Shown piece after piece: positions 1 to 64,000 of a stretch of 64,000 nt of DNA. Within the stretch, counting starts at the first letter, position 1. Each line of letters starts with the position of its first letter. The stretch comes from Asaia bogorensis. Lineage in GTDB: Bacteria > Pseudomonadota > Alphaproteobacteria > Acetobacterales > Acetobacteraceae. The position numbers and the translations under genes are program-made. The stretch covers positions 1-64,000 of the forward strand of contig CALQTN020000008.1 in assembly GCA_943333505.2 (NCBI GenBank), read 5' to 3'. The notes beneath the pieces were generated by a model. That model was not told the DNA's origin and ran no database searches. It saw only the letters and a program-made list of their open reading frames with translations.

Positions 1-129
1 CTCTCAAACCGCATCTTCCAGTCCTACGACGACATTGTCGACCACTGCTGCCAAGCCTGGAACAAACTTACCGATCAGCCATGGCGCATCATGACAATCG
101 GATTGAGGGACTGGGCACATCGGTACTAG
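1..129 (+). CDS. IS630-family transposase, C-terminal end (cut by window edge)
   Basis: The first 42 codons read in frame 1 and end at a TAG at 127-129. The peptide contains SYDDIVDHCCQAWNKL and ends in GLRDWAHRY, a tail I recognise from IS630-family transposases, which are DDE enzymes that insert at TA dinucleotides. The catalytic domain lies outside the window. The right end of the element probably falls near 143-145, because similarity between the next gene and its paralog at 9664 begins at about base 146, just after a TA at 144-145. The exact terminal repeat cannot be fixed without the left end. Confidence 0.75.
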   Translation, partial: LSNRIFQSYDDIVDHCCQAWNKLTDQPWRIMTIGLRDWAHRY

Positions 130-139
130 GCTGTGGGAA

Positions 140-637
140 TTGGTATTATTCCTCCTCCTCACTGCGCTGCGCGCCGCGATTGCGGCACGAGCGGCGCGTG
201 ACCGGGCGCTGGGGGCGTTGCTGGTGGTGGTTTGGGGGCGGGTGTCGCGGATGGCGGCGCAGTTGGAGCGGTTGGTTGGGTTGTGGCGGGCGGGCAGATT
301 GCCGCAGGCGCGGGCGTCTCGGGCCGGGCGGGTGCATGCGACCGGGGTTCGGGTTCGGCTGCCGTCGGCGGCGGGTTGGTTGGCGGTGGAGGTTTGGGAG
401 ACCCGGGCATTGGGGTCGCAGTTGGCGCATTTGCTGACTGGGGCGGAGATGGCGGCGTTTTTGGCTGCGGTGCCGCAGGCTGGGCGGATATTGCGGCCGC
501 TGACAAGGATGCTTGGGGTTGGGGTGCGGGCGGTTCGGGTTCGGGCGGCTCGGGTGGTTTGGGGGGTGGCGGTGCCGGTTGAGGCGCGGGCAGGTGAATT
601 GGTGGTGGGACCCGGGGGGCGTTTTTTATGGGTTTGA
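140..637 (+). CDS. Hypothetical protein, paralog of the gene at 9664; start altered by IS insertion
   Basis: About 165 residues, very rich in Ala, Arg, Gly and Val. It is clearly a paralog of the protein at 9664-10161: both share RMAAxLERL, a WRAGxLPxxRASR stretch, an AFLAAVPQAGR motif, RMLGVGV, and a C-terminal GRF(L/F)(W/Y)V. Similarity to the paralog starts at the TTA codon at 146. The paralog's first codons (ATG CAC AAT) are absent and replaced by sequence likely belonging to the IS630 end. The only nearby start in frame is TTG at 140, so the gene may be expressed from an IS-supplied start or may be silent. I do not recognise the family, and no enzymatic motif is visible. The downstream 50 bases also resemble those after the paralog. 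Confidence 0.5.
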   Translation: MVLFLLLTALRAAIAARAARDRALGALLVVVWGRVSRMAAQLERLVGLWRAGRLPQARASRAGRVHATGVRVRLPSAAGWLAVEVWETRALGSQLAHLLTGAEMAAFLAAVPQAGRILRPLTRMLGVGVRAVRVRAARVVWGVAVPVEARAGELVVGPGGRFLWV

Positions 638-745
638 GTGGGGTGGGATTTTTGCGACTTATTTGTTACGTTTACGCAATTAAAAGTAAGATGGTTTGCT
701 TCGCAAGGGCCCGCAATGACGAGGTTTTTAGATCTTGCTTCGCGC

Positions 746-2115
<1,370 letters not shown>

Positions 2116-2667
2116 ATGACACAAGCCCTCCTCGCTGATATCGCCCGCCGGCTCGACGTTAATGGCCAGCACCAGTATGGCCTGTCGGACATCAACCAGA
2201 TCCAGCATGCGCTGCAGGCCGCATGGCTTGCCGAACGGGCGGGTGACAAACCGTCGCTGATCGCGGCGGCATTGCTGCATGATATCGGCCACATGGTGCA
2301 CGATCTCGGCGAAAATCCGGCGGCCGCGGGCATCGATGACCAGCACGAGGATGTCGGCAACGCATTCCTCAAGGACCATTTCAGGCCGGATGTTACCGAG
2401 CCGGTGCGGCTGCATGTTGCCGCCAAGCGCTATCTGTGTGGCAAGGAAGCGGATTATTTCGCCAAATTATCCAGCGATTCCGTGCTCAGCCTGTCACTGC
2501 AAGGGGGGCCGATGTCGGCGGCCGAGATCGTGGAATTCGAGACCCTGCCCTACTGGCAGGACGCGGTGAAGCTGCGCCGCTATGACGAGGGTGCCAAGAT
2601 AAAAGGCCTCGTGACTCCCGCTATCGCGCATTTCATGCCTTATGTGGCGCAGTGCACATCGGCGTGA
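2116..2667 (+). CDS. HD-domain protein, PhnZ-like putative diiron oxygenase
   Basis: 183 residues from the ATG at 2116; an in-frame GTG-type start at 1963 would add a low-quality leader. The HD motif is seen as H31, LLHDIGH (H55, D56, H59), a further QHEDVG histidine, HVAAKRY and a late YDEGAK aspartate. The spacing, with a Tyr at position 21, fits the mixed-valent diiron PhnZ/MIOX-like group. PhnZ cleaves the C-P bond of 2-amino-1-hydroxyethylphosphonate. No phosphonate uptake or PhnY partner is nearby, so the substrate is uncertain. A gap of 72 bases separates it from the amidotransferase gene, so the two could be co-transcribed. Confidence 0.75.
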   Translation: MTQALLADIARRLDVNGQHQYGLSDINQIQHALQAAWLAERAGDKPSLIAAALLHDIGHMVHDLGENPAAAGIDDQHEDVGNAFLKDHFRPDVTEPVRLHVAAKRYLCGKEADYFAKLSSDSVLSLSLQGGPMSAAEIVEFETLPYWQDAVKLRRYDEGAKIKGLVTPAIAHFMPYVAQCTSA

Positions 2668-2739
2668 TCTTGCGCACGGTTTGACCGCATCCCAGGTCCA
2701 GGCAATCATCCCGACTTCATGACGGGAGAGACAAAGCCG

Positions 2740-3408
2740 ATGCAGGTCCTGGTGATCGAAAACGCCGCTTCCGCCCCGGTTGCCCTGTTCGGGGACTGGC
2801 TGCGCGAACAGGGTGCGACCTTGACCGTCGTCGGGCCGGACGCGGTGCCGGAGACAGCTGAAGGCTACGATCTGGTGGTAACGCTGGGCTCTGCCAATGG
2901 CGCCTATGAGGATCTGCCTTGGATCAATCGCCAGCGCGATTTCCTGCGCGCGGCGGCCGATGCGGATCAACCGATTGTGGCGATCTGCTTTGGGGCACAA
3001 TTGCTGGCGAGCGCAATCGGCGGGCGGGCGGCGCATCTCGGGGATCGCCGCTTCGTCGGGTGGCATGGCAACGAAACTGTCGCGGACCCGATCTGGGCTG
3101 GGCCTTGGTTGCGCTGGCACGAAGACCATCTTGAAGTGCCCGACACCGCCGAAGTGCTGGCGCGTGACCAGGGCACGGTGCAGGCCTATCAATATCGTCA
3201 GGCGGTCGGCGTGCAGTTCCACCCCGAAGCCGGCGCGGCGCAGGTGGCATTGTGGTCCGCCGCGCGGGAGGCGAAATGGACGCGGGAGGCCGGGATGACC
3301 GTTGACGGCTTGGTGGCGCAATCGCACGATCTGCTGACCCACGGCGAAGCGGCGCGTAACGCGCTGTTCGCGGAGATGCTGCGTCGGGCGATGGGTCGGC
3401 CGGTTTGA
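2740..3408 (+). CDS. Class I glutamine amidotransferase-like protein
   Basis: 222 residues from ATG 2740, which has GGGAGAG about 8 bases upstream; ATG 2719 would add seven residues. The nucleophile elbow is AICFGAQLLA with the Cys in place, and the His-Glu pair appears as GVQFHPEA, so the catalytic triad is complete. Free-standing domains of this GMP-synthase-like type release ammonia from glutamine for a partner or act on gamma-glutamyl compounds. The stop overlaps the TTG start of nadE by four bases (TTGA), which suggests coupled translation. NadE has its own glutaminase domain, so this protein is not needed for NAD synthesis and its partner is unknown. Confidence 0.85.
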   Translation: MQVLVIENAASAPVALFGDWLREQGATLTVVGPDAVPETAEGYDLVVTLGSANGAYEDLPWINRQRDFLRAAADADQPIVAICFGAQLLASAIGGRAAHLGDRRFVGWHGNETVADPIWAGPWLRWHEDHLEVPDTAEVLARDQGTVQAYQYRQAVGVQFHPEAGAAQVALWSAAREAKWTREAGMTVDGLVAQSHDLLTHGEAARNALFAEMLRRAMGRPV

Positions 3409-5471
3409 AGACCTTCCTCTCCCCCTACAGCCACGACTTCATCCGGGTCGGGTCCTGCGTGCCGCCCGGCACGGTCGCCGATCCGCGGTTTGCGGTCTCG
3501 GCCACGCTAGACCTGGTGCGCCAGGGCGACGCCGAGCGGGTGGCGCTGATGGTGTTCCCCGAGCTTGGTTTGTCGAGCTACGCGATCGACGATCTGCTGT
3601 TCCAGGACGCGCTGCTCGACGCGGTCGAAGCAGGCATTGCGGATTTGGCCGCCGCGAGCCGTGATCTGTTCCCGGCCTTCGTGGTGGGCGCGCCGTTGCG
3701 GATTGGCGGGCTGCTGTTCAACTGTGCGGTGGCGATCCATCGTGGCCGCATTCTGGGGGCGGTGCCGAAAACCTATTTGCCCAACTACCGGGAATTCTAC
3801 GAGGAACGCCATTGCACCACCGGCGCCGGGCAGCGCGGCCAGACCATCAGGCTCGCCGGGCAAGATGTGATGTTCGGGGTTGATCTGCTGTTCCGCTCGA
3901 CCGGGAGTGCTGCGTTCACCTTCCATATCGAAATCTGCGAGGATGTCTGGGTGCCGCTGCCGCCGAGCACCTATGGCGCGATGGCGGGGGCGGAAATCCT
4001 GCTCAATCTGTCGGCCAGTAACATCACCATCGGTAAGGCGGAGACCCGCCGTAGCCTGTGCGGCAGCCAGTCGTCACGCGCGATCGCGGCTTATGCCTAT
4101 TCGGCGGCGGGGCCGGGCGAGTCGACCACGGACCTGGCCTGGGACGGCCAGGCGGCGATTTTTGAGAACGGGGTGCTGCTCGCCGAAACCGAGCGTTTCC
4201 CGTTGGGGGCGACCATGGCGGTCGCCGATATCGATATTGGCCGCATCCGCCAGGAACGCATGCGCACCGGCACCTTCGCCGATTGCGTGCGCAGCATGGA
4301 CCCGGAACAATTGCGCTTTCGCGTGGCCGAATTTGGCCTTGATGCGCCGGTTGAAGCCCTGCCCTTGCGTCGGGCTGTGGCGCGCTTCCCCTATGTGCCG
4401 GATGACGCGGCGCGGCTCACGCAGGATTGTTACGAGGCTTATAATATCCAGGTCCAGGGCCTCGCCAAACGGATCGTGGCGGCGCGCGCGCAACGGCTGG
4501 TGATCGGCATATCCGGTGGTCTCGACAGCACCCAGGCGCTGCTGGTCGCCGTGCGCGCGATGGACCGGCTGGGCCGGGCGCGGTCCGATATCATGGCTTA
4601 CACCCTGCCCGGGTTCGCCACCACCGACGGGACCAAATCCAATGCCTGGGCGCTGATGCGGGCGCTGGGGGTGACGGCGGCCGAGATCGACATCCGCCCG
4701 GCAGCGCGCATGATGCTCGCCGATATCGGTCACCCTTATGCCGATGGCGCCAAGCAATACGATATCACGTTTGAGAATGTGCAGGCCGGACTGCGCACCG
4801 ATTATCTGTTCCGGCTAGCCAACCACCATAACGGGCTGGTGGTTGGCACTGGCGATCTGTCCGAGCTCGGCCTCGGCTGGTGCACCTATGGCGTCGGCGA
4901 CCATATGTCGCATTATAACGTTAACGCATCGGTATCGAAGACCCTGATCCAGCATCTGATCCGGTTTGTGGCATCGAACGGCGAACTGGGATCGGGCGCC
5001 AGCGACATCCTGCTGGCGATCCTGGCGACCGAGATTTCGCCCGAACTGGTACCGCCCGATGCCAGCGGGGCGATCCAGTCCACCGAGGCAACGGTTGGGC
5101 CGTATCCGTTGCAGGACTTCAATCTTTACTACACCACCCGTTACGGATTCCGACCATCCAAGATTGCGTATCTGGCATATTGCGCGTGGCACGATGCCGC
5201 TTCCGGCGCGTGGCCGCCGAATACGCCGGATGACAAGCGGCGCGGCTATGATCTGGCGGAAATCCGCAAATGGTTGCGCAGCTTCCTGCATCGCTTCTTC
5301 GCGACATCGCAGTTCAAACGGTCGGTCGCACCAAACGGGCCAAAAATATCGTCGGGCGGATCGCTTTCGCCGCGGGGTGACTGGCGCGCGCCATCCGATG
5401 GCAGCGCCAGTGTCTGGATCGCCGAGCTTGATGCCAATGTTCCGGAGACCATAGCGCAAGGGCAAATCTGA
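3405..5471 (+). CDS. nadE: Glutamine-dependent NAD(+) synthetase
   Basis: 688 residues, typical of the two-domain enzyme. The N-terminal carbon-nitrogen hydrolase domain shows the Glu (FPELGLSSY), Lys (PKTYLPNYREFYEERH) and Cys (EICEDVWVPLPPS) catalytic residues. The C-terminal synthetase domain has the ATP-pyrophosphatase loop ISGGLDST near residue 370. It converts nicotinate adenine dinucleotide to NAD using glutamine and ATP in the cytoplasm. The start is TTG at 3405, overlapping the previous stop; the reading MKTFLSPYSHDFIRV matches the usual family start. The stop shares one base with the next ATG. No frameshift or missing catalytic residue was seen. Confidence 0.95.
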   Translation: MKTFLSPYSHDFIRVGSCVPPGTVADPRFAVSATLDLVRQGDAERVALMVFPELGLSSYAIDDLLFQDALLDAVEAGIADLAAASRDLFPAFVVGAPLRIGGLLFNCAVAIHRGRILGAVPKTYLPNYREFYEERHCTTGAGQRGQTIRLAGQDVMFGVDLLFRSTGSAAFTFHIEICEDVWVPLPPSTYGAMAGAEILLNLSASNITIGKAETRRSLCGSQSSRAIAAYAYSAAGPGESTTDLAWDGQAAIFENGVLLAETERFPLGATMAVADIDIGRIRQERMRTGTFADCVRSMDPEQLRFRVAEFGLDAPVEALPLRRAVARFPYVPDDAARLTQDCYEAYNIQVQGLAKRIVAARAQRLVIGISGGLDSTQALLVAVRAMDRLGRARSDIMAYTLPGFATTDGTKSNAWALMRALGVTAAEIDIRPAARMMLADIGHPYADGAKQYDITFENVQAGLRTDYLFRLANHHNGLVVGTGDLSELGLGWCTYGVGDHMSHYNVNASVSKTLIQHLIRFVASNGELGSGASDILLAILATEISPELVPPDASGAIQSTEATVGPYPLQDFNLYYTTRYGFRPSKIAYLAYCAWHDAASGAWPPNTPDDKRRGYDLAEIRKWLRSFLHRFFATSQFKRSVAPNGPKISSGGSLSPRGDWRAPSDGSASVWIAELDANVPETIAQGQI

Positions 5472-6163
5472 TGAGGTTCTGTCATTTTCTAACTTTCCAC
5501 GCTGACCACGAACCACCCCCGGCCGAACGCGCGGCGGTGGCAACCCTGCTTGCGGCAACCCCGGGGGTCGCGAGCGCGCTGCTCCATACGCCCGCAAGCA
5601 CGCATGATCCTTATCTGAACGATGGCCGCCCGCCTTCGCTGGTGATCCAGAGCTATTTCGGCGACATCCAGGCGCTGGAAGCCGCTTTCGCCGCTACCGG
5701 GCCATTGCAGGGCTTGCTGGATTTGTTGCCCAGCCAGAAAAATGCCGAGGCCACCCAGGAAGCCATGGCGGTGCGGCGCTATATGGTGCCCGATCCGGTA
5801 TTTCAGGTTGCCGACGGCGCGCCACATTGCAGCTATCTGGTGGCCTATGTCGGCCCCGCCGCTGACTTCAATGCCTGGCTCACCCATTATATCGGCCACC
5901 ACCCGCCGATCATGGCCAAGTTCCCCGGCGTACGGCAGATCGAAATCTCGTCACGGGTCGACTGGACCGGCGCATTGCCGGTGCCGCGCTTGGCCCATAT
6001 GCAGCGCAACAAGGTGGTGTTCGACAGCCCCGAGGCGCTGACGGCGGCGTTAAATTCGCCGGCACGCCACGAATTGCGGGCGGATTTTCATGAATTCCCG
6101 GCGTACGAGGGCGGCAATACGCATTATCCAATGCGGACCTGGAATGTCAGCCGGGGACGGTAA
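5471..6163 (+). CDS. EthD-domain-like protein (dimeric alpha+beta barrel)
   Basis: 230 residues. The second half resembles EthD-type ferredoxin-fold domains, with a WLTHYIGHHPPIMAKFPGV stretch matching the conserved H-x-P-hydrophobic region of EthD. The first half looks like a degenerate duplicate of the same fold. EthD proteins occur beside oxidative degradation systems and include dehydratases and small reductase-like enzymes; their substrates vary. The gene starts in a TGATG overlap with nadE and ends 17 bases before the amidohydrolase gene, so it belongs to the same transcript. The exact role is unknown. Confidence 0.7.
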   Translation: MRFCHFLTFHADHEPPPAERAAVATLLAATPGVASALLHTPASTHDPYLNDGRPPSLVIQSYFGDIQALEAAFAATGPLQGLLDLLPSQKNAEATQEAMAVRRYMVPDPVFQVADGAPHCSYLVAYVGPAADFNAWLTHYIGHHPPIMAKFPGVRQIEISSRVDWTGALPVPRLAHMQRNKVVFDSPEALTAALNSPARHELRADFHEFPAYEGGNTHYPMRTWNVSRGR

Positions 6164-6180
6164 AGCAAGAAGAGGGCACC

Positions 6181-7614
6181 ATGGCGACCACACTGATCCG
6201 CAACGCTGATTTCGTCATTGCCTGGGACGCGGGAACCAAGAGCCATACCTACATGCCGGATGCTGACGTCGCGTACGAAGACGGCGTGATCCGCTTTGTT
6301 GGACGCGGCTATGACGGCCCGGCCGACAGCGTGGTCGATGGCCGTGGCTTCATGGTGATGCCAGGGTTGGTCAACATCCATTCCCACCCGTCATCGGAGC
6401 CGATGAACAAGGGATTGACCGATGAAGTTGGCTCGCCCCAGCTTTATAACTCATCACTGTACGAATATTTGCCGATCTTTCGCCCCGACTCCTCAGCGGT
6501 GGCCGATTGCGTGCGGGTGGCGCTATCGGAACTGCTGCTGTCCGGTGTAACAACGGTCGCCGACCTGTCGATGGCCCATCCCGGCTGGCTCGATCTGCTC
6601 GCCGAAAGTGGCATGCGGGTCTGTATCGCGCCGATGTTTCGCTCCGGGCGATGGTTTACGAAAAACGGTCACGTCGTCGACTATGAATGGAACGAAGTCG
6701 CCGGCGAGAAGGCGATGGGCGAGGCGTTCACCCTGATCGAGCGCGCCGAACAACACCCGTCTGGCCGCTTGTTCGGCATGGTGGTGCCGGCCCAGATCGA
6801 TACCTGCACCGAGACCATGCTGCGAGAGAGCTTCCAGGAGAGCAAGCGACGCGGCCTGTCCTGGCAGATCCATGCCGCCCAGTCGGTCAGTGAGTTCCAC
6901 GAGATCACAAGGCGGCACGGTTACACACCCATCGGCTGGCTCGACCATCTCGGGTTGCTCGATGAACGTTCCATCATCGGCCATGGCATTTTCCTGGATG
7001 ACCACCCGTCCACCCCCTGGCATACCAAAACCGATCTCGGCCGGCTGGCCGAGACCGGGACGACGGTGGCGCATTGCCCGACCGTGTTTGCGCGGCGCGG
7101 CATCACGCTGAAAGACATCGGCCGCTATCGCCGTGCCGGGGTGAATATCGGCATCGGCACGGATACCTATCCGCATAACATGCTCGACGAAATGCGCCTG
7201 GCCGCCTACCTCGCGCGGACGCAGGCCAATGATGTGCGGACCCTGACGAGCAGCGATCTGTTTGAGGCCGCGACAATCAACGGCGCCCGGGCGCTGGGCC
7301 GGGACGATATTGGCCGGCTCGCCCCGCTCTGCCGTGCCGATATCGTGCTGGTCGATATCACCCACCCCCGCATGCGCCCCGCCCGTGACCCGCTTCGCAG
7401 CCTGATCTACGCGGCCGGCGACCGGGCGGTGCATACGGTGATTGTCGATGGCCAGGTGGTGGTGCAGGACGGCCGGCTGCTGACGATGGACTATGCCGCC
7501 GCGGCCGCGCATCTCAACGACGCGCAGAAGGAGGTGATGGCCAAGGTGCCCAACCTCGACTGGGGCCACCGCCATGTTGACGAGGTTTCTCCGCCAACCT
7601 TCAGGACGGCGTAA
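6181..7614 (+). CDS. Metal-dependent amidohydrolase of the chlorohydrolase/cytosine deaminase-like group
   Basis: 477 residues. The metal site is visible as VNIHSHPS (HxH) near residue 65, QIHAAQS near residue 232, a GHGIFL histidine near 268 and GTDTYPHNM near 329 with the catalytic Asp. The C-terminal composite domain contains ADIVLVDITHP and VIVDGQVVVQDG, as in TRZ/ATZ-type hydrolases. Such enzymes deaminate or dechlorinate heterocycles such as triazines, guanine, 8-oxoguanine or S-adenosylhomocysteine. A purine- or pyrimidine-like substrate is plausible, but residues that would fix it are not obvious. AGAAGAGGG lies just ahead of the ATG. It ends the run starting at 2116. Confidence 0.88.
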   Translation: MATTLIRNADFVIAWDAGTKSHTYMPDADVAYEDGVIRFVGRGYDGPADSVVDGRGFMVMPGLVNIHSHPSSEPMNKGLTDEVGSPQLYNSSLYEYLPIFRPDSSAVADCVRVALSELLLSGVTTVADLSMAHPGWLDLLAESGMRVCIAPMFRSGRWFTKNGHVVDYEWNEVAGEKAMGEAFTLIERAEQHPSGRLFGMVVPAQIDTCTETMLRESFQESKRRGLSWQIHAAQSVSEFHEITRRHGYTPIGWLDHLGLLDERSIIGHGIFLDDHPSTPWHTKTDLGRLAETGTTVAHCPTVFARRGITLKDIGRYRRAGVNIGIGTDTYPHNMLDEMRLAAYLARTQANDVRTLTSSDLFEAATINGARALGRDDIGRLAPLCRADIVLVDITHPRMRPARDPLRSLIYAAGDRAVHTVIVDGQVVVQDGRLLTMDYAAAAAHLNDAQKEVMAKVPNLDWGHRHVDEVSPPTFRTA

Positions 7615-7638
7615 ACGCGCGCAAAGCCCGGCATCCTC

Positions 7639-7821
7639 ATGGGGTGGTTCGCTTTGGCGATTGTATTGCCAGGTTTGGCGGTCACGGTACGGCGGCTGCA
7701 TGACTTGGACAAGAGTGGCTGGTGGTATTGCATCCAACTGGTGCCGGTGATCGGCGGGCTCTGGTTTCTGTATCTGATGGTGATCGGCGGCACGCTAGGA
7801 CCGAACCGCTACGGCGCGTAA
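7639..7821 (+). pseudogene. DUF805 membrane protein, C-terminal fragment
   Basis: Sixty codons carry the hallmark [12 protein letters not shown] motif, a hydrophobic span and the GTLGPNRYG ending of DUF805 inner-membrane proteins. Full members have roughly 110-150 residues and extra N-terminal membrane spans, which are missing here because the amidohydrolase gene ends only 24 bases upstream. The fragment probably results from a deletion. A half copy of the dispersed TA-flanked repeat lies 22 bases after the stop, so a repeat-linked rearrangement is possible. Confidence 0.75.
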
Positions 7822-7843
7822 ACAGGTTCGGGGTTGGTCGGCT

Positions 7844-7878
7844 GTCCAATCGAAGCCGATTGAACGAATGATGATCTA
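7844..7878 (+). repeat. Half copy of the TA-flanked dispersed repeat
   Basis: The sequence matches the right-hand 35 bases of the full copies at 52952, 55873 and 61656, including the terminal ATGATGATC followed by TA. The left two thirds of the element are absent. It sits between the DUF805 fragment and the next hypothetical gene. Confidence 0.7.
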
Positions 7879-7985
7879 AGTTTATGCCATATCGTCGAGG
7901 GAAGATGCCGCGTTTCAGGTTATTGGAACCCATATAGTCTGGCAGGCTTACTCAACCAAGCTTACTCAACATAGTGGAACCCTGC

Positions 7986-8447
7986 ATGTTTTCGGTCGGA
8001 CAAACGGTCTACCACAAGACCCGCAAACTAACCGGCACGGTCCAAGAGTGCGATGGGGACACAGTGTATGTGATGCAGGCCAATGGCGTTGAGATCGACC
8101 TGCCTAGCCGCGATCTGACACTTGATCCGCCGGTGGACAAAGCCGCAGTTACTGCGGTGCAGGCGAGCGAGTTTCGATTGCTGACCGCGCGAGAGATAAC
8201 GCCAGACCATCAGAAGGTGCTGTCGATCATTCCGGTCAGGACGCTGCAAGCCATTGCGGCGCTATACGAACGCCGGTCGAAAACACCGCGCTTCAGTGCG
8301 TTGGATGTTGCTACCCGATTGAATTACATCGCGGAGGTTACCGCTACCCCATATCGCACAATGAAGGAATTCAGCGACAGGCCGAGCGAACTGGGGCTGA
8401 TGATGGCCAAGGGTTTATCACGCAGCGTTGATATGGGGATGTCCTGA
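7986..8447 (+). CDS. Hypothetical protein with N-terminal SH3-like segment
   Basis: 153 residues from ATG 7986; a GTG at 7974 would add four. The N-terminal 45 residues (VGQTVYHKTRKLTGTV, then DGDTVYV, then a DLTL ending) look like a small beta barrel of KOW/SH3 type. The rest is alpha-helical without catalytic motifs, ending in PSELGLMMAKGLSRSVD. I do not recognise the family. It stands alone between two gene fragments in what seems to be an accessory stretch, with normal base composition. Confidence 0.55.
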   Translation: MFSVGQTVYHKTRKLTGTVQECDGDTVYVMQANGVEIDLPSRDLTLDPPVDKAAVTAVQASEFRLLTAREITPDHQKVLSIIPVRTLQAIAALYERRSKTPRFSALDVATRLNYIAEVTATPYRTMKEFSDRPSELGLMMAKGLSRSVDMGMS

Positions 8448-8453
8448 CCGGTC

Positions 8454-8963
8454 GTGAAAGCCACCGACAGGAGAGGCGTGGGACGCCAACTTGTCACGGC
8501 CGCACTTGTCGATGCGCCCGGCAGCGCCAACCGCGGGCTCGCGGGGCAGAAGCTGGCGGCAATGAAGGCCAAGGGCGCCATCAACGCCCAGCCCTATAAC
8601 GGCGCGATGAGCGACGCCCAGTTCGCCTGGCTCGAGCAGACGCTCGCAAAGGCACAGGCCAGCGGGGAGAAGGCGATCGTGATGGGCCACTACCCGATCT
8701 TCCCGTTCAACCTCGATGCCAACATGCTCGATGATGTGCGTCTGGTCGAAACCCTCGGCCGCTTCCCCAACGTCGTCGCCTACCTCAATGGCCACCATCA
8801 CCCCGGTAATTACGGCGAGACCGGTGGCAAGCATTTCGTAAATTTCTGCGGTATGGTGGACACCCCCGACACCACGGCGTTCTCGGTGGTCGATGTCTTT
8901 GCCGACCGCATCGCGATCCGTGGCACTGGGCGCGAACCAAACCGTACCCTCAAGATCGCCTGA
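8454..8963 (+). pseudogene. Calcineurin-like metallophosphoesterase, C-terminal fragment
   Basis: The frame encodes the second half of a metallophosphoesterase: MGHYPIFPFN (a metal-ligand His), LNGHHHPGNYGE (the GHxH motif) and HFVNFCGMVDTPDTTAFS, followed by a beta-rich tail. The N-terminal motifs DxH, GDxxD and GNHD are missing, and the first 20 codons from the GTG at 8454 do not look like family sequence. Without those ligands the two-metal site cannot form, so I call it a remnant. Relatives act on ADP-ribose, CDP-alcohols or phospholipid diesters. A strong hairpin follows 8 bases after the stop. Confidence 0.75.
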
Positions 8964-8970
8964 GCCAGCC

Positions 8971-9000
8971 GCCCCCTTGCCCCTGACGGGGCATGGGGGC
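8971..9000. terminator. Hairpin after the metallophosphoesterase remnant
   Basis: A 13-bp GC-rich stem with one mismatch (8971-8983 with 8988-9000) closes a TGAC loop, 8 bases after the stop. There is no T tract, so it would be a weak or Rho-assisted terminator. Confidence 0.45.
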
Positions 9001-9288
9001 AGGTCCGCTCGAACCGATCACCCCGGCATCCACCCCGGCATCGTCAACCTGTGCTGCGAGGGTGGCAGTGCCCGAAGAACGCGCCCGGGATCGCTTTCGC
9101 ATAATAGGAAAACCCATTCCCAATTTGCGTCACAATCGCAAATTGCGAGGATTTGTATCGCGAAATTTGGGCGGATTGTAACGTCTCGCTCGTTCCACCA
9201 AAGCAAGATGTGAATAATTTCAATTTGTTAAAATGTTGGCATGTTTATTGCTGTCTGATAATTAACAGTTGCAGGTTCAGGTCACCCA
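9001..9288. other. Intergenic region, second half AT-rich
   Basis: No gene is supported here. From about 9100 to 9280 the sequence becomes AT-rich and contains short inverted repeats such as AATTTGCG/CGCAAATT around 9121-9148. It may hold the promoter of the small gene at 9289. Confidence 0.4.
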
Positions 9289-9534
9289 ATGCGCATCCCA
9301 TCGTCCAATACCGTCCAATCTGCCCTCAAGGTTCTTCTGCAGCAGGCTGACAGAGCAGCGTCCGCCGGAGACCAAGCGCGTGCGTATGAATTGATCGAAA
9401 ATGTATATGCCGCCCTGGATGCGCGTTCACAGGCAATGAACATTGACTATCGCGCCGATTGGCATGCCGATCTGGACCTGCTGTGCGCCGGCGGCACGGC
9501 CAACCAATATGCTGCCGCCAACCCGGGCGGGTAA
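9289..9534 (+). CDS. Small hypothetical protein
   Basis: 81 residues, mostly helical (ALKVLLQQADRAASAGDQARAYELIENVY), with the look of a single TPR-like helix pair followed by a Gly/Ala-rich tail. No signal peptide or known motif is seen. It lies in an AT-richer accessory stretch ahead of the paralogous hypothetical gene at 9664. It is plausible as a gene because of its composition, but its function is unknown. Confidence 0.4.
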   Translation: MRIPSSNTVQSALKVLLQQADRAASAGDQARAYELIENVYAALDARSQAMNIDYRADWHADLDLLCAGGTANQYAAANPGG

Positions 9535-9663
9535 TGGCTGGTGACCGACGATGGCGGCGGCTGGTCGCAACCATCGGCAGCAAACGTTTGACCTGGCAGC
9601 CGTGGCTGTCCAGATCGACGAAATTCTTGACATTGTCATTTTAGTTAATTATATTGACTGTCA

Positions 9664-10161
9664 ATGCACAATTTATCCATCATCCTCACCAATCTTCAGG
9701 CGGCGATTGCCACGGTTGCGGCGCGTGAGCCAGCGTTGACGGCGCTGCTCGGGCTGGTGTGGAGCCGCGTGGCACGGATGGCGGCGCGCCTGGAGCGGCT
9801 GTTGGTGTTGTGGCGGGCGGGGACGCTGCCCAAGACCCGTGCATCACGGACCGGGATTGCGCGCCCGACCGGGGTGCGCGTGCGGTATCCGACGGCTCCG
9901 GGATGGCTGGCGGCTGAAGTTTGGGAGGCACGGGCTTATGGCTCGCAACTGGCACATGCGCTGACCACGGCCGAGATGGTGGCGTTTCTGGCGGCGGTGC
10001 CGCAGGCGGGGCGCATGCTGCGGCCGTTATGTCGGATGCTGGGGGTTGGTGTGGAGGCGGCCAAGGCGCGGGCGCCCCGGGACGGGTGGACGACGCCGGG
10101 CGTAGATTATGTGCGCGCTGGATTGGCGCGCGGACCGGATGGGCGATTTTTCTATGTTTGA
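9664..10161 (+). CDS. Hypothetical protein, intact paralog of the gene at 140
   Basis: 165 residues starting MHNLSIILTNLQAAIATVAA. It shares about half its residues by eye with the protein at 140-637, including AAEVWEARAYGSQLAHAL and AAVPQAGRMLRPLCRMLGV, and ends in GRFFYV. The first 40 residues are hydrophobic and helical, and the centre is Arg-rich. The family is not recognised. The duplicated unit seems to extend past the stop, since TTGTTACG and GCAATTA blocks recur about 40 bases downstream in both copies. One copy lies beside mreB and this one beside murA, both cell-wall genes, which may be chance. Confidence 0.55.
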   Translation: MHNLSIILTNLQAAIATVAAREPALTALLGLVWSRVARMAARLERLLVLWRAGTLPKTRASRTGIARPTGVRVRYPTAPGWLAAEVWEARAYGSQLAHALTTAEMVAFLAAVPQAGRMLRPLCRMLGVGVEAAKARAPRDGWTTPGVDYVRAGLARGPDGRFFYV

Positions 10162-10272
10162 GGCTTCGTCCTATTCACGTCACTTTTGTTACGATATAGC
10201 AATTATATCAGGTTTGGCCCCTGGTTTTCGCGCTCCCTTTCCCGACACGACCGAGGTCTGGTAAGATTGGCG

Positions 10273-11535
10273 ATGGACAAAATTCGTATTCGTGGCGGAC
10301 GGGCACTTTCTGGCGAGATCTCAATCAGCGGTGCCAAGAACGCGGCGCTGCCATTGATGGCGGCCGGTTTGCTGACCGATGACCGGCTGATCCTGACCAA
10401 CGTGCCGCGGCTGCATGACATTAAGACCATGCGGTTACTGCTGTCCCAACACGGCATCGCGGTTGAACCGGTGGATGCCGAGGGGCGGCATCTGTCGCTT
10501 GGCGGGGCGATCAGCAATACCCGCGCACCCTACGACATCGTCAAGGAAATGCGGGCCTCGATCCTGGTGCTGGGGCCGTTGATGACGCGGGCAGGGGAAG
10601 CGCAGGTCAGCCTGCCGGGCGGCTGCGATATCGGGTCGCGTCCGATCGATCTGCATCTCAAGGGCCTGGAGCAGATGGGGGCGAAGTTTCGTCTGGATGG
10701 CGGGTATGTCTATGGCCAGGCGCCGCAGGGCTTGAAGGGTGCGACGATTGTGCTGCCGTTTGCGTCCGTTGGCGCGACCGAGAACATCATCCTGGCCGCG
10801 ACCCTGGCCAAGGGCAGAACCGTGCTGGCCAATGCCGCCCAGGAGCCGGAGATCACCGATCTGTGCGATTGCCTGGTGGCGATGGGGGCACAGATCACCG
10901 GGATTGGCGGTGGGACGGTTACCATCGAGGGCGTGGCAAAGCTGCATGGCGCGACCCATGCGATTGTCGCCGACCGGATCGAAACCGGGACCTATGCCTG
11001 TGCCGCGGCAATCACCGGGGGCGAGGTGTTTTTACGCCACGCGCGGCTTGACCATCTCGGCGCTGTCGTGCGCGCGCTGACGGAAATCGGGGTTGAAATT
11101 ACGCCGGGCGATGGCGGGGTGCGCGTGCGTCGGGTGAACGGCTTGCACGGCGTCGATATCATCACCGAGCCCTACCCAGGGTTTCCGACCGACATGCAGG
11201 CGCAGTTCATGGCGATGCTGTCAGTGGCGGATGGCGCGTCGATGGTGACCGAAACAATTTTCGAAAACCGCTTCCAGCATGTCGCCGAACTGAGCCGGCT
11301 GGGGGCGCGGATCAATGTGCATGGCACCTCCGCGATCGTGCGCGGAGTTGGGCAATTATCCGGCGCCCAGGTGCTGGCGACCGATTTGCGCGCCGGGTTC
11401 TGCCTGATCCTGGCCGGGTTGGCCGCCAAGGGCGACACGGTGATTGACGGACTGCATCACCTCGATCGCGGGTATGAGGCGCTGGAGCAAAAGCTGGCGG
11501 CGTGCGGGGCGGACATAGAACGTCTGTCGCGCTGA
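10273..11535 (+). CDS. murA: UDP-N-acetylglucosamine 1-carboxyvinyltransferase
   Basis: 420 residues, the family length. The protein starts [31 protein letters not shown], and the catalytic loop [22 protein letters not shown] holds the Cys that binds PEP and is the fosfomycin target. Late motifs [13 protein letters not shown] and [10 protein letters not shown] are also present. MurA catalyses the first committed step of peptidoglycan synthesis in the cytoplasm. An upstream frame gives 29 extra codons with no family match, so ATG 10273 is chosen. hisG follows after 40 bases, a linkage common in alphaproteobacteria. Confidence 0.97.
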
Positions 11536-11575
11536 GGCTTTCGCCGGAGCGGCTGAGGGCGTATCAGCCGCAGCT

Positions 11576-12274
11576 ATGAGCGTCGTTTTCAAACAAGCAA
11601 GCCTCGTGCCCGATGCTGCCGCAAAGCCGGTCATCCTGGCGCTGCCGAAAGGCCGCATTCTGTCGGAATGCGCCCCGTTGCTCGCTGGTGCCGGTATTGT
11701 GCCGTCGGCCGGCTACGATAATGAAGACGGCCGACATCTGCGCTTTGCGACCAATGATCCGGGGCTCGACGTCATTCGGGTGCGGAGCTTTGACGTGGCG
11801 ACGTTCGTGGCGTTCGGCGCGGCGGCAATCGGGATTTGCGGGTCCGATGTGCTGGCGGAGTTCGACTACGAGGAAATCTACGCACCCTTAGATCTCGGCA
11901 TCGGACGCTGCCGGGTATCGATTGCCGAGCCGATCGAGACCATTGGCTGCGATGAGCCGAGCAGTTGGTCGCGGATCAGGGTTGCGAGCAAATATCCCAA
12001 TATCGCGCGCAAGCATTACGCGGCACGCGGGGTGCAGGCGGAGATCGTGCATTTGAACGGTGCCATGGAACTGGCGCCGAAACTTGGGCTCAGCCGGGTG
12101 ATTGTCGATCTGGTGGCGACCGGCAGCACGTTGAAGGCCAACGGGCTGGTGGAAACCGAGGTGATTATTCCGATGGTGACAAGCCGGCTGATCGTCAACC
12201 GAACTGCGTTGAAGACGCGGCCGGAAGCGATCGGTGCGCTGATCGCCCGGTTTCGCGCGGCGCTCGCGGTTTGA
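11576..12274 (+). CDS. hisG: ATP phosphoribosyltransferase, short form
   Basis: 232 residues, so the short HisG type that lacks the regulatory C-terminal domain and needs HisZ as partner. Family signs are ILALPKGRIL near residue 20, GICGSDVLAEFDYEEIY, and the PRPP-binding VDLVATGSTLKANGL near residue 185. It condenses ATP with PRPP in the first step of histidine synthesis. No hisZ is in the window. The gene overlaps hisD by four bases (TTGA), which implies translational coupling. Confidence 0.96.
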   Translation: MSVVFKQASLVPDAAAKPVILALPKGRILSECAPLLAGAGIVPSAGYDNEDGRHLRFATNDPGLDVIRVRSFDVATFVAFGAAAIGICGSDVLAEFDYEEIYAPLDLGIGRCRVSIAEPIETIGCDEPSSWSRIRVASKYPNIARKHYAARGVQAEIVHLNGAMELAPKLGLSRVIVDLVATGSTLKANGLVETEVIIPMVTSRLIVNRTALKTRPEAIGALIARFRAALAV

Positions 12275-13569
12275 AGCGGCTCGACACGCGGGCGGCGGAT
12301 TTTGAGGCCGGGTTTGCAGCCCTGCTCGATCAGGCGCGCGACACGACTGCGCGGGTTGATGCCCCGGTTGCTGCCATCATTGCCGAAGTTCGCCAGCGCG
12401 GCGACGCGGCGTTGTGTGACTTTACCGCGCGGTTTGACCGGATGGCGATCACGCCGGATCGGCTGCGGATCTCCGAGGCCGAAATTTCCGCCGCGATCGC
12501 CGAGGTGCCGGATGCGCTGATGGCGGCACTCGAGGTCGCGGCAAGTCGGATTGAGGTTTTTCACCGCGCGCAGATGCCCGGCGATTTGCGCATGACCGAC
12601 GCCGAGGGGCTGACATTGGGGATGCGCTGGGGCGCGCTCGATGCGGTCGGGCTATACGTGCCAGGCGGCAAGGCGGCCTATCCGTCATCGGTGTTGATGA
12701 ACGCCTTGCCGGCGCGGGTGGCAGGGGTTGGCCGGGTGGCAATGTGCGTGCCGACGCCGGACGGGGTACTCAACCCGCTGGTGCTGGCCGCAGCGCGCCT
12801 CGCCGGGGTGGATGAGGTTTATCGCATTGGTGGGGCCCAGGCGGTTGCGGCAATGGCCTGGGGCACGACAACGATTGCACCGGTGGACCGGATTGTCGGG
12901 CCAGGCAACGCCTATGTCGCCGAGGCCAAGCGCCAGGTTTTCGGCCGGGTCGGGATTGATAATATCGCAGGACCGTCGGAGGTGGTGGTGATTGCGGATG
13001 CCGCCAATAATCCCGCCCATGTCGCACTCGACCTCCTGGCCCAGGCCGAACATGACGAGGTCGCCCAGGCGATTCTGATCACTGACGACGCCGCGTTTGC
13101 CGATGCTGTGATTTTAGCGGTTGATCTCGCGCTTACCACCCTGCCGCGCGCGGCAATCGCCGGGGCATCGTGGCGCGATCATGGCGCGGTGATCCTGGTG
13201 CGCGACTTTGACGAGGCGGCTGGCTTGACCAACCGCCTGGCGCCCGAACATCTGCAGATCATGACGCAGGCACCCGAGGCTCTATTCGCCCAGATCCGCC
13301 ATGCTGGCGCGGTATTCCTCGGTCGGTTCACCCCCGAAGCCCTGGGCGATTATGTCGCAGGGCCTAATCATGTGCTGCCGACCGGGCGGACTGCCCGATT
13401 CGCCTCCGGACTGTCAGTGTTCGATTTCCTGAAACGCACAACCTGGATTGCCGCCGATGCCAACGCCTTGCGCGCGGTTGGCCCGGCAGCCGTGGCGTTG
13501 GCCGAGGCCGAGGGCTTGGGTGCCCATGGACGAAGCATTGCGGTGCGTTTGACGGAGAATGAACCCTAA
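12271..13569 (+). CDS. hisD: Histidinol dehydrogenase
   Basis: 432 residues from the TTG at 12271. This is preferred over upstream starts because it gives the usual length and the start [15 protein letters not shown]; upstream codons are just the antisense-like second frame of hisG. Motifs include [38 protein letters not shown], the Zn-site region [20 protein letters not shown], the [10 protein letters not shown] segment and a GPNHVLPT end. It oxidises histidinol to histidine in two NAD-dependent steps. The gap to infA is 63 bases. The UPF0262 and phosphatase genes that often lie between them in alphaproteobacteria are absent. Confidence 0.95.
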
Positions 13570-13632
13570 CTTGACCTTGCCGTCCCTGGCGACCATGTTC
13601 CGCCCCATCTTTATAACTTTTGTCGAGGCTTG

Positions 13633-13851
13633 ATGTCCAAAGAAGACATGATCGAATTCAGTGGCACCGTGATGGAGCTGCTGCCGAACGCAATGTTCCG
13701 GGTGAAACTGGATAATGAACACTCCATTCTTGCCCATACCAGCGGCAAGATGCGCAAGAACCGCATCCGCGTGCTGGCAGGCGATCGGGTCAACGTCGAA
13801 ATGACGCCGTATGACCTGACCAAAGGGCGGATTACGTTTCGCTTCAAGTAA
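13633..13851 (+). CDS. infA: Translation initiation factor IF-1
   Basis: 72 residues, exactly the usual length, beginning [20 protein letters not shown] and containing the S1/OB-fold segments [25 protein letters not shown] (read as two adjoining strands) and [15 protein letters not shown]. The ATG at 13633 is preceded by GAGG. IF-1 binds the A site of the 30S subunit and supports IF-2 and IF-3. The stop TAA shares its last base with the ATG of maf. Confidence 0.97.
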
Positions 13852-14417
13852 TGAAGCTGCTGCTTGCGTCGGCAAGCCCCCGCCGACTGGCACTGCTGGC
13901 ACAGATCGGGGTCACCCCCGACCAGGTCATTTCCACCGACATCGACGAAACGCCGCGCCGTGCCGAGGCGCCGCGCTTGCTCGCCCAGCGTTTGGCACGT
14001 GCCAAGGCTGTGGCGGCCGCACGTCCGGACTGGCTGGTGCTGGCCGCCGATACGGTCGTCGCCTGCGGCAGCCGGGTGTTGCCCAAGGCCGAAACCGAAG
14101 ATCAGGCCCGCGCCTGCCTGACGATGCTGTCAGGGCGGCGCCACCATGTTCTGACCGCGATTGTACTGGCGACGCCGGACGGTCGGGTGCTCGAACGGGT
14201 TTGCGATAGCGTGGTAGGATTTGTACGGCTGACCGATGCGCAGATTGACGCCTACCTCGCCGCCGGGGAGTGGCAGGGCAAGGCCGGTGGCTACGCGATC
14301 CAGGGGCGGGCGGCATCGCATATCCGCTTCTTATCGGGCAGCTATTCCAACGTCGTCGGGCTGCCCTTGTTCGAAACGGCGCAATTGCTGCGCGGTGCAG
14401 GATATTTGGCGACGTGA
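13851..14417 (+). CDS. maf: Maf-family nucleoside triphosphate pyrophosphatase
   Basis: 188 residues. The Maf signature is seen as LLLASASPRRLALLAQIG at the N-terminus, LAADTVVACGSRVLPKAE with the catalytic Asp, the RRHHVLTAI segment, and a C-terminal GGYAIQGRAASHI followed by SNVVGLPL. The pattern best fits the YhdE/dTTP-UTP type rather than the 7-methyl-GTP type. These enzymes hydrolyse non-canonical or excess nucleotides. The gene overlaps infA by one base and rng by four (GTGA), so it is part of a tightly coupled operon. Confidence 0.93.
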   Translation: MKLLLASASPRRLALLAQIGVTPDQVISTDIDETPRRAEAPRLLAQRLARAKAVAAARPDWLVLAADTVVACGSRVLPKAETEDQARACLTMLSGRRHHVLTAIVLATPDGRVLERVCDSVVGFVRLTDAQIDAYLAAGEWQGKAGGYAIQGRAASHIRFLSGSYSNVVGLPLFETAQLLRGAGYLAT

Positions 14418-15532
14418 AAATACTTGCCTCTGTCAGCCCAGGCGAAATCCGGGTTGCGGTCGTCGACGCCAACGGGCTGGTCGACTACGCGCTGTGGCGG
14501 CCAGGCAATCCGGACGGGGTAGGCGATCTTTATCGCGGCCGTGTAACCGCGCGCATGCCAGCTTTGGGTGGCGCGTTCGTTACCCTGGGCAATGAGGAGG
14601 GCTTCCTACCCGAACGCGATGGGGGGGACGCCAATCCGGGCACCATTCTGGGGGTGCAGGTGGTGCGATCGGCACAGGGCGGCAAAGGCGTGCGCCTGAC
14701 CGGACGGCTTGCCCCGGATGATTTCGGCCTGATCGGCAATGGGCCGCCCGCTTTGTTGCGTCGTGGTCCGGGCGCGGTCGCAATGCTCGCCGCACAGCAT
14801 CAAAATGCGGACATCTGGATCGACGATGCCGGGCTTGCCGCCAGCCTGCGTCCCTTACTTGGCGATAGGTTGAGGGTTGTGACGGTTGCCTTTGACGCGG
14901 CACTCGAAGCCGATGTTTTGGCACTTTCGTCGCCAGATGTCGCCTTGCCGGATGGTGCTGCGATGTCGATCTATCCGACGCCCGCACTGACCGCGATCGA
15001 TCTCGATCTCGCCGGCGCCTCGGCGGCCCGCACCAGCAAGGGTGCGGCGCATAGTGCGATTAATCGCGCCGCTATTCCCGCGCTGGCCCGCCATATCCGG
15101 CTGCGCAATCTTGCCGGCGGGATTGTCGTCGATTTTGCCGGCTTATCGGTGAAAGCCCGTGCCTCGCTTGGCCCAGGGATCGCGTCGGCTTTGGCGCATG
15201 ATCCGCAGCGCGCGCGGTTTCTGGGGTTTTCTGCGCTTGGCCTCGCCGAGATTTTACGCCCGCGGGTGCATCCGCCGCTCCATGAACTACTCGGCACCCC
15301 GCACGCCGAGGGGCTGACAGCGTTGCGGCAGGCAGCGTGTGACGTGGCTGCGACTCCGGCGATTACCCTCGAGCTTACTGCCGCGCCCGCGCTGGTGACC
15401 GCATTGCGAGCCGATCCGGTTGGGTTGGCCCAATATACCGCCCGCGCCGGACGCGCATTGGCCTTGCGCGAAGACCGCAGCTTACCGATATCGGGCTGGC
15501 GTTTACGTCCCCTGCCCCGAGGTTCGGCATGA
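14414..15532 (+). CDS. rng: RNase E/G-family ribonuclease, short form
   Basis: 372 residues from GTG 14414 (GTGA overlap with the maf stop). The N-terminus KILASVSPGEIRVAVVDANGLVDY, the YRGRVTARMPALGGAFVTLG S1-like strand and the later GGIVVDFAGL with surrounding Asp match RNase E/G. It is short compared with RNase G (about 490) and lacks a recognisable Zn-link Cys pair and large C-terminal domain. Such short proteins occur between maf and yacG in alphaproteobacteria. The first catalytic Asp motif reads IVVDFAGL, and the distal Asp in the usual DxxxxxxxD pattern is less clear, so activity is inferred. Confidence 0.85.
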   Translation: MKILASVSPGEIRVAVVDANGLVDYALWRPGNPDGVGDLYRGRVTARMPALGGAFVTLGNEEGFLPERDGGDANPGTILGVQVVRSAQGGKGVRLTGRLAPDDFGLIGNGPPALLRRGPGAVAMLAAQHQNADIWIDDAGLAASLRPLLGDRLRVVTVAFDAALEADVLALSSPDVALPDGAAMSIYPTPALTAIDLDLAGASAARTSKGAAHSAINRAAIPALARHIRLRNLAGGIVVDFAGLSVKARASLGPGIASALAHDPQRARFLGFSALGLAEILRPRVHPPLHELLGTPHAEGLTALRQAACDVAATPAITLELTAAPALVTALRADPVGLAQYTARAGRALALREDRSLPISGWRLRPLPRGSA

Positions 15533-15717
15533 AGCCCAAAGCCTGCGCCATCTGCGGCAAGCCGCCATTGGCCCGCTACGCCCCGTTTTGCAGCCTGCGC
15601 TGCGCCGACGCTGACCTCGGCCGCTGGTTCGGCGAGGTCTATCGCATCCCCGATACGACCGCAGACCCCGACGCCATGAAGGGCAGCGATGACGAGAATG
15701 ACAATTTGACGGGTTGA
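15529..15717 (+). CDS. yacG: DNA gyrase inhibitor YacG (zinc protein)
   Basis: 62 residues with the four zinc ligands in CAICGK and CSLRC, followed by DLGRWFGEVYRIP, the region that contacts GyrB. It overlaps the rng stop by four bases (ATGA) and is the last gene of the murA-yacG block; tRNA-Phe follows 70 bases later. Homologs inhibit gyrase by binding the B subunit. Confidence 0.93.
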   Translation: MKPKACAICGKPPLARYAPFCSLRCADADLGRWFGEVYRIPDTTADPDAMKGSDDENDNLTG

Positions 15718-15787
15718 TCCCCAGGCGCGAGTGGGCTATCCCCGCGCCTCCAACAGGTGTGGCCAGTTTCGGTGGTCGCCCCAGGAT

Positions 15788-15863
15788 GCCCGGGTAGCTC
15801 AGTTGGTAGAGCATGCGACTGAAAATCGCAGTGTCGGTGGTTCGAATCCGCCCCCGGGCACCA
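15788..15863 (+). tRNA. tRNA-Phe (GAA)
   Basis: A full cloverleaf of 76 bases: acceptor GCCCGGG pairs with CCCGGGC, the D-arm has AGCTCAGTTGGTAGAGC, the anticodon loop reads CTGAAAA with anticodon GAA, and the T-arm has GGTTCGAATCC. The discriminator base is A and the CCA end is encoded. Confidence 0.97.
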
Positions 15864-16006
15864 TTTTGAAAAAATATCTCCTCGTGCACTCATTGATCTG
15901 GCGCATTGCGGCCAGCCTACGCCACACCTAAAAACCGGCTTGGGCTAAGCTGGTCGGACAAATCCCCCGGCAGCCTTCGTGTTCAGAACGAGCAAGGAGC
16001 CGCATC

Positions 16007-16669
16007 ATGTCGCTGAGGATCAATTCGGAGGCGCCGAATTTCATCGCCGAGACCACCCAGGGCAAGATCAACTTCCATGAGTGGATTGGCGGTAGCTGGG
16101 CGATCCTGTTCTCCCACCCCAAGGATTTCACCCCGGTCTGCACCACCGAGTTGGGCTACATGGCCGGGCTGAAGCCGGAATTCGATAAACGTAATACCAA
16201 GATCATTGGCCTGAGCATTGATCCGGTGACCAATCATGCCGCCTGGGCGAAAGACATTGAGGAAACCCAGGGCCACGCGGTGAATTTCCCAATGATCGCC
16301 GACACCGACCTCAATGTCGCAATGCTGTACGACATGCTGCCCGAGGGCGCCGGCACCACGTCGGACGGCCGCACAGCAGCGGACAACGCGACCGTGCGCG
16401 CGGTCTTCGTCATTGGGCCGGACAAGAAGGTCAAGGCGATGCTGATTTATCCGATGAGCACCGGGCGCAATTTCGACGAAGTGCTACGCCTGCTCGAGTC
16501 CTGCCAGTTGACCGCCAAACACACCGTTGCCACCCCGGTGAATTGGCGGAACGGGCAAGACGTGATCATCCCGCCGGCAGTATCGGACGAAGCGGCCAAG
16601 GCGAAATACCCCCAGGGCTGGAAGACCCTGAAACCCTATCTGCGCGTTATCGCCCAGCCGAAAGACTGA
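16007..16669 (+). CDS. 1-Cys peroxiredoxin (Prx6 type)
   Basis: 220 residues. The peroxidatic Cys45 lies in HPKDFTPVCTTE, the conserved Thr and the later Arg of the active site are present, and the C-terminal half (PVNWRNGQDVIIPPAVSDE) is the extension of the Prx6/1-Cys group. No resolving Cys in the 2-Cys position is apparent. It reduces hydrogen peroxide and lipid peroxides in the cytoplasm. AGGAG lies upstream of the ATG. The gap to the persulfide dioxygenase gene is 22 bases, so the two are probably co-transcribed as a redox/sulfur stress pair. Confidence 0.94.
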   Translation: MSLRINSEAPNFIAETTQGKINFHEWIGGSWAILFSHPKDFTPVCTTELGYMAGLKPEFDKRNTKIIGLSIDPVTNHAAWAKDIEETQGHAVNFPMIADTDLNVAMLYDMLPEGAGTTSDGRTAADNATVRAVFVIGPDKKVKAMLIYPMSTGRNFDEVLRLLESCQLTAKHTVATPVNWRNGQDVIIPPAVSDEAAKAKYPQGWKTLKPYLRVIAQPKD

Positions 16670-16691
16670 CCCTGACGAAACGGAGGCAGCA

Positions 16692-17771
16692 ATGCTGGTT
16701 TTTAGACAATTATTCGACCCGCAATCGTCTACCTATACCTACCTGCTCGGCGACCTGCCGAGCGGGGAGGCGGTGCTGATCGACCCGGTGTTCGAACAGG
16801 CCAGGCGCGACGCGGCGCTGATCAAGGAGCTCGGGCTCAAGCTGGTCGCAACCCTCGAAACCCATGTGCACGCCGACCATGTCACCGGTGCCTGGATGCT
16901 GCGGCAAAAGGCGGCCAGCGCAATTATGCTGGCAAAGAACAGCGGCGCGGCAGGCGCGGATCGCTATCTGGTGCAGGACGATGTGGTCGCCTTTGGGACC
17001 CGCCGATTGATGGCCCGAGCCACGCCAGGGCATACGAATGGCTGCCTGACTTACGTCCTCGATGATCGTAGCATGGCATTCACCGGGGATTGCCTGCTGA
17101 TCCGTGGCAGCGGCCGCACCGATTTCCAGCAGGGCGATCCAGCCGCGATGTACCGGTCGGTCCATGACCAGATTTTCAGCCTGCCCGACACCTGCCTGCT
17201 TTATCCCGGCCATGACTATCGCGGCCTGACAGTGACCAGCGTCGCCGAGGAGCGTCGCTTCAACCCGCGCCTGGGCGGTGAAATCGCGGTGGCTGATTTC
17301 GTCGGCTACATCAAGAACATGCGACTTCCCCACCCGAAGCTGATCGATATCGCGGTGCCGGCCAATCTACGCTGCGGCCAACCTGGCAATGACGGAACGA
17401 TCGCCCAGGCAACCGGGCCGAACTGGGCAGATGTGCACTATAATTTCGCGGGCGTCTGGGAGATCGATCCCCATGGCCTGGAAGAACACGCGGTCGAGGT
17501 GCAAATCCTCGATGTTCGGGAACCGGATGAATTTATCGGGCCGCTTGGCCACATCGCCGGGGCCATTTTGATCCCGCTTGGCGAACTCGCCGGGCGGGTC
17601 GGCGAATTGCGCAATGACCGGCCGATTGTCGCAGTATGTCGCGCCGGTGGGCGGTCGGCGCAGGCCATCGCCATCCTGGCGCAGAAAGGGTTCCCGGGCG
17701 CGGTGAACCTCGCTGGCGGGATGTTGCGTTGGCGGGCGGAAGCGCATGGAGTGGAGGGCGGGAGCCAGTAG
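16692..17771 (+). CDS. Persulfide dioxygenase fused to a rhodanese domain
   Basis: 359 residues. The N-terminal metallo-beta-lactamase domain carries THVHADHVTGA, GHTNGCLTYV, AFTGDCLLI and YPGHDYRG, the mononuclear iron site of ETHE1/SdoA enzymes that oxidise glutathione persulfide to sulfite. The C-terminal 100 residues form a rhodanese domain with DVREPDEF and the active loop VCRAGGRSAQ, where the Cys (near residue 316) carries sulfane sulfur. Fusions of this kind are known and let sulfite react with persulfide to give thiosulfate. The protein ends 65 bases before the next gene. Confidence 0.93.
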   Translation: MLVFRQLFDPQSSTYTYLLGDLPSGEAVLIDPVFEQARRDAALIKELGLKLVATLETHVHADHVTGAWMLRQKAASAIMLAKNSGAAGADRYLVQDDVVAFGTRRLMARATPGHTNGCLTYVLDDRSMAFTGDCLLIRGSGRTDFQQGDPAAMYRSVHDQIFSLPDTCLLYPGHDYRGLTVTSVAEERRFNPRLGGEIAVADFVGYIKNMRLPHPKLIDIAVPANLRCGQPGNDGTIAQATGPNWADVHYNFAGVWEIDPHGLEEHAVEVQILDVREPDEFIGPLGHIAGAILIPLGELAGRVGELRNDRPIVAVCRAGGRSAQAIAILAQKGFPGAVNLAGGMLRWRAEAHGVEGGSQ

Positions 17772-17836
17772 GCGAGTTGTTTTTGTGGCCAAAAGCAGGT
17801 CTTCTCGTCCTTAACTGAAAAGGGAACGGAAACACT

Positions 17837-18661
17837 ATGCAAAACCTCGTCGGCAAAACTGCCTTTGTCACCGGCGGCGCCAGCGGCATTGGCCTCGGTC
17901 TGGTTCATGCCTTCCTGAATGAAGGCATGAACGTGGTGATCGCTGATATTGAGCCCGCTGCGTTGGACCGCATTAATCTCGGCGACCGGGTGCGCGGTGT
18001 GGTGTGCGATACCTCCAAACGTGCCTCCGTGATCGCCGCCCGCGACGCGGCGATCGCAGCTTTCGGCAATATCCATATCCTCTGCAACAACGCCGGCGTT
18101 GGCACTGGCGGGCGGATTGACGCGGTCGCGCCGGGTGCGTGGGATTGGCTGATGGGGGTGAACCTGATGGGGGTGATCCATGGCCTGAGCGAATTCGTGC
18201 CGCACATGAAAGCCCATGGCGAGGAATGCCATATCGTCAACACCGGCAGCATGGCGGGGATGAACGGGTTTCGCGGCATGGGCCCCTATTGCGCCAGCAA
18301 AGCGGCCGTCGTCAGCCTATCCGAAAGCCTTGCGAGCGAACTGGCCGGGACCAATATCGGCGTCAGCGTGCTGTGCCCTGGATCGGTCAACACCGAATTC
18401 TATGAAAGCCGGCGTAATGCGCCCGATACGGTGCCGCCACCGCCGGCAAACAGCCGCGAGGCCCGGGCAGCCGCCCAGGGTACCAAAATTTCGATGGACC
18501 ATGGCGTGCCGCCCGCCGCCGTGGCGGTGCGTGTGCTGCGGGCGATCCGCGACAAGGATCTTTACATCTTCACCCACGCCAATATGCGTCACATGGTGGA
18601 TGAGCGCTATGCGTTGCTGTCAGCCGCCTTCGACAAGGCTGCAGCGCACCCTGATGCCTAG
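17837..18661 (+). CDS. SDR-family oxidoreductase
   Basis: 274 residues. The Rossmann motif TGGASGIG is near residue 14, NNAGVG near 88, and the catalytic triad is Ser in NTGSMAG with the YCASK motif (Tyr-x3-Lys) near residue 156. The pattern is the classical NAD(P)H-dependent SDR; the substrate cannot be read from the sequence. The stop TAG (18659-18661) is formed by the TA plus first G of the dispersed repeat that follows, so the repeat inserted at or next to the original stop. Confidence 0.9.
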   Translation: MQNLVGKTAFVTGGASGIGLGLVHAFLNEGMNVVIADIEPAALDRINLGDRVRGVVCDTSKRASVIAARDAAIAAFGNIHILCNNAGVGTGGRIDAVAPGAWDWLMGVNLMGVIHGLSEFVPHMKAHGEECHIVNTGSMAGMNGFRGMGPYCASKAAVVSLSESLASELAGTNIGVSVLCPGSVNTEFYESRRNAPDTVPPPPANSREARAAAQGTKISMDHGVPPAAVAVRVLRAIRDKDLYIFTHANMRHMVDERYALLSAAFDKAAAHPDA

Positions 18662-18764
18662 ATCATCATTCGTTCAATCGGCTTCGATTGGACGAATGAT
18701 GATGGTTGTGAAAACAAGACTCTAGAGCGCATCTGTTGATTCAACTTCAACCGATCACGCTCTA
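18659..18764 (-). repeat. TA-flanked dispersed repeat, full copy (reverse orientation)
   Basis: 106 bases including both TA ends; the reverse complement of the copies at 52952, 55873 and 61656. It lies between two convergent genes and supplies the TAG stop of both: TA+G at 18659-18661 for the dehydrogenase and, on the minus strand, 18764-18762 for the response regulator. It contains a 19-bp stem (18662-18680 with 18685-18703, one G-U pair) with a GCTT loop, which could act as a transcription barrier in both directions. Confidence 0.85.
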
Positions 18765-19472
18765 GGGGCGCGACTGCTCTGGGTTCAACCGGTACCCGCC
18801 ACCTTCGGTGATCAGGAGCTTGGCTGCCGACGGATCGGTTTCGATCTTCTGTCGCAAACGATAGATATGGGTTTCGAGCGTGTGGGTCGTCACCTGGGCA
18901 TTATAGCCCCAGACCTCATTCAAGAGGGTCTGGCGACCCACCGCGACGGAACCGGCGCGATAGAGAAATTTGAGGATCGCGGCCTCTTTCTCAGTCAGTT
19001 TGATCCGGCGGTTCTGGTCAGGGAGTTCAAGCAGCTTGGCAGCCGGACGGAACACGAACGGGCCGATCAGAAAAATGACGTCCTCGCTGCTGTCAAAGCT
19101 GCGCAATTGCGCCCGCAGACGCGCAAGCAGTTCCGCTAGGCGAAATGGCTTGGCGATATAGTCATTTGCGCCCGCTTCGAGGCCATCCACGATATCAGCC
19201 TCGGCGCCCGATCCGGTCAGCATGATGATCGGGATCTTGATTCCAGCGACCCGCAGCCGCGCGCACAAATCGCGGCCATTGCCGTCGGGCAGTCCGATAT
19301 CAAGGATCAGGGCATCGAAGTGGCGTCCCCGGTCGAGTAGGATTGCGTCGGCCTCGGCAATGCTGCCGGCCAGGCTGACGACGAACTCCCCCCCCAAGCC
19401 GAGCTGGTCGGCCAGGATCGCACATAACGCCGGATCATCATCGACGATCAAAACTGGGCGGGCAGCCGCCAT
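18762..19472 (-). CDS. OmpR-family response regulator
   Basis: 236 residues. The receiver domain has the acidic pocket DDD at 11-13, phosphoacceptor Asp58 in LILDIGLPDGNG, Thr86 in MLTGSG and Lys108 in IAKPF. The C-terminal winged helix runs from about 140 to 230, with LTEKEAAILKFLYR and THTLETHIYRLRQKIE. No histidine kinase is adjacent, so it is an orphan regulator; its signal and targets are unknown. It is divergent from ribA across a 322-base gap. Its TAG stop comes from the dispersed repeat. Confidence 0.93.
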   Translation of the reverse strand: MAAARPVLIVDDDPALCAILADQLGLGGEFVVSLAGSIAEADAILLDRGRHFDALILDIGLPDGNGRDLCARLRVAGIKIPIIMLTGSGAEADIVDGLEAGANDYIAKPFRLAELLARLRAQLRSFDSSEDVIFLIGPFVFRPAAKLLELPDQNRRIKLTEKEAAILKFLYRAGSVAVGRQTLLNEVWGYNAQVTTHTLETHIYRLRQKIETDPSAAKLLITEGGGYRLNPEQSRP

Positions 19473-19794
19473 TCACAAAGTCTCCCTTTATTAGTCCAGA
19501 CACGCATGATTATGGGTCAAAACAGTGACCGGCGCGACCCTTGATGCAGCACATATGCGCGCCATCCTAGCGCGAGAAAACGACCAAACCGGTTTCAATT
19601 TCTTGGCAGCTTCTCACCATCCAATGGGTTAGATTTTCCACGCGCCCCCCCATATGCCAGTTCAAGCGAAGCCGTCGGGCATCTGCCAGTCTGCCAAGCC
19701 ATTTGCAACGGGAATAATTCTGTCGCAATGATCGTCCTTCACCACCCCGTTGGCAGTGTATTTTGCCTATCCGGGACTGAACCGTGGAATAAGT
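19473..19794. other. Divergent promoter region between the response regulator and ribA
   Basis: 322 bases without a supported gene. An open frame exists on the minus strand but its composition is unconvincing. No FMN riboswitch (RFN element) was recognised upstream of ribA. AT-richer patches around 19495-19520 and 19600-19640 may hold promoters. Confidence 0.4.
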
Positions 19795-20949
19795 ATGACC
19801 GCTCTGCCGCCGCGCCACCATGATGCAGACCTAGCTTCAGACCGGGTTTCCGCACGCATCAGCCCCCTGCCCGACCCCGAGACTTTGCGGGTGCGCCGGG
19901 TGCATCGTGCGATTGCGGATCTGCGCCGTGGCACCCCGGTGATCCTGAATGGCGCCGTACCGCTGATCGTGTTGGGTGCCGAGACTGCAGGGGCAGCGGG
20001 GCTTGAAGATATTGCGGCACTTGCAGCCGGACCGGCGTGTTTGCTGCTGGCCAATGGACGGGCGGAAACCGTGACCGGGGTTGTTGCCGCCGTGGTTGCG
20101 GTGGCGACGCCGAAGGGTTTGCTGGCACCGGCTTTCCTGAGGGCGCTTGCCGACCCGACTGCCGAACAGATGCTCGGTATGCATCCCAAGCTTGCATCGG
20201 TTCCCGTGCTCGCAGATGCAGCCATCCTGTTGGCCAAGCTCGCACGGCTGCTGCCGGCGGCCCTGGTGGCGCCGGTTGTGGCGCTGGACGCAGCGCAGCT
20301 CCGCGATTTACTGGTGGTAGAAGCGGGCGACGTGCTGGCCTACCCGGCGATTGCGGCAACCGGGCTGGTTCGGGTTGCCGAAGCATCGGTGCCGCTTGAA
20401 GATGCGCCCGACGCGCGCATCATTGCGTTTCGGGCCCCAGATGCCGGGATTGAGCATCTGGCCATCCTGGTAGGGCGTCCGGAAGCTGCCGAGGCGCCGC
20501 TGGTTCGGCTCCATTCGGAATGTTTCACCGGCGATCTGCTCGGCAGTTTGCGCTGCGATTGCGGCGCGCAGCTGCGTGGCGCGATTGCGCGCATGGCGGC
20601 CGATGGGGCGGGTGTGCTGGTTTATCTCGCCCAGGAAGGCCGCGGGATTGGATTGGCCAACAAGCTGCGCGCCTACACAATGCAGGATCGTGGGCTCGAC
20701 ACGATCGATGCCAATCGGGCGCTGGGCTGGGGCGCGGATGAGCGGAACTTCATGGTGGCGGCCACCATGCTGGAAGAACTCGGTATTCCGTCGATCCGGC
20801 TTTTGACGAACAATCCCGACAAAGTAGCGGCGATGACCAGTTGCGGCATCCGGGTGCAAACCCGTGAGGAGCATGCCTTCGCCCCCAATGGGGTGAACGA
20901 CCACTACCTCGACACAAAGATGCGGCGTTTCGGGCATCTTCTGGGTTGA
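19795..20949 (+). CDS. ribA: GTP cyclohydrolase II with long N-terminal domain
   Basis: 384 residues from ATG 19795. The C-terminal 190 residues are RibA: HSECFTGDLLGSLRCDCGAQL with the three zinc Cys, LAQEGRGIGLANKLRAY, and LLTNNPDKV. The N-terminal 185 residues resemble a worn DHBP-synthase-like domain but lack the acidic RibB active-site motifs, so only the cyclohydrolase function is expected. This arrangement is common in alphaproteobacteria. The enzyme opens GTP to start riboflavin synthesis. The stop overlaps a TTG start of the next gene (TTGA). Confidence 0.92.
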   Translation: MTALPPRHHDADLASDRVSARISPLPDPETLRVRRVHRAIADLRRGTPVILNGAVPLIVLGAETAGAAGLEDIAALAAGPACLLLANGRAETVTGVVAAVVAVATPKGLLAPAFLRALADPTAEQMLGMHPKLASVPVLADAAILLAKLARLLPAALVAPVVALDAAQLRDLLVVEAGDVLAYPAIAATGLVRVAEASVPLEDAPDARIIAFRAPDAGIEHLAILVGRPEAAEAPLVRLHSECFTGDLLGSLRCDCGAQLRGAIARMAADGAGVLVYLAQEGRGIGLANKLRAYTMQDRGLDTIDANRALGWGADERNFMVAATMLEELGIPSIRLLTNNPDKVAAMTSCGIRVQTREEHAFAPNGVNDHYLDTKMRRFGHLLG

Positions 20950-21470
20950 CGATCGCACCTGTCGTGGTTGATCCGACCCAGATCGCCAGGGTCACGGCCG
21001 ATGGATGGCTTATCTACCGCGATCGCCGGGTGCGGGCAGCGCTTGGGCGCGGCGGCGTGCGGGCCGACAAGCAGGAAGGCGACGGCGCGACGCCGCGTGG
21101 TGTTTTGCCGTTGCGCCGGGTGTTCTACCGCGCCGACCGCATTGCCATCCCGATCACCAGATTACCGCGGGAGCCGATTACCCAGGCGGATGGTTGGTGC
21201 GACGATCCGGCCGACCCAGCCTATAATTGCCATATCGGGTTGCCATATGCCGCACGGCACGAGGAATTATGGCGGGCCGACCAGATATACGACCTGGTGA
21301 TCCCACTCGGCTGGAACGACGCGCCGGTGGTTGCCAACCGTGGCAGCGCGATTTTTCTTCACCTCGCGCGCTCCGACTACGCGCCCACAGACGGGTGCAT
21401 CGCGCTCAGCCTGCTGGATCTGGGTTGGCTACTGGCCGGCGGAGTGACCGCAATCGAGGTGGTTGGTTAG
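20946..21470 (+). CDS. L,D-transpeptidase (YkuD)-like protein without signal peptide
   Basis: 174 residues from the TTG at 20946, overlapping the ribA stop. The C-terminal motif FLHLARSDYAPTDGC contains the His and the catalytic Cys of YkuD-type L,D-transpeptidases, with GC preceded by Thr-Asp, and KQEGDGATPRGVLPLRRVFY is the usual substrate-loop region. These enzymes normally form 3-3 crosslinks or attach lipoprotein to peptidoglycan outside the membrane. Neither a signal peptide nor a membrane span is visible here. A cytoplasmic location or non-classical role is therefore possible. Confidence 0.82.
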   Translation: MTIAPVVVDPTQIARVTADGWLIYRDRRVRAALGRGGVRADKQEGDGATPRGVLPLRRVFYRADRIAIPITRLPREPITQADGWCDDPADPAYNCHIGLPYAARHEELWRADQIYDLVIPLGWNDAPVVANRGSAIFLHLARSDYAPTDGCIALSLLDLGWLLAGGVTAIEVVG

Positions 21471-21474
21471 CAGG

Positions 21475-22485
21475 CTACCAGGTCATTGCGGTATCGAGTT
21501 TTCCGACCCGCTGGCTGACGCGCGCGCCGAACACGCTATGCCATTCTTTGAAGGCCATGTAGCGGGGGGCAAGAAATTGATAAGTCTTGGTGACAAGGCG
21601 CCAGCCCTGTTCGTCGAGGGCACGACCGACAAGCGGGCCGGCGGCTTCCCAGGCGAGCAGGATCGGTTCCCAAGCGCGTTGGCTGCGGTAGAGCGAGGCG
21701 CGGTTTGAACGGATGAAGGCCCGCTGCCTGTCTGGATTGCGCAAAGTAGCCATGATTTCGCCCGTTTGGGCGTCAATTTCCTGAAACCTTCCGCTAATCG
21801 CCGTCACTGCGGCAAAGCTGAGCTTGGTGGTTTGCTGCAGTGCTTCGTGTCGCGCCGAGCCGAGCCGATTGCCGCGGCCAAGGCCGGCCAGGATGCTGGC
21901 CATCAGTTCCACCCGATGCAGCAGGCCCTCGCGCAGCGCCTCGATGAAAGCAAGTTCTTCAGCCAAGGCGGTGATCATTGCCAGAACCTCGTCCGAACTT
22001 TCCAGATTCAAGGTTTCGGCAGCACGTTCAAACGCGTGCTGCACAATCTGGCGCAATGCGGGATCATGGTCGAGCGCGGCCGACAGGGTTTCGGCAGATA
22101 GTGTCGCTGCACGGTCAGGGGCAATCCAGATCAGCAAATTCATGCGAAGTTTGTCGCCGGCAAGCCGGCGATGCCGGTCCCCAGGCTCCCAGCTCGCCTC
22201 CCCGGTTAGCACCTCGCTTGGCAAGGCGTCGCCGATGCGGAGCCCGGGAACAAACTCCAGGCTTGCGGCAATCAGACCGAGCATGCGTCCGTCGGGACTA
22301 GCGTCCTCAATCCCGAATTCACGTTGCAATGACCGGAGCGGCACTGCGGCTTCACGGTCGCCCATTTCGACCACCATCACAGGCGTGCCATCAGTTTCGG
22401 CCCGCCTGAACATCAGAACATTAAGCATTTGGAAGATCGGGTGATGCAGAACACAAAACTCTGTTTCCGATGATGGAGCCAGCAT
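21475..22485 (-). CDS. Conserved hypothetical protein, divergent from an EAL-domain gene
   Basis: 336 residues, no signal peptide, no membrane span. The N-terminal 120 residues look mixed alpha/beta. The middle (SSDEVLAMITALAEELAFIEALRE and onward) is strongly helical and perhaps coiled-coil, followed by QQTTKLSFAAVTAISGRFQEID and RAFIRSNRASLYRSQRAWEP. No enzyme motif is recognised. It is transcribed away from the degenerate EAL protein at 22648 across 162 bases, so joint regulation is possible. It nearly abuts the L,D-transpeptidase gene (4 bases between stops). Function unknown. Confidence 0.7.
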   Translation of the reverse strand: MLAPSSETEFCVLHHPIFQMLNVLMFRRAETDGTPVMVVEMGDREAAVPLRSLQREFGIEDASPDGRMLGLIAASLEFVPGLRIGDALPSEVLTGEASWEPGDRHRRLAGDKLRMNLLIWIAPDRAATLSAETLSAALDHDPALRQIVQHAFERAAETLNLESSDEVLAMITALAEELAFIEALREGLLHRVELMASILAGLGRGNRLGSARHEALQQTTKLSFAAVTAISGRFQEIDAQTGEIMATLRNPDRQRAFIRSNRASLYRSQRAWEPILLAWEAAGPLVGRALDEQGWRLVTKTYQFLAPRYMAFKEWHSVFGARVSQRVGKLDTAMTW

Positions 22486-22647
22486 CCAAATTCTCCGATA
22501 TTCAGGATCGTAGTATCGACTAGCAGGGTTAAGGAACGGTCATCGGTCCGTCCGGTCAAAAGCGGCTCGATGATAAATTGCCAGGGTAAGTGGATCTTCA
22601 TCATTTTGCGCAAATTTCCGACAGATGAGATTCTGAGAGAACAAACT

Positions 22648-23364
22648 ATGACACATGGTGCAACTATCGATTTCCAGACCCGCCGCGAGACGACGGTTGA
22701 AGCGACTGAATTGAGCTATCAGCCAGTATTATCGCTGATCGATGGCGACCTTGTCGCAGTGCAGGCAGTCCGCCGCGGCGCCAAGCACGGGCCCATTTTA
22801 TCCCCCGGTCAATATCGCGATATGCTCCATCGTAGTCTGACCGCGGCACGTAATTGGCCTCCGGCGGTGGAGATTTGGCTCGCCTTTCCTGGCAGCGAGC
22901 TCAACAATTCAGACTTCCCACTCGAACTGCGCGAAGAACTCAGGCGTGCAGATATCCCAGCTGAACGGCTAACCCTGTTACTGCCCGAAGCGACGGCGAT
23001 GCCGATCACCACCGACGGGCTGCTATCGCTGGCAGGATTGCGCGACCTTGGCGTCGGTTTGGTGCTGACTGAGTTCGGGGGTGACATCGCCAGCCTGTCG
23101 ATGCTGCGTCGCCTTCCTTTGACGGCAATGGCAATCAGCCCTGAGGTGGTTGGCGGTCTGCCACAAGATCCAGAAGATGCGGCACTGGTCCGTGCGGCTA
23201 TTTCAATGGCCCATGTACTTGGGATATCGGTCATTGCCAGTGGCATTGTGAACGACGCGCAGCGCGGCTGGCTGGCCGGATTGGGCTGTGCGGCGGGTCT
23301 TGGGCCATTGTTCGGCGCGCCCATGCCGGCGGCCCAATTGGGCCGATGGTTGCGCGGCGACTGA
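22648..23364 (+). CDS. Degenerate EAL-domain protein (probably catalytically dead)
   Basis: 238 residues from ATG 22648 (GAGAGA upstream). The overall pattern is that of an EAL phosphodiesterase: YQPVLSLIDGDLV, an LLLPEAT strand in place of the ELTE segment, LRDLGVGLVLTEFGGD for the DDFGTG loop, and a final G-rich segment. The signature Glu-Ala-Leu is replaced by VQAV, the DD pair by TEFG, and the late Lys and Glu positions are not conserved. It should not hydrolyse cyclic di-GMP but may bind it or act as a protein-interaction module. A more normal EAL protein lies at 57604. Confidence 0.75.
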   Translation: MTHGATIDFQTRRETTVEATELSYQPVLSLIDGDLVAVQAVRRGAKHGPILSPGQYRDMLHRSLTAARNWPPAVEIWLAFPGSELNNSDFPLELREELRRADIPAERLTLLLPEATAMPITTDGLLSLAGLRDLGVGLVLTEFGGDIASLSMLRRLPLTAMAISPEVVGGLPQDPEDAALVRAAISMAHVLGISVIASGIVNDAQRGWLAGLGCAAGLGPLFGAPMPAAQLGRWLRGD

Positions 23365-23409
23365 ACGAAGCCCCTTGCTGTCCGGCGATCCTGGTCGCAA
23401 TAGAGCCTC

Positions 23410-23688
23410 GTGACCGATATATATACTTCCATGATCCTAGCCCTGACCCAGGTGGGCGGCCGAGCTGGCTCGATCAGCCCGACCGATGCCGCCCGCGCGG
23501 TTGCCAATGTGCTGGTGCCCGAAGGAGGGCCCGATGCATGGCATGCCCATCTCGCGCCGGTTCGCCGCGCCGCCAGATTGCTGGCGCGCACTGGCCATAT
23601 TGAGATCCTGCGCAAGGGCAAGCCGGTTGACCCGGCAGCTGCGAAAGGCGTGATCCGCCTGCGTATCGCCGCCGCGCCGGAGGTCTGA
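23410..23688 (+). CDS. DUF3253 family protein
   Basis: 92 residues from GTG 23410. The sequence has the order seen in DUF3253: ILALTQVGGRAGSISPTDAARAV, a WHAHLAPVRRAARLLARTG segment and HIEILRKGKPVDPAAAKGVIRLR. The fold is probably a winged helix, and its function is not established. The stop is one base from the start of the ABC exporter gene, so both share a transcript. Confidence 0.75.
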   Translation: MTDIYTSMILALTQVGGRAGSISPTDAARAVANVLVPEGGPDAWHAHLAPVRRAARLLARTGHIEILRKGKPVDPAAAKGVIRLRIAAAPEV

Positions 23689-23689
23689 G

Positions 23690-25441
23690 ATGCGCATTAT
23701 CGGTCCTTTGCTGCTGGATGCCTGGCGTCTGGCGCGGCCCTATTTTGCATCGGAAGAAAAGTACCGCGCCTGGTTGTTGCTCGCCACCGTCATCGGCCTG
23801 ACCCTCGGTTTGGTCGGGCTCGACGTGGTGCTGAGCTTCTGGAACCGTGCCTTTTACGATGCGCTGCAGGCAAAGGATGCCCAGGCCTTCACGGCGTTGT
23901 TGCTGACCTGGCAAATTGCCGATGGCTGGTTTCTGCCGGGGTTCGTCTGGGTCGCCGGCGCCTATGTGCTGGTGGCGGTTTATCTGCGCTATCTGACCCA
24001 GATGCTGGTCATCGGCTGGCGCGCCTGGATGACCCAGCGCTTTGTCGCCGCCTGGATGTCCGATCAGGTCTATTACCGGCTCGGACTGACCGCCAGCGGT
24101 CGCACCAAAGCTGACAACCCCGACCAGCGCATCGCCGAGGATGTCCGTGATTTCGTCGATCGCAGCCTGAGCCTCAGCCTCGATCTGATGTCAAACGTGG
24201 TGTCCCTGACCAGTTTTATTGCGATTTTGTGGAGCTTGTCGGGGCCGTTGACTCTGCTTGGGGTGACGATCCCCGGCTACATGGTCTGGGCGGCCTTGCT
24301 GTATGCCGCATTCGGCAGCGTAGTGATCCATTATGTCGGCAAGCCATTGGCCGGATTGCGCTTCCGTCAACAGAAGGTCGAAGCCGATTTCCGCTTTGCG
24401 ATGATGCGGTTGCGAGAGAACGCCGAGGGCGTGGCGCTTTATCGGGGCGAGGCCGATGAACGGCAGGGTCTGCGCACACGGTTTACCGCGCTGATTGGCA
24501 ATTGGTGGGACATCATGCGGCGCGCCAAGCTGATCAATGCGATCGCAGCAGCCTACGGTCAGGCTGCGGTGGTGTTTCCGGTGCTGGTCGCCGCCCCGCG
24601 CTTCTTTGCCGGTGAGATCGCGTTGGGTGGCCTGACCCAGACCGCCGGCGCCTTCGGGCAGGTGCAGGGCTCGATGTCGTGGTTCGTCAATTCCTATGCC
24701 GGGCTTGCCGAATGGCGTGCGATTGTTGATCGTCTGGCAGGATTTGAGCGTGCGATGCAAACTGCGCGGACGCAGACATCCATGGTCGAGACCTATGCCA
24801 AGGATGGCAATTTCGCGCTGCAGGATGCAACGCTCGCACTCCCCGATGGCCGTGTGTTGGCCGAGACCGCCGAACTGGTGCTGGAACGTGGGCAATCCGT
24901 CGTGGTCACCGGCCGGTCCGGCTCGGGCAAATCGACCTTATTCCGGGCGCTGGCTGGAATATGGCCGTTTGCGTCGGGCATCATCCGTCGGCCTGAGGCA
25001 TCCAGCCTGTTCCTGCCGCAACGGCCTTATTTGCCGCTCGGCAGTTTACGCCGTGCGCTGACCTATCCGGACGCCGCAACCGTGCATCGCGATGCGGCAT
25101 TGATCGATGTGCTGGAGAAAGTCGGGCTGGGCGGATTGGCGGGCCAATTGGACGCCGAAGATGAATGGGGCCAGCGTCTGTCCGGCGGCGAGCAGCAACG
25201 CCTCGCCGTCGCGCGCGCATTGCTGCAACGCCCGGAATGGCTGTTCCTTGATGAAGCCACTGCGAGCCTCGACCCGGAGAGCGAGGGCATGCTGTACACC
25301 CTGCTGAAACGGGAGTTACCCGGGACGACGATTGTCTCGATCGCGCATCGCCCGGCAGTGGCGGGGTTCCATGACCGGCATCTGGTGGTTGCCCGTGCAC
25401 CTGACGGTGGCGGCCAGATCCAGGATCAGCCAAAAGCCTGA
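23690..25441 (+). CDS. SbmA/BacA-like ABC transporter with fused ATPase
   Basis: 583 residues. The N-terminal 330 residues hold about six membrane spans and the SbmA/BacA-type segments FWNRAFYDALQAKD, WRAWMTQRF and DNPDQRIAEDVRDF. The C-terminal ATPase has Walker A GRSGSGKST, the signature LSGGEQQRLAVARAL and Walker B LFLDEATASLDPES. This is the YddA-type form, where transmembrane and ATPase parts are fused. Relatives move peptides, cobalamin or long-chain acyl compounds across the inner membrane. The gene ends inside a strong bidirectional terminator. Confidence 0.92.
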   Translation: MRIIGPLLLDAWRLARPYFASEEKYRAWLLLATVIGLTLGLVGLDVVLSFWNRAFYDALQAKDAQAFTALLLTWQIADGWFLPGFVWVAGAYVLVAVYLRYLTQMLVIGWRAWMTQRFVAAWMSDQVYYRLGLTASGRTKADNPDQRIAEDVRDFVDRSLSLSLDLMSNVVSLTSFIAILWSLSGPLTLLGVTIPGYMVWAALLYAAFGSVVIHYVGKPLAGLRFRQQKVEADFRFAMMRLRENAEGVALYRGEADERQGLRTRFTALIGNWWDIMRRAKLINAIAAAYGQAAVVFPVLVAAPRFFAGEIALGGLTQTAGAFGQVQGSMSWFVNSYAGLAEWRAIVDRLAGFERAMQTARTQTSMVETYAKDGNFALQDATLALPDGRVLAETAELVLERGQSVVVTGRSGSGKSTLFRALAGIWPFASGIIRRPEASSLFLPQRPYLPLGSLRRALTYPDAATVHRDAALIDVLEKVGLGGLAGQLDAEDEWGQRLSGGEQQRLAVARALLQRPEWLFLDEATASLDPESEGMLYTLLKRELPGTTIVSIAHRPAVAGFHDRHLVVARAPDGGGQIQDQPKA

Positions 25442-25463
25442 GCCGCCAGGCTCAGGCTTTTTT
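25432..25463. terminator. Bidirectional Rho-independent terminator
   Basis: A perfect 13-bp stem (25432-25444 with 25449-25461), starting AAAAGCC and ending GGCTTTT, with a GCCA loop and flanking A and T runs on both sides. It overlaps the last codons of the ABC exporter (+) and ends within the 3' part of the solute-binding-protein gene (-), so it serves both convergent transcripts. Confidence 0.92.
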
Positions 25464-27053
25464 CAGCCAGAGCCGGGACAGCGCCATGCGACCGTTGAAG
25501 TCCAGCACATCGGCGATCCCCATGACTTTGGCTGGCGCGCAGGCATAGGTCACCCGATAGACCAGCGGCGTGATCCAGGCCTCACCAAGTACAATCTCGT
25601 CCACCTGTCGATAAATCGGCCGGCGCTTGGCGGGATCGATGGTGGCAGCCCCGGCATCGAGCAGCGCTTCGACCCGCGCATCACGATACTTGGCGGCGTT
25701 ATAATAGCCGCTCGCCCGATACATGATCGAGGCAAAGACGTCGGGTTCGGGCGCAGCACTCCAATTGGTCAGATAAAGCGGGGCTTCCTTGTTGAAATTG
25801 AAGCGCTCGGTGGCAACAGACACCTCGTAGACCTTAAGATTGACCTTGATGCCGATCGCGCCGAGCTGGGCAACCAGGATTTCCGACCCGCCGCGCAGCA
25901 ACTCGGTCGGCTGGGAAATCACGTCGATTTCAAAGCCATTGGGTTTCCCGCCGAGCCGCATGTAGTCGCGCGCCTTGGCGAGGTTATAGCTCGGGCGGGC
26001 AACGGTCGGGTCATAGGCGATCGATCCGGGCATCCACATGCCTGACTTGGCAATGATGCCGCGGTTGAACAGCAGGGCCTTGTTCATCGCCTCAGGGTTG
26101 ATCGCGTGCGCCACCGCGAGCCGCAGATTGACGTTGTCGAGTGGCGGCTTGGCGATGTTGAATTGCAGCATATAGTCGATGCCACTGCCTTCAAATACGT
26201 TGATGTTCCAAGCTTTATTGCCCTCGAACGCCTGCACGTCACGATACGGCAGATAGACCAGATCAAGCTCCCCGGCTTTGAGGGCGGCGACCTGGACGCT
26301 CAGATCGGGGATCAGTTTGACCACAATCTCATCGAGATACGGCAAGCGGTTGCCCGCCCGGTCGCGGCCCCAGTAATTTTCGTTGCGCACCATCCGGACA
26401 TGGCTACCGCTGACCATTTCGGCCAATTTGAATGGCCCGGTGCCGACCGGCTTGAAAAGGTAATCGGCGCCGGATGCCTTGACCGCGGTCGGTGAGCTCA
26501 TCGCGCCGCCATTGTTGGACAGCATGGAAAGGGCGGTGCCCCATGGCCGGTTGAGATGCAGGCGAACGGCATGTTCGCCCAGGACTTCCACCCGGTCGAT
26601 CGCACTGAACGCCGCGCGCGGCGTTGCCTTGGTGGCCGGGTCGAGAATACGCTCGATATTGAACTTCACCGCCTCGGCATTGAAGGGCGTGCCATCATGG
26701 AACAACACCCCCTTGCGCAATTGCAGGGTGACAGCCTTGGGGTCGGACAAATCCCAGCTTTCAGCAAGCGAGGTTTCCGGACGCGGGTTCTGCGCGCGAT
26801 CAGCATCGATCAGCACATCGAACATCGGCCGCCAGTAATAGGGATCGCCGCCCGACACCCCGCGTACCGGATCGAGCGAGCCGGCGAACAGATAGAACGC
26901 CGCCCGCATTGTGCCGCCATATTGCGGCGTTTCATCGGCGGCGTATGCCGGCACGACGCCGGCAAGGCTGACACCCGCCATGGCGGCCGATGCCTTGAGC
27001 AGCGCCCGGCGTCCGAGCATGGGTGACATCTGAGAAAAAATCGGGCTCGGCAT
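25452..27053 (-). CDS. ABC transporter substrate-binding protein, family 5 (peptide/opine type)
   Basis: 533 residues. The N-terminus has GRRALLKASAAMAG, a twin-arginine-type signal, ending in PAYAADE, so a periplasmic protein is likely. Family features are LAESWDLSDPKAVTLQLRKGV, FHDGTPFNAEAVKFNIER, PVGTGPFKLAE and the middle KLIPDLSVQVAALKAGELDLVY. It should bind a peptide or similar compound for a DppBCDF-type permease, but no permease gene is next to it. An internal ATG 24 bases in would still leave a complete signal. Confidence 0.9.
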   Translation of the reverse strand: MPSPIFSQMSPMLGRRALLKASAAMAGVSLAGVVPAYAADETPQYGGTMRAAFYLFAGSLDPVRGVSGGDPYYWRPMFDVLIDADRAQNPRPETSLAESWDLSDPKAVTLQLRKGVLFHDGTPFNAEAVKFNIERILDPATKATPRAAFSAIDRVEVLGEHAVRLHLNRPWGTALSMLSNNGGAMSSPTAVKASGADYLFKPVGTGPFKLAEMVSGSHVRMVRNENYWGRDRAGNRLPYLDEIVVKLIPDLSVQVAALKAGELDLVYLPYRDVQAFEGNKAWNINVFEGSGIDYMLQFNIAKPPLDNVNLRLAVAHAINPEAMNKALLFNRGIIAKSGMWMPGSIAYDPTVARPSYNLAKARDYMRLGGKPNGFEIDVISQPTELLRGGSEILVAQLGAIGIKVNLKVYEVSVATERFNFNKEAPLYLTNWSAAPEPDVFASIMYRASGYYNAAKYRDARVEALLDAGAATIDPAKRRPIYRQVDEIVLGEAWITPLVYRVTYACAPAKVMGIADVLDFNGRMALSRLWLKKA

Positions 27054-27157
27054 GGCCGGCTCCTGTTGCTTGTTTGTTTACCGCAGCGCGTTTGCACGCA
27101 ATGGCGACAGGCTAGCGCCATCCATCTCCGACCGTCAAAGCGGCGGACTATCGCAGC

Positions 27158-27221
27158 GAGCGCGTGATCCATTGAAGTTGGATGAGCAGACACAATCCGA
27201 CCGATTGACCGAATGATGATC
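27158..27221 (+). repeat. Degenerate copy of the TA-flanked dispersed repeat
   Basis: The segment keeps the left end (GAGCGCGTGATCC then TTGAAGTTG), the AGCAGACAC block and the right end (CCGATTGACCGAATGATGATC), but about 40 internal bases are gone. The terminal ATC with the next A forms the complement of the RecQ TGA stop, so the repeat also shapes the end of that gene. Confidence 0.65.
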
Positions 27222-29046
27222 AGCGATCAGCCGTTTGCAGGACCTCAAGCACGCCACCCCCGTAGCGCGTCAATTTGGATGCCCCCACGCCCTTGATCAC
27301 ACCAAGCTCATCCAACGTGCCGGGCTGCACGGCAGCAATTTCGCGCAGCACCGTGTCGTGGAAAATCACGTAAGGCGGCACTGATTGCGCCTTGGCCTGA
27401 ACAGCACGCCATTTGCGCAAAGCCTCGAACCGCCCCTCATCGGCGCCGGACAGGCTGACCGCGGTCGCGGCGCCACCGCGTGCGACTTTGGTCTTACGCG
27501 GCGCCAGCGTGTCCTCACGCAGCATCACCTGTTCCTCGCCGCGCAGAATCGGGCGGGCTTTGTCCTCATCAAGGCTGAGCGTCGCGTATTCACCGCTATC
27601 GACGTTCAGTGCGCCCTTGGCGATCAACTGTCGCACCACGCCGCGCCAAAAGCCTTCAGGTCGGTCGCGACCGATACCGAATGTGGAGGTTTTATCGTGG
27701 CTCCAGCGCAGGATGGCGTCGGATGCCTCACCCATCAACACTGCAATGACGTGTTTGGCGCCAAAGCGCTGGCCAGTCTTATAGACGGCCGACAGCAGCT
27801 TTTGCGCCTCGACCGTGCCCTCGAACAAGCCAACCGGCGACACGCAATTGTCACAATGGCCGCAGGCCTGGGAAAATTCCTCACCGAAGCAGGCCAGGAG
27901 CGATCTGGTCCGGCATGCTGTGGTCTCGGTCAGCGAAATCATCGCCTCCAGCCGCACACGTTGGCTGCGCTTCTGGGTGTCCGGTGCATTCGAGGTCTGC
28001 AACCAGTAACGGGCCCGCGCGATGTCCTCGCCACCATAAAGCAGCAACGTCTCCGCCAGATCGCCATCGCGCCCGGCGCGGCCGATTTGCTGGTAGTAGG
28101 ATTCCGGGCTGTCCGGCATGTCGAGATGGGCGACAAACCGCACGTCCGGCCGATCAATCCCCATGCCGAACGCGATCGTCGCCACCATCACCATCGGCTC
28201 CCCGGCGCGGAACCGCATCGCGGCGGCGCGCTTGATTTCGGGCGCCAATCCGGCGTGGAACGCAACCGCCGGCAGACCGCGCTTGATCAGGCTTTCCGCC
28301 ATGCGCTCGGTCTTGGCACGGCTGCCGCAATAGACAATGCCGGCCTGCTGCGGGTGGCGCTTGAGGAATTCCAGCAATTGCGTGGTTTCCGACGACTTGG
28401 CGTCCGCGGTCAGGAACAAATTCGCGCGATGGAAACTGGCGGCAAAAACCGCAGCATCCTCCATCCCCAACGCGTGCAGAATATCGACCCGGGTGCGCGG
28501 ATCGGCGGTCGCGGTCAACGCAATCCGAGGCACGCCCGGGAATAGCCCGCGCAATGCCGCGAGTTCGCGATATTCCGGACGGAATTCATGTCCCCATTGG
28601 CTGACGCAATGCGCCTCATCGATCGCGATCAGCGCGATATCCTGGCGCTGCAGGCGCTCCATCGTCCCCGAGGACAGCAGGCGTTCCGGCGAGACATATA
28701 GAAGATCGAGGCGCCCGGCATCGAGGTCACGCCCGACCTGGCGGGCGGTATCGGGGTCCAATTCAGAATGCAGCGCGGCGGCGGCGACCCCGAACTGGCG
28801 CATGGCAGCAACCTGATCATCCATCAAAGCAATCAGGGGCGAGATCACCAAGGCCGTGCCGGGGCGACACAGGGCCGGCACCTGATAGCACAGCGACTTG
28901 CCACCACCGGTCGGCATCAGCACCAGCGCGTCACCGCCGCCCACCACGGTATCGATCGCCGCTTCCTGATGGCCGCGAAAATGGGAGAACCCAAAGACGC
29001 GGCCAAGGATTTCGCGCGGGCTGCCGTGGAGGTGAACCGCGTTCAT
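27220..29046 (-). CDS. recQ: ATP-dependent DNA helicase RecQ
   Basis: 608 residues. Helicase motifs: LMPTGGGKSLCYQVPAL (I), AIDEAHCVSQWGHEFRPEY (II plus the aromatic loop), ALTATADPRTR (III), GIVYCGSRAKTE (IV), VATIAFGMGIDRPDVRFV (V) and QQIGRAGRDG (VI). The RQC zinc site is CRTRSLLACFGEEFSQACGHCDNC (given here only to mark its four Cys), and an HRDC domain ends the protein. It unwinds 3' to 5' in recombination repair. The start overlaps the cydC stop by four bases, so it is read with cydDC. Confidence 0.96.
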   Translation of the reverse strand: MNAVHLHGSPREILGRVFGFSHFRGHQEAAIDTVVGGGDALVLMPTGGGKSLCYQVPALCRPGTALVISPLIALMDDQVAAMRQFGVAAAALHSELDPDTARQVGRDLDAGRLDLLYVSPERLLSSGTMERLQRQDIALIAIDEAHCVSQWGHEFRPEYRELAALRGLFPGVPRIALTATADPRTRVDILHALGMEDAAVFAASFHRANLFLTADAKSSETTQLLEFLKRHPQQAGIVYCGSRAKTERMAESLIKRGLPAVAFHAGLAPEIKRAAAMRFRAGEPMVMVATIAFGMGIDRPDVRFVAHLDMPDSPESYYQQIGRAGRDGDLAETLLLYGGEDIARARYWLQTSNAPDTQKRSQRVRLEAMISLTETTACRTRSLLACFGEEFSQACGHCDNCVSPVGLFEGTVEAQKLLSAVYKTGQRFGAKHVIAVLMGEASDAILRWSHDKTSTFGIGRDRPEGFWRGVVRQLIAKGALNVDSGEYATLSLDEDKARPILRGEEQVMLREDTLAPRKTKVARGGAATAVSLSGADEGRFEALRKWRAVQAKAQSVPPYVIFHDTVLREIAAVQPGTLDELGVIKGVGASKLTRYGGGVLEVLQTADR

Positions 29047-30641
29047 CGTGCCGCCGCAATGGCGTGGCCGGCCGATAGCCGCCAGATGCGGTCTGGGCGT
29101 TCAGTGCCGATCAGCCGATGGGCAATCAGGATCACCGTGCGCCCTCGCGCAACCTGGTTCAGCGTGGTGAAAAAGCTGCGCTCGGTTTCCGCGTCGAGCC
29201 CGGTGCAAGGTTCGTCAAGCAGCAGAATTTTGGCCGGCGAGATCAGCGCGCGGGCGAGCGCGAGACGACGCCCCTGGCCGCCAGAGAGGTTTTTGCCGGC
29301 CTCACCGATCCAGGTTTCGAGTTGATCGGGCAAAGCCCGGACTGTGTCGCCGATCTGGGCAGCGTCGAGCGCGGCCCAAAGATCGGCATCCGTCGCCGTG
29401 GGACGGCCGAGCAGCAGGTTGCGGCGGATCGTGTCATCGAACAAATGGGTGGCCTGACCGAGCCAGGCGATTTGGGCGCGCAGATCCGCCGCAGCCAGGC
29501 CTGCGATGTCGATACCATCAATGGTGATCCGGCCGGCTTGCGGCGTTGCGACCTTGAGTGCGAGGGCGGCAAGGCTGGATTTACCGCTACCTGAAGGACC
29601 GAGGATTGCGACGAACATGCCTTGCGGGACCTCGATGGACAGCCCATCGAAGAGCTTGGGGCGGTCGGGTTGCCAGGCGAAATGGATCACATCAAAGCGG
29701 AGTGTGCGACCGTCGGGCATCGGCGCCGGATAGGGCGGATCGGGTTGGGCAATGGGCCCATCGGCGGCGCCCAGCACGCGGGCGGCAGAAGCCGCGGCAG
29801 TGCCGGCCAGGACGCCGGCGCGCGGCATGGCAGCGGCAAGTTCGAAGGCCGCCGCCGCGACAAAGGCAATCGCCGGATGCGCGCCGGCGGCCAGCAAGGT
29901 GAGCAACATCCCGGTCTGGGCGATCAGAAAGGCGATGGCCTGGGCGCGGGCGGTGTGGCGGGCGCGGTCACGTTCGGCCGCAATCAGATCGGCGGTGGCG
30001 CGAGCGATCTGGCCGGCGATGCGGTCCTCGGCGGCACATGCGCGGATTTCGCGCAGACCGCTGGCGGCATCAAGGCTCGCGACACGGAGGGTTGCCCCGG
30101 CTTCGGCGACCCTCTGGCCGGCCAGCAAGGACTGGCCCGCGAGAATGGCCGGGACGACGAACCCGGCAAGGCCGAACAGCATCCCCACCAATACAGCGAG
30201 CCACCAGTGCACTGGGGCCAACAGCACCAGCAGCGCCGGCAGCAGCACCAGGCAACCGCCCAACGGCAGCAGCAGACGCAGATAAACCGCATCGAGGGCC
30301 GCGATGTCGTTGACCATGCGCGCAGTCAGGTCGCCGGCATCGCGAAACCCCAGCCCACCTGCCCCGCGTTCAGCCAGGCCGCGGAAAAACCAGACCCGCA
30401 AGGCTGCCAGCGCGCGGAACAACGCCGAATGGGTCAGCAGACGTTCGCTATAGCGTAACACCACCCGGCCGATACCGAGCACGCGCAAGCCAAGCAGCCC
30501 GCCGGCGCCGAGAGCGAGGCCCGCCGCACCGGCCATCAGGCCGAGCAGGGTCGCGAGGGCGGCGAGCGACACCAGCCCCCCCGCCAACAGCCAGACCGCC
30601 TGGCCGCGCCACAGCCCGACAATGCGGATCAGCGCCGTCAT
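29043..30641 (-). CDS. cydC: Thiol reductant ABC exporter, CydC subunit
   Basis: 532 residues. Several membrane spans fill the first 290 residues, followed by an ATPase domain with Walker A LGPSGSGKSS, signature LSGGQGRRLALARAL and Walker B LLLDEPCTGLD. CydDC exports cysteine and glutathione to the periplasm and is needed for cytochrome bd maturation in E. coli. It overlaps cydD (ATGA) upstream and recQ downstream. No cydAB is in the window. Confidence 0.9.
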   Translation of the reverse strand: MTALIRIVGLWRGQAVWLLAGGLVSLAALATLLGLMAGAAGLALGAGGLLGLRVLGIGRVVLRYSERLLTHSALFRALAALRVWFFRGLAERGAGGLGFRDAGDLTARMVNDIAALDAVYLRLLLPLGGCLVLLPALLVLLAPVHWWLAVLVGMLFGLAGFVVPAILAGQSLLAGQRVAEAGATLRVASLDAASGLREIRACAAEDRIAGQIARATADLIAAERDRARHTARAQAIAFLIAQTGMLLTLLAAGAHPAIAFVAAAAFELAAAMPRAGVLAGTAAASAARVLGAADGPIAQPDPPYPAPMPDGRTLRFDVIHFAWQPDRPKLFDGLSIEVPQGMFVAILGPSGSGKSSLAALALKVATPQAGRITIDGIDIAGLAAADLRAQIAWLGQATHLFDDTIRRNLLLGRPTATDADLWAALDAAQIGDTVRALPDQLETWIGEAGKNLSGGQGRRLALARALISPAKILLLDEPCTGLDAETERSFFTTLNQVARGRTVILIAHRLIGTERPDRIWRLSAGHAIAAAR

Positions 30642-32296
30642 GCCGCAGCCTTGGGAGCGTGCAGGTCCAGCCGACGCCCGCCAAAGCTTTGCACCAACCC
30701 CTGGGCGGCAAGGCTATGCGTCGCCACGATCACCGTGCGGCCAGCCATCAGGCGGCGCAGGCTGTCGAGTAGTTCAGCTTCGGTCGCCGGATCGAGATGC
30801 GCGGTTGGTTCATCGAGCAGAAGCAGCGGGGCGTTGCGCAGGAATGCGCGCGCCACCGCAATACGCTGGGCCTGCCCCCCGGATAGCCCATAACCGCCTT
30901 CACCAATCCGCGTGGCGAGACCGTCGGGCAGGGTTGCGAGCACGGTATCGAGCCTCGCGGCCCGGACCGCGTCGGCCACGGCGACGGCGGTGGCATCAGG
31001 ATCAGCGAAACGAATATTGTCCTCGATGCTGCCCGCGAACAGCATCGGGCGCTGGCCGATCCAACCGATCAGCTTGGCGCGGGCGGCTGGCACCAGGGTT
31101 TCCAGATCGGCGCCATTGATCCGCACCACGCCGCGATCAGGGCGGACAAAGCCGAGCAAAATTTCGAAAACGGTGGATTTCCCCGCGCCCGACGGCCCCG
31201 CGAGCACCAGGGTTTCGCCCGCCGGGAGCCGGAAGCTGAGGCCATCGAGCGCTTTGCCGCGACGCGCGTCCCAGGTGAAGTCGACGTCTTCGAACGCAAT
31301 CGTCAGGCCCCGTGCGGCGACGTTGCGGATCGGCAGGTCAGGCGCGGGCGGCGGCATTTTTGGCAGGGACGCGAGCGCCGCCGCAGCGTCGTTGGCGTGC
31401 AGCCGGTCCTGATACACGGCGGCAAAGCCGCGCAGCGGGGCGAAGAATTCAACGGCCAGGAACAGGCCGGCCAGGGCAGATCCAGCCGGGGTGCCGAGAG
31501 TGACATAGCGCACCGCCAGCGCCACCAGGGCCACGGCCAAGGCGCAATCCAGCACGGCCGAGGACACGAATGCGACCCGCAGCACCCGCATGGTGTGGAC
31601 CCGCAGCTGGTTGGAGGCCTGGGCCAGGGCATCGGCCTCGTGCGCTGTCTGGCCAGCGAGCACGATGGTGGCGATGCCGCGCAGCCGGTCAAGAAACCGG
31701 GTTTGCAAGTGCTGCATGGCGGCAAACTGGCGCTTGGTCGCCGCAGCTGCGCCGAGCCCGGACAGCGCCATGCCCAGCGGCACCAGCAAGCCGCAGCCGA
31801 GCAAAATCAGCGCGCCGATCGGGTCGAGCAGCACCATCGCAGCGACCACAAGCAGCGGCCCGCCGATGGCGAGCGCCACGGCCGGCATCCAGCGGGCGAA
31901 CAGGCCATCGAGCTGCTCAATCCGGTCGACCAGAATATTGGCCAGTGCCGCCGAATGATGGCGGCGCAGCAAAGCCGGACCGGCGGCGAGCATGCAGGCG
32001 ATCGCGCCATCGAGTAGCCGGGTGCGGGCGGCAGCCCCAGCCTCGAACCCGGCCAGCTCGGCGTCATGGCCAAGACGGGCGCGCAGCACGGCGAGGCCGA
32101 CAAAGCTGATTGCCGCGATCCAACGCAGCGTGATGCTGGCTTCAGGGCCGGCCAGCAACGCGCCAATGCAAAAGGCTTGCAGAATGGCAGCAATGGTCGC
32201 CGCCAGGGTTCGCACCGCAACGGGCACGACATCGGGGCGGGCGGCGGCCATCTGGCGCTGCAGCCATAGCTTGGTTGGCTCGGGAGAATCGTGCAT
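30638..32296 (-). CDS. cydD: Thiol reductant ABC exporter, CydD subunit
   Basis: 552 residues with an N-terminal transmembrane domain of about six spans, and an ATPase domain with LAGPSGAGKSTVFEILLG, LSGGQAQRIAVARAF and LLLDEPTAHLDP. It partners CydC in a heterodimer at the inner membrane. It is the first gene of the cydD-cydC-recQ run and is divergent from crcB with only 75 bases between the starts, which must hold both promoters. Confidence 0.9.
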   Translation of the reverse strand: MHDSPEPTKLWLQRQMAAARPDVVPVAVRTLAATIAAILQAFCIGALLAGPEASITLRWIAAISFVGLAVLRARLGHDAELAGFEAGAAARTRLLDGAIACMLAAGPALLRRHHSAALANILVDRIEQLDGLFARWMPAVALAIGGPLLVVAAMVLLDPIGALILLGCGLLVPLGMALSGLGAAAATKRQFAAMQHLQTRFLDRLRGIATIVLAGQTAHEADALAQASNQLRVHTMRVLRVAFVSSAVLDCALAVALVALAVRYVTLGTPAGSALAGLFLAVEFFAPLRGFAAVYQDRLHANDAAAALASLPKMPPPAPDLPIRNVAARGLTIAFEDVDFTWDARRGKALDGLSFRLPAGETLVLAGPSGAGKSTVFEILLGFVRPDRGVVRINGADLETLVPAARAKLIGWIGQRPMLFAGSIEDNIRFADPDATAVAVADAVRAARLDTVLATLPDGLATRIGEGGYGLSGGQAQRIAVARAFLRNAPLLLLDEPTAHLDPATEAELLDSLRRLMAGRTVIVATHSLAAQGLVQSFGGRRLDLHAPKAAA

Positions 32297-32371
32297 GTCG
32301 GAACAGGTTTAGCGGACCGGGCGGGTTTTGCCATCCGGACCACGCTGGGAATCGCGTGTTGGAGCGAAACG

Positions 32372-32731
32372 ATGGCAATCTTGATGGTGGCGCTGGGTGG
32401 GGCGGTGGGCAGTGTGCTGCGGTATCTGCTCGGGCTATGGGTCACCCGGGCGGTGGGCGGCGGTTTCCCCTGGGGCACGCTGCTGATCAATGTCGCCGGC
32501 AGTTTCATCATTGGCTGGCTGGCAACCGGTGCACGGCCCGATGCGGTGACCATGCGGTTGCTGCTGATGGTGGGGTTTTGCGGAGGCTTCACCACGTTTT
32601 CATCCTTCAGCCTGCAAACCCTTGAATTGCTGCAGCAAGGGGCCTGGATTGCGGCGTGGGGCAATGTGCTGGGTTCGGTGACGTTGTGCCTCGCCGCCAC
32701 CAGCGCCGGCTGGGCGATCGGACGGGGTTAA
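32372..32731 (+). CDS. crcB: Fluoride channel CrcB (Fluc)
   Basis: 119 residues from ATG 32372, the normal length; the upstream extension has no family match. Four membrane spans and the motifs GGAVGSVLRYLLG, PWGTLLINVAGSFIIG (with the conserved Asn) and GFCGGFTTFSSFS (the phenylalanine track) are all present. The protein exports fluoride as a dual-topology dimer. No crcB-type fluoride riboswitch was recognised in the short leader. Confidence 0.95.
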   Translation: MAILMVALGGAVGSVLRYLLGLWVTRAVGGGFPWGTLLINVAGSFIIGWLATGARPDAVTMRLLLMVGFCGGFTTFSSFSLQTLELLQQGAWIAAWGNVLGSVTLCLAATSAGWAIGRG

Positions 32732-32765
32732 CCGCTGCTTTATCTTTTGCCGTCAGGCTGTGCCG

Positions 32766-33428
32766 ATGCTGTCCCGTCGTGCCCTGCTGGCAAGTTTGAC
32801 GTTCCCCGCAATGGTCCCAGCCGGGGTCCAGGCCAGGGCGCGGCTCGGCTTGGATCCGGTGACCCAGGACCTGGTCTCTCTGCCTGATCCGGATGGCAAA
32901 GGCCCGGCCGTGTTGCTGCCAGCGTCGCGGGCATCGATCGCCTTTGCGGGTTTACTTGCCGGCGCGCATCTCATGGCCGTACAATTTACCGTCGAACAAC
33001 ATGTTTTTGTGGCATTTTGTGGAGGTCGTGGTTTTTGCCTTCAGGGTGTCCAGCTCTGGCACGGCCGGGACCCAACGGCTGAATATAGCAGCATATTACG
33101 GCTTGCTGCGGATGGCAGCCAGCTGATGCTGGTGCATGATTGGGCGCGGCAGGAACGCAAGGGGGTTTGGCGGCGCGAACATTGGACCGACCGGTTCGGG
33201 TGGGATGCCGATGGGCGGCTGACGGAACTGCCTGGTCATAAGCCCGACGATACCAGCGCGCAGGCGCGGTTTGTCGTATCCCGCGCGGCAATCTCGCGAT
33301 TGCTGCCCGATCAGGCTCGCTTCGTGCCGCAGGCGGCAATCACTCTTCAAACCGACAGTTTCTCACTCGCCAGCAAGGCGCAGCCATCGATGCGCCAGCC
33401 CCCGTCCGGGCCGCGTTCCATCGTGTAG
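32766..33428 (+). CDS. Hypothetical exported protein
   Basis: 220 residues from ATG 32766; GTG 32760 would add two. The first 25 residues (LSRRALLASLTFPAMVPAG, then Ala-rich) resemble a signal peptide with twin arginine. The mature part has scattered Trp and acidic residues (QLWHGRDPTAEYSSILRL, LVHDWARQE) but no known domain. The last 27 codons overlap, on the other strand, a fragment of a DUF4864 gene, so the C-terminus may have been extended by a past rearrangement. Confidence 0.55.
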   Translation: MLSRRALLASLTFPAMVPAGVQARARLGLDPVTQDLVSLPDPDGKGPAVLLPASRASIAFAGLLAGAHLMAVQFTVEQHVFVAFCGGRGFCLQGVQLWHGRDPTAEYSSILRLAADGSQLMLVHDWARQERKGVWRREHWTDRFGWDADGRLTELPGHKPDDTSAQARFVVSRAAISRLLPDQARFVPQAAITLQTDSFSLASKAQPSMRQPPSGPRSIV

Positions 33429-33487
33429 AGCGCAAGCGCGGGTGCGCCGTCGGGCAGTGCGCCCCGGGCCACGGCAATCTGGACGGG
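33347..33487 (-). pseudogene. DUF4864-like protein, C-terminal fragment
   Basis: On the minus strand 46 codons up to a TGA (33349-33347) encode VQIAVARGALPDG, ALALYTMERGPDGGW and RIDGCALLASEKLS. The Y-x-M/L-x(4)-DG-x-WRI-x-GC ending is characteristic of DUF4864. A stop two codons upstream and no start mean that only the tail remains. It overlaps the 3' end of the gene at 32766. DUF4864 proteins are small exported proteins of unknown function. Confidence 0.55.
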
Positions 33488-33560
33488 TTACCAACCCAAC
33501 CGCTCGCTGGACGCAAGGCTTCATCTTGCCCAACTGTGCGGGTGCGGGTTGAATGCGGCG

Positions 33561-34442
33561 ATGCACCCTGCCCCGCCAGCTTTTCCCGAGCCATTCCGCG
33601 TTTTGCGGCCGACGCGACAAAGCGTGCCGGTGGTGTTCAGCTCCGCCCATTCCGGCGCCGTCTACCCCGATGAATTCCTGGCGGCATCACGGCTTGACGC
33701 CCATCGCCTGCGGCGGTCCGAGGATAGTTTCGTCGATACCCTGTTTGCCGCTGCCCCGACCCATGGCGCACCGCTGATCTGCGCCAATTTTCCGCGCGCC
33801 TGGTGCGACGCCAACCGTGAACCGTGGGAGCTTGACCCGGCGATGTTCGAGGACACGCTGCCCGACTGGGTCAACGTGACCTCCCCGCGGGTCGCGGCAG
33901 GCCTGGGGACGGTGGCGAAACTGGTGGCGTCGGGGGAGACCATCTATCGCCGCCGGCTGCGCTTTGCCGAGGCCGAGGCGCGCGTCGCCGAATGCTGGCA
34001 GCCCTTCCATGAAGGGTTGGCCGGGTTGCTCGACAGCACCCACCGCCAGTTTGGCGCAGTGCTGCTGATCGATTGCCATTCGATGCCGGGCAACGCCTTG
34101 CCCGTCAAACCCGGCGCCGATTTCGTGCTGGGGGATGCGTACGGCACCGCGTGCAGCCCGATCATCACTGCCGGTGCCGAACAGATATTGCGCGCCATGG
34201 GCTACCGGGTGCGGCGCAACGACCCTTATGCCGGCGGCTTCATTACCCGCCATTACGGGCGTCCCGGCCGCGCCGTCCATGCCCTGCAAATCGAGATCAA
34301 CCGAGCGCTCTATATGGATGAAGACGCGATGACCCCAAGCGCGGGGTTTACCTGCCTCGCCGCCCAGATGACCGAGCTGGTGGCCGGGCTGGTCGAGCTT
34401 GCTGGCACGCTGTTCGTACCGGGCGCACTTGCCGCTGAATAG
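33561..34442 (+). CDS. N-formylglutamate amidohydrolase-family protein
   Basis: 293 residues from ATG 33561 (an in-frame TTG at 33549 is possible). Family motifs are VVFSSAHSGAVYPDEF near the start, ANFPRAWCDANREPWELDP, LLIDCHSMPG and RNDPYAGGFITRHYGRP with the probable zinc His residues. HutG-type enzymes release formate from N-formylglutamate in histidine breakdown; no hut genes are near, so another N-acyl amino acid is possible. The stop TAG coincides with a remnant of the dispersed repeat. Confidence 0.88.
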   Translation: MHPAPPAFPEPFRVLRPTRQSVPVVFSSAHSGAVYPDEFLAASRLDAHRLRRSEDSFVDTLFAAAPTHGAPLICANFPRAWCDANREPWELDPAMFEDTLPDWVNVTSPRVAAGLGTVAKLVASGETIYRRRLRFAEAEARVAECWQPFHEGLAGLLDSTHRQFGAVLLIDCHSMPGNALPVKPGADFVLGDAYGTACSPIITAGAEQILRAMGYRVRRNDPYAGGFITRHYGRPGRAVHALQIEINRALYMDEDAMTPSAGFTCLAAQMTELVAGLVELAGTLFVPGALAAE

Positions 34443-34459
34443 CGCGTGATCCGTTGAAA
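34440..34459 (+). repeat. Short remnant of the TA-flanked dispersed repeat
   Basis: The bases TAGCGCGTGATCCGTTGAA match the left end of the repeat family with one extra base, as in the copy at 27158. It supplies the TAG stop of the amidohydrolase and lies exactly where the truncated glycosyltransferase on the other strand loses its family sequence. Confidence 0.55.
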
Positions 34460-35238
34460 CGGCGATGGGCCGCCGCGCGACGGTCGGCAGGGCGACAGGC
34501 GATATAAATTAAGGACGGGGTCGCCTGAGCTCCCACTGCCACGGCGTTGCGAATTCTGGCAAAAATCGGCCGCAACATTGGGTGCGGCCGATGGAACCCG
34601 GTCATCGACCAAGGCACCAGAAGCTGCGCTGGCCGGACCTGTTCAGCCGGTGCAACGCCGCGCACTGGCCGCCCCTGCGTGATGCCCGTGAGGGTGAGGC
34701 CGTCCCGCTGCACCGCTGTCAAATGCGCTGGCAACAGAATACCATCGACTGCCAGCCCATCGATCTCCACTGCCGCGAGACGCCCGAGACCTTCCAATGT
34801 CCAATGATAATAATTGCCGTAATTGCCGCCAAGCAGGCTGAGCCAACGCCCTGGCAGCGCCGCCACCCGATCAACCGCCAACCCGATCGCATCGTGGCTG
34901 TCGTGATAATCCTGCAAATCCGGCGCAGTTTGCTGAAGTGTGTCGGACACCACCGCGTCGCCAATGCATATGATGCCGGCCCCGCCATGCACCAGCAGCT
35001 CGCAAAATCTCCGGTGCCAGGGTTGCACTGAGCCATAATCGGGGCTGTGCCAGTGGAGGTCGGGCGGCATTTCCTCGCTTGTTTGAAAATGCGGAAACAT
35101 GTGCTGCCCCGTCAGCAGCGGCGGCAGGCGAACAGTTTCCGCCACCATCAACGGCTCAGCGGTGACCAGGGGGTGGAACGCCGGATCGCGCAGCAATTCG
35201 GTGGTGGTGCGCTTCACGAAGCGGACATGCTGCGGCAT
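34454..35238 (-). pseudogene. Glycosyltransferase 61 (DUF563)-like gene, 3' truncated
   Basis: From ATG 35238 the minus strand encodes a family-like start (PQHVRFVKRTTTELL) and the signature GNYGNYYHWTLEGLGRLAAVE, then GRPVRGV and LLVPWSMTGFHRPHPML. The next recognisable piece, YIACRPADRRAAAHRRFNG, is the start of the conserved R-x-RR region, after which the sequence runs into the dispersed-repeat remnant and the antisense of the amidohydrolase gene. About 150 C-terminal residues are missing. Full-length members transfer sugars in polysaccharide or glycan assembly. Confidence 0.7.
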
Positions 35239-35328
35239 CAGGGGCTCCCGCCGCCTGTGCTGGCCGACCAACACGGATGGTGTAGGATTGCAGCAATCAT
35301 TTTTGCGCAGCAGTTTGAAGGACGAACC

Positions 35329-36726
35329 ATGTCGGACGCCGTCATCGCCCATCTTGTCGAGCAACGCGGGACGATTCTCGCCAGGCTCGACGCGTTGCTG
35401 CGCATTCCGAGCGTGTCCACCGACCCAGCCTTCGCGCCAGATATGGATCGGGCGCGTGCGATGCTGCTGGCGCGGCTCGTCGAAATCGGCCTTGACGACG
35501 TGCAATTGCTTGACGGTGGCGCTGGCCAACCGGCGGTTTATGGCACCTGGACCGGGGCACCGGGCAAGCCGACCTTAATTATCTATGGCCATTATGACGT
35601 GCAACCTGCTGATCCATTGGAATTATGGGTTACTCCGCCGTTCGAGCCGACCATCCGTGATGGGCGCATCTACGCGCGCGGCGCATCGGACGTAAAAGGA
35701 TCGACCACCATTGCGATCGAAACGGTGGCCGCCTTCCTCGCTGTTGCCGGCAAGCTGCCGATCAACGTAAAATTGTTCCTCGAAGGCGAAGAGGAGGTCG
35801 GCAGCCCGACCGCCCGCGTCATCGTTGACAAGTATCGCCATTTGCTCGGCGCCGACGCGATGCTGTCAGCCGATGGCGGCAAGGCCAGCCTCACGGTGCC
35901 GACGGTTGGCGTAGGCGGACGGGGCTGCACCGGGGTGGAAATTACCCTGCGCACGGGCACCAAGGACGGCCATTCCGGCCGCTATGGCGGGGCGGCGCGC
36001 AACGCGCTGCGGGAAATCTCGGCGCTGATGGCCGGCCTGCACGACGATCAGGGCCGTATTCTGGTGGCTGACTTCGGTGCCGACGCAACCCCGATCAGTA
36101 ACGCCGCCCGCGCTTCCGCCGCGGCCATCCCGATGGATGAAGCCGAATATCTCGGCAATATCGGCGGTACCCGCTGGGGCGATCCGAACTACACCGTGCG
36201 AGAACTCACCACCTTGCGGCCGACCATTGAGCTCAATGGCTTATGGGGTGGCTATACCGGCGCCGGTAGCAAGACCGTGCTGCCGGCGGAAGCCCATGCC
36301 AAGATCACCATGCGCCTGTCACCCGGCATGTCCCCGGACAAGGCGATGGCCGCCCTTCACGCCCATCTGCTGGCCAATCTTCCCAAGGGTGTGACCCTGG
36401 AAATGACCCAGGAGATGGACGGCACTGCCGCTAACAGCCTGGCCGAAGACCATCCGATGCTGCGCGTGGCGCTCGCCGTTCTGCAAACCATCCATGGCGC
36501 CCCGGCTTTCCCCGCCCGCGCCGGCGGCAGCATTCCGATCACCACCATTTTCAAGGAAATGATGGGGATTGATGCCATGACCTTTGGCCTCGCCATGCCT
36601 GACGACGATGTTCATGCGCCCAACGAAAGCTTTCGTCTGTCGGCGTTTGACGAGGGTTTGCGGTCCTGGCCAATGCTGTTCAGCGCGCTGGGCGCATTGT
36701 CGGCCGAGGAATTCAATAAAACCTAG
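35329..36726 (+). CDS. M20-family metallodipeptidase
   Basis: 465 residues from ATG 35329 with GAAGGA upstream; an upstream frame of 94 codons is antisense to the broken glycosyltransferase and is rejected. Metal-site motifs are IIYGHYDVQPAD, GASDVKGS and LEGEEEVGS, with the dimerisation domain starting near VGVGGRGCTGVEI and a late DDDVHAPNE His. This pattern matches the M20 carnosinase-like dipeptidases. The stop TAG is TA plus G of the adjacent repeat copy. Confidence 0.93.
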   Translation: MSDAVIAHLVEQRGTILARLDALLRIPSVSTDPAFAPDMDRARAMLLARLVEIGLDDVQLLDGGAGQPAVYGTWTGAPGKPTLIIYGHYDVQPADPLELWVTPPFEPTIRDGRIYARGASDVKGSTTIAIETVAAFLAVAGKLPINVKLFLEGEEEVGSPTARVIVDKYRHLLGADAMLSADGGKASLTVPTVGVGGRGCTGVEITLRTGTKDGHSGRYGGAARNALREISALMAGLHDDQGRILVADFGADATPISNAARASAAAIPMDEAEYLGNIGGTRWGDPNYTVRELTTLRPTIELNGLWGGYTGAGSKTVLPAEAHAKITMRLSPGMSPDKAMAALHAHLLANLPKGVTLEMTQEMDGTAANSLAEDHPMLRVALAVLQTIHGAPAFPARAGGSIPITTIFKEMMGIDAMTFGLAMPDDDVHAPNESFRLSAFDEGLRSWPMLFSALGALSAEEFNKT

Positions 36727-36828
36727 AGCGTGATGACCGTAGGTGGAATCACACGGCGGCCTGAATCACGCGACCAAACAAAGCGTTAGAGCATGATGAC
36801 CGCGCCTATCAGCAGTCATCATGCTCTA
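36724..36828 (+). repeat. TA-flanked dispersed repeat, 105-bp variant
   Basis: It begins TAGAGCGTGATGACC at the stop codon of the dipeptidase and ends CATCATGCTC followed by TA. The right part (36786-36829) is a perfect 15-bp inverted repeat, TTAGAGCATGATGAC with its complement, around a 14-base loop. The length and ends match the 106-bp family, but the interior differs, so it is a related subfamily or a composite of two insertions. It lies between convergent genes. Confidence 0.7.
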
Positions 36829-36845
36829 ACGGTTAACCTAATTTT

Positions 36846-37223
36846 TTAGCTATCCTGGCGGAAGGCATCGATGATCCGCCGGATACAGCCGTACTGGTCG
36901 ACCAGCATCACATCGAACCGCACGCCGGACAGTCCCCACTCCGAATGGGTTGCCAGCAGGGCTTCGGCCGCGCCGATCAGTCGCGCGCGCTGGCGGGGTG
37001 AAACCGCGTAGGCGGCCTGCGACAGGGTCTGACGACTTTTGACCTCAATGATTGCCAGCAGCCCATCCTTGTCGGCGACGATATCGATCTCACCGGCGCC
37101 GGTTTGCAGCCGGCGTGCGAGGATGGTCCAACCGTCGTGAACCAGGGCAGTGCAAGCGGCAGCCTCGGCGGCCAGGCCGCCACGCTGGGACCTTGTGCCA
37201 CGCGCCTGGCGGGCAATAGTCAC
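36846..37223 (-). CDS. yraN: UPF0102 nuclease-like protein YraN
   Basis: 125 residues. The restriction-endonuclease-like core is seen in RRLQTGAGEIDIVADKDG and IIEVKSRQTL (D, E-x-K pattern), with the RQRARLIGAAEALL helix following. The family is tied to DNA repair or recombination without a settled function. It overlaps the hsp70-like gene by four bases (ATGA), so it is translated second in that transcript. Confidence 0.93.
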   Translation of the reverse strand: MTIARQARGTRSQRGGLAAEAAACTALVHDGWTILARRLQTGAGEIDIVADKDGLLAIIEVKSRQTLSQAAYAVSPRQRARLIGAAEALLATHSEWGLSGVRFDVMLVDQYGCIRRIIDAFRQDS

Positions 37224-38488
37224 CCGCGATCAGCGCCGATCAGCGCCAGCCCCTCGGCGACTGAGACGAACTCCCCACCACCGGCAATTTTATCGGGTCC
37301 GAAGCGATCAGCGAAAATACGTCGGACAGCCGGCACGAAGGCGGTGCCGCCGGTCAGGAAGACATGGTCGATGGCATCAGTGGCAAGATTGGCTTGCAGC
37401 AGCGCGGCATCGACGGTGGTGGAGAGCTGCCCCAGATCCGGGGCAATCCAGGCTTCGAACTCGGCGCGGGTGATACGGCGCTCGATTTTGAAGGTTTTGT
37501 GTTCAAAACGCAGCAGCGCGGTCTCGGTCCGCGACAATTCGGCTTTAACGCCTGAGACGACGCGATAAAGCGCATAGCCGAGTTCTTCCTCGATCACCGT
37601 CACCAGCGCGCCGAGCCGTTCAGGATGGGCGGATGCGGCGGCGACCTCCTTGATGGCGCGCAAGGTCTTCGGGTTGCGCATCAGCGACAGCAAATGCCAG
37701 CGGGCGAAGGCGGAGAAATACTCAGGCGGCACCGGCAGCGCGGTGCCGCTGCCGAGGCCGCGAATTTTATAGGTATCGCCCTTGCCGAGCTTGGGGGAGA
37801 TCACCGCATCGATAATGCGATAGTCGAACACATCCCCCGCGATGCCAATGCCGGTGTTGGACAAAGCCACGACCCGGCCAGTGTCCGGATCGAAGCGCAG
37901 CACCGAAAAATCACTGGTGCCACCGCCAAAATCGCCGATCAGCACGTTGGCTGGGCGGGTCAGGCCGCGCACGAAGCGATAGCCGGCGCCTTCCGGCTCC
38001 AGTGCGAGGGTGATGTCGGGCATGCCAGCCTCGGCGAAGGCGGCAGTGAGCCGGGCGGCCCCAAGCTCATCGCTTGGGTTCGCACCGGCGAAACGGACCG
38101 GGCGGCCCACTACCAGGCGGGCGGCTTGCGGCAGACCGCCGGCGGCGATCACCAGGGCACGCAGGAAGGTCGCGATCAGGTTTTCCAGGGTGAAGCGCCG
38201 GCCATAGATCCGGGTTTCGCTGAAGCTTGCCTGGGCAAGGTAGGTTTTCATCGACATGATCAGCCGGCTGTCGAGCGGATCGTCGAGATAAGCCTCGATC
38301 GCCTCAGGCCCGGCTGCGTGGCGCAATTTCTGCCCGGCCTTGGTGTCATCGGCGGCAAAGCACAGCACCGAGCGGAACATTTCCAGCGCCTCTGGCCCGA
38401 AGCGACGGGTTTCGGTGCGACCATCGGCGTGGCGGAGGGCGACCACCGAGTTGGTGGTGCCGAAATCGATCCCGATTGTGAGGCCCAT
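37220..38488 (-). CDS. Hsp70-family chaperone-like ATPase (YegD type)
   Basis: 422 residues, so only the actin-like ATPase domain; no substrate-binding domain follows. Nucleotide motifs are IGIDFGTTNSVVALR at the start, VLIGDFGGGTSDFSVLRF near 190 and FLTGGTAFVPAVRRIFADRFG near the end. YegD-like proteins are widespread but poorly characterised. The start shares one base with the stop of the upstream gene (TGATG), giving a three-gene unit with yraN. Confidence 0.9.
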   Translation of the reverse strand: MGLTIGIDFGTTNSVVALRHADGRTETRRFGPEALEMFRSVLCFAADDTKAGQKLRHAAGPEAIEAYLDDPLDSRLIMSMKTYLAQASFSETRIYGRRFTLENLIATFLRALVIAAGGLPQAARLVVGRPVRFAGANPSDELGAARLTAAFAEAGMPDITLALEPEGAGYRFVRGLTRPANVLIGDFGGGTSDFSVLRFDPDTGRVVALSNTGIGIAGDVFDYRIIDAVISPKLGKGDTYKIRGLGSGTALPVPPEYFSAFARWHLLSLMRNPKTLRAIKEVAAASAHPERLGALVTVIEEELGYALYRVVSGVKAELSRTETALLRFEHKTFKIERRITRAEFEAWIAPDLGQLSTTVDAALLQANLATDAIDHVFLTGGTAFVPAVRRIFADRFGPDKIAGGGEFVSVAEGLALIGADRG

Positions 38489-38838
38489 CAGAAGCGTTCT
38501 TCACCGTGATGGCGGGCGGCGTCGGGGAAATCACGATAGAGCGCGAAGACCACGTTCTGCGCCACCGAGTTCACCCCGAAATGGAAGCCTTCCAACGGGT
38601 CGCGACGGCTGGCAACGGTTTGAAACGCTGCTTCAAGCTGGGCGAGGTCGCGGACTTCGATGGTGATATGCCAGTCGCCCATGCCACGTAGCCCGAAGCC
38701 GAGCTTGGCGCGGGTGGTGCGCCACGACGCGATCAGATCGCGGTCGCGCAAATGCCCAAGATAGCGATCGAGGCTTTCGACAAATGCGAGATCGGCGACC
38801 CCGGGTTTGAGGTCGCAATAGACATGATAAATATCCAT
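38488..38838 (-). CDS. Small conserved protein, possibly DUF6614
   Basis: 116 residues starting MDIYHVYCDLKPGVADLAFVESL, with RTTRAKLGFGLRGMGDWHITIEV and FHFGVNSVAQNVVFALYRDFPD. It looks like a small ferredoxin-fold protein, and the pattern reminds me of DUF6614, which I cannot verify. It is the first gene of the set with the Hsp70-like protein and yraN. The gap to the upstream membrane-protein gene is 6 bases, so all may belong to the msrP transcript. Confidence 0.65.
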   Translation of the reverse strand: MDIYHVYCDLKPGVADLAFVESLDRYLGHLRDRDLIASWRTTRAKLGFGLRGMGDWHITIEVRDLAQLEAAFQTVASRRDPLEGFHFGVNSVAQNVVFALYRDFPDAARHHGEERF

Positions 38839-38844
38839 CCGGCG

Positions 38845-39171
38845 TCAGCCCCGGCGCCGATGCGGTCCAGTTGCTGCTGGCCGGCTGGCCAGGCTGAACG
38901 CGCCACCACCACACAGCACGGCGACGGTGAGCGGCAGCAACCAACTCGGTCGCGCCAGCAGCGGCACAACCAACCCGGTCCACAGCCATCCCAGCGACGC
39001 GCCGCGCAGTGTGTCTTGGAGATTAACCAGCAATTGATGGTCAGCACGGCTCAGTGCGGTGCCGAGGCTGGTGCCGGGCGACAGCAGCAACGCCATCCCG
39101 AACGCGGCAACCAGGAAGGCTGCCGACAGCACCATCAGGACGCGCACGGAGGTGGACGATTTCAGGGTCAC
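38845..39171 (-). CDS. Small membrane protein following msrP
   Basis: 108 residues with hydrophobic spans near 10-30 (MVLSAAFLVAAFGMALLL) and 60-95 (LGWLWTGLVVPLLARPSWLLP and onward) and an Arg-rich end. It occupies the place where the heme subunit MsrQ normally sits but is much shorter and lacks the conserved His ligands of MsrQ. The ATGA overlap with msrP shows strong coupling. The family is not recognised; a role as anchor or assembly partner of MsrP is only a guess. Confidence 0.6.
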   Translation of the reverse strand: MTLKSSTSVRVLMVLSAAFLVAAFGMALLLSPGTSLGTALSRADHQLLVNLQDTLRGASLGWLWTGLVVPLLARPSWLLPLTVAVLCGGGAFSLASRPAATGPHRRRG

Positions 39172-40145
39172 ACGAAAAGTCGCTCGCTCTTTTTATCGGT
39201 ATACATCGAAGCGACGTAATCGCCATAGCCATTCCATATCTGTGTCGGCACCATTTCGTCTTTACCAAGCAGGCGTTCACGTGCCTGGCTCCAGCGCGGA
39301 TGGGGGACATCCGGGTTCACATTGGCCCAGAAGCCATATTCGCTGTCCTGCAATTCCTGCCAGAAAGTCTTGGGGCGCTGGTCGGTGAAGCTGATCTTCA
39401 CGATCGATTTCGCCGATTTGAAGCCGTATTTCCACGGCAGGGTCAGCCGGATCGGGGCGCCGTTCTGCGGCGGGATGGTCTTGCCGTACATGCCGACCGA
39501 CAGGAACGACAATTCGTTCATCGCTTCCTGCATGGTGACCGCTTCGGTGTAAGGCCAGGGATAATAGCTCATTTTCAGACCCGGCATGGTTTTCTGGTCG
39601 GCCAGCGTGGTGAACACGACATATTGCGCGCTGCCCAGTGGCTCGGCCATTTTCACCAATTCGGAGAGCTGAAAGCCGATCCACGGCACCGTCATCGCCC
39701 AGGTTTCGACGCAGCGATGGCGATAAGCGCGTTCCTCGAGGCTGACCTTCTTCATCAAATCGTCAAACCCGATGGACTTGGGGGTTTTCACCATGCCGTC
39801 GATGGCGATGGTCCAGGGCGCTGTTGGCAGCGCCTGGGCAGCATCCAGCACGGATTTGGAGGTGCCGAATTCATAATAATTGTTATAGCTGATGGCGTCT
39901 TTTTCCGGCGTGATGTCGCGGCCTGCGACATAGCCCGCGTTCGCGCGGGCGCTGAGCGGCTTCAATTCCTGCATTTTTGCGGTCGGCCCGCCGAATATTT
40001 TCCATTGGGCGCTGGCGGGGCCTGCGACCAGCCCACCGGCAATCGCTCCCAGCCCGCCGATCAGGGCGCGGCGATTGGTGACCAGGTGTTCGGGCGTCAT
40101 CGCGCTGGCGGGCAAATCCCAGATACGGCGGTTCTTGATCAACAT
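39168..40145 (-). CDS. msrP: Protein-methionine-sulfoxide reductase, molybdopterin subunit MsrP (YedY)
   Basis: 325 residues. A twin-arginine signal ([17 protein letters not shown]) precedes the mature protein. The molybdenum-ligand Cys lies in [11 protein letters not shown] near residue 145, and other family pieces are [26 protein letters not shown] and NPDVPHPRW. MsrP repairs oxidised methionine in periplasmic proteins and normally takes electrons from MsrQ, which is not encoded next to it here. Confidence 0.94.
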
Positions 40146-40323
40146 GGGTCGGTCTCCTCTGGCGTGTGCAGCGGACTTCGGCCGAGCATCCCGGATGGAT
40201 GTTCAGTCTGCCCGGAAATCGCGTGCGGGTCCACGGGATTGCATTGCGATCGTCATTAGGAAACAGTCTGGCAGCGCGCATGTTACATGTGGCGCCGGAA
40301 ATATTTATCGAAAGTGCCCCGCC

Positions 40324-41325
40324 ATGCATCTCGCCCGCTTCCCCCGCGTGAAACTATGCCATGCCCCGACCCCGTTGGAGTTCATGCCGAACCTGACCAA
40401 GGCGCTCGGCGGGCCGCAGCTTTGGATCAAGCGCGATGATTGCACCGGGGTCGCGATGGGGGGTAACAAGAACCGCAAGCTCGAATATCTCATGGGCGAA
40501 GCGCTCGCCCAGGGCGCGACGCATATCGTGACCCAGGGAGCATTGCAGTCCAACCATGTCCGCCAGACTGCGGCGGTCTGTGCCAAGCTTGGCCTGAAAT
40601 GCACCGCTTTGCTGGAACATCGGGTGGACACCAACTCGGTCGAATACCTCGAAGGCGGCAACGTCCTGCTCGACCATCTGCTCGGCATCAACATCGAATA
40701 CCGCGCCGGCGGCACCGACATGCAGGCGGCACTCGAGGATGCCGGCGCCAAACTCAGCGCGGCCGGCGAGAAAGTCTATCTGATCCCGGGCGGCGGTTCC
40801 AACGCAGTCGGCGCGATGGGCTATGTCCATGTCGCCCTCGAATTGCTCGCACAAGCCAACGAGATCGGTCTGCGGATTGACCGTCTGGTCCATGCGACCG
40901 GCAGCGCTGGCACCCAGGCCGGATTGGTGGCCGGGTTCGAGGCGTTGAATGCCGGCATCAGGGTGCTCGGCATCGGGGTGCGCGCCCCGAAGGATCGCCA
41001 GGAGGCGGTCGTGCACAAACTCGCCGAGGCCACCGCGGCGCGACTGGGCATCGCCAGCATCCGGCGCGAGGCTGTTGAGGCCAATTGTGACTATGTCGGC
41101 GCGGGTTACGGCCAGCCAACCCCGGGCATGGTCGAGGCGGTGACGATGTTTGCCCGCAGCGAGGCGATTTTTCTCGATCCGGTTTATTCGGGCAAAGGCG
41201 CTGCTGGGCTGATCGACCTGATCCGTAAGGGGTATTTTACCGCTGAGGAAAATGTTGTGTTCCTGCATACTGGTGGTCAGGTCGGCCTGTTCGCTTATCG
41301 CGACGCGCTGGTACCGGCTGGCTGA
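40324..41325 (+). CDS. dcyD: D-cysteine desulfhydrase (PLP)
   Basis: 333 residues from ATG 40324; the 83-codon upstream extension runs into msrP antisense and is rejected. The PLP Lys is in [13 protein letters not shown] near residue 49, with [16 protein letters not shown], a phosphate-binding [11 protein letters not shown] and the end [11 protein letters not shown]. These match D-cysteine desulfhydrase/ACC deaminase-like fold-type II enzymes. It degrades D-cysteine to pyruvate, sulfide and ammonia. Confidence 0.92.
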
Positions 41326-41345
41326 TTTCGCTCCAGCGCTCACAT

Positions 41346-41382
41346 TTCATTTACCCCAGATCGGCAGACTGGGGTAAATGAA
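41346..41382. terminator. Perfect inverted repeat after dcyD
   Basis: A 14-bp perfect stem (41346-41359 with 41369-41382), TTCATTTACCCCAG and its complement around a 9-base loop, starts 20 bases after the dcyD stop. There is no T tract. It may be a terminator or, since galE starts 190 bases on, an operator. Confidence 0.55.
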
Positions 41383-41572
41383 TGTCAACGACGACGTGAC
41401 GCGCTGAGAAATTGAGATTTTCTGCCGTGCTGCTGGCGGGGCGTGCCACACGTGAGGCCAGGGTGCGACCGCGGGCGCGTTGATCGAGGCCGCCGACGAA
41501 TGTGGCGTGTCCGATTTGCCCGGCCTGGCTTTCCCGGCTAGAGCCACCGGAGTGATTAGCGTGGCGGGTCAA

Positions 41573-42565
41573 ATGGCACGACGATTTCTGGTGACCGGTG
41601 GTGCCGGCTATGTCGGCAGCCATCTTGTGCGGGCGTTGCGCGCCCGGGGCGATCGCTGCACGGTGTTGGATAATCTCAGTACCGGTCACCATGAAGCTGT
41701 GCCGGACGATGTTGCTCTGGCTGAAATTGATCTGGCGGACCGGGTGGCGGTGGATCAGTTGCTGGCCGACGGTCCGTGGGACGGTGTGTTTCACTTTGCC
41801 GCCCTGTCATTGGTTGGCGACAGCATGCGCGACCCGATGGGCTATTTCGCCGCCAATGTCGGCAATTCCGGCGGTCTGATCGATGCTTGTATCCGCCACG
41901 ACGTGAAGAAGCTGGTGTTTTCGTCAACCGCTGCGTTGTTCGGGCTGCCTGAACGCCTGCCGATCGCGGAAGACGATCGGAGCGACCCGGGCTCGCCCTA
42001 TGGCGAGAGCAAATTCATGGTCGAACGCATGCTGTCCTGGGCGGACCGGGTGCACGGACTGCGTTATGCCGCATTGCGTTATTTCAACGCGGCAGGCGCC
42101 GATCCGGATGGCGCTCTTGGCGAAGATCACCGGCCCGAAACCCATCTGATTCCGCTGGCGATCGATGCAGCCCTCCGCCGACGCCCACCGCTCGCGGTGT
42201 TCGGCACCGATTATCCGACGCCGGACGGCACCTGCGTGCGCGATTATGTCCATGTCAGCGACCTTGCCACCGCCCATCTCGCCGCTTTCGAGCAACTCGA
42301 TACCGCGAGCGTAACCTATAATCTCGGCAGCGAAGCAGGGCACTCCGTCCACGACGTTCTGGCGAGCGTGGCGCGGGTGGGCGGACGCGAGGTCCCGCAT
42401 ACGCTTGCCCCGCGTCGGCCGGGCGATCCGGCGGTGCTGGTCGCCTCATCCGCCCGCATCCGCGCCGCGTGCGGCTGGCAGCCGCGCTTTACAGCCCTGG
42501 ACGATATTGTCGCCACCGCCTGGGCATGGCGCAACGCGCATCCGTCAGGCTATGACAACGGGTAG
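41573..42565 (+). CDS. galE: UDP-glucose 4-epimerase
   Basis: 330 residues from ATG 41573; GTG 41561 is also possible. The Rossmann motif TGGAGYVGSH is at the N-terminus, the Ser in VFSSTAALFG and the YGESK motif supply the catalytic Ser-Tyr-Lys set, and GTDYPTPDGTCVRDYVHVSDLA is the GalE-specific region. It interconverts UDP-glucose and UDP-galactose for surface glycans. Two glycosyltransferase genes follow on the same strand, so it likely feeds them. Confidence 0.95.
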   Translation: MARRFLVTGGAGYVGSHLVRALRARGDRCTVLDNLSTGHHEAVPDDVALAEIDLADRVAVDQLLADGPWDGVFHFAALSLVGDSMRDPMGYFAANVGNSGGLIDACIRHDVKKLVFSSTAALFGLPERLPIAEDDRSDPGSPYGESKFMVERMLSWADRVHGLRYAALRYFNAAGADPDGALGEDHRPETHLIPLAIDAALRRRPPLAVFGTDYPTPDGTCVRDYVHVSDLATAHLAAFEQLDTASVTYNLGSEAGHSVHDVLASVARVGGREVPHTLAPRRPGDPAVLVASSARIRAACGWQPRFTALDDIVATAWAWRNAHPSGYDNG

Positions 42566-42596
42566 CTGATCTGGCGAGATCAGCACGGAGGATGAA

Positions 42597-45299
42597 ATGC
42601 TGGGTACGGATATCGATCTGTTGCTACCGCCGGTCGGGCTTGCCCGTACCCAATGGTGTGCGTTCGATCACCTATGGTACTTACGCGCCTATCCCTCCGC
42701 CGCGGCAGAGATCGGCGGCACCGGCTTTACCCAGGTGCGCGATCACTACGTCGCCCACGGCGCAGCGCGCGGATTATCGCCGAACATGTTCTTCGACGAA
42801 GCCTGGTATCGCATCCGCTACCAGGACGTCGCCGCTGAAATCGCGGCCGGTGCAATCGCCAGTGGCTACGCCCATTATTGCCTGGCAGGCTATGGTAATC
42901 GCGCCCCACACTGGTTGTTCGACCCGGAAACCTATGCCAGCTATTCGCCGGACCTGACTGACGCTGAGCTTATCCAGCTCGATTGCGTCAATCTTTACGA
43001 TCATTATCTGCGCATCGGCATGGTCCAGGGGCGGGTGGCGCATCTGCTGTTCGATCCGGCCACTTACCGCGCCAGCTATGCCGGTGCGTGGGAGAGGGTG
43101 TCAGAAATTGATCGGATCGGCGCGTTCGTCGACTTCCTGACCGAACGGCTGGCAGCAAAACACGCGGAACCCGCGACCTCGATCTATTTTGACCCGGCAT
43201 GGTTTTCCGCCCGCCATAAGCCTGCCTCGCACGGGGCGCTGCATGCCTATCTGACCGCAGACCAGACAACGTCATGCGATCCGGTTGCAGACTTTGATGA
43301 GGGTTTTTACCGCACCAAATACTCTGAAATTTCCGAGGCCATCCGTCGCGGGACACTAAGTTCGGGATACGAGCATTTTCTGAAACATGGCGCCGTCGCT
43401 CTGCTCAACCCCAACGCGTCAGCCAATTTGCGCGCCTATCACGATGCCAACCCGCAGATCGCTGCAGCGATTGCCAGCGGGCAATGCCGCGATGCGTTTG
43501 CCCATTGGCGCGCCACCTCGGCCAGCGTCGCAGTACCCCTGGCGCCGATCCACCATGGCGGCGGGCAACTTATCGCTTTCGGGAGCGATCCTGACAGTGG
43601 CCTGTGGATGCTGGCAGGTGCTGCAAACCTGGACAATGACGCACCGCGCTGGCCCGCCAGGCTGGAAGTGCGGGCGGTCTTCGGCGACGCAATCCTCGCC
43701 GGCGAGGCTGACTGCGCGGTCGACCCCGCAGCGCCCGAAGCCGGCGCTAATCTGGTTTTGGGGTTGCCCGGTTCGGCGCCATCCGGGCGGCTGCGTGCAG
43801 TCGAACTGTCCTGGGGCCGCTGGATCACCCGTCTGCGCGTGCCAGCCTCGGCGCGGGCGATGCGCCATGAGGATGTGCGGTCCGACATGCTCGGCCGGCT
43901 TGACCTGTTCGGCGATATTCCCGCCGCGAAACTGCTCACCAACATGCTGCGCCGCGAGAAATTCGCCGGCCATGGTACGCTCGATCGCCTGCGTCCGCCG
44001 GTATTGCTGAATTTCGATGAGGCGATCCTGTGCCCGACGACCGAAGCCGGCATGCATGACGGCGTGGCGTTGCTGGGTTGGCTGATCGCGCCGGGCGGGG
44101 TCAAAACGATCACCCTGCATAGCGGCAATATTGCCACCCCGATCAAACTGGAAAACATGATCAGGGTCCCGCGACTTGACGTGCTGGAGCATCTTGCGGC
44201 CACGCTGCATGTCGATCCCGATGCCTATGGGTTCGCAGCCTTCGTCGCCAATGCGATTGCGCCCGGTGCCGAACCCGGGCATATCGCGGTCGAAACCATG
44301 TCAGGCGATATCGGCTACAGCCTGCTGCCGCCGTTTCGGTTGCAGGGCATGGCGGCAATAGAAACTCTGCTGATCCAATCGGCACCCCGTTATGGCGAGG
44401 TCGCACCCAGTTTCGATCAGGTCTACGGCCCTGCGATCGGCGCGCTGAATGCGGCACGGCTACGCATGGTGCGCCCACCCCGCAACATCGCGCTGGGGCC
44501 GATGGCAGCGCCGGTCATGCTATCGGTTGTGGTGCCGTTATTTGGCCGCACCGATTTCATGGAATATCAGGTCGGGCTGTTCGCCCATGCCCCACCCGGG
44601 CCGGCGACCGAATATATCTATGTCCTCGACGATCCGGCCCTGGAAGCCGAGGCCGAATATGTTGCCGCATCGATCGCGGCCCGCTTCAACGTGCCGATCC
44701 GGTTGCTGATCCTGACCCGCAATCTGGGCTATGGCCCGGCGACCAATGTCGGGCTGCGGGCGGCGCGCGGCGCGTTTGTGGCGCTGCTGAATTCGGATGT
44801 GTTTCCGATCGAGGCCGGCTGGGGCACCGCGCTGATCCTGCGCTTGCAGGCCGATGCCAAGCTGGGCGCGGTCGGGCCGATGCTGCTGTTCGAGGACGGC
44901 ACGGTGCAGCACGAGGGCATGGCAATGGCGCCACTGGCAGAGTTCGGCGGCTTGCAGTTTCCATTGCATCCGCGCAAAGGTCTGCGCCCGGACGGAACGG
45001 CCGGCCTGCGCGCGGCCGAGGCAATCACCGGGGCGGCGATTGTGATGCGCCGGCGCGATCTGCTGGCGCTCGACGGGCTTGATGAGGCCTATGCAATTGG
45101 GGATTTTGAGGATGCAGATCTGTGCCGGCGCCTGGCGGCGATGGGGCTTGCGTCCGCGGTCGATCTCGACGTGAAAATGTACCATCTGGAGCGGCAGACC
45201 CAAGGGCTTTCGGGTCGACATTGGCGAATGAACCTCACGCTGTTCAACGCCTGGGTCTATCATCAGCGCTGGACCACCAAGGCGGAGCACCTGCCATGA
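42597..45299 (+). CDS. Multidomain glycosyltransferase: FD-x-x-W-Y repeats plus GT2 domain
   Basis: 900 residues from ATG 42597 (GGAGG just upstream). The first 290 residues contain about six repeats of the form FD-x2-W/T/F-Y-x3-Y, followed by x-G-x(3)-HYL-x(2)-G, for example FDEAWYRIRYQDVAAEI, FDPETYASYSPDLTDAE and FDEGFYRTKYSEISEAI. Residues 300-630 form an unrecognised middle part. From about 638 a GT2 domain follows: LSVVVPLFGR, TRNLGYGPATNVGLRAARG, LLNSDVFP (DxD-like) and GDFEDADLCRRL. It probably builds cell-surface polysaccharide. It overlaps the next glycosyltransferase by four bases. Confidence 0.85.
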   Translation: MLGTDIDLLLPPVGLARTQWCAFDHLWYLRAYPSAAAEIGGTGFTQVRDHYVAHGAARGLSPNMFFDEAWYRIRYQDVAAEIAAGAIASGYAHYCLAGYGNRAPHWLFDPETYASYSPDLTDAELIQLDCVNLYDHYLRIGMVQGRVAHLLFDPATYRASYAGAWERVSEIDRIGAFVDFLTERLAAKHAEPATSIYFDPAWFSARHKPASHGALHAYLTADQTTSCDPVADFDEGFYRTKYSEISEAIRRGTLSSGYEHFLKHGAVALLNPNASANLRAYHDANPQIAAAIASGQCRDAFAHWRATSASVAVPLAPIHHGGGQLIAFGSDPDSGLWMLAGAANLDNDAPRWPARLEVRAVFGDAILAGEADCAVDPAAPEAGANLVLGLPGSAPSGRLRAVELSWGRWITRLRVPASARAMRHEDVRSDMLGRLDLFGDIPAAKLLTNMLRREKFAGHGTLDRLRPPVLLNFDEAILCPTTEAGMHDGVALLGWLIAPGGVKTITLHSGNIATPIKLENMIRVPRLDVLEHLAATLHVDPDAYGFAAFVANAIAPGAEPGHIAVETMSGDIGYSLLPPFRLQGMAAIETLLIQSAPRYGEVAPSFDQVYGPAIGALNAARLRMVRPPRNIALGPMAAPVMLSVVVPLFGRTDFMEYQVGLFAHAPPGPATEYIYVLDDPALEAEAEYVAASIAARFNVPIRLLILTRNLGYGPATNVGLRAARGAFVALLNSDVFPIEAGWGTALILRLQADAKLGAVGPMLLFEDGTVQHEGMAMAPLAEFGGLQFPLHPRKGLRPDGTAGLRAAEAITGAAIVMRRRDLLALDGLDEAYAIGDFEDADLCRRLAAMGLASAVDLDVKMYHLERQTQGLSGRHWRMNLTLFNAWVYHQRWTTKAEHLP

Positions 45300-46579
45300 C
45301 CAAGCGTCCGGCGGCCGCAACCGTTGCGGCCAAACCACGGGCTGAAAAGCGTGTGTTGGTGCTGACCCATAGCCACCCGGCGTTGTCGCGCGGCGGGGCG
45401 GAAATGTCGGCGGCCGCCTTGTCGGCGGCAGTTGGCGACAGCTTGGGATGGAAATCATGGTTGCTGGGCTGCAGCCGTGAACCAGAGGGCGCGCGGGCGG
45501 GCAGCTGTATCACCCAGCCCTTCGGTGATAATTCATATCTCTATAGCGCAGGACCGTTCAACTGGTTCGCCTTCGCCAATCGCGACAAGAACTTCCCCGG
45601 CGCGTTTGCCGCGATGTTGCGGGAAGTCCAACCCGATATCCTGCATTTTCACCACTATCTGATCTTCGGCGTTGATGCGTTCCTGATCGCGCGGCAGACA
45701 TTGCCGAACTGCAAAATCGTTCTGACGCTGCATGAATACCAGGCGATCTGCAATCATTACGGCCAGATGATCAAGACCGATGGCGATGTGCTGTGCCATC
45801 AGGCGAGCCCGCGCGATTGCAACCACTGCTTCCCAAAATACAGCCGGTCCGATTTCTTTCTACGCCAAACTTATATTCAGCGGTTCTTTGATCTGGTCGA
45901 CAGCTTCATTGCACCCAGCCAGTTCCTCGCCGATCGTTATATCGCCTGGGGCGTGCCGGCGGCGAAGATGACGGTGCTGGAGAATATTGTCGGCCCCGCC
46001 CCGGCCGAAATTGTCCGCCCAGCGGAGAGTGCCGTTCTGCGGATCGGATTTTTCGGCCAGACCACCCGGCTGAAAGGCATCAACGTGGTGCTCGACGCCG
46101 CCGAAATGCTCGACGATGATGTCGCTGTGGTGTTCGACGTGCATGGTGACGACAGCGACCAGCCCGATGAATTCCGCGAAGAATTCGCCGTCCGCCGCAA
46201 GGAGGCCGGGCGCCGGCTGCGCTTCCACGGGGCGTATGACAATCACAGGGTCGATACGCTGATGCAGCAGGTCGACCTGGTGCTGGTGGCATCTATCTGG
46301 TGGGAGAACTCGCCGGTGGTGATCCAGGAGGCGATCCGCAATCGCCGCCCGGTGATATGTTCCAACATTGGCGGCATGGCGGAAAAGATCCGACCCGGCC
46401 GCGATGGCTGGCATCTGACGCCGGGCGATGCGACAGAATTGGCAGCCCTGGTGACCCGGCTCGCGACCAATCGCGCCGAAGTGACCGCGATGGCCGCGAG
46501 CTTGCGCGATCCGGTGGCGCCGTCGGTGACGGTGGACGCCCATCTCGCGCTTTACGGTGGGTTGCTGGCAGCCAAGTAG
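45296..46579 (+). CDS. GT4-family glycosyltransferase
   Basis: 427 residues from ATG 45296 in an ATGA overlap with the preceding gene. N-terminal LTHSHPALSRGGAEMSA and LHFHHYLIFGVDAFLI resemble GT4 acceptor domains; the C-terminal nucleotide-sugar domain shows RIGFFGQTTRLKGINVVLDA, FHGAYDNHRVDTLMQQVDLVLVAS (split here by function) and the E-x7-E-like ENSPVVIQEAIRNRRPVI. A Cys-rich insert (CHQASPRDCNHCF) lies near residue 165, as in some relatives. It likely works with GalE and the GT2 protein in glycan assembly. Confidence 0.9.
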   Translation: MTKRPAAATVAAKPRAEKRVLVLTHSHPALSRGGAEMSAAALSAAVGDSLGWKSWLLGCSREPEGARAGSCITQPFGDNSYLYSAGPFNWFAFANRDKNFPGAFAAMLREVQPDILHFHHYLIFGVDAFLIARQTLPNCKIVLTLHEYQAICNHYGQMIKTDGDVLCHQASPRDCNHCFPKYSRSDFFLRQTYIQRFFDLVDSFIAPSQFLADRYIAWGVPAAKMTVLENIVGPAPAEIVRPAESAVLRIGFFGQTTRLKGINVVLDAAEMLDDDVAVVFDVHGDDSDQPDEFREEFAVRRKEAGRRLRFHGAYDNHRVDTLMQQVDLVLVASIWWENSPVVIQEAIRNRRPVICSNIGGMAEKIRPGRDGWHLTPGDATELAALVTRLATNRAEVTAMAASLRDPVAPSVTVDAHLALYGGLLAAK

Positions 46580-46598
46580 AAGATCGGGGCCGGGGTGG

Positions 46599-48017
46599 TC
46601 AGGGCCGGGGTGGGCGGGGCGGCATCACTTCGTCAGGGATCGGGCAGATATAGGCCTGCCCACCCGTGCGCGCGACAAGCTCGGCCTTTGCGGCCGCAAT
46701 CAAGCCGGGGTTCTGCAGCGCATCCAGCGCGGTTGCCGCCATCACCTTGGCGACATGGACCATACCCTTTTTGGCATGCGGCGACTTGCCCTGGGCGGTG
46801 AACTGCCAGGAATGGAACGGCGAACCGATCGCGATTGTCGCACCATCGGCCTGCACCAGCGGCACCACCCAGGACACATCGCCAACATCGGTGCTGCCCA
46901 TCATCACCTCGCCTTTCTGGTCGAGTGGGATGATCACTTCCGGCAATGGTTCGTCGCTGCGCAGCTTCTGACCGACATGCTTATAGTGGGCAGCGATGTC
47001 TTCGGGATTGAGGGTGGCGCGAATGTCCTCGGCGAATTTGCGATCCTCGGCGTCCCATTCCGGCACCCCGAGCCGCATGAAATTGGCGTGCATCGCTTCT
47101 TCCAGCGGACGGTTGCCGATCAGGTCGGACATGCCGGCGACCGGCTGCACGGTGACGGTGGTTTCGGTCATCAATGCCGCGCCCTCGGCGATCTTACGGA
47201 CCCGGGCAGCCAAGGCGCGGACATCTGGGGAGGTTTCGCCACGGATCATGTAGCGCACCTTGGCCGATGCCTGGACCACGTTGGGCGCCACCCCGCCGCC
47301 ATCCAACATCGCGTAGTGAATGCGCGCGCTCGACGGCATGTGTTCGCGCATATAATTCACCCCGACATTCATCAATTCGACCGCATCGAGTGCGGATCGG
47401 CCCAAATGTGGCGCGGCGGCGGCATGGCTTGCCCGGCCGGAAAATGAATAATCGACCATCACGTTCGCGAGCGACTTGGCCGGGTTCACCCCAGGAAACG
47501 GCATCGGGTGCCAAGTGATGGCGATATCGACATCGGCAAATGCGCCCGCGCGGGTCATGAACGCCTTGCCCGAGCCCCCTTCTTCGGCGGGGCAACCATA
47601 GTACCGCACCCGCCCTTTGATGCCGTTGGCGGCAAGCCAGTCCTTCACAGCCGTTGCGGCCAGCATCGCGCCCGCGCCCAGCAGGTTATGCCCGCAGCCA
47701 TGTCCGGCGCCATCGCCTGGCAATGGCGCATGCGATGCAAGCCCGGCCTGCTGCACCAGACCCGGCAGCGCGTCATACTCGCCAAGAATCGCAATCACCG
47801 GGCCTTCATCGCCGGCTTCGCCCATGACCGCGGTCGGCATGCCGGCGACGTTTTCGGTGACGCGAAAGCCTTGCTCGCGGAGCATCGCGGTGTGCTCAGC
47901 GACCGAACGGTATTCGTGGAAATTGACCTCCGGCGTGTCGAACACCCGGTCGCTGAGGCCTTCGAATGCAGCGCGGTGTTGATCAACGATGGTCCAGATT
48001 TCGTCCGAATTGCGCAT
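46599..48017 (-). CDS. M20 amidohydrolase, p-aminobenzoyl-glutamate hydrolase (AbgB)-like
   Basis: 472 residues. Metal-binding segments are ILGEYDALPGL, GHGCGHNLLG, CPAEEGGSGKAFM and ITWHPMPF, with a late SFHSWQ His. The pattern matches AbgB and related indole-acetyl/aminobenzoyl amino-acid amidohydrolases. It is convergent with the GT4 gene (19 bases between stops) and divergent from the small gene at 48126. The substrate is inferred by family only. Confidence 0.87.
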   Translation of the reverse strand: MRNSDEIWTIVDQHRAAFEGLSDRVFDTPEVNFHEYRSVAEHTAMLREQGFRVTENVAGMPTAVMGEAGDEGPVIAILGEYDALPGLVQQAGLASHAPLPGDGAGHGCGHNLLGAGAMLAATAVKDWLAANGIKGRVRYYGCPAEEGGSGKAFMTRAGAFADVDIAITWHPMPFPGVNPAKSLANVMVDYSFSGRASHAAAAPHLGRSALDAVELMNVGVNYMREHMPSSARIHYAMLDGGGVAPNVVQASAKVRYMIRGETSPDVRALAARVRKIAEGAALMTETTVTVQPVAGMSDLIGNRPLEEAMHANFMRLGVPEWDAEDRKFAEDIRATLNPEDIAAHYKHVGQKLRSDEPLPEVIIPLDQKGEVMMGSTDVGDVSWVVPLVQADGATIAIGSPFHSWQFTAQGKSPHAKKGMVHVAKVMAATALDALQNPGLIAAAKAELVARTGGQAYICPIPDEVMPPRPPRP

Positions 48018-48048
48018 GTGCCAGGCTCCTGTTCGGGCTACGATACGG

Positions 48049-48105
48049 GTAAGGCAAGGTTCAAGGAAGGTCTGCTTTGTTTGACCAAAAGGAACACGCT
48101 TCGCC
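48049..48105. repeat. Possible degenerate copy of the composite palindrome seen at 51085
   Basis: GTAAGGCAAGGT at 48049-48060 is the complement of bases just beyond the 51085 element, and TCTGCTTTGTTTGACCAAAAG nearby resembles its right-hand mini-hairpin with substitutions. It lies between divergent genes, unlike the main copy. Confidence 0.35.
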
Positions 48106-48125
48106 TGACCTAAGGAGTCCCCCCA

Positions 48126-48467
48126 ATGCGCATCTTCCTAACCCTTCTCCTGCTGGCCTCCACCGCCATCGCCCAGCCCACGCCGATTTTGCCGGCACCC
48201 GCGATCGACGAGGACAGTTCCCCCCTCGCCTTCCTGCTCGCCGCCAAGTCTGCGGTTGGCGGCGGACGCTGGGGCGAAGCGCAGGAAGCGCTCGAACGCG
48301 CCGAAAGCCGGGTGCTGACCCGGTCGGTACGACCGTCGCGGGCGGGCGCGCCGAGCGCGCAGCACATCGTCGGCAGCTTGCAGCGCGCCCGCCGGGCAGT
48401 TGAGGCCCATGATCGTGCCACCGCGACCGACGCGATCGGGGCAGCATTGGCGGATACCAATTCTTGA
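48126..48467 (+). CDS. Small exported hypothetical protein
   Basis: 113 residues with a clear Sec signal (MRIFLTLLLLASTAIAQ). The mature part is helical, with GGRWGEAQEALERAESRVLTR and a C-terminal AVEAHDRATATDAIGAAL. AAGGAG precedes the ATG. I do not recognise a named family; a periplasmic helper role is only inferred. The enoyl-CoA hydratase gene starts 46 bases later. Confidence 0.65.
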   Translation: MRIFLTLLLLASTAIAQPTPILPAPAIDEDSSPLAFLLAAKSAVGGGRWGEAQEALERAESRVLTRSVRPSRAGAPSAQHIVGSLQRARRAVEAHDRATATDAIGAALADTNS

Positions 48468-48513
48468 ATGCAAGTGCATACTGGCCCCAACAACACCAGC
48501 CCGGGAGTACATA

Positions 48514-49359
48514 ATGTCCAGCTACGATACCGTTCTTGTCGACACCCCCGCCGAGGGCGTCGCCCGCATCACCATGAACCGGCCCGAAGCGCGCAATGCG
48601 CAAAATCTGGATATGACGTACGACCTCAACGCCGCGTTTGACGCGGCAGCCCAGGACGACACGGTCAAGGTTATTATCCTCGCCGGCGCCGACCCACATT
48701 TTTCCGCCGGCCATGATCTGCGCCGCACCGGCAAACAGGGCCTGGGGAGCGATTTCCCGGTGGTCGGCCATTGGGGCGGCTTTGCCGAACCGGGCGCGCA
48801 CGGCAGAATGGCGCGCGAGCAGGAAATCTATCTGCAAATAACCCGGCGCTGGCGTAACCTCGCCAAGCCGACGATTGCCGCCGTCCAAGGGCGCTGCATC
48901 GCTGGCGGGCTGATGCTGGCCTGGGCCTGCGATCTGATTATCGCCAGCGATGATGCGACATTCTGTGATCCAGTGGTCACCATGGGGGTGTGCGGCGTCG
49001 AATGGTTTGTCCACCCGTGGGAGCTTGGCGCGCGGAAGGCCAAGGAATTCCTGTTCACCGCCGATGCCTGGTCCGCCGACGAGGCCCATCGGCTTGGCAT
49101 GGTCAACCACGTGGTTCCCAAGGCGGGGATGATGGATTTCACCGTGGCGATGGCCAGCAAAATCGCCAGCAAGCCCGCCTTTGCGCTGAAGATGACCAAG
49201 GAAGCGGTTAACCGGTCGATGGACGCAATGGGCCAGCAAACCGCGATCGATCAGGCTTTTGCCTTGCATCAGTTGTGCCATGCCCATAATCAGCAGGAAT
49301 TCGGCATGGCGGTCGATCCCGGCGGGTTGCACCCGTCGGTTCGCAAGCCCGCAGCCTAG
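48514..49359 (+). CDS. Enoyl-CoA hydratase/isomerase family protein
   Basis: 281 residues from ATG 48514 with GGGAG upstream. The crotonase fold is indicated by ITMNRPEARNAQN, the oxyanion-hole motif FSAGHDLRR, and VQGRCIAGGLMLAWACDLI; the acid/base positions of classical hydratases are less clear because an insert (GDFPVV, WGGFAEPGAHG) follows the first loop. It acts on CoA thioesters, likely with the acyl-CoA ligase downstream. A strong hairpin follows immediately. Confidence 0.9.
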   Translation: MSSYDTVLVDTPAEGVARITMNRPEARNAQNLDMTYDLNAAFDAAAQDDTVKVIILAGADPHFSAGHDLRRTGKQGLGSDFPVVGHWGGFAEPGAHGRMAREQEIYLQITRRWRNLAKPTIAAVQGRCIAGGLMLAWACDLIIASDDATFCDPVVTMGVCGVEWFVHPWELGARKAKEFLFTADAWSADEAHRLGMVNHVVPKAGMMDFTVAMASKIASKPAFALKMTKEAVNRSMDAMGQQTAIDQAFALHQLCHAHNQQEFGMAVDPGGLHPSVRKPAA

Positions 49360-49424
49360 TGGTGCGATCCTGACGCTCACTACCCGAGCGTCAGGATCGC
49401 ACCACCAGATCCACTCGTTTTTTT
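49359..49424 (+). terminator. Terminator-like hairpin after the enoyl-CoA hydratase gene
   Basis: A perfect 20-bp stem (49359-49378 with 49386-49405) with a 7-base loop begins at the last base of the stop codon, and a run of seven T lies 12 bases beyond it (49418-49424). The T tract is farther than usual, so efficiency is uncertain; partial read-through into the ligase gene is possible. Confidence 0.65.
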
Positions 49425-49439
49425 CAAGGGAACCTTCAA

Positions 49440-51074
49440 ATGCTTGGCCTGATGCAGCACCAGGAATTGATGATCTCGGCGATCATCAAGCACGCCGCCC
49501 GCCACCACCCGAACGCCGAAATCGTGTCGAAAACCACCGAAGGTGCAATGCACCGCTATAACTATCGCGAGTTCGAAGCGCGGTCGCGGCGGATGGTGCG
49601 GGTGCTGCAAGGGTTGGGGGTGGGCTGGCAGGATCGGGTGGCGACACTCGCCTGGAACGGTTACCGCCATATGGAGCTGTATTATGCGGTGTCCGGCATG
49701 GGGGCGATCGTCCATACGATCAATCCGCGCCTTTCGGTCCCCGATGTCGCGTATATCGTCAATCACGCCGAGGACGTGCTGGTGTTTTCCGACACCACAT
49801 TTGCGCCGCTGATCGGGGCCGCCGCACCGCATTTCGGCGCGCATGTCCGGGGCGTGGTGATCATGTGCGACCGCGCCAATATGCCGGCGCTCAAGCTGCC
49901 GGACGGAATGGCGCTCTATTGCTACGAAGACCTGATGGATGCGGCCGACGACACCTACGTCTGGCCAGAATTCGACGAGCGGACCGCTGCGACCTTGTGC
50001 TACACATCCGGCACCACCGGGCGGCCGAAAGGCGTGCTTTACTCGCATCGTTCCACCTTGCTGCACGCGTTTTCCGGTGGCATGGCCGATGTGATGGGCC
50101 TGCGCGCCTCTGACCGGGTGCTGCCGGTTGTGCCAATGTTCCATGTCAACGCCTGGGGCATTCCGTATGGCGCGCTCATGGTGGGTGCCACCCTGGTCAT
50201 GCCGGGCCGCTTCCTCGACGGTGCCAGCATGACTGCGTTGATGAACGACGAAAAAGTGACAATGTCGGCGGGCGTCCCCACCGTTTGGCTCGGGCTTCTC
50301 CAACATCTCCAGAAAAGCGGCGGAAGCCTAACCAGCATGCAGCGCCTGATGGTCGGCGGCTCAGCCTGCCCGCGGATGCTGTATGAGGGGTTCGACGCTT
50401 ATGGCGTGCGTATCTACCAGGGCTGGGGGATGACCGAAATGTCGCCGGTTGGCACTTATAATGCCCCCAAACCGATCCATGAAGGGTTGAGCTTGGATGA
50501 GGAATACAAGGTCCGCATCAAGCAGGGCCGCGCCCTGTTCGGTGTCGACATGAAAATCGTTGATGACGACGGCGTTGAGCTGCCGTGGGATGGGCTAAAA
50601 TCAGGACATCTTTCGGTGAAGGGCCCGTGGGTCACCAATGCCTATTATGGCGACGAACCAGGCAGCGCCCTGGATGCCGATGGCTGGTTCGCCACTGGCG
50701 ACGTCGCGGCGATCGATCCTGAGGGCTATCTTGAAATCACGGACCGATCCAAAGACGTGATCAAATCAGGCGGCGAATGGATCAGCTCGATCCAGCTCGA
50801 GAACATCGCCGTCGGACATCCGGATGTAGCCGAGGCCGCGATTATTGCGGCAACCCATGAGAAATGGGCCGAGCGGCCATTACTTCTGGTGGTGGCAAAG
50901 CCGGGGCATACGATCGATAAGGCCAGCGTGCTGGCGATCTTTGATGGTCAGGTGGCGACCTGGTGGAAGCCGGACGATGTCGTGGTGATCGACGAAATAC
51001 CGCATTCGGCAACTGGAAAAATTCAGAAATTGGCGTTGCGGGATAAGTATAAGAATTACCTACTTAGCAAGTAG
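49440..51074 (+). CDS. Acyl-CoA synthetase (fatty-acid-CoA ligase)
   Basis: 544 residues. The AMP-binding motif [18 protein letters not shown] is near residue 185, with [36 protein letters not shown] and the Lys in [17 protein letters not shown]. The N-terminus and length match medium/long-chain fatty-acyl-CoA ligases of the AlkK type. It activates a fatty acid with ATP; the hydratase just upstream could act on the product. A composite palindrome follows the stop. Confidence 0.93.
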
Positions 51075-51084
51075 ACGGAAGTGC

Positions 51085-51213
51085 GTTCTTTTTGTGGACA
51101 AAAAGAACCAAAAAAACTTTGTGACTCTGTTGGCGTGGGTCTGCGGTGAGGTCCCGAGCCAACGGCAACAGAGTCGTAAAGTTTTTTGGCTTCTTTGTTT
51201 TCAAACAAAGAAG
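51085..51213. repeat. Composite palindrome between convergent genes
   Basis: Three nested inverted repeats fill 129 bases. A mini-hairpin at 51085-51108 (11-bp arms), a long one pairing 51108-51132 with 51166-51189 (CCAAAAAAACTTT and GACTCTGTTG blocks, one A unequal), and another mini-hairpin at 51190-51213 (CTTCTTTGTTT and complement). The A and T runs on both strands suit a bidirectional terminator; the modular symmetry also suits a small mobile element. Weak similar pieces occur at 17776-17800 and 48049-48105. Confidence 0.75.
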
Positions 51214-51221
51214 ACCTTGCC

Positions 51222-52004
51222 TTACGCCGCTTCCATCTGCTTAGAAAACGGACACCCAGCCTTGCGTTCTTTCCGCGCCGCCACCGCATAGGCGCCGAAC
51301 GGCCGATCAGGGCGGCTCGACGGCTCAGCGATTGAGGTATCGTAATCCGCCCAATCCGCCGCGCTGAAGCCTTCGAGGGTCGGCCCCACCTCCATGTCTT
51401 CAACGATCGCATCAGTATAGATCTGGCGCGGGATCGGCTGAATTTGTATCAGTGGGAAATCCGCGCGCAGCCGGATCGGCACGTTGGTGCGGGTCAGGCG
51501 CAAATTGGTGAATAGCGGCCCGAACCAGCGATCGGTTTCGACGATGCCTTCATAGGCAACGTAGCCGCCGGGCAGTGGCAGGTTGGCGGGCGGACGCACC
51601 AGCAAGCTCCAGCCGGGGGCAGACCGGGCGAACATGCCAGTCCAGATCTGCACCACGCCAGGTTCAGGCACCGCGGTCAGCATCGGTGGCGCACAGCCCT
51701 TCAGTTCATCCGGTGCTGCTGCATCGAAACGCGCCGAGAGGTTGGGAAATTGCGCGGCTGAAAGCGGCAGCCAGCCATCGACGCCGGCGTAGTTCCAGAA
51801 AATATCCTCGCCGTCCCACATCAATGACAAATCCATTGGGGCAAATCCGTACCAACCGAAGCCGGCGGCCTGGGTGATGGCGTCACAAAAGCGAAATGCA
51901 CGGGTTGGCATGGTGCCAAGGGCGGATTTGTCGGCGCGCTGCGGTGGGCGGGCAGATTCGATCACACGATAGAAACGGACGCCGGGGGACGGGGCTGCGA
52001 ACAT
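51222..52004 (-). CDS. DUF6065-like protein
   Basis: 260 residues from ATG 52004; longer frames upstream lack family features. The segments PPQRADKSALGTMPTRAFRFCDAI, AAGFGWYGFAPMDLSLMWDG and PGGYVAYEGIVETDRWFGPLF suggest DUF6065, a family without known function; I cannot confirm this by search. The C-terminus ends CPFSKQ. A peptide gene with a good ribosome binding site lies upstream on the same strand, separated by a hairpin, so the two may be related in expression. Confidence 0.6.
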   Translation of the reverse strand: MFAAPSPGVRFYRVIESARPPQRADKSALGTMPTRAFRFCDAITQAAGFGWYGFAPMDLSLMWDGEDIFWNYAGVDGWLPLSAAQFPNLSARFDAAAPDELKGCAPPMLTAVPEPGVVQIWTGMFARSAPGWSLLVRPPANLPLPGGYVAYEGIVETDRWFGPLFTNLRLTRTNVPIRLRADFPLIQIQPIPRQIYTDAIVEDMEVGPTLEGFSAADWADYDTSIAEPSSRPDRPFGAYAVAARKERKAGCPFSKQMEAA

Positions 52005-52077
52005 GGGCTTTGATCCTGCGATGAGGGCTCGGGCAGTGACAGCGCAGGCGCGCGGCCACGGCAATGTCGGAAAGAAT

Positions 52078-52106
52078 GCGGCTGACCTGGACCCCAGGTC
52101 AGCCGC
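52078..52106. terminator. Hairpin between the 30-residue peptide gene and the DUF6065-like gene
   Basis: A 13-bp perfect stem (52078-52090 with 52094-52106), GCGGCTGACCTGG and its complement, with a 3-base loop. On the minus strand it is followed by ATTCTTTCC, a weak T-rich tail. It could end or attenuate the peptide transcript before the DUF6065-like gene. Confidence 0.55.
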
Positions 52107-52173
52107 CCAGTCTTGTCGTCCGATCATCCCTATCCACGCGAACAACGCTGTTGGATTGGATGATGCGCGTGCT

Positions 52174-52266
52174 TCAGGCGGAAGTTGGCAGGCGGAACAC
52201 CGAGCCGAGGCGAATGCGGCCGAGATCGACAACCGCCGGAGGCATAGAAACGATGATGTTGGACAT
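52174..52266 (-). CDS. Thirty-residue peptide with strong ribosome binding site
   Basis: The minus strand reads MSNIIVSMPPAVVDLGRIR then LGSVFRLPTSA and TGA. CAGGAG lies seven bases ahead of the ATG, the best Shine-Dalgarno in this part of the window, and a perfect hairpin lies about 70 bases after the stop. The peptide is hydrophobic with two Arg clusters and has no Cys, so a disulfide or lanthionine product is unlikely. It could be a precursor peptide, a leader for the DUF6065-like gene, or a small membrane-active protein. No homolog is known to me. Confidence 0.5.
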   Translation of the reverse strand: MSNIIVSMPPAVVDLGRIRLGSVFRLPTSA

Positions 52267-52279
52267 ATGATAACTCCTG

Positions 52280-52650
52280 AATTGAGACTTGGATGTCCAA
52301 CGGCAATTCACTCATGCAACGACAATGTCTTGCCGCAAGTGGAACTTGCAACGCGACGGCGGTGTTTCTGAGATGAAATGGGGCTGGGCCGCGGACATGG
52401 CTTGCCCGTCGACGTCCGAACCATGCCCGTTACAAGTAATTTAGTCAAGCTTATTTTCCTAGCATAAGGAACATAGTCCGTAAAAAATTGGTTAATATTA
52501 CACTCTTGACAAACTTGGAAATGACGCGTAACGTTAGTGGCGACTTCAACGTTTAAATTTCTCGCGTGCTCCTGGGCGGAATAAATCATAAATATCAGCC
52601 TGTTGTGATAGGATCGGAAGCGTACGGGTGGAACACCAGCGGATGCCGGG
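52280..52650. other. Intergenic region, low GC at 52430-52600
   Basis: It holds the promoter side of the peptide gene. A block of about 170 bases is clearly AT-richer than the rest. On the plus strand a perfect TTGACA at 52505-52510 is followed after 17 bases by a weak TAACGT, a possible promoter reading into the dead transposase. A 93-codon minus-strand frame here lacks convincing features. Confidence 0.4.
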
Positions 52651-53359
52651 TTCCTCCGGGTCGATTTCGACGGCCGCCTGAAGCTGGAATTTCACAGGAC
52701 CCGCATCACCTCCGACGCCGGGTTACGCCCGTATCGTAAGTTGGACGACCACCACGTGATAGCCGCCGTTATGATACCAGCTTCAGCTATCGGGCTGAGT
52801 CACGGACTCGGTCCCGCAGGGTAGCGGTGAAGGTCGATCGGCACCCTGGCGAGTTGTATCCGCGCGTTGACTTCATCGTGACCAGCATGACCCGGCCGCC
52901 GGAACTTATGCCGCTGTTCTATGACCAGCGCGGCAGCGCGGAGCAGCACATTAGAGCGTGATCAGTTGAAGTTGAATCGGTAAACACACTCTAGAGTCTT
53001 GTTTTCACGATCATCTTTATCCGCCCAATCGAAGCCGATTGAACAAATGATGATCTAAGGAGGGCGAGAACGCAATCGTCTGGACCCGCCTGTACTGCCA
53101 CCGCTTTGCCGCCAATGCCGAGCCGCTGCAACGACACGCCCCGGCCTCCACCCTCGCTAACTTTCTCCGCACCCGGCCTCGCCCGAAGCCGATCAGCCAT
53201 TGGTCGATGACCACCTTGTGGGATCGACTGGTTAAGATCGTCCGTCATGGGCGCTCAATCACGTTCCAAAGGGCCGACTTTATGGTCTCGCGCGACTTGT
53301 TACAGAAAATCCTGGCCGCCATCGCCGCGCTGCGACCGTTGCCGCCCGCCCGGTGTTGA
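52651..53359 (+). pseudogene. IS1380-family transposase, internally deleted and interrupted
   Basis: Three pieces are recognisable. The N-terminal piece FLRVDFDGRLKLEFHRT then ITSDAGLRPYRKLDD (52651-52752). A frameshift and large internal deletion lead to a C-terminal piece RRVAVKVDRHPGELYPRVDF then IVTSMTRPPE and QRGSAEQHI (52779-52951). After the 106-bp repeat the frame resumes at 53057 with KEGENAIVWTRLYCHRFAAN and ends DLLQKILAAIAALRPLPPARC. Intact family members have about 430-480 residues. The element is dead and seems old, judged from the added insertion and many substitutions. Confidence 0.85.
52952..53057 (+). repeat. TA-flanked dispersed repeat inserted in the IS1380 transposase
   Basis: 106 bases with TA at each end. 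Removing it with one TA joins CAC AT to TA AGGAG, giving His-Ile-Lys-Glu in frame, exactly the QHIKEG motif of IS1380 transposases. This shows an insertion at TA with TA duplication, and makes the repeat mobile in the past, younger than the IS. Confidence 0.9.
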
Positions 53360-53820
53360 GGGTCGGCGCCAGACTGGGCCTATCTGGCTGGCGGCTGGAG
53401 AAATGCGCCCCGACGCAGGATTGCCTGCCCAGATTTCTGTCGGCGCAGTGATCGTCGGGCAGACGGCAAGCCGACAGCAGTTTGCTGGGTGTGTCACCGT
53501 TGCCGAACGCACGGTTTCGGGCCTATCGCGCGCCTGTGACGGCCAAGATGCAAGGCCATCGGGAGAATCCGGGGCAACGATATGCCGAAGAGGTTTTGTA
53601 TGGAATTGTAAGTTACAAATTGTAATTTGTCCATATATGTACGCATATCTGTCAGTTAAAATTAAGAGGTTTCCAATTAATTAATATTATTCATTGTAAC
53701 TGAGCGATGACCAGCATGGCCGTCCAAAACCGGTTGATGGCTATCTGATGGCGCTTACCGCGATGCAGTACCATTGGGCCTATGCCGATTTGAGATAGTC
53801 GCATCTTGTGAGACGATCCT
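53360..53820. other. Intergenic region upstream of the BTAD regulator
   Basis: The first part is probably the trailing end of the IS1380 element. Bases 53590-53700 are strongly AT-rich (for example around TAATTAATATTATTC) and differ from all neighbours; they may be the regulator's promoter region or a foreign insertion. No gene is supported. Confidence 0.45.
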
Positions 53821-55875
53821 GTGAACTCCGAATTCTTCGACCGACAATCCGCAATAGAGCCAGGCCTATCGGGTTCGCACCTGGGACAGTCCGGGTCTTA
53901 TATTGATATAGCAACGGATGTTCCGCCCTACGCGCCGGGTGTGGTCTTGTCGATCCGCCTGCTCGGTCGCATCAGCGCCACCGATCGCCACGGCATCGAC
54001 GTTTTGCCGCGTGGGCGCAAAGCCCGGGCCTTGCTCGCCATCCTCGCGCTCGCAGCGCCGGCGCCGATCCTAAGGGAACAGGCCTGCCAGCTGCTCTGGA
54101 GCCGGCGCGACCGCGAACAGGCGCGGGCATCGCTTCGCCAATCCATTCACGAACTACAGGAGAGCCTGGCGGGGCTCGGTCGGGATGTTCTGATTATCGA
54201 GCGCGGATTGCTGCGGCTTCAGCGCGACGCAATCAGGCTCGATATGGATAGCTTCAACGATGAAGATCCGCCCGCCCGCACGTTGCCGCGTGCTACGCTC
54301 CTGGAAGACCTTACAGGACTTGATCAGGGGTTCGACCGCTGGCTCGAGGAACAGCGCCGCAAGATAACCCGTCAGATCGTCCAGCGTGCCGAAAATGTGC
54401 TCGCTCGGCCCGATTCAGAGCCTGGCTCCCCGCGCACGCGACAGGCGGCGGAATATCTGCTCGATCTTGATCCGGCGCATGAAGCGGCCGGTCAGGCGTT
54501 GATCCGCCTCCATATTCTGCATGGCAAGCGAGCCGCAGCCCTGCAGGTGTTCGACGCCTTGAGGGCGGCGCTGCTTGTGGCCGGCCTCACGCCGTCGGCA
54601 GAAACCGTTGAACTTGTGGCGGATCTACGGGGCGGCCTGCCATCCACGCCGACGAATATACGCCCGCCTGCGATCGTCAAGCGCATATTCCGGCTCGGCG
54701 TGTTGCCGTTTCGTACACTTGATGGCGGCACCGAGGATGGTCTCGCCGCCGGTCTGGCGGATGAGCTGACGACGGCGTTGTCGCGGTTTCGCTGGTTCTT
54801 CCTGGTCGCCTCGCCATCGCTTGCAGCCGTCGCGTCCGAGCCCCGCGATGGCAGTGCGCGCTGGCAGTCGCTCGATCTTGATTTTCTGGTGGAAGGCATG
54901 GTCCGCCATACCGACGATCGGGTGCGGATCAGCGCCCGTCTGCTCGATCTGCGTGCGGGGGGCGAAGTGGTTTGGGCGGTTCGCTTTGACCGGGTGGGCA
55001 CCGACATCATGTCGCTGCAAGACGATATCGCCGCCGTCATGGTCGCCCAGATCGATCCGCAATTATTGCTGCATGCCGGGCGCGGCAGCGCAGCCCGGCC
55101 AGGCGGATCGTTATCGGCCTATGAGCAGGTGCTGAGCACGATCCCGGCACTCTACAGATTAGAAAAAGGCAGTTTCGTCGCCGCCGGGGCGACCCTCAGG
55201 CAGGCAATAGCAGCCGATCCGTCCTATGCCGGGGCCTATTCCTGGTTGGCCTATTGGCATGTCTTCATGGTCGGGCAAGGCTGGGCCGCTGACCATGGCG
55301 CGACGTTGGACCAAGCCGGGCAGCTTGCGCAACATGGCGTAGCACTTGACCCATCCGATGCCCGCGCCCATGCAATTGCCGGACATGTCCGTGACATGCA
55401 GCATCTGCCGACCGAGCGGTCGCTGGATTTTCATCAACGCGCCTTGTCGCTCAATCCCAACCTGCCGATCGCCTGGGGTTTCGCCGGGCTCGCCCAGTCG
55501 CTATCGGGCGATCAGCAGGAGGCAATCCGGATGATCCGGCACGCCATGACGCTGTCGCCATTCGACCCTCAGGGGTTTTATTTTGAAGCCCAGTTGATGA
55601 TGCCCTATTTACTGCTGCGCGATTTTGACGCCGCCGCCGAGCTTGGCCGCCGTTCGATCGCGCTGAACCCCGCTCTGTCGTCAACCTATAAGGGTCTGCT
55701 TTCCGCACTCGGCCATCTCGGACGCAGCGAGGAAGCCGCAGCCGTGCGCCAACACCTCGACAAACTGGAACCAGGGTTTTCCCTCAGCGTGGCTGCACGA
55801 CGCTCCCCGTTACGGCGCGCGGCCGACATCGCGATTTATCTCGACGGATTGCGTGCCGGCGGGTTGCAGGATTAG
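53821..55875 (+). CDS. BTAD/winged-helix regulator with TolB-like and TPR domains
   Basis: 684 residues from GTG 53821. A winged helix at about 43-115 (SIRLLGRISATDRHG, then RKARALLAILALA) is followed by a bacterial transcriptional activation domain (about 130-255), a TolB/FlgO-like segment from about 290 (LGVLPFRTLDGG, GLADELTTALSRF) and C-terminal TPR helices (440-660). This layout is known in SARP-like and adenylate-cyclase-associated regulators. It is not in an operon; its targets and signal are unknown. The TAG stop comes from the dispersed repeat. Confidence 0.87.
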   Translation: MNSEFFDRQSAIEPGLSGSHLGQSGSYIDIATDVPPYAPGVVLSIRLLGRISATDRHGIDVLPRGRKARALLAILALAAPAPILREQACQLLWSRRDREQARASLRQSIHELQESLAGLGRDVLIIERGLLRLQRDAIRLDMDSFNDEDPPARTLPRATLLEDLTGLDQGFDRWLEEQRRKITRQIVQRAENVLARPDSEPGSPRTRQAAEYLLDLDPAHEAAGQALIRLHILHGKRAAALQVFDALRAALLVAGLTPSAETVELVADLRGGLPSTPTNIRPPAIVKRIFRLGVLPFRTLDGGTEDGLAAGLADELTTALSRFRWFFLVASPSLAAVASEPRDGSARWQSLDLDFLVEGMVRHTDDRVRISARLLDLRAGGEVVWAVRFDRVGTDIMSLQDDIAAVMVAQIDPQLLLHAGRGSAARPGGSLSAYEQVLSTIPALYRLEKGSFVAAGATLRQAIAADPSYAGAYSWLAYWHVFMVGQGWAADHGATLDQAGQLAQHGVALDPSDARAHAIAGHVRDMQHLPTERSLDFHQRALSLNPNLPIAWGFAGLAQSLSGDQQEAIRMIRHAMTLSPFDPQGFYFEAQLMMPYLLLRDFDAAAELGRRSIALNPALSSTYKGLLSALGHLGRSEEAAAVRQHLDKLEPGFSLSVAARRSPLRRAADIAIYLDGLRAGGLQD

Positions 55876-55978
55876 AGCGTGATCCGTTGAGGTTGAATCA
55901 GCAGACACGCCCGAGAGTCTCGTTTTCACGATCGTCTTGATCCGTCCAAGCGAAGCCGGTTGAACGAATGATGATCTA
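55873..55978 (+). repeat. TA-flanked dispersed repeat, full copy
   Basis: 106 bases including both TA ends; starts TAGAGCGTGATCCGTTGA and ends AACGAATGATGATC plus TA. Its first three bases are the stop codon of the regulator gene. It lies between the regulator and the convergent comM gene. Confidence 0.88.
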
Positions 55979-55991
55979 ACGGATGGCCTAC

Positions 55992-57494
55992 CTACCCGGT
56001 GCGACCGGGCATGCGGTGTCGGAACGCCAGGGCCTCAGCGATGTCGCCGCGGCCGATCCGTTCGGCGCCGGCGAGGTCGGCGATGCTGCGCGCCACCCGC
56101 AAGGTTCTGGTGTAGCCGCGGGCTGACAGCCGCAGTTTGTCGGCGGCGCGCTCAGCCAGTTCTCGCGCTTCGGCGGTCAGCACCAGATCACCAATTTCGG
56201 CTTCTGCGTTGGTGGTGGCCCCACCTTTACCACGCGCGCGCTGCAAGCTGCGTGCGGCCGCGACCCGTGCGGCGACGATGGCACTCGCCTCGCCCGGCGG
56301 CGCGCGCGACAATTCCGACGGCGGCACCGGCTGCACCGCGACGGTGAGGTCGATCCTGTCGAGCAGGGGGCCGCTGATCTTGCCCTGATAATCCTCACCG
56401 CAGCGCGGCGCCCGGCCGCATTCGCGCGCGCCATCGCCAAGATAGCCGCAACGGCACGGGTTCATCGCCGCAATCAGCTGAAATCGCGCCGGATAGGTAA
56501 TATGGGCGGCGGCACGGGCGACGGTGGTGCGGCCGGCTTCCATCGGTTGGCGCAAAGCTTCCAGCGCCTGACGGGGAAATTCGGGTAGCTCATCGAGGAA
56601 CAGCACGCCGCGATGGGCGAGGGAGACCTCTCCCGGCTTGGCGCGTTGGCCACCACCGGACAGCGCCGCCTGGCTCGCGCCATGGTGCGGCTCGCGGAAC
56701 GGCGGGCGCATCACCAGTCGGCCGCCATCCAGCAACCCCGCGACGGAATGGATCATGCTGACCTCAAGCGCCTCGATTGGCAGGAGATCGGGCAGTAAGC
56801 CAGGCAGGCGGGCGGCAAGCATGGATTTTCCCGAGCCAGGCGGGCCAACCAGCAGCAGATTATGCCCGCCGGCGGCGGCGATTTCGAGCGCCCGGCGAGA
56901 GGTTTCCATACCGCGCACTTCGGCGAGATCGGCCATCGCCGGCGCCACGGCAATGCCTGCTGTTTCGGGCGGGGTCAGCACCTGCTGGCCACGGAAATGA
57001 TTGACCAGCGACAGCAGATCCGGAGCGGCCAGCACCGAGATCTGTCCGGCCCAGGCGGCTTCACCGCCTTGGCTTGCTGGGCAGATCAGCCCAAGCCCGC
57101 GGGTTGAGGCGGCAATCGCTGCCGGCAGCACGCCAGCCACCGGGTTGAGGGTGCCATCGAGCGATAATTCCCCGAGGGCTGCGAACTCAGCGATGTCCTC
57201 CCGCGGCACCACCTCCATTGCAGCCAGGACTGCCAACGCGATCGGCAGGTCGAAATGGCTGCCTTCCTTGAGCAGATCGGCGGGTGCGAGGTTGATCAGC
57301 ACGCGGCGCGGAGGCAGCGACAAGCCCATCGCGGTCAAGGCGGCACGGACCCGCTCGCGCGCTTCTCCCACGGCCTTGTCCGGCAGCCCGACGACCAGGA
57401 AAGCTGGCAGGCCGGACGATATCTGGACCTGGACCTCCACCGCCATGGCGTCGATGCCGGAGAACGCGAAAGACTGCACGCGGGCGATTGTCAT
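55992..57494 (-). CDS. comM: ComM/YifB-family AAA+ ATPase (Mg-chelatase-like)
   Basis: 500 residues from ATG 57494; a longer frame to 57635 adds a leader antisense to the EAL gene and is rejected. The N-terminal domain has SFAFSGIDAMAVEVQVQ and LPAFLVVGLPDKAVGEARERV; the ATPase part has Walker A LVGPPGSGKSMLAARL, Walker B GVLFLDELPEF and sensor AAMNPCRCGY with a Cys-rich piece. ComM helps branch migration during natural transformation. It is divergent from the EAL gene with 109 bases between starts. Confidence 0.94.
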   Translation of the reverse strand: MTIARVQSFAFSGIDAMAVEVQVQISSGLPAFLVVGLPDKAVGEARERVRAALTAMGLSLPPRRVLINLAPADLLKEGSHFDLPIALAVLAAMEVVPREDIAEFAALGELSLDGTLNPVAGVLPAAIAASTRGLGLICPASQGGEAAWAGQISVLAAPDLLSLVNHFRGQQVLTPPETAGIAVAPAMADLAEVRGMETSRRALEIAAAGGHNLLLVGPPGSGKSMLAARLPGLLPDLLPIEALEVSMIHSVAGLLDGGRLVMRPPFREPHHGASQAALSGGGQRAKPGEVSLAHRGVLFLDELPEFPRQALEALRQPMEAGRTTVARAAAHITYPARFQLIAAMNPCRCGYLGDGARECGRAPRCGEDYQGKISGPLLDRIDLTVAVQPVPPSELSRAPPGEASAIVAARVAAARSLQRARGKGGATTNAEAEIGDLVLTAEARELAERAADKLRLSARGYTRTLRVARSIADLAGAERIGRGDIAEALAFRHRMPGRTG

Positions 57495-57603
57495 TGCCGG
57501 CAGTATGGCGGGCGGGTGCCAGATCAGGGCGCAAATCACTGTGAAAGCAGCGGCAATTCGCGCCGCTTGACCGCTGGGCGATCCCCTGGCACCGGTAGCG
57601 CCC

Positions 57604-58383
57604 ATGGACCCGGCAGAATTGTCACCCAACGACATCCTCGCGCTGCTCGATGCGGGTGCGCTGCGGCTGCGCTATCAGCCGATTGTGCGCCTCGCGGATC
57701 GTGGTGTGGTTGGGTTCGAGGCGCTGGCGAGATTGGAACATCCGACCCGTGGCACCTTGCCGGCGCGCGATTTCGTGCCACAGCTTGAATCGCACGGCCA
57801 TGGCTGGACCTTGTTTACCCATGTGCTCACCACGGCACTGAGCGAATGGCACAGCGTCTTCGCACCCGATGACCGGCTGACCCTGTCGCTGAACACCCCA
57901 CTTGACGTGCTGCGCGATCCGCTCTTACCCGACCTGCTGCGATCTGGCTGCGAGACGAGTGCCGTCCCCGTAAACCTGCTGGTGCTTGAGCTCACCGAAA
58001 CCCAGGTGGTGCCCGATGCCGATCTGCTGCGCCGTCCGCTGACAGTGCTGCGCCGGCTCGGGGTTGCCCTGGCGGTTGACGACATCCTGCCGGTGACGCG
58101 CGAGCCTGGCGGGTTGCTCGGGTTGCCGTTCGGTATGCTGAAGCTCGACAAGCGGGTGGTGCGGGAAGCCGCCGATAGCGCGTCGGCCCGCGCCTTCATC
58201 ACCAGCAGCCTGAATATCGGCCACACGGTGGGGATGCGGGTCGTGGCCGAGGGGGTCGAGGACGCGGCCATCTGGCACCGGATGGCCGGCCTTGGCTGCG
58301 ATCAGGCGCAGGGGTTTTTCATTGCCCGACCGCTGCCGGCGGCGGCGGTCGGACTGTGGCGCGAGGTCTGGTCGAAAGGTTAG
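57604..58383 (+). CDS. EAL-domain protein, likely cyclic di-GMP phosphodiesterase-like
   Basis: 259 residues, only the EAL domain. Present: YQPIVRL, VVGFEALARLEHP (EAL Glu), SLNTP (Asn), LELTET (Glu), LAVDDI (Asp-Asp), KLDKRVV (Lys) and VAEGVED (Glu), then GCDQAQGFFIARPL. The DDFGTGYS loop is replaced by DDILPVTREPGG, which in known EAL enzymes controls dimer and metal coordination, so activity may be altered. No sensor or membrane domain is attached. The TAG stop is formed by the short repeat copy. Confidence 0.88.
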   Translation: MDPAELSPNDILALLDAGALRLRYQPIVRLADRGVVGFEALARLEHPTRGTLPARDFVPQLESHGHGWTLFTHVLTTALSEWHSVFAPDDRLTLSLNTPLDVLRDPLLPDLLRSGCETSAVPVNLLVLELTETQVVPDADLLRRPLTVLRRLGVALAVDDILPVTREPGGLLGLPFGMLKLDKRVVREAADSASARAFITSSLNIGHTVGMRVVAEGVEDAAIWHRMAGLGCDQAQGFFIARPLPAAAVGLWREVWSKG

Positions 58384-58442
58384 ATCATCATCCGATCGGC
58401 TTGCCTATTCGATCGGATGATGATCGTGAAAGCAAAAATCTA
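58381..58442 (-). repeat. TA-flanked dispersed repeat, 62-bp deletion form
   Basis: It starts TAGATCATCATCCG and ends AAAAATC plus TA; the left half of the full repeat is missing. A perfect 16-bp stem (58383-58398 with 58410-58425) closes an 11-base loop. A T-to-C and matching A-to-G change against the copy at 18659 keep the pairing. It provides the TAG stops of both flanking convergent genes. Confidence 0.8.
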
Positions 58443-60416
58443 GAAGCGCGCGCGCAAGCCCGCCAGGACCCGCGCGCCCGGGGTTTGGAAGCCGTTGGTT
58501 GGTTCGAAGCGTGAGCCGCCAATGTTACGCCCCTCGACAAACCCAGTGAGCGTGGGGGTGATCGCGTAATTGATATTGAGGTTGAAGATCGCCCCCGGCT
58601 TGGCGCGACCGACGCCGCCCTGAAAACCGCTATCGTCGATGATAAAATCCTGGAACGATCCGGTGTAGACCAGTTCTGGCGCGATGGTCAGGCCGGGCAG
58701 CGGCGTCAGGCGCAGATTGGCACTGACCTGATCGACCGGGCGCCGCAGCAGGCGGGTGTTGTCGGCCCGGTTGCGCGCATCCGTCCAGGTATAGGCGAGA
58801 CTGGCCTCGGCCCAGGAGAACGGGCGCGCGGTCAACGCAATTTCAGTGCCGCGGATTTTAGCACGATTGACGTTCTGGCTGGTCGAGGCGGTGAAGCTCG
58901 CATTGAACACTGTTGCGATCATGTCGCGGATGGTGTTCTCGAAATATGTTACATCCAGCGTCGCGAAATCACGGCGTCCGAATGCCGGCACATCGATTGC
59001 CCAGCCGGCCTCCCAGCCGATGCTGCGTTCAGGGCGTAGATTGCGGTTGCCGACATAGCCCGACGTATCAATGCCAAAAAGGTCGAACAGCGACGGGGCG
59101 CGGAAACCGGTGCCGACCGATAATTTCAGCCGTGACCACGCTTCTGGCACCGCCAACACACCGCCGGTGCGCCAGGTGAACGCCCCGCCTCCGAAGCTGC
59201 CCTGTTCCTGGCGGGCATCGCCGGTCAGTGTCAGGCGTTGCCCAAGCTTGGTTTGTACGCCGATATGTCCGGCATCCTGCCTGCCCGAGGCACGTACCGA
59301 GTTCTGATATGCAAATCCACCGAAATCGGCGGTCAGATCGGCACGGCTGGTGCTGGCGATATGCTGATAGCCGAACAGGATCGCGGTGTTGCTTGCAATG
59401 CCCCAATCGTCAACGTGGAGCGTGTTCTCCCACTGCACGGTGGTCTGGCGGCCACGAAAGCGCAAATTGGACGATGTGAAGTTGGGGTCGGCAGCTTCGA
59501 GGGGCTGATCGTAATGGCGGTTGCTGACCAGTTGCCCAACGATCAGCGAGGTCTCCCAGCGATCGTCGAACAGCCGGCTGGTGACCCCTGCCCGGCCCTG
59601 AAACACGTCGTCATTGCCAGTGTAGAGCCGGGAGTCGTAGCCTGGAAACCCGAGGCTATCGATGTTGAACTGGGCCGAGCGGGCGCGAACCGCCAGAAAT
59701 GCCCGCGTGCCATCGATCGGGGTGACACCGAATTCGAAATTGCCGGTATTGGCGAGATATGGGTTGCGGGCGCCGGTATAGACCGCCTGACGCTGCGGGG
59801 TGGCATCGAAGCCGCGTTCGGACTGGGTGGCGACGCCAAGCCGGAAATCGAACATGCCTTCCGACCCCGACGCCCCCACCGAGCCGCGCAAGGCGCGCGG
59901 CCAGCCCAGGCCGATCTCGGCGGTTTGCACCGGCTTGCCATTGCCACGTCTGGTGATCAGGTTAACGACCCCGCCGATGGCGCCCGAGCCATAGAGTGCG
60001 GACATCGGCCCGCGCACCACCTCAATCCGATCGACATCGGCAAGCGTATCGACACCGAAGTTGAAGGCGCCACCTGGATCGGACGGATCGGTGATCGGCA
60101 CGCCGTCACGCAGCACCAGCACGTGGTTGGAATTGTTGCCGCGCAGGAACAGGCTGGCATTGCCGCCCGGCCCGCCGGATTGCACCAGGCGCGCGCCAGG
60201 TACCGCCGACATCGCCTCGGCCAGCGTCGCATAGCCGCGCTGTTCGATCATGGTGCGGGTGATGACCGTCACCCCGGCTGGTATGCGCTCGATCAGGGTC
60301 GGAATTCTGCTGGCGGTCACCACCATATCAGGCAGATTGACCGCCGCGTCCTGGGCGGACGCGGATGACGACAAGGCGGACGACGACAGTAAGGCTGCCC
60401 AAAGCAGACGGCGCAT
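58440..60416 (-). CDS. btuB: TonB-dependent outer-membrane receptor, BtuB type
   Basis: 658 residues. The signal peptide (RRLLWAALLSSSALSSSASAQ) is followed by a TonB-box-like DMVVTASRIPT, a plug domain (ITRTMIEQRGYATLAEAMSAVPG, RIEVVRGPMSALYGSGAIGGVVN) and a 22-strand barrel ending ARVLAGLRARF with the terminal Phe. The length and a cobalamin riboswitch directly upstream make vitamin B12 the likely ligand. No btuCDF or cobalamin synthesis gene is in the window. Confidence 0.93.
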   Translation of the reverse strand: MRRLLWAALLSSSALSSSASAQDAAVNLPDMVVTASRIPTLIERIPAGVTVITRTMIEQRGYATLAEAMSAVPGARLVQSGGPGGNASLFLRGNNSNHVLVLRDGVPITDPSDPGGAFNFGVDTLADVDRIEVVRGPMSALYGSGAIGGVVNLITRRGNGKPVQTAEIGLGWPRALRGSVGASGSEGMFDFRLGVATQSERGFDATPQRQAVYTGARNPYLANTGNFEFGVTPIDGTRAFLAVRARSAQFNIDSLGFPGYDSRLYTGNDDVFQGRAGVTSRLFDDRWETSLIVGQLVSNRHYDQPLEAADPNFTSSNLRFRGRQTTVQWENTLHVDDWGIASNTAILFGYQHIASTSRADLTADFGGFAYQNSVRASGRQDAGHIGVQTKLGQRLTLTGDARQEQGSFGGGAFTWRTGGVLAVPEAWSRLKLSVGTGFRAPSLFDLFGIDTSGYVGNRNLRPERSIGWEAGWAIDVPAFGRRDFATLDVTYFENTIRDMIATVFNASFTASTSQNVNRAKIRGTEIALTARPFSWAEASLAYTWTDARNRADNTRLLRRPVDQVSANLRLTPLPGLTIAPELVYTGSFQDFIIDDSGFQGGVGRAKPGAIFNLNINYAITPTLTGFVEGRNIGGSRFEPTNGFQTPGARVLAGLRARF

Positions 60417-60539
60417 ACAACACTCCTACGGCATGGGCCGATCGTTCGATCATGCCCATTTCCAGATACGAATGCCGCCTACGGGTCTTACTCCCGCTGC
60501 TCCGGTGCACCTCGCCCGACGCGCGCGCGCAGTCTCGAT

Positions 60540-60712
60540 GGCGGCCGGTCTCCTGGCTCACGACGTTGGGACATCATCCCGGCCGGCCCCGCCTTCTCGT
60601 GCATCGCACAATGGCGTCTGGGGTTGGCACGCCGCGTACAGTTGCGAGGGCAGCGGCGGTTTCCCGCACTTCCCGTTTCAGCCCTTGCGGGCCACCGTCA
60701 TCTGCACTTAGC
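60540..60712 (-). promoter_or_regulatory. Cobalamin riboswitch upstream of btuB
   Basis: Read on the minus strand, the leader contains CTGAAACGGGAAGT, GCTGCCCTCGCAACTGT and the B12 box AGCCAGGAGACCGGCC, the conserved landmarks of the adenosylcobalamin aptamer in the right order. It lies about 125 bases before the btuB start and should switch off btuB when cobalamin is plentiful. Confidence 0.93.
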
Positions 60713-60770
60713 CTGCACGACGCGCCGCATTGCGGCAACCCCCAGAAAACCTTCAGATCCGGAATGACCG

Positions 60771-61169
60771 ATGCCCTTGCACACCGCGCTGCAAAACAAC
60801 CTGCCGCCCTATGCCCGCCAGCTTGGGTTCACGATTACCGAGGCGACGTCGGACCGGATCGTAACCGAAATGGTGGTGGGGGAAGAGCACGGTAACGGGC
60901 TCGGCACCATGCATGGCGGCGCGTTGATGACGCTGGCCGACACGATGGGGGCCATTGCGACGATGGTGAATATCGGGCGCGACGTGCAGACCACGACATT
61001 GGAAAGCAAGACCAATTTTGTCTCGGCGGCCAAGGTCGGGACCAAGATTACCGCAGAGGTCATCCCGATCCATCGCGGCAAGACAACGCAGGTGTGGCAG
61101 ACGCGGGTAACCCGGGCGGATGGACGGTTGGTGGCCTTGATTACCCAAACCCAGCTGGTGCTTGGGTAG
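60771..61169 (+). CDS. PaaI-family hotdog thioesterase
   Basis: 132 residues. The hotdog helix and active loop are seen in GLGTMHGGALMTLADTMGAIAT with the Asp, and the later LESKTNFVSAAKVGTKITAEV and GKTTQVWQTRV strands match PaaI-like thioesterases. It hydrolyses acyl- or aryl-CoA thioesters. It overlaps the convergent ruvX gene by 29 bases at their 3' ends. Confidence 0.92.
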   Translation: MPLHTALQNNLPPYARQLGFTITEATSDRIVTEMVVGEEHGNGLGTMHGGALMTLADTMGAIATMVNIGRDVQTTTLESKTNFVSAAKVGTKITAEVIPIHRGKTTQVWQTRVTRADGRLVALITQTQLVLG

Positions 61170-61644
61170 CACCGGGCGGGGCAGCCCGGCTCGCATCCAA
61201 CGCCGCCTGCAGCATGTAACTCGCCGCCATCGCATCGACCAACCGCGCCCGGCGTGCCCGGCTGAGGTCCATTTCATCGATCAGCACCCGGTTGGCAGCC
61301 GCCGATGACAGGCGTTCGTCCCACATCGCGGCGGGTAGGCCGAGGGCGGCGGCAATGGCGTGGGTCCAGTCGCGGGCGGCCTGGGCGGCAGGGCCTGCCG
61401 TGCCATCCATGGAGAGCGGCAAGCCGATCACCAGTCCGCCGATATCCTGCTCGGCGACGATGCGGGCCAGCGCCTTGGCGGTCAGGCCGAGCTTCTGTCG
61501 GGGGATTTGGGCAAACGGGGTGGCGAGCATCAGGCTGACATCGGACAAAGCGAGCCCGATGGTTTTGCTGCCGGGATCCAGCCCGAGCAGGCGCGTATCA
61601 CGCGGCAGGGCGGCACGCAGCGCGGTCATATCCAGAATGGCCAT
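61141..61644 (-). CDS. ruvX: Putative pre-16S rRNA nuclease / Holliday junction resolvase-like RuvX (YqgF)
   Basis: 167 residues. The RNase H-like core is LLGLDPGSKTIGLALSD near residue 20 with the first Asp, LVIGLPLSMDGTAG in the middle and AAMWDERLSSAAANRVL with the C-terminal acidic residues. Homologs process 16S rRNA precursors. The start is 12 bases from a full dispersed-repeat copy. Confidence 0.93.
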   Translation of the reverse strand: MAILDMTALRAALPRDTRLLGLDPGSKTIGLALSDVSLMLATPFAQIPRQKLGLTAKALARIVAEQDIGGLVIGLPLSMDGTAGPAAQAARDWTHAIAAALGLPAAMWDERLSSAAANRVLIDEMDLSRARRARLVDAMAASYMLQAALDASRAAPPGATQAPAGFG

Positions 61645-61655
61645 CAGCTAAGCCC

Positions 61656-61761
61656 TAGAGCGTGATCGGTTGAAGTTGGTTCAGCAGACACGCCCTAGAG
61701 TCTTGTTTTCACGACCATCTTTATCCGTCCAATCGAAGCCGATTGAACGAATGATGATCTA
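61656..61761 (+). repeat. TA-flanked dispersed repeat, full copy
   Basis: 106 bases with both TA ends, nearly identical to the copies at 52952 and 55873. It lies upstream of ruvX and downstream of arfB, so it is not at a stop codon. Its closeness to the ruvX start could affect that promoter. Confidence 0.88.
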
Positions 61762-61794
61762 ACAGATTGGACGCCACCACTACAAAAGCCCTTC

Positions 61795-62217
61795 TTATTC
61801 ATCGCGCGGCTTACTGCGACCTGACTTGATATCCCCGCGATGCGATTTGGCATCCATCCGCCGCAGCTTCGACCCTAAAGTCGGCCGCGTCTTGCGGCGC
61901 CGGATCGGGACCACGCAGGCGGCCTCGATCAGCGCCACCAACCGGTCCTGGGCATCCTGGCGATTGCGATCCTGGCTGCGGAAGCGTTGCGCGGTAATGA
62001 CGATAACACCATCGAGGGTCAGATACTGCGCGGCAAGTTTTTCAAGCCGGGCACGCACATCGTCGGGCAATGACGGCGATCGCCGTGCATCAAAGCGCAA
62101 CTGCACTGCGGTTGAGACTTTGTTGACGTTCTGCCCGCCCGGACCGCTGCTGCGGATGAAGCTTTCCGACAATTCGGTGGGATCGATGCTGACCCGGTTA
62201 TTGACGCGGATCAGCAT
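61795..62217 (-). CDS. arfB: Alternative ribosome-rescue factor, peptidyl-tRNA hydrolase ArfB (YaeJ)
   Basis: 140 residues, with the GGQ loop in FIRSSGPGGQNVNKVSTAV and a long basic C-terminal tail (RRRKTRPTLGSKLRRMDAKS) that enters the mRNA channel. ArfB frees stalled ribosomes lacking a stop codon. The neighbouring dehydrogenase gene ends 10 bases before this start, so both may share a transcript. Confidence 0.94.
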   Translation of the reverse strand: MLIRVNNRVSIDPTELSESFIRSSGPGGQNVNKVSTAVQLRFDARRSPSLPDDVRARLEKLAAQYLTLDGVIVITAQRFRSQDRNRQDAQDRLVALIEAACVVPIRRRKTRPTLGSKLRRMDAKSHRGDIKSGRSKPRDE

Positions 62218-62226
62218 CGCGACATC

Positions 62227-63015
62227 TCAACCCTCGTCGGAGGCGGGCGAACCGATGGTGACGCCGCCATCGATGACAAGGGTTTGCCCGGTGGTGTAGC
62301 TGCCGGCGGCAGACGCCAGGAACACCGCCGCGCCGGCGATTTCGTCGGGTTCACCGATGCGTTGCAGGGGCGTGGTGAGGTGGCGGGTTTTGGCGGTTTC
62401 GGGATTTTCCCACAACGCGCGGGCGAAATCGGTTTTGACCAACCCGGGGGCGATGCAGTTGACCCTGATGTTTTTCGGCCCCCACTCGCAGGCAAGGTTG
62501 CGCGCCAGTTGCATGTCGGCGGCTTTGGAAATCCCGTAGGCGCCGATCCTTGTATCGCCGCGCAAGCCGGCGATGGACGAGATGATGATGATCGCGCCGC
62601 CATTGCCACTCGCCGCCATGCCGGGCAGCACCATGTTGGCGAGCCAGTGGTTGGAACGGATATTGGAGCTCATCACCCGGTCCCAGGCATCGTCGGGGAT
62701 GTTGGCAGACGGACCGTAGAACGGATTGACGGCCGCGTTGCACACCAGAATGTCGATCTTGCCGTAGGTTGCGATGGCGAAATCGACCAGGGCCTGAAGT
62801 TCTTCCTTGCGGCCGATATTGCAGGTTTTGGTCACGGCAGTGCCGCCCGCTTCGGTGATCGCGTTGGTCACCACATCGCAGCCATCCTGCTTGCGGCTCG
62901 AGACGACGATCTTGGCGCCGTGCTCGGCCATCCGCAGGGCGATAGCGCGACCGATGCCCTTGCTCGATCCGGTAATGACGGCAACTTTGCCGCTAAGGTC
63001 GAAGAGTGATGCCAT
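62227..63015 (-). CDS. SDR-family oxidoreductase
   Basis: 262 residues with ITGSSKGIGRAIALRM at the N-terminus, CNAAVNPFYG in the middle, the catalytic Ser in IIISSIAGLRG and Tyr-x3-Lys in AYGISKAAD. The C-terminal GQTLVIDGGVTIG is typical of classical SDRs; the sequence resembles the 2-deoxy/acyl-CoA-linked group, but the substrate is not readable. It is upstream of arfB on the same strand. Confidence 0.92.
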   Translation of the reverse strand: MASLFDLSGKVAVITGSSKGIGRAIALRMAEHGAKIVVSSRKQDGCDVVTNAITEAGGTAVTKTCNIGRKEELQALVDFAIATYGKIDILVCNAAVNPFYGPSANIPDDAWDRVMSSNIRSNHWLANMVLPGMAASGNGGAIIIISSIAGLRGDTRIGAYGISKAADMQLARNLACEWGPKNIRVNCIAPGLVKTDFARALWENPETAKTRHLTTPLQRIGEPDEIAGAAVFLASAAGSYTTGQTLVIDGGVTIGSPASDEG

Positions 63016-63053
63016 GGTTTTGATCCTCCCTGCTGGGTTGATCGCAGCGTCGC

Positions 63054-64000
63054 TCAGTCCGCGCGCGGACGCAATTGCCCGATGCGCAGGGCTAGTGCGT
63101 TCAGAACTACGCTGACCGACGACATTGCCATGGCGCCGCCGGCGATCATCGGGTCGAGCATGCCGGCGGCGGCAAGGGGAATGCCGATGACGTTGTAGGC
63201 AAAGGCCCAGAACAGCCCACGCCGCATGGTGCGCCAGGTGCGGCGCGACAGCAGGATGGCGTCGGGCACCAGCATCGGGTCGCCACGCATCAGGGTGATG
63301 CCGGCCGCCGCCATCGCAACATCGGTGCCCCCGCCCATCGCAAAGCCGACATCGGCGGCGGCGAGGGCGGCGGCATCGTTGACCCCGTCGCCAACCATGC
63401 CGATCACCGCGCCACCATCGCGCATCACACGAATGGCGGCGAGTTTGTCCTCGGGCAGCAATCCGGCGCGCACATCCAAGATGCCGAGGGCAGCCCCGGC
63501 CCGCGCGGCCGCAGCCTGATTGTCGCCCGACAGCAGCACCACGCGCAGTCCGAGCGCCTGGAGGCGGGCGATGGCGGCGGCAGAATTTGGTTTGATCGCA
63601 TCGGCAAAGGCGAGCAGGCCGAGCAACCGGCCATCAACCGCGAGCCAGGAAATGGTCTGACCTTCGGCGGCATGGCGGGCTTCTGCCTCGGCCATTGGCG
63701 CATGATCGATGCCAAGCTCGGCCATCATCCGGCCACTGCCGAGGCTCACCATCCGTCCATCAATGTCCGCACTGATGCCGCGACCCAGCGCGGCGCGGTG
63801 ATTGGTGGCGGCGGGGAAAGCACTGGCTTGGCGCAACACCGCACGGGCCAGCGGGTGTTCGCTGCCGGCTTGCAAGGCGGCGGCGAGGCTAAGAATTTCG
63901 TCCTGCGTCGCGCCCCCCGCCGCTTCGATCGCGACAAGTTTCGGGAAGCCCTCTGTCAGGGTGCCGGTTTTGTCAAAAGCGATGATGGTGGCGGCCTGGG
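63054..64000 (-). CDS. Heavy-metal-translocating P1B-type ATPase, C-terminal part (cut by window edge)
   Basis: The frame continues beyond base 64000. Visible parts: the phosphorylation motif IAFDKTGTLTEG, EHPLARAVLRQ (the HP motif of P1B ATPases), GDNQAAAARAGAALGI, MVGDGVNDAAALAAADVG and GTDVAMAAAGITLMRGD, then two terminal membrane spans (FWAFAYNVIGIPLAAAGM and MAMSSVSVVLNALAL). The pattern is the copper/silver type; the CPC membrane motif and metal-binding domains are outside the window. Confidence 0.92.
   Translation of the reverse strand, partial: QAATIIAFDKTGTLTEGFPKLVAIEAAGGATQDEILSLAAALQAGSEHPLARAVLRQASAFPAATNHRAALGRGISADIDGRMVSLGSGRMMAELGIDHAPMAEAEARHAAEGQTISWLAVDGRLLGLLAFADAIKPNSAAAIARLQALGLRVVLLSGDNQAAAARAGAALGILDVRAGLLPEDKLAAIRVMRDGGAVIGMVGDGVNDAAALAAADVGFAMGGGTDVAMAAAGITLMRGDPMLVPDAILLSRRTWRTMRRGLFWAFAYNVIGIPLAAAGMLDPMIAGGAMAMSSVSVVLNALALRIGQLRPRAD

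Follow-up and report, generated by a model that had tools for sequence, protein, structure and literature searches.

The Rhizobium intergenic mosaic elements (RIME) are mosaic palindromic repeats of alphaproteobacteria, and the sequence GANTC is the site of methylation by CcrM. In the accessible portion of one report, the RUP repeats of Streptococcus pneumoniae are 107 bp in length and number about 108 copies, their ends are said to resemble those of IS630-Spn1, and they have TA in their target and are frequently located within the genes of other insertion sequences (PMC2229807). The CIR repeats of Caulobacter and other alphaproteobacteria are depicted in the same portion as sequences of about 110 bp with two inverted-repeat arms and a linker, where GANTC is present at or in the terminal loop of one arm, and their mobility was left open there (PMC2229807). 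For Brucella, the accessible parts of three papers describe the palindromic repeats Bru-RS1 and Bru-RS2 (103–105 bp), in or near which insertions of IS711 at YTAR are found (PMC3163539, PMC2266754, PMC2267715).

We have examined a 64-kb stretch of DNA (the window; positions 1–64000 of contig 8) from the draft genome (G000; 4.52 Mb in 151 contigs) of an uncultured Acetobacteraceae, which contains copies of a short repeat composed of two modules, a and R (a-R). As generally described, RIME is similar to this repeat in being mosaic, palindromic and alphaproteobacterial. As far as the accessible text goes, CIR resembles it in length, in the two arms with a linker and perhaps in GANTC, this likeness being one of description, and RUP resembles it, again by description, in size, copy number, IS630-like ends, TA target and location in IS genes. 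However, RUP belongs to another phylum, and neither a two-arm form nor GANTC is described for it in that text (PMC2229807). The link with Bru-RS is a sub-threshold match to the Rfam family RF02600, a possible Bru-RS copy. The elements named ISRm10-1 and their relatives (IS630 family; Sinorhizobium, Rhizobium, Acidiphilium, and Azospirillum) share with the repeat the ends TAGAGC..GCTCTA and, in the left end, a GANTC at base 23, but they are autonomous, about 1.05 kb long and encode a transposase, whereas the repeat is a gene-free unit with two hairpins. In this comparison the repeat appears to join two known kinds of elements, viz. IS630 MITEs such as RUP and the two-arm repeats of alphaproteobacteria. 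With a probability of about 0.85, we consider it to be a non-autonomous IS630-type transposon in which a linker connects the hairpin arms a and R (104 bp plus TA), and which is presumably moved in trans.

The element inside an IS1380 transposase remnant

The initial annotation of this DNA reported a repeat that interrupts an IS1380-family transposase and whose removal with one TA restores the reading frame, and both observations are borne out. The full two-arm element extends over 52952–53057 on the forward strand (TA at 52952–52953, the element, and TA at 53056–53057; 104 bp plus the doubled TA, or 106 bp with both TAs) in the target TTAA. Module a (52952–52993, +), an TAGAGCGTGATC..CTCTA arm whose outer end is similar to IS630 left ends, carries GAATC, a form of GANTC, from base 23. 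Module R (52992–53057, +) comprises the linker TAGAGTCTTGTTTTCAC and a hairpin, and its terminus is GATGATCTA. The IS1380 remnant is recognized before the insertion at 52740–52951 (+; Pfam PF13701 positions 274–335; NCBIfam NF033539), and after it at 53058–53359 (+; PF13701 positions 340–434; NF033539), up to the stop. Excision of 104 bp (the element and one TA) gives ..EQHIKEGENAIVWTRL.., with a single open frame over the joint, where the Pfam profile DDE_Tnp_1_4 is also unbroken (52740–52949 corresponding to 274–335 and 53060–53356 to 340–434). The NCBIfam profile transpos_IS1380 matches in two pieces (E 7.7e-8 and 4.9e-5), which are under the whole-protein cut-off, as expected of fragments. 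The host gene is a remnant from whose interior about 680 bp have been deleted, between the N-terminal piece (52638–52749, +; identified by DNA matches to locus L067 and others, with no profile match alone) and the next one, and a stop is present upstream of the joint in the rejoined frame. The continuity of frame and profile shows insertion at this site.

This site had also been put forward as proof of a TA duplication. In 22 uninterrupted IS1380 relatives, all of them distant (67.6–81.2% identity), the joint dinucleotide is CA in all 21 gapless alignments, while the remaining relative, which has a gap near the joint, reads ATCAAA. As TA is present in none of the 22, the finding that the initial annotation had named as a refutation is made in these distant copies, and the IS1380 site alone is not proof of TA duplication. 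A single synonymous change from ATC to ATT prior to the insertion would account for the CA in the relatives, and for this site we infer the duplication from other copies. The host site cannot be compared in the congeners G001 and G003, because no aligned counterpart of 52.5–53.8 kb was found in them. The suggestion of an IS630-type passenger was therefore right; the proof offered for it was weaker than claimed, and stronger proof is provided by other copies. The description of the repeat as a short, non-coding, MITE-like passenger holds insofar as 106 bp are too short for a transposase; however, it is not a simple MITE but a two-hairpin unit, apparently of a wider alphaproteobacterial class.

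Empty sites, target sites, and IS630-type ends

Duplication of TA, which the initial annotation had expected at other copies, is observed both at other loci of this genome and in rhizobial relatives. The full element at 55873–55978 (+) is missing in both G001 and G003, where TA is present at the joint. The site of the solo R-type element at 58381–58442 (−) is occupied in G000 and G001, and a single TA is found in the empty sites of G003 (GGGT-TA-AAAG) and G004 (GGGT-TA-GAAC), the flanks in the latter being more diverged. Two other full copies are located at 61656–61761 (+), which is absent from the aligned stretches of G003 and G004 with flanks too diverged for an exact joint, and at 18659–18764 (−), where the flanks in relatives are too diverged for the joint to be read. 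For these two copies, for a sister element composed of modules b and c (36724–36828, −; 105 bp with both TAs) and for the copy at position 122768 of contig 2, no base-exact empty sites were found in the relatives.

The same result was obtained for related repeats on Rhizobium plasmids. A 104-bp element that is present in one R. leguminosarum sequence (L384) is absent from another (L388, and also L389, which shows an additional small gap), and in R. phaseoli a 104-bp element present in L386 is absent from L390–L392 (98.3–99.0% identical); in both cases TA is doubled in CTAG, and the plasmid stretches compared at the two sites are about 97–99% identical. The joint was not clean in L393, a more distant sequence in the R. 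phaseoli comparison, or at a third site (L385/L398 versus L396/L397), where the empty allele is TT, and among the six rhizobial loci taken first, with L383 left out, L382 gave no usable empty site. TA flanks the element on both sides in 46 of 60 full copies and is missing on one or both sides in the other 14. The target of these 46 is YTAR in 43 copies, compared with 9.1% in the background, and CTAG in 18 copies, compared with 1.9%. The empty sites thus show the duplication of TA, and the element boundaries and the target consensus are likewise established.

The comparison of terminal repeats, rather than TA, points to IS630. The accessible parts of two papers describe TA duplication at YTAR also for IS711, so that this duplication is not, as had been held, a mark of IS630/Tc1/mariner transposition alone (PMC3163539, PMC2266754). 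The outer ends of the element are TAGAGCGTGATCCG.. and TAGATCATCATTCG..; in the copies from G001 and G003 the R end reads TAGAGCATCATCCGATC.., which is nearer to the IS630 ends than TAGATCATCATTCG. The initial annotation had called for a search for IS630 elements with resembling terminal repeats, and these were found: ISRm10-type elements have the ends TAGAGC..GCTCTA, and the similarity of the repeat to them extends, at each of its outer ends, past TAGAGC. The left end agrees with the left ends of the IS630 elements L285 (from G023) and L288 (from G019) at 15 of 21 positions beyond TAGAGC (shuffle p 5e-5 and <5e-5, respectively), and the R end with the left end of an IS630 element of the same genome (on contig 117) at 14 of 22 (p 1.5e-4), these being the best matches among 15 left ends, with uncorrected p values. 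The right end of module a agrees with L285 at 7 of 12 positions beyond TAGAGC (p 0.045), and its final 13 bases are identical to those of this IS630; for the linker end of R, the similarity to IS630 right ends was not significant.

The contig 117 element (PF13358 search; NCBIfam transpos_IS630) has the ends TAGAGCATCATCG.. and ..AAAATGCTCTA, which agree as inverted repeats at 16 of 24 positions, and it sits exactly at the left TA of an R module. A second IS630 end, named from its similarity to L277 by eye, is located at the right TA of an a-R copy (L332), and an IS630-family gene with different ends lies between modules b and c at another locus (L155). Transposases of the contig 117 type are present in 22 of 60 genomes (E 1e-20), and GCTCTA directly follows the transposase in 18 of 30 IS630 loci. 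The draft genome yielded no intact IS630 whose ends match closely, the best left-end matches being in other genera; the congeners G001–G004 gave no transposase match at E 1e-20, and an inverted-repeat scan at 16/22 found no ends for the ten IS630 loci of the genome itself. The rhizobial IS630 relatives carry the name ISRm10-1, and the two that were read have the same type of ends and are both located in CTAG; the preference of IS630 for CTAG is already in print, as seen from a title cited in the accessible part of PMC2170065. In the IS630 genes of L154 (~590) and L285 the transposase is encoded in two frames whose overlap contains a run of A, a layout reminiscent of programmed frameshifting.

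Based upon these similarities, both outer ends of the repeat would derive from the terminal repeats of ISRm10-type IS630 elements, and an ISRm10-type transposase acting in trans would cut the element out and insert it at TA in YTAR, best in CTAG, with doubling of TA. The identity of the moving transposase and the cut-and-paste chemistry are presumed steps in this scheme; cut-and-paste is established for ISY100 according to the accessible part of PMC2170065. Since the element ends read TAG and CTA, insertion into CTAG would leave CTAG at each end, where later elements could land and stack. Stacking at a terminal TA is shown once, in Rhizobium, where a different two-arm element has inserted exactly at the terminal TA of the resident, with TA doubled (L394 versus L387); L395 has the same arrangement with a few extra bases. 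Outside the modules, just one tetramer is rarer than CTAG in a 461-kb sample of the draft genome (contig 1, the window, and parts of contigs 2 and 3), and 34 of the 183 CTAG sites fall in the 3.9 kb of modules and their edges. CTAG is rare, yet each insertion into it makes two, which provides a simple reason for the mosaic, stacked repeats.

Modules, distribution, and a probable wider class of two-arm repeats

Sequences matching the right end of the element (up to three mismatches) occur seven times in the window, where 0.05 are expected. In the entire genome there are 116 right-end matches with at most one mismatch (2 for the reversed control) and 475 such matches to the TAGAGCGTGAT end (16 in the control). 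The main units in the 461-kb sample are a-R (seven plain copies) and the sister b-c (nine plain copies), and the sample also holds solo R modules and stacked forms such as a-c-R, c'-a-R, b-c-c, and a-R-c'-b'. The window contains, in addition to the copies already described, a truncated R module (7841–7878, +), an element with an internal deletion (27159–27223, +) and the end of module a alone (34440–34457, +). The stretch 34440–35327 was considered as a possible insertion sequence and rejected, as it is a gene region behind the module a end and no IS was seen. A different repeat of about 140 bp is located at 51085–51225, with dozens of matches among those listed in the congeners, including G002, in which a-R was not found.

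Modules R also form head-to-tail arrays with a spacing of exactly 64 bp. Arrays with this spacing were seen at L055, L078, L006, L059, and L002, and several contigs end close to such copies, so that the arrays may exceed their assembled length. An origin of the tandem R modules by nested self-insertion is disfavoured by the single orientation and 64-bp spacing of the arrays. Repeated separate insertion of a into R is similarly disfavoured, as in all 12 clusters of the 461-kb sample that contain both modules a precedes R in the same orientation. A Mantel test of the distances among a against those among R was uninformative, since its own controls gave no signal.

A search of 147 genomes (E 1e-8) detected the element in G000 and three of its four congeners (G001, G003, and G004), and weakly in G023; in the fourth congener, G002, it was not found at this threshold. 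When named genomes were scanned with the pattern of module a, one of them matched, an Acetobacteraceae MAG, in four stretches. The window element gave no match in a viral pattern scan, a plasmid search or a phage search, and the right flank in IS1380 gave none in plasmids.

Two stable hairpins are seen in the predicted folds of a-R, of b-c, and of three rhizobial repeats, over about 100–110 bp with the linker. At L098, L051, L084, and L118 the hairpins of R are perfect palindromes or nearly so, and the perfected arm can be either of the two, which would fit copying of one arm from its partner, as by template switching.

The Rfam family RF02600 (BASRCI27, the Brucella sRNA CI27) is matched by b-c with 35.8 bits (E 2.4e-4) and by a-R with 30.1 bits (E 0.007); both scores are below its gathering cut-off of 59.8 bits, and a gathering scan of the window did not return this family. 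The matches span the model from its first to its last position, with the last third of the model falling in the flanks, and at E values of up to 1 they are found in 6 of 12 loci, one of them on the opposite strand. The layout shared with RF02600 consists of a hairpin, a linker of the GAAAACAA type, and a hairpin starting with TA(A/G)AGCG. When the first 119 bases of the RF02600 consensus were used as a query, 137 plasmid records were matched, of which 124 are from Rhizobium. The rhizobial repeats together with the Brucella sRNA match suggest that the repeat belongs to a class of two-arm repeats found in alphaproteobacteria.

GANTC at base 23, competing explanations, and stop codons

The presence of GANTC at a fixed place in the left ends of alphaproteobacterial IS630 elements, and in many of the repeats, appears to be a new observation. 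Among 18 IS630 left ends, 16 have a GANTC whose first base is base 23; it starts nowhere else in bases 7–26, whereas in 5000 shuffles the largest count at any one position was 3. These 18 ends were obtained from 32 IS630 loci, of which 14 gave none, by a rule that requires GATTC at bases 31–100, and hence only bases 7–30 were tested for GANTC. In further alphaproteobacterial IS630 elements found by inverted repeats alone, GANTC is at base 23 in five of five, and the opposite end lacks it over its first 62 bases; end pairs were obtained from five of six loci (L406 gave none), and L399 and L400, which gave no pairs or false pairs by this method, are counted only among the 18 left ends. Two IS630 relatives from Nostoc, which is not known to have CcrM, have no GANTC in the first 62 bases at either end.

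Among the repeats, GANTC is at base 23 in 36 of 59 a-R copies, 13 of 18 c ends, 7 of 12 congener copies and 4 of 6 rhizobial repeats, whereas the a ends of the 461-kb sample retain it in only 6 of 14 cases; the linker carries GANTC in 41 of 59 a-R copies, and its N is the most variable column among these copies. Selection on GANTC within copies is unsupported, as the counts of 36 and 41 out of 59 are no higher than what average columns give, and its presence in the passengers may be due to inheritance alone. Dam gates the transposition of IS10 through hemimethylated ends. By analogy, it is conceivable, but in our estimate somewhat improbable, that a CcrM site was built into one end (bases 23–27) of ISRm10-type IS630 elements and inherited by the two-arm repeats of the CIR/Bru-RS class, with transposition gated by the cell cycle. 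Ends that are hemimethylated just behind the replication fork would then time the transposition of the IS and its passengers, and the two-arm repeats would carry GANTC because their ends derive from IS630 transposons. If this is true, the "CcrM-associated" character of such repeats is a feature of the transposon and not a regulatory one; the fixed position of GANTC makes this association directly testable.

Movement by an IS5-type (IS427/IS711-like) transposase, which can also duplicate TA at YTAR, should be considered in view of the IS711 insertions into this target and the association of IS711 with Bru-RS repeats in the accessible parts of two papers (PMC3163539, PMC2266754). Moreover, an element of the draft genome that encodes a PF13586 transposase has its end, GGGTCTGTTGAG.., directly at the terminal TA of two copies (L330 and L087), and a similar end, unmatched to a transposase, is present at two more (L331 and L085). 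However, these GGGTCTGTTGAG.. ends are, by eye, unlike TAGAGC.., whereas the IS630 ends resemble those of the repeat beyond TAGAGC and share GANTC at base 23 with it, and we regard an IS5-type transposase as unlikely.

It is very unlikely, in our view, that the repeat is a structured RNA or a protein-binding site under selection, which has spread mainly by recombination and without transposition. Two stable hairpins are predicted, the sub-threshold match is to a Brucella sRNA, and copies are positioned at gene ends, all of which would favour it. Conservation of the hairpins by compensatory changes was unsupported: in 49 hairpins their own arms do not in general pair better than swapped ones (−18.2 versus −16.6 kcal/mol, p 0.66), and GANTC is kept no better than average columns. 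The empty sites with TA duplication speak against this explanation as the main cause of the spread; a function acquired after insertion is possible. We see a minimal chance for hairpin-dependent movement of the REP/RAYT or IS200/IS605 kind, with no target duplication and TA as part of a fixed recognition sequence: the large hairpin, the non-identical ends, and the R arrays at exactly 64 bp would fit it, but the YTAR target is symmetric on both flanks and the ends resemble those of DDE transposons. For repeats with CIR-like architecture, the empty sites and IS630-like ends of the IS630-type passenger described here provide a concrete answer on mobility, the CIR sequences themselves being outside this comparison.

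The insertions also have a consequence for reading frames. An open frame of 100 codons or more is met by 50 of the 100 element ends inspected, and for 35 of the 50 the TAG of the element is the in-frame stop, compared with 191 of 723 background YTAR sites; this indicates that insertions in stop codons are tolerated or favoured. Within the window, stops are formed in this manner at 34442 by the module a end (ORF 33549–34442), at 36726 by the sister element b-c (ORF 35047–36726), and at 55875 by the full element at 55873 (ORF 53821–55875). Elements that land in stop codons keep the stop, which helps to explain the high copy load of this genome. The window additionally contains a cobalamin riboswitch at 60526–60714 on the reverse strand (89.2 bits).
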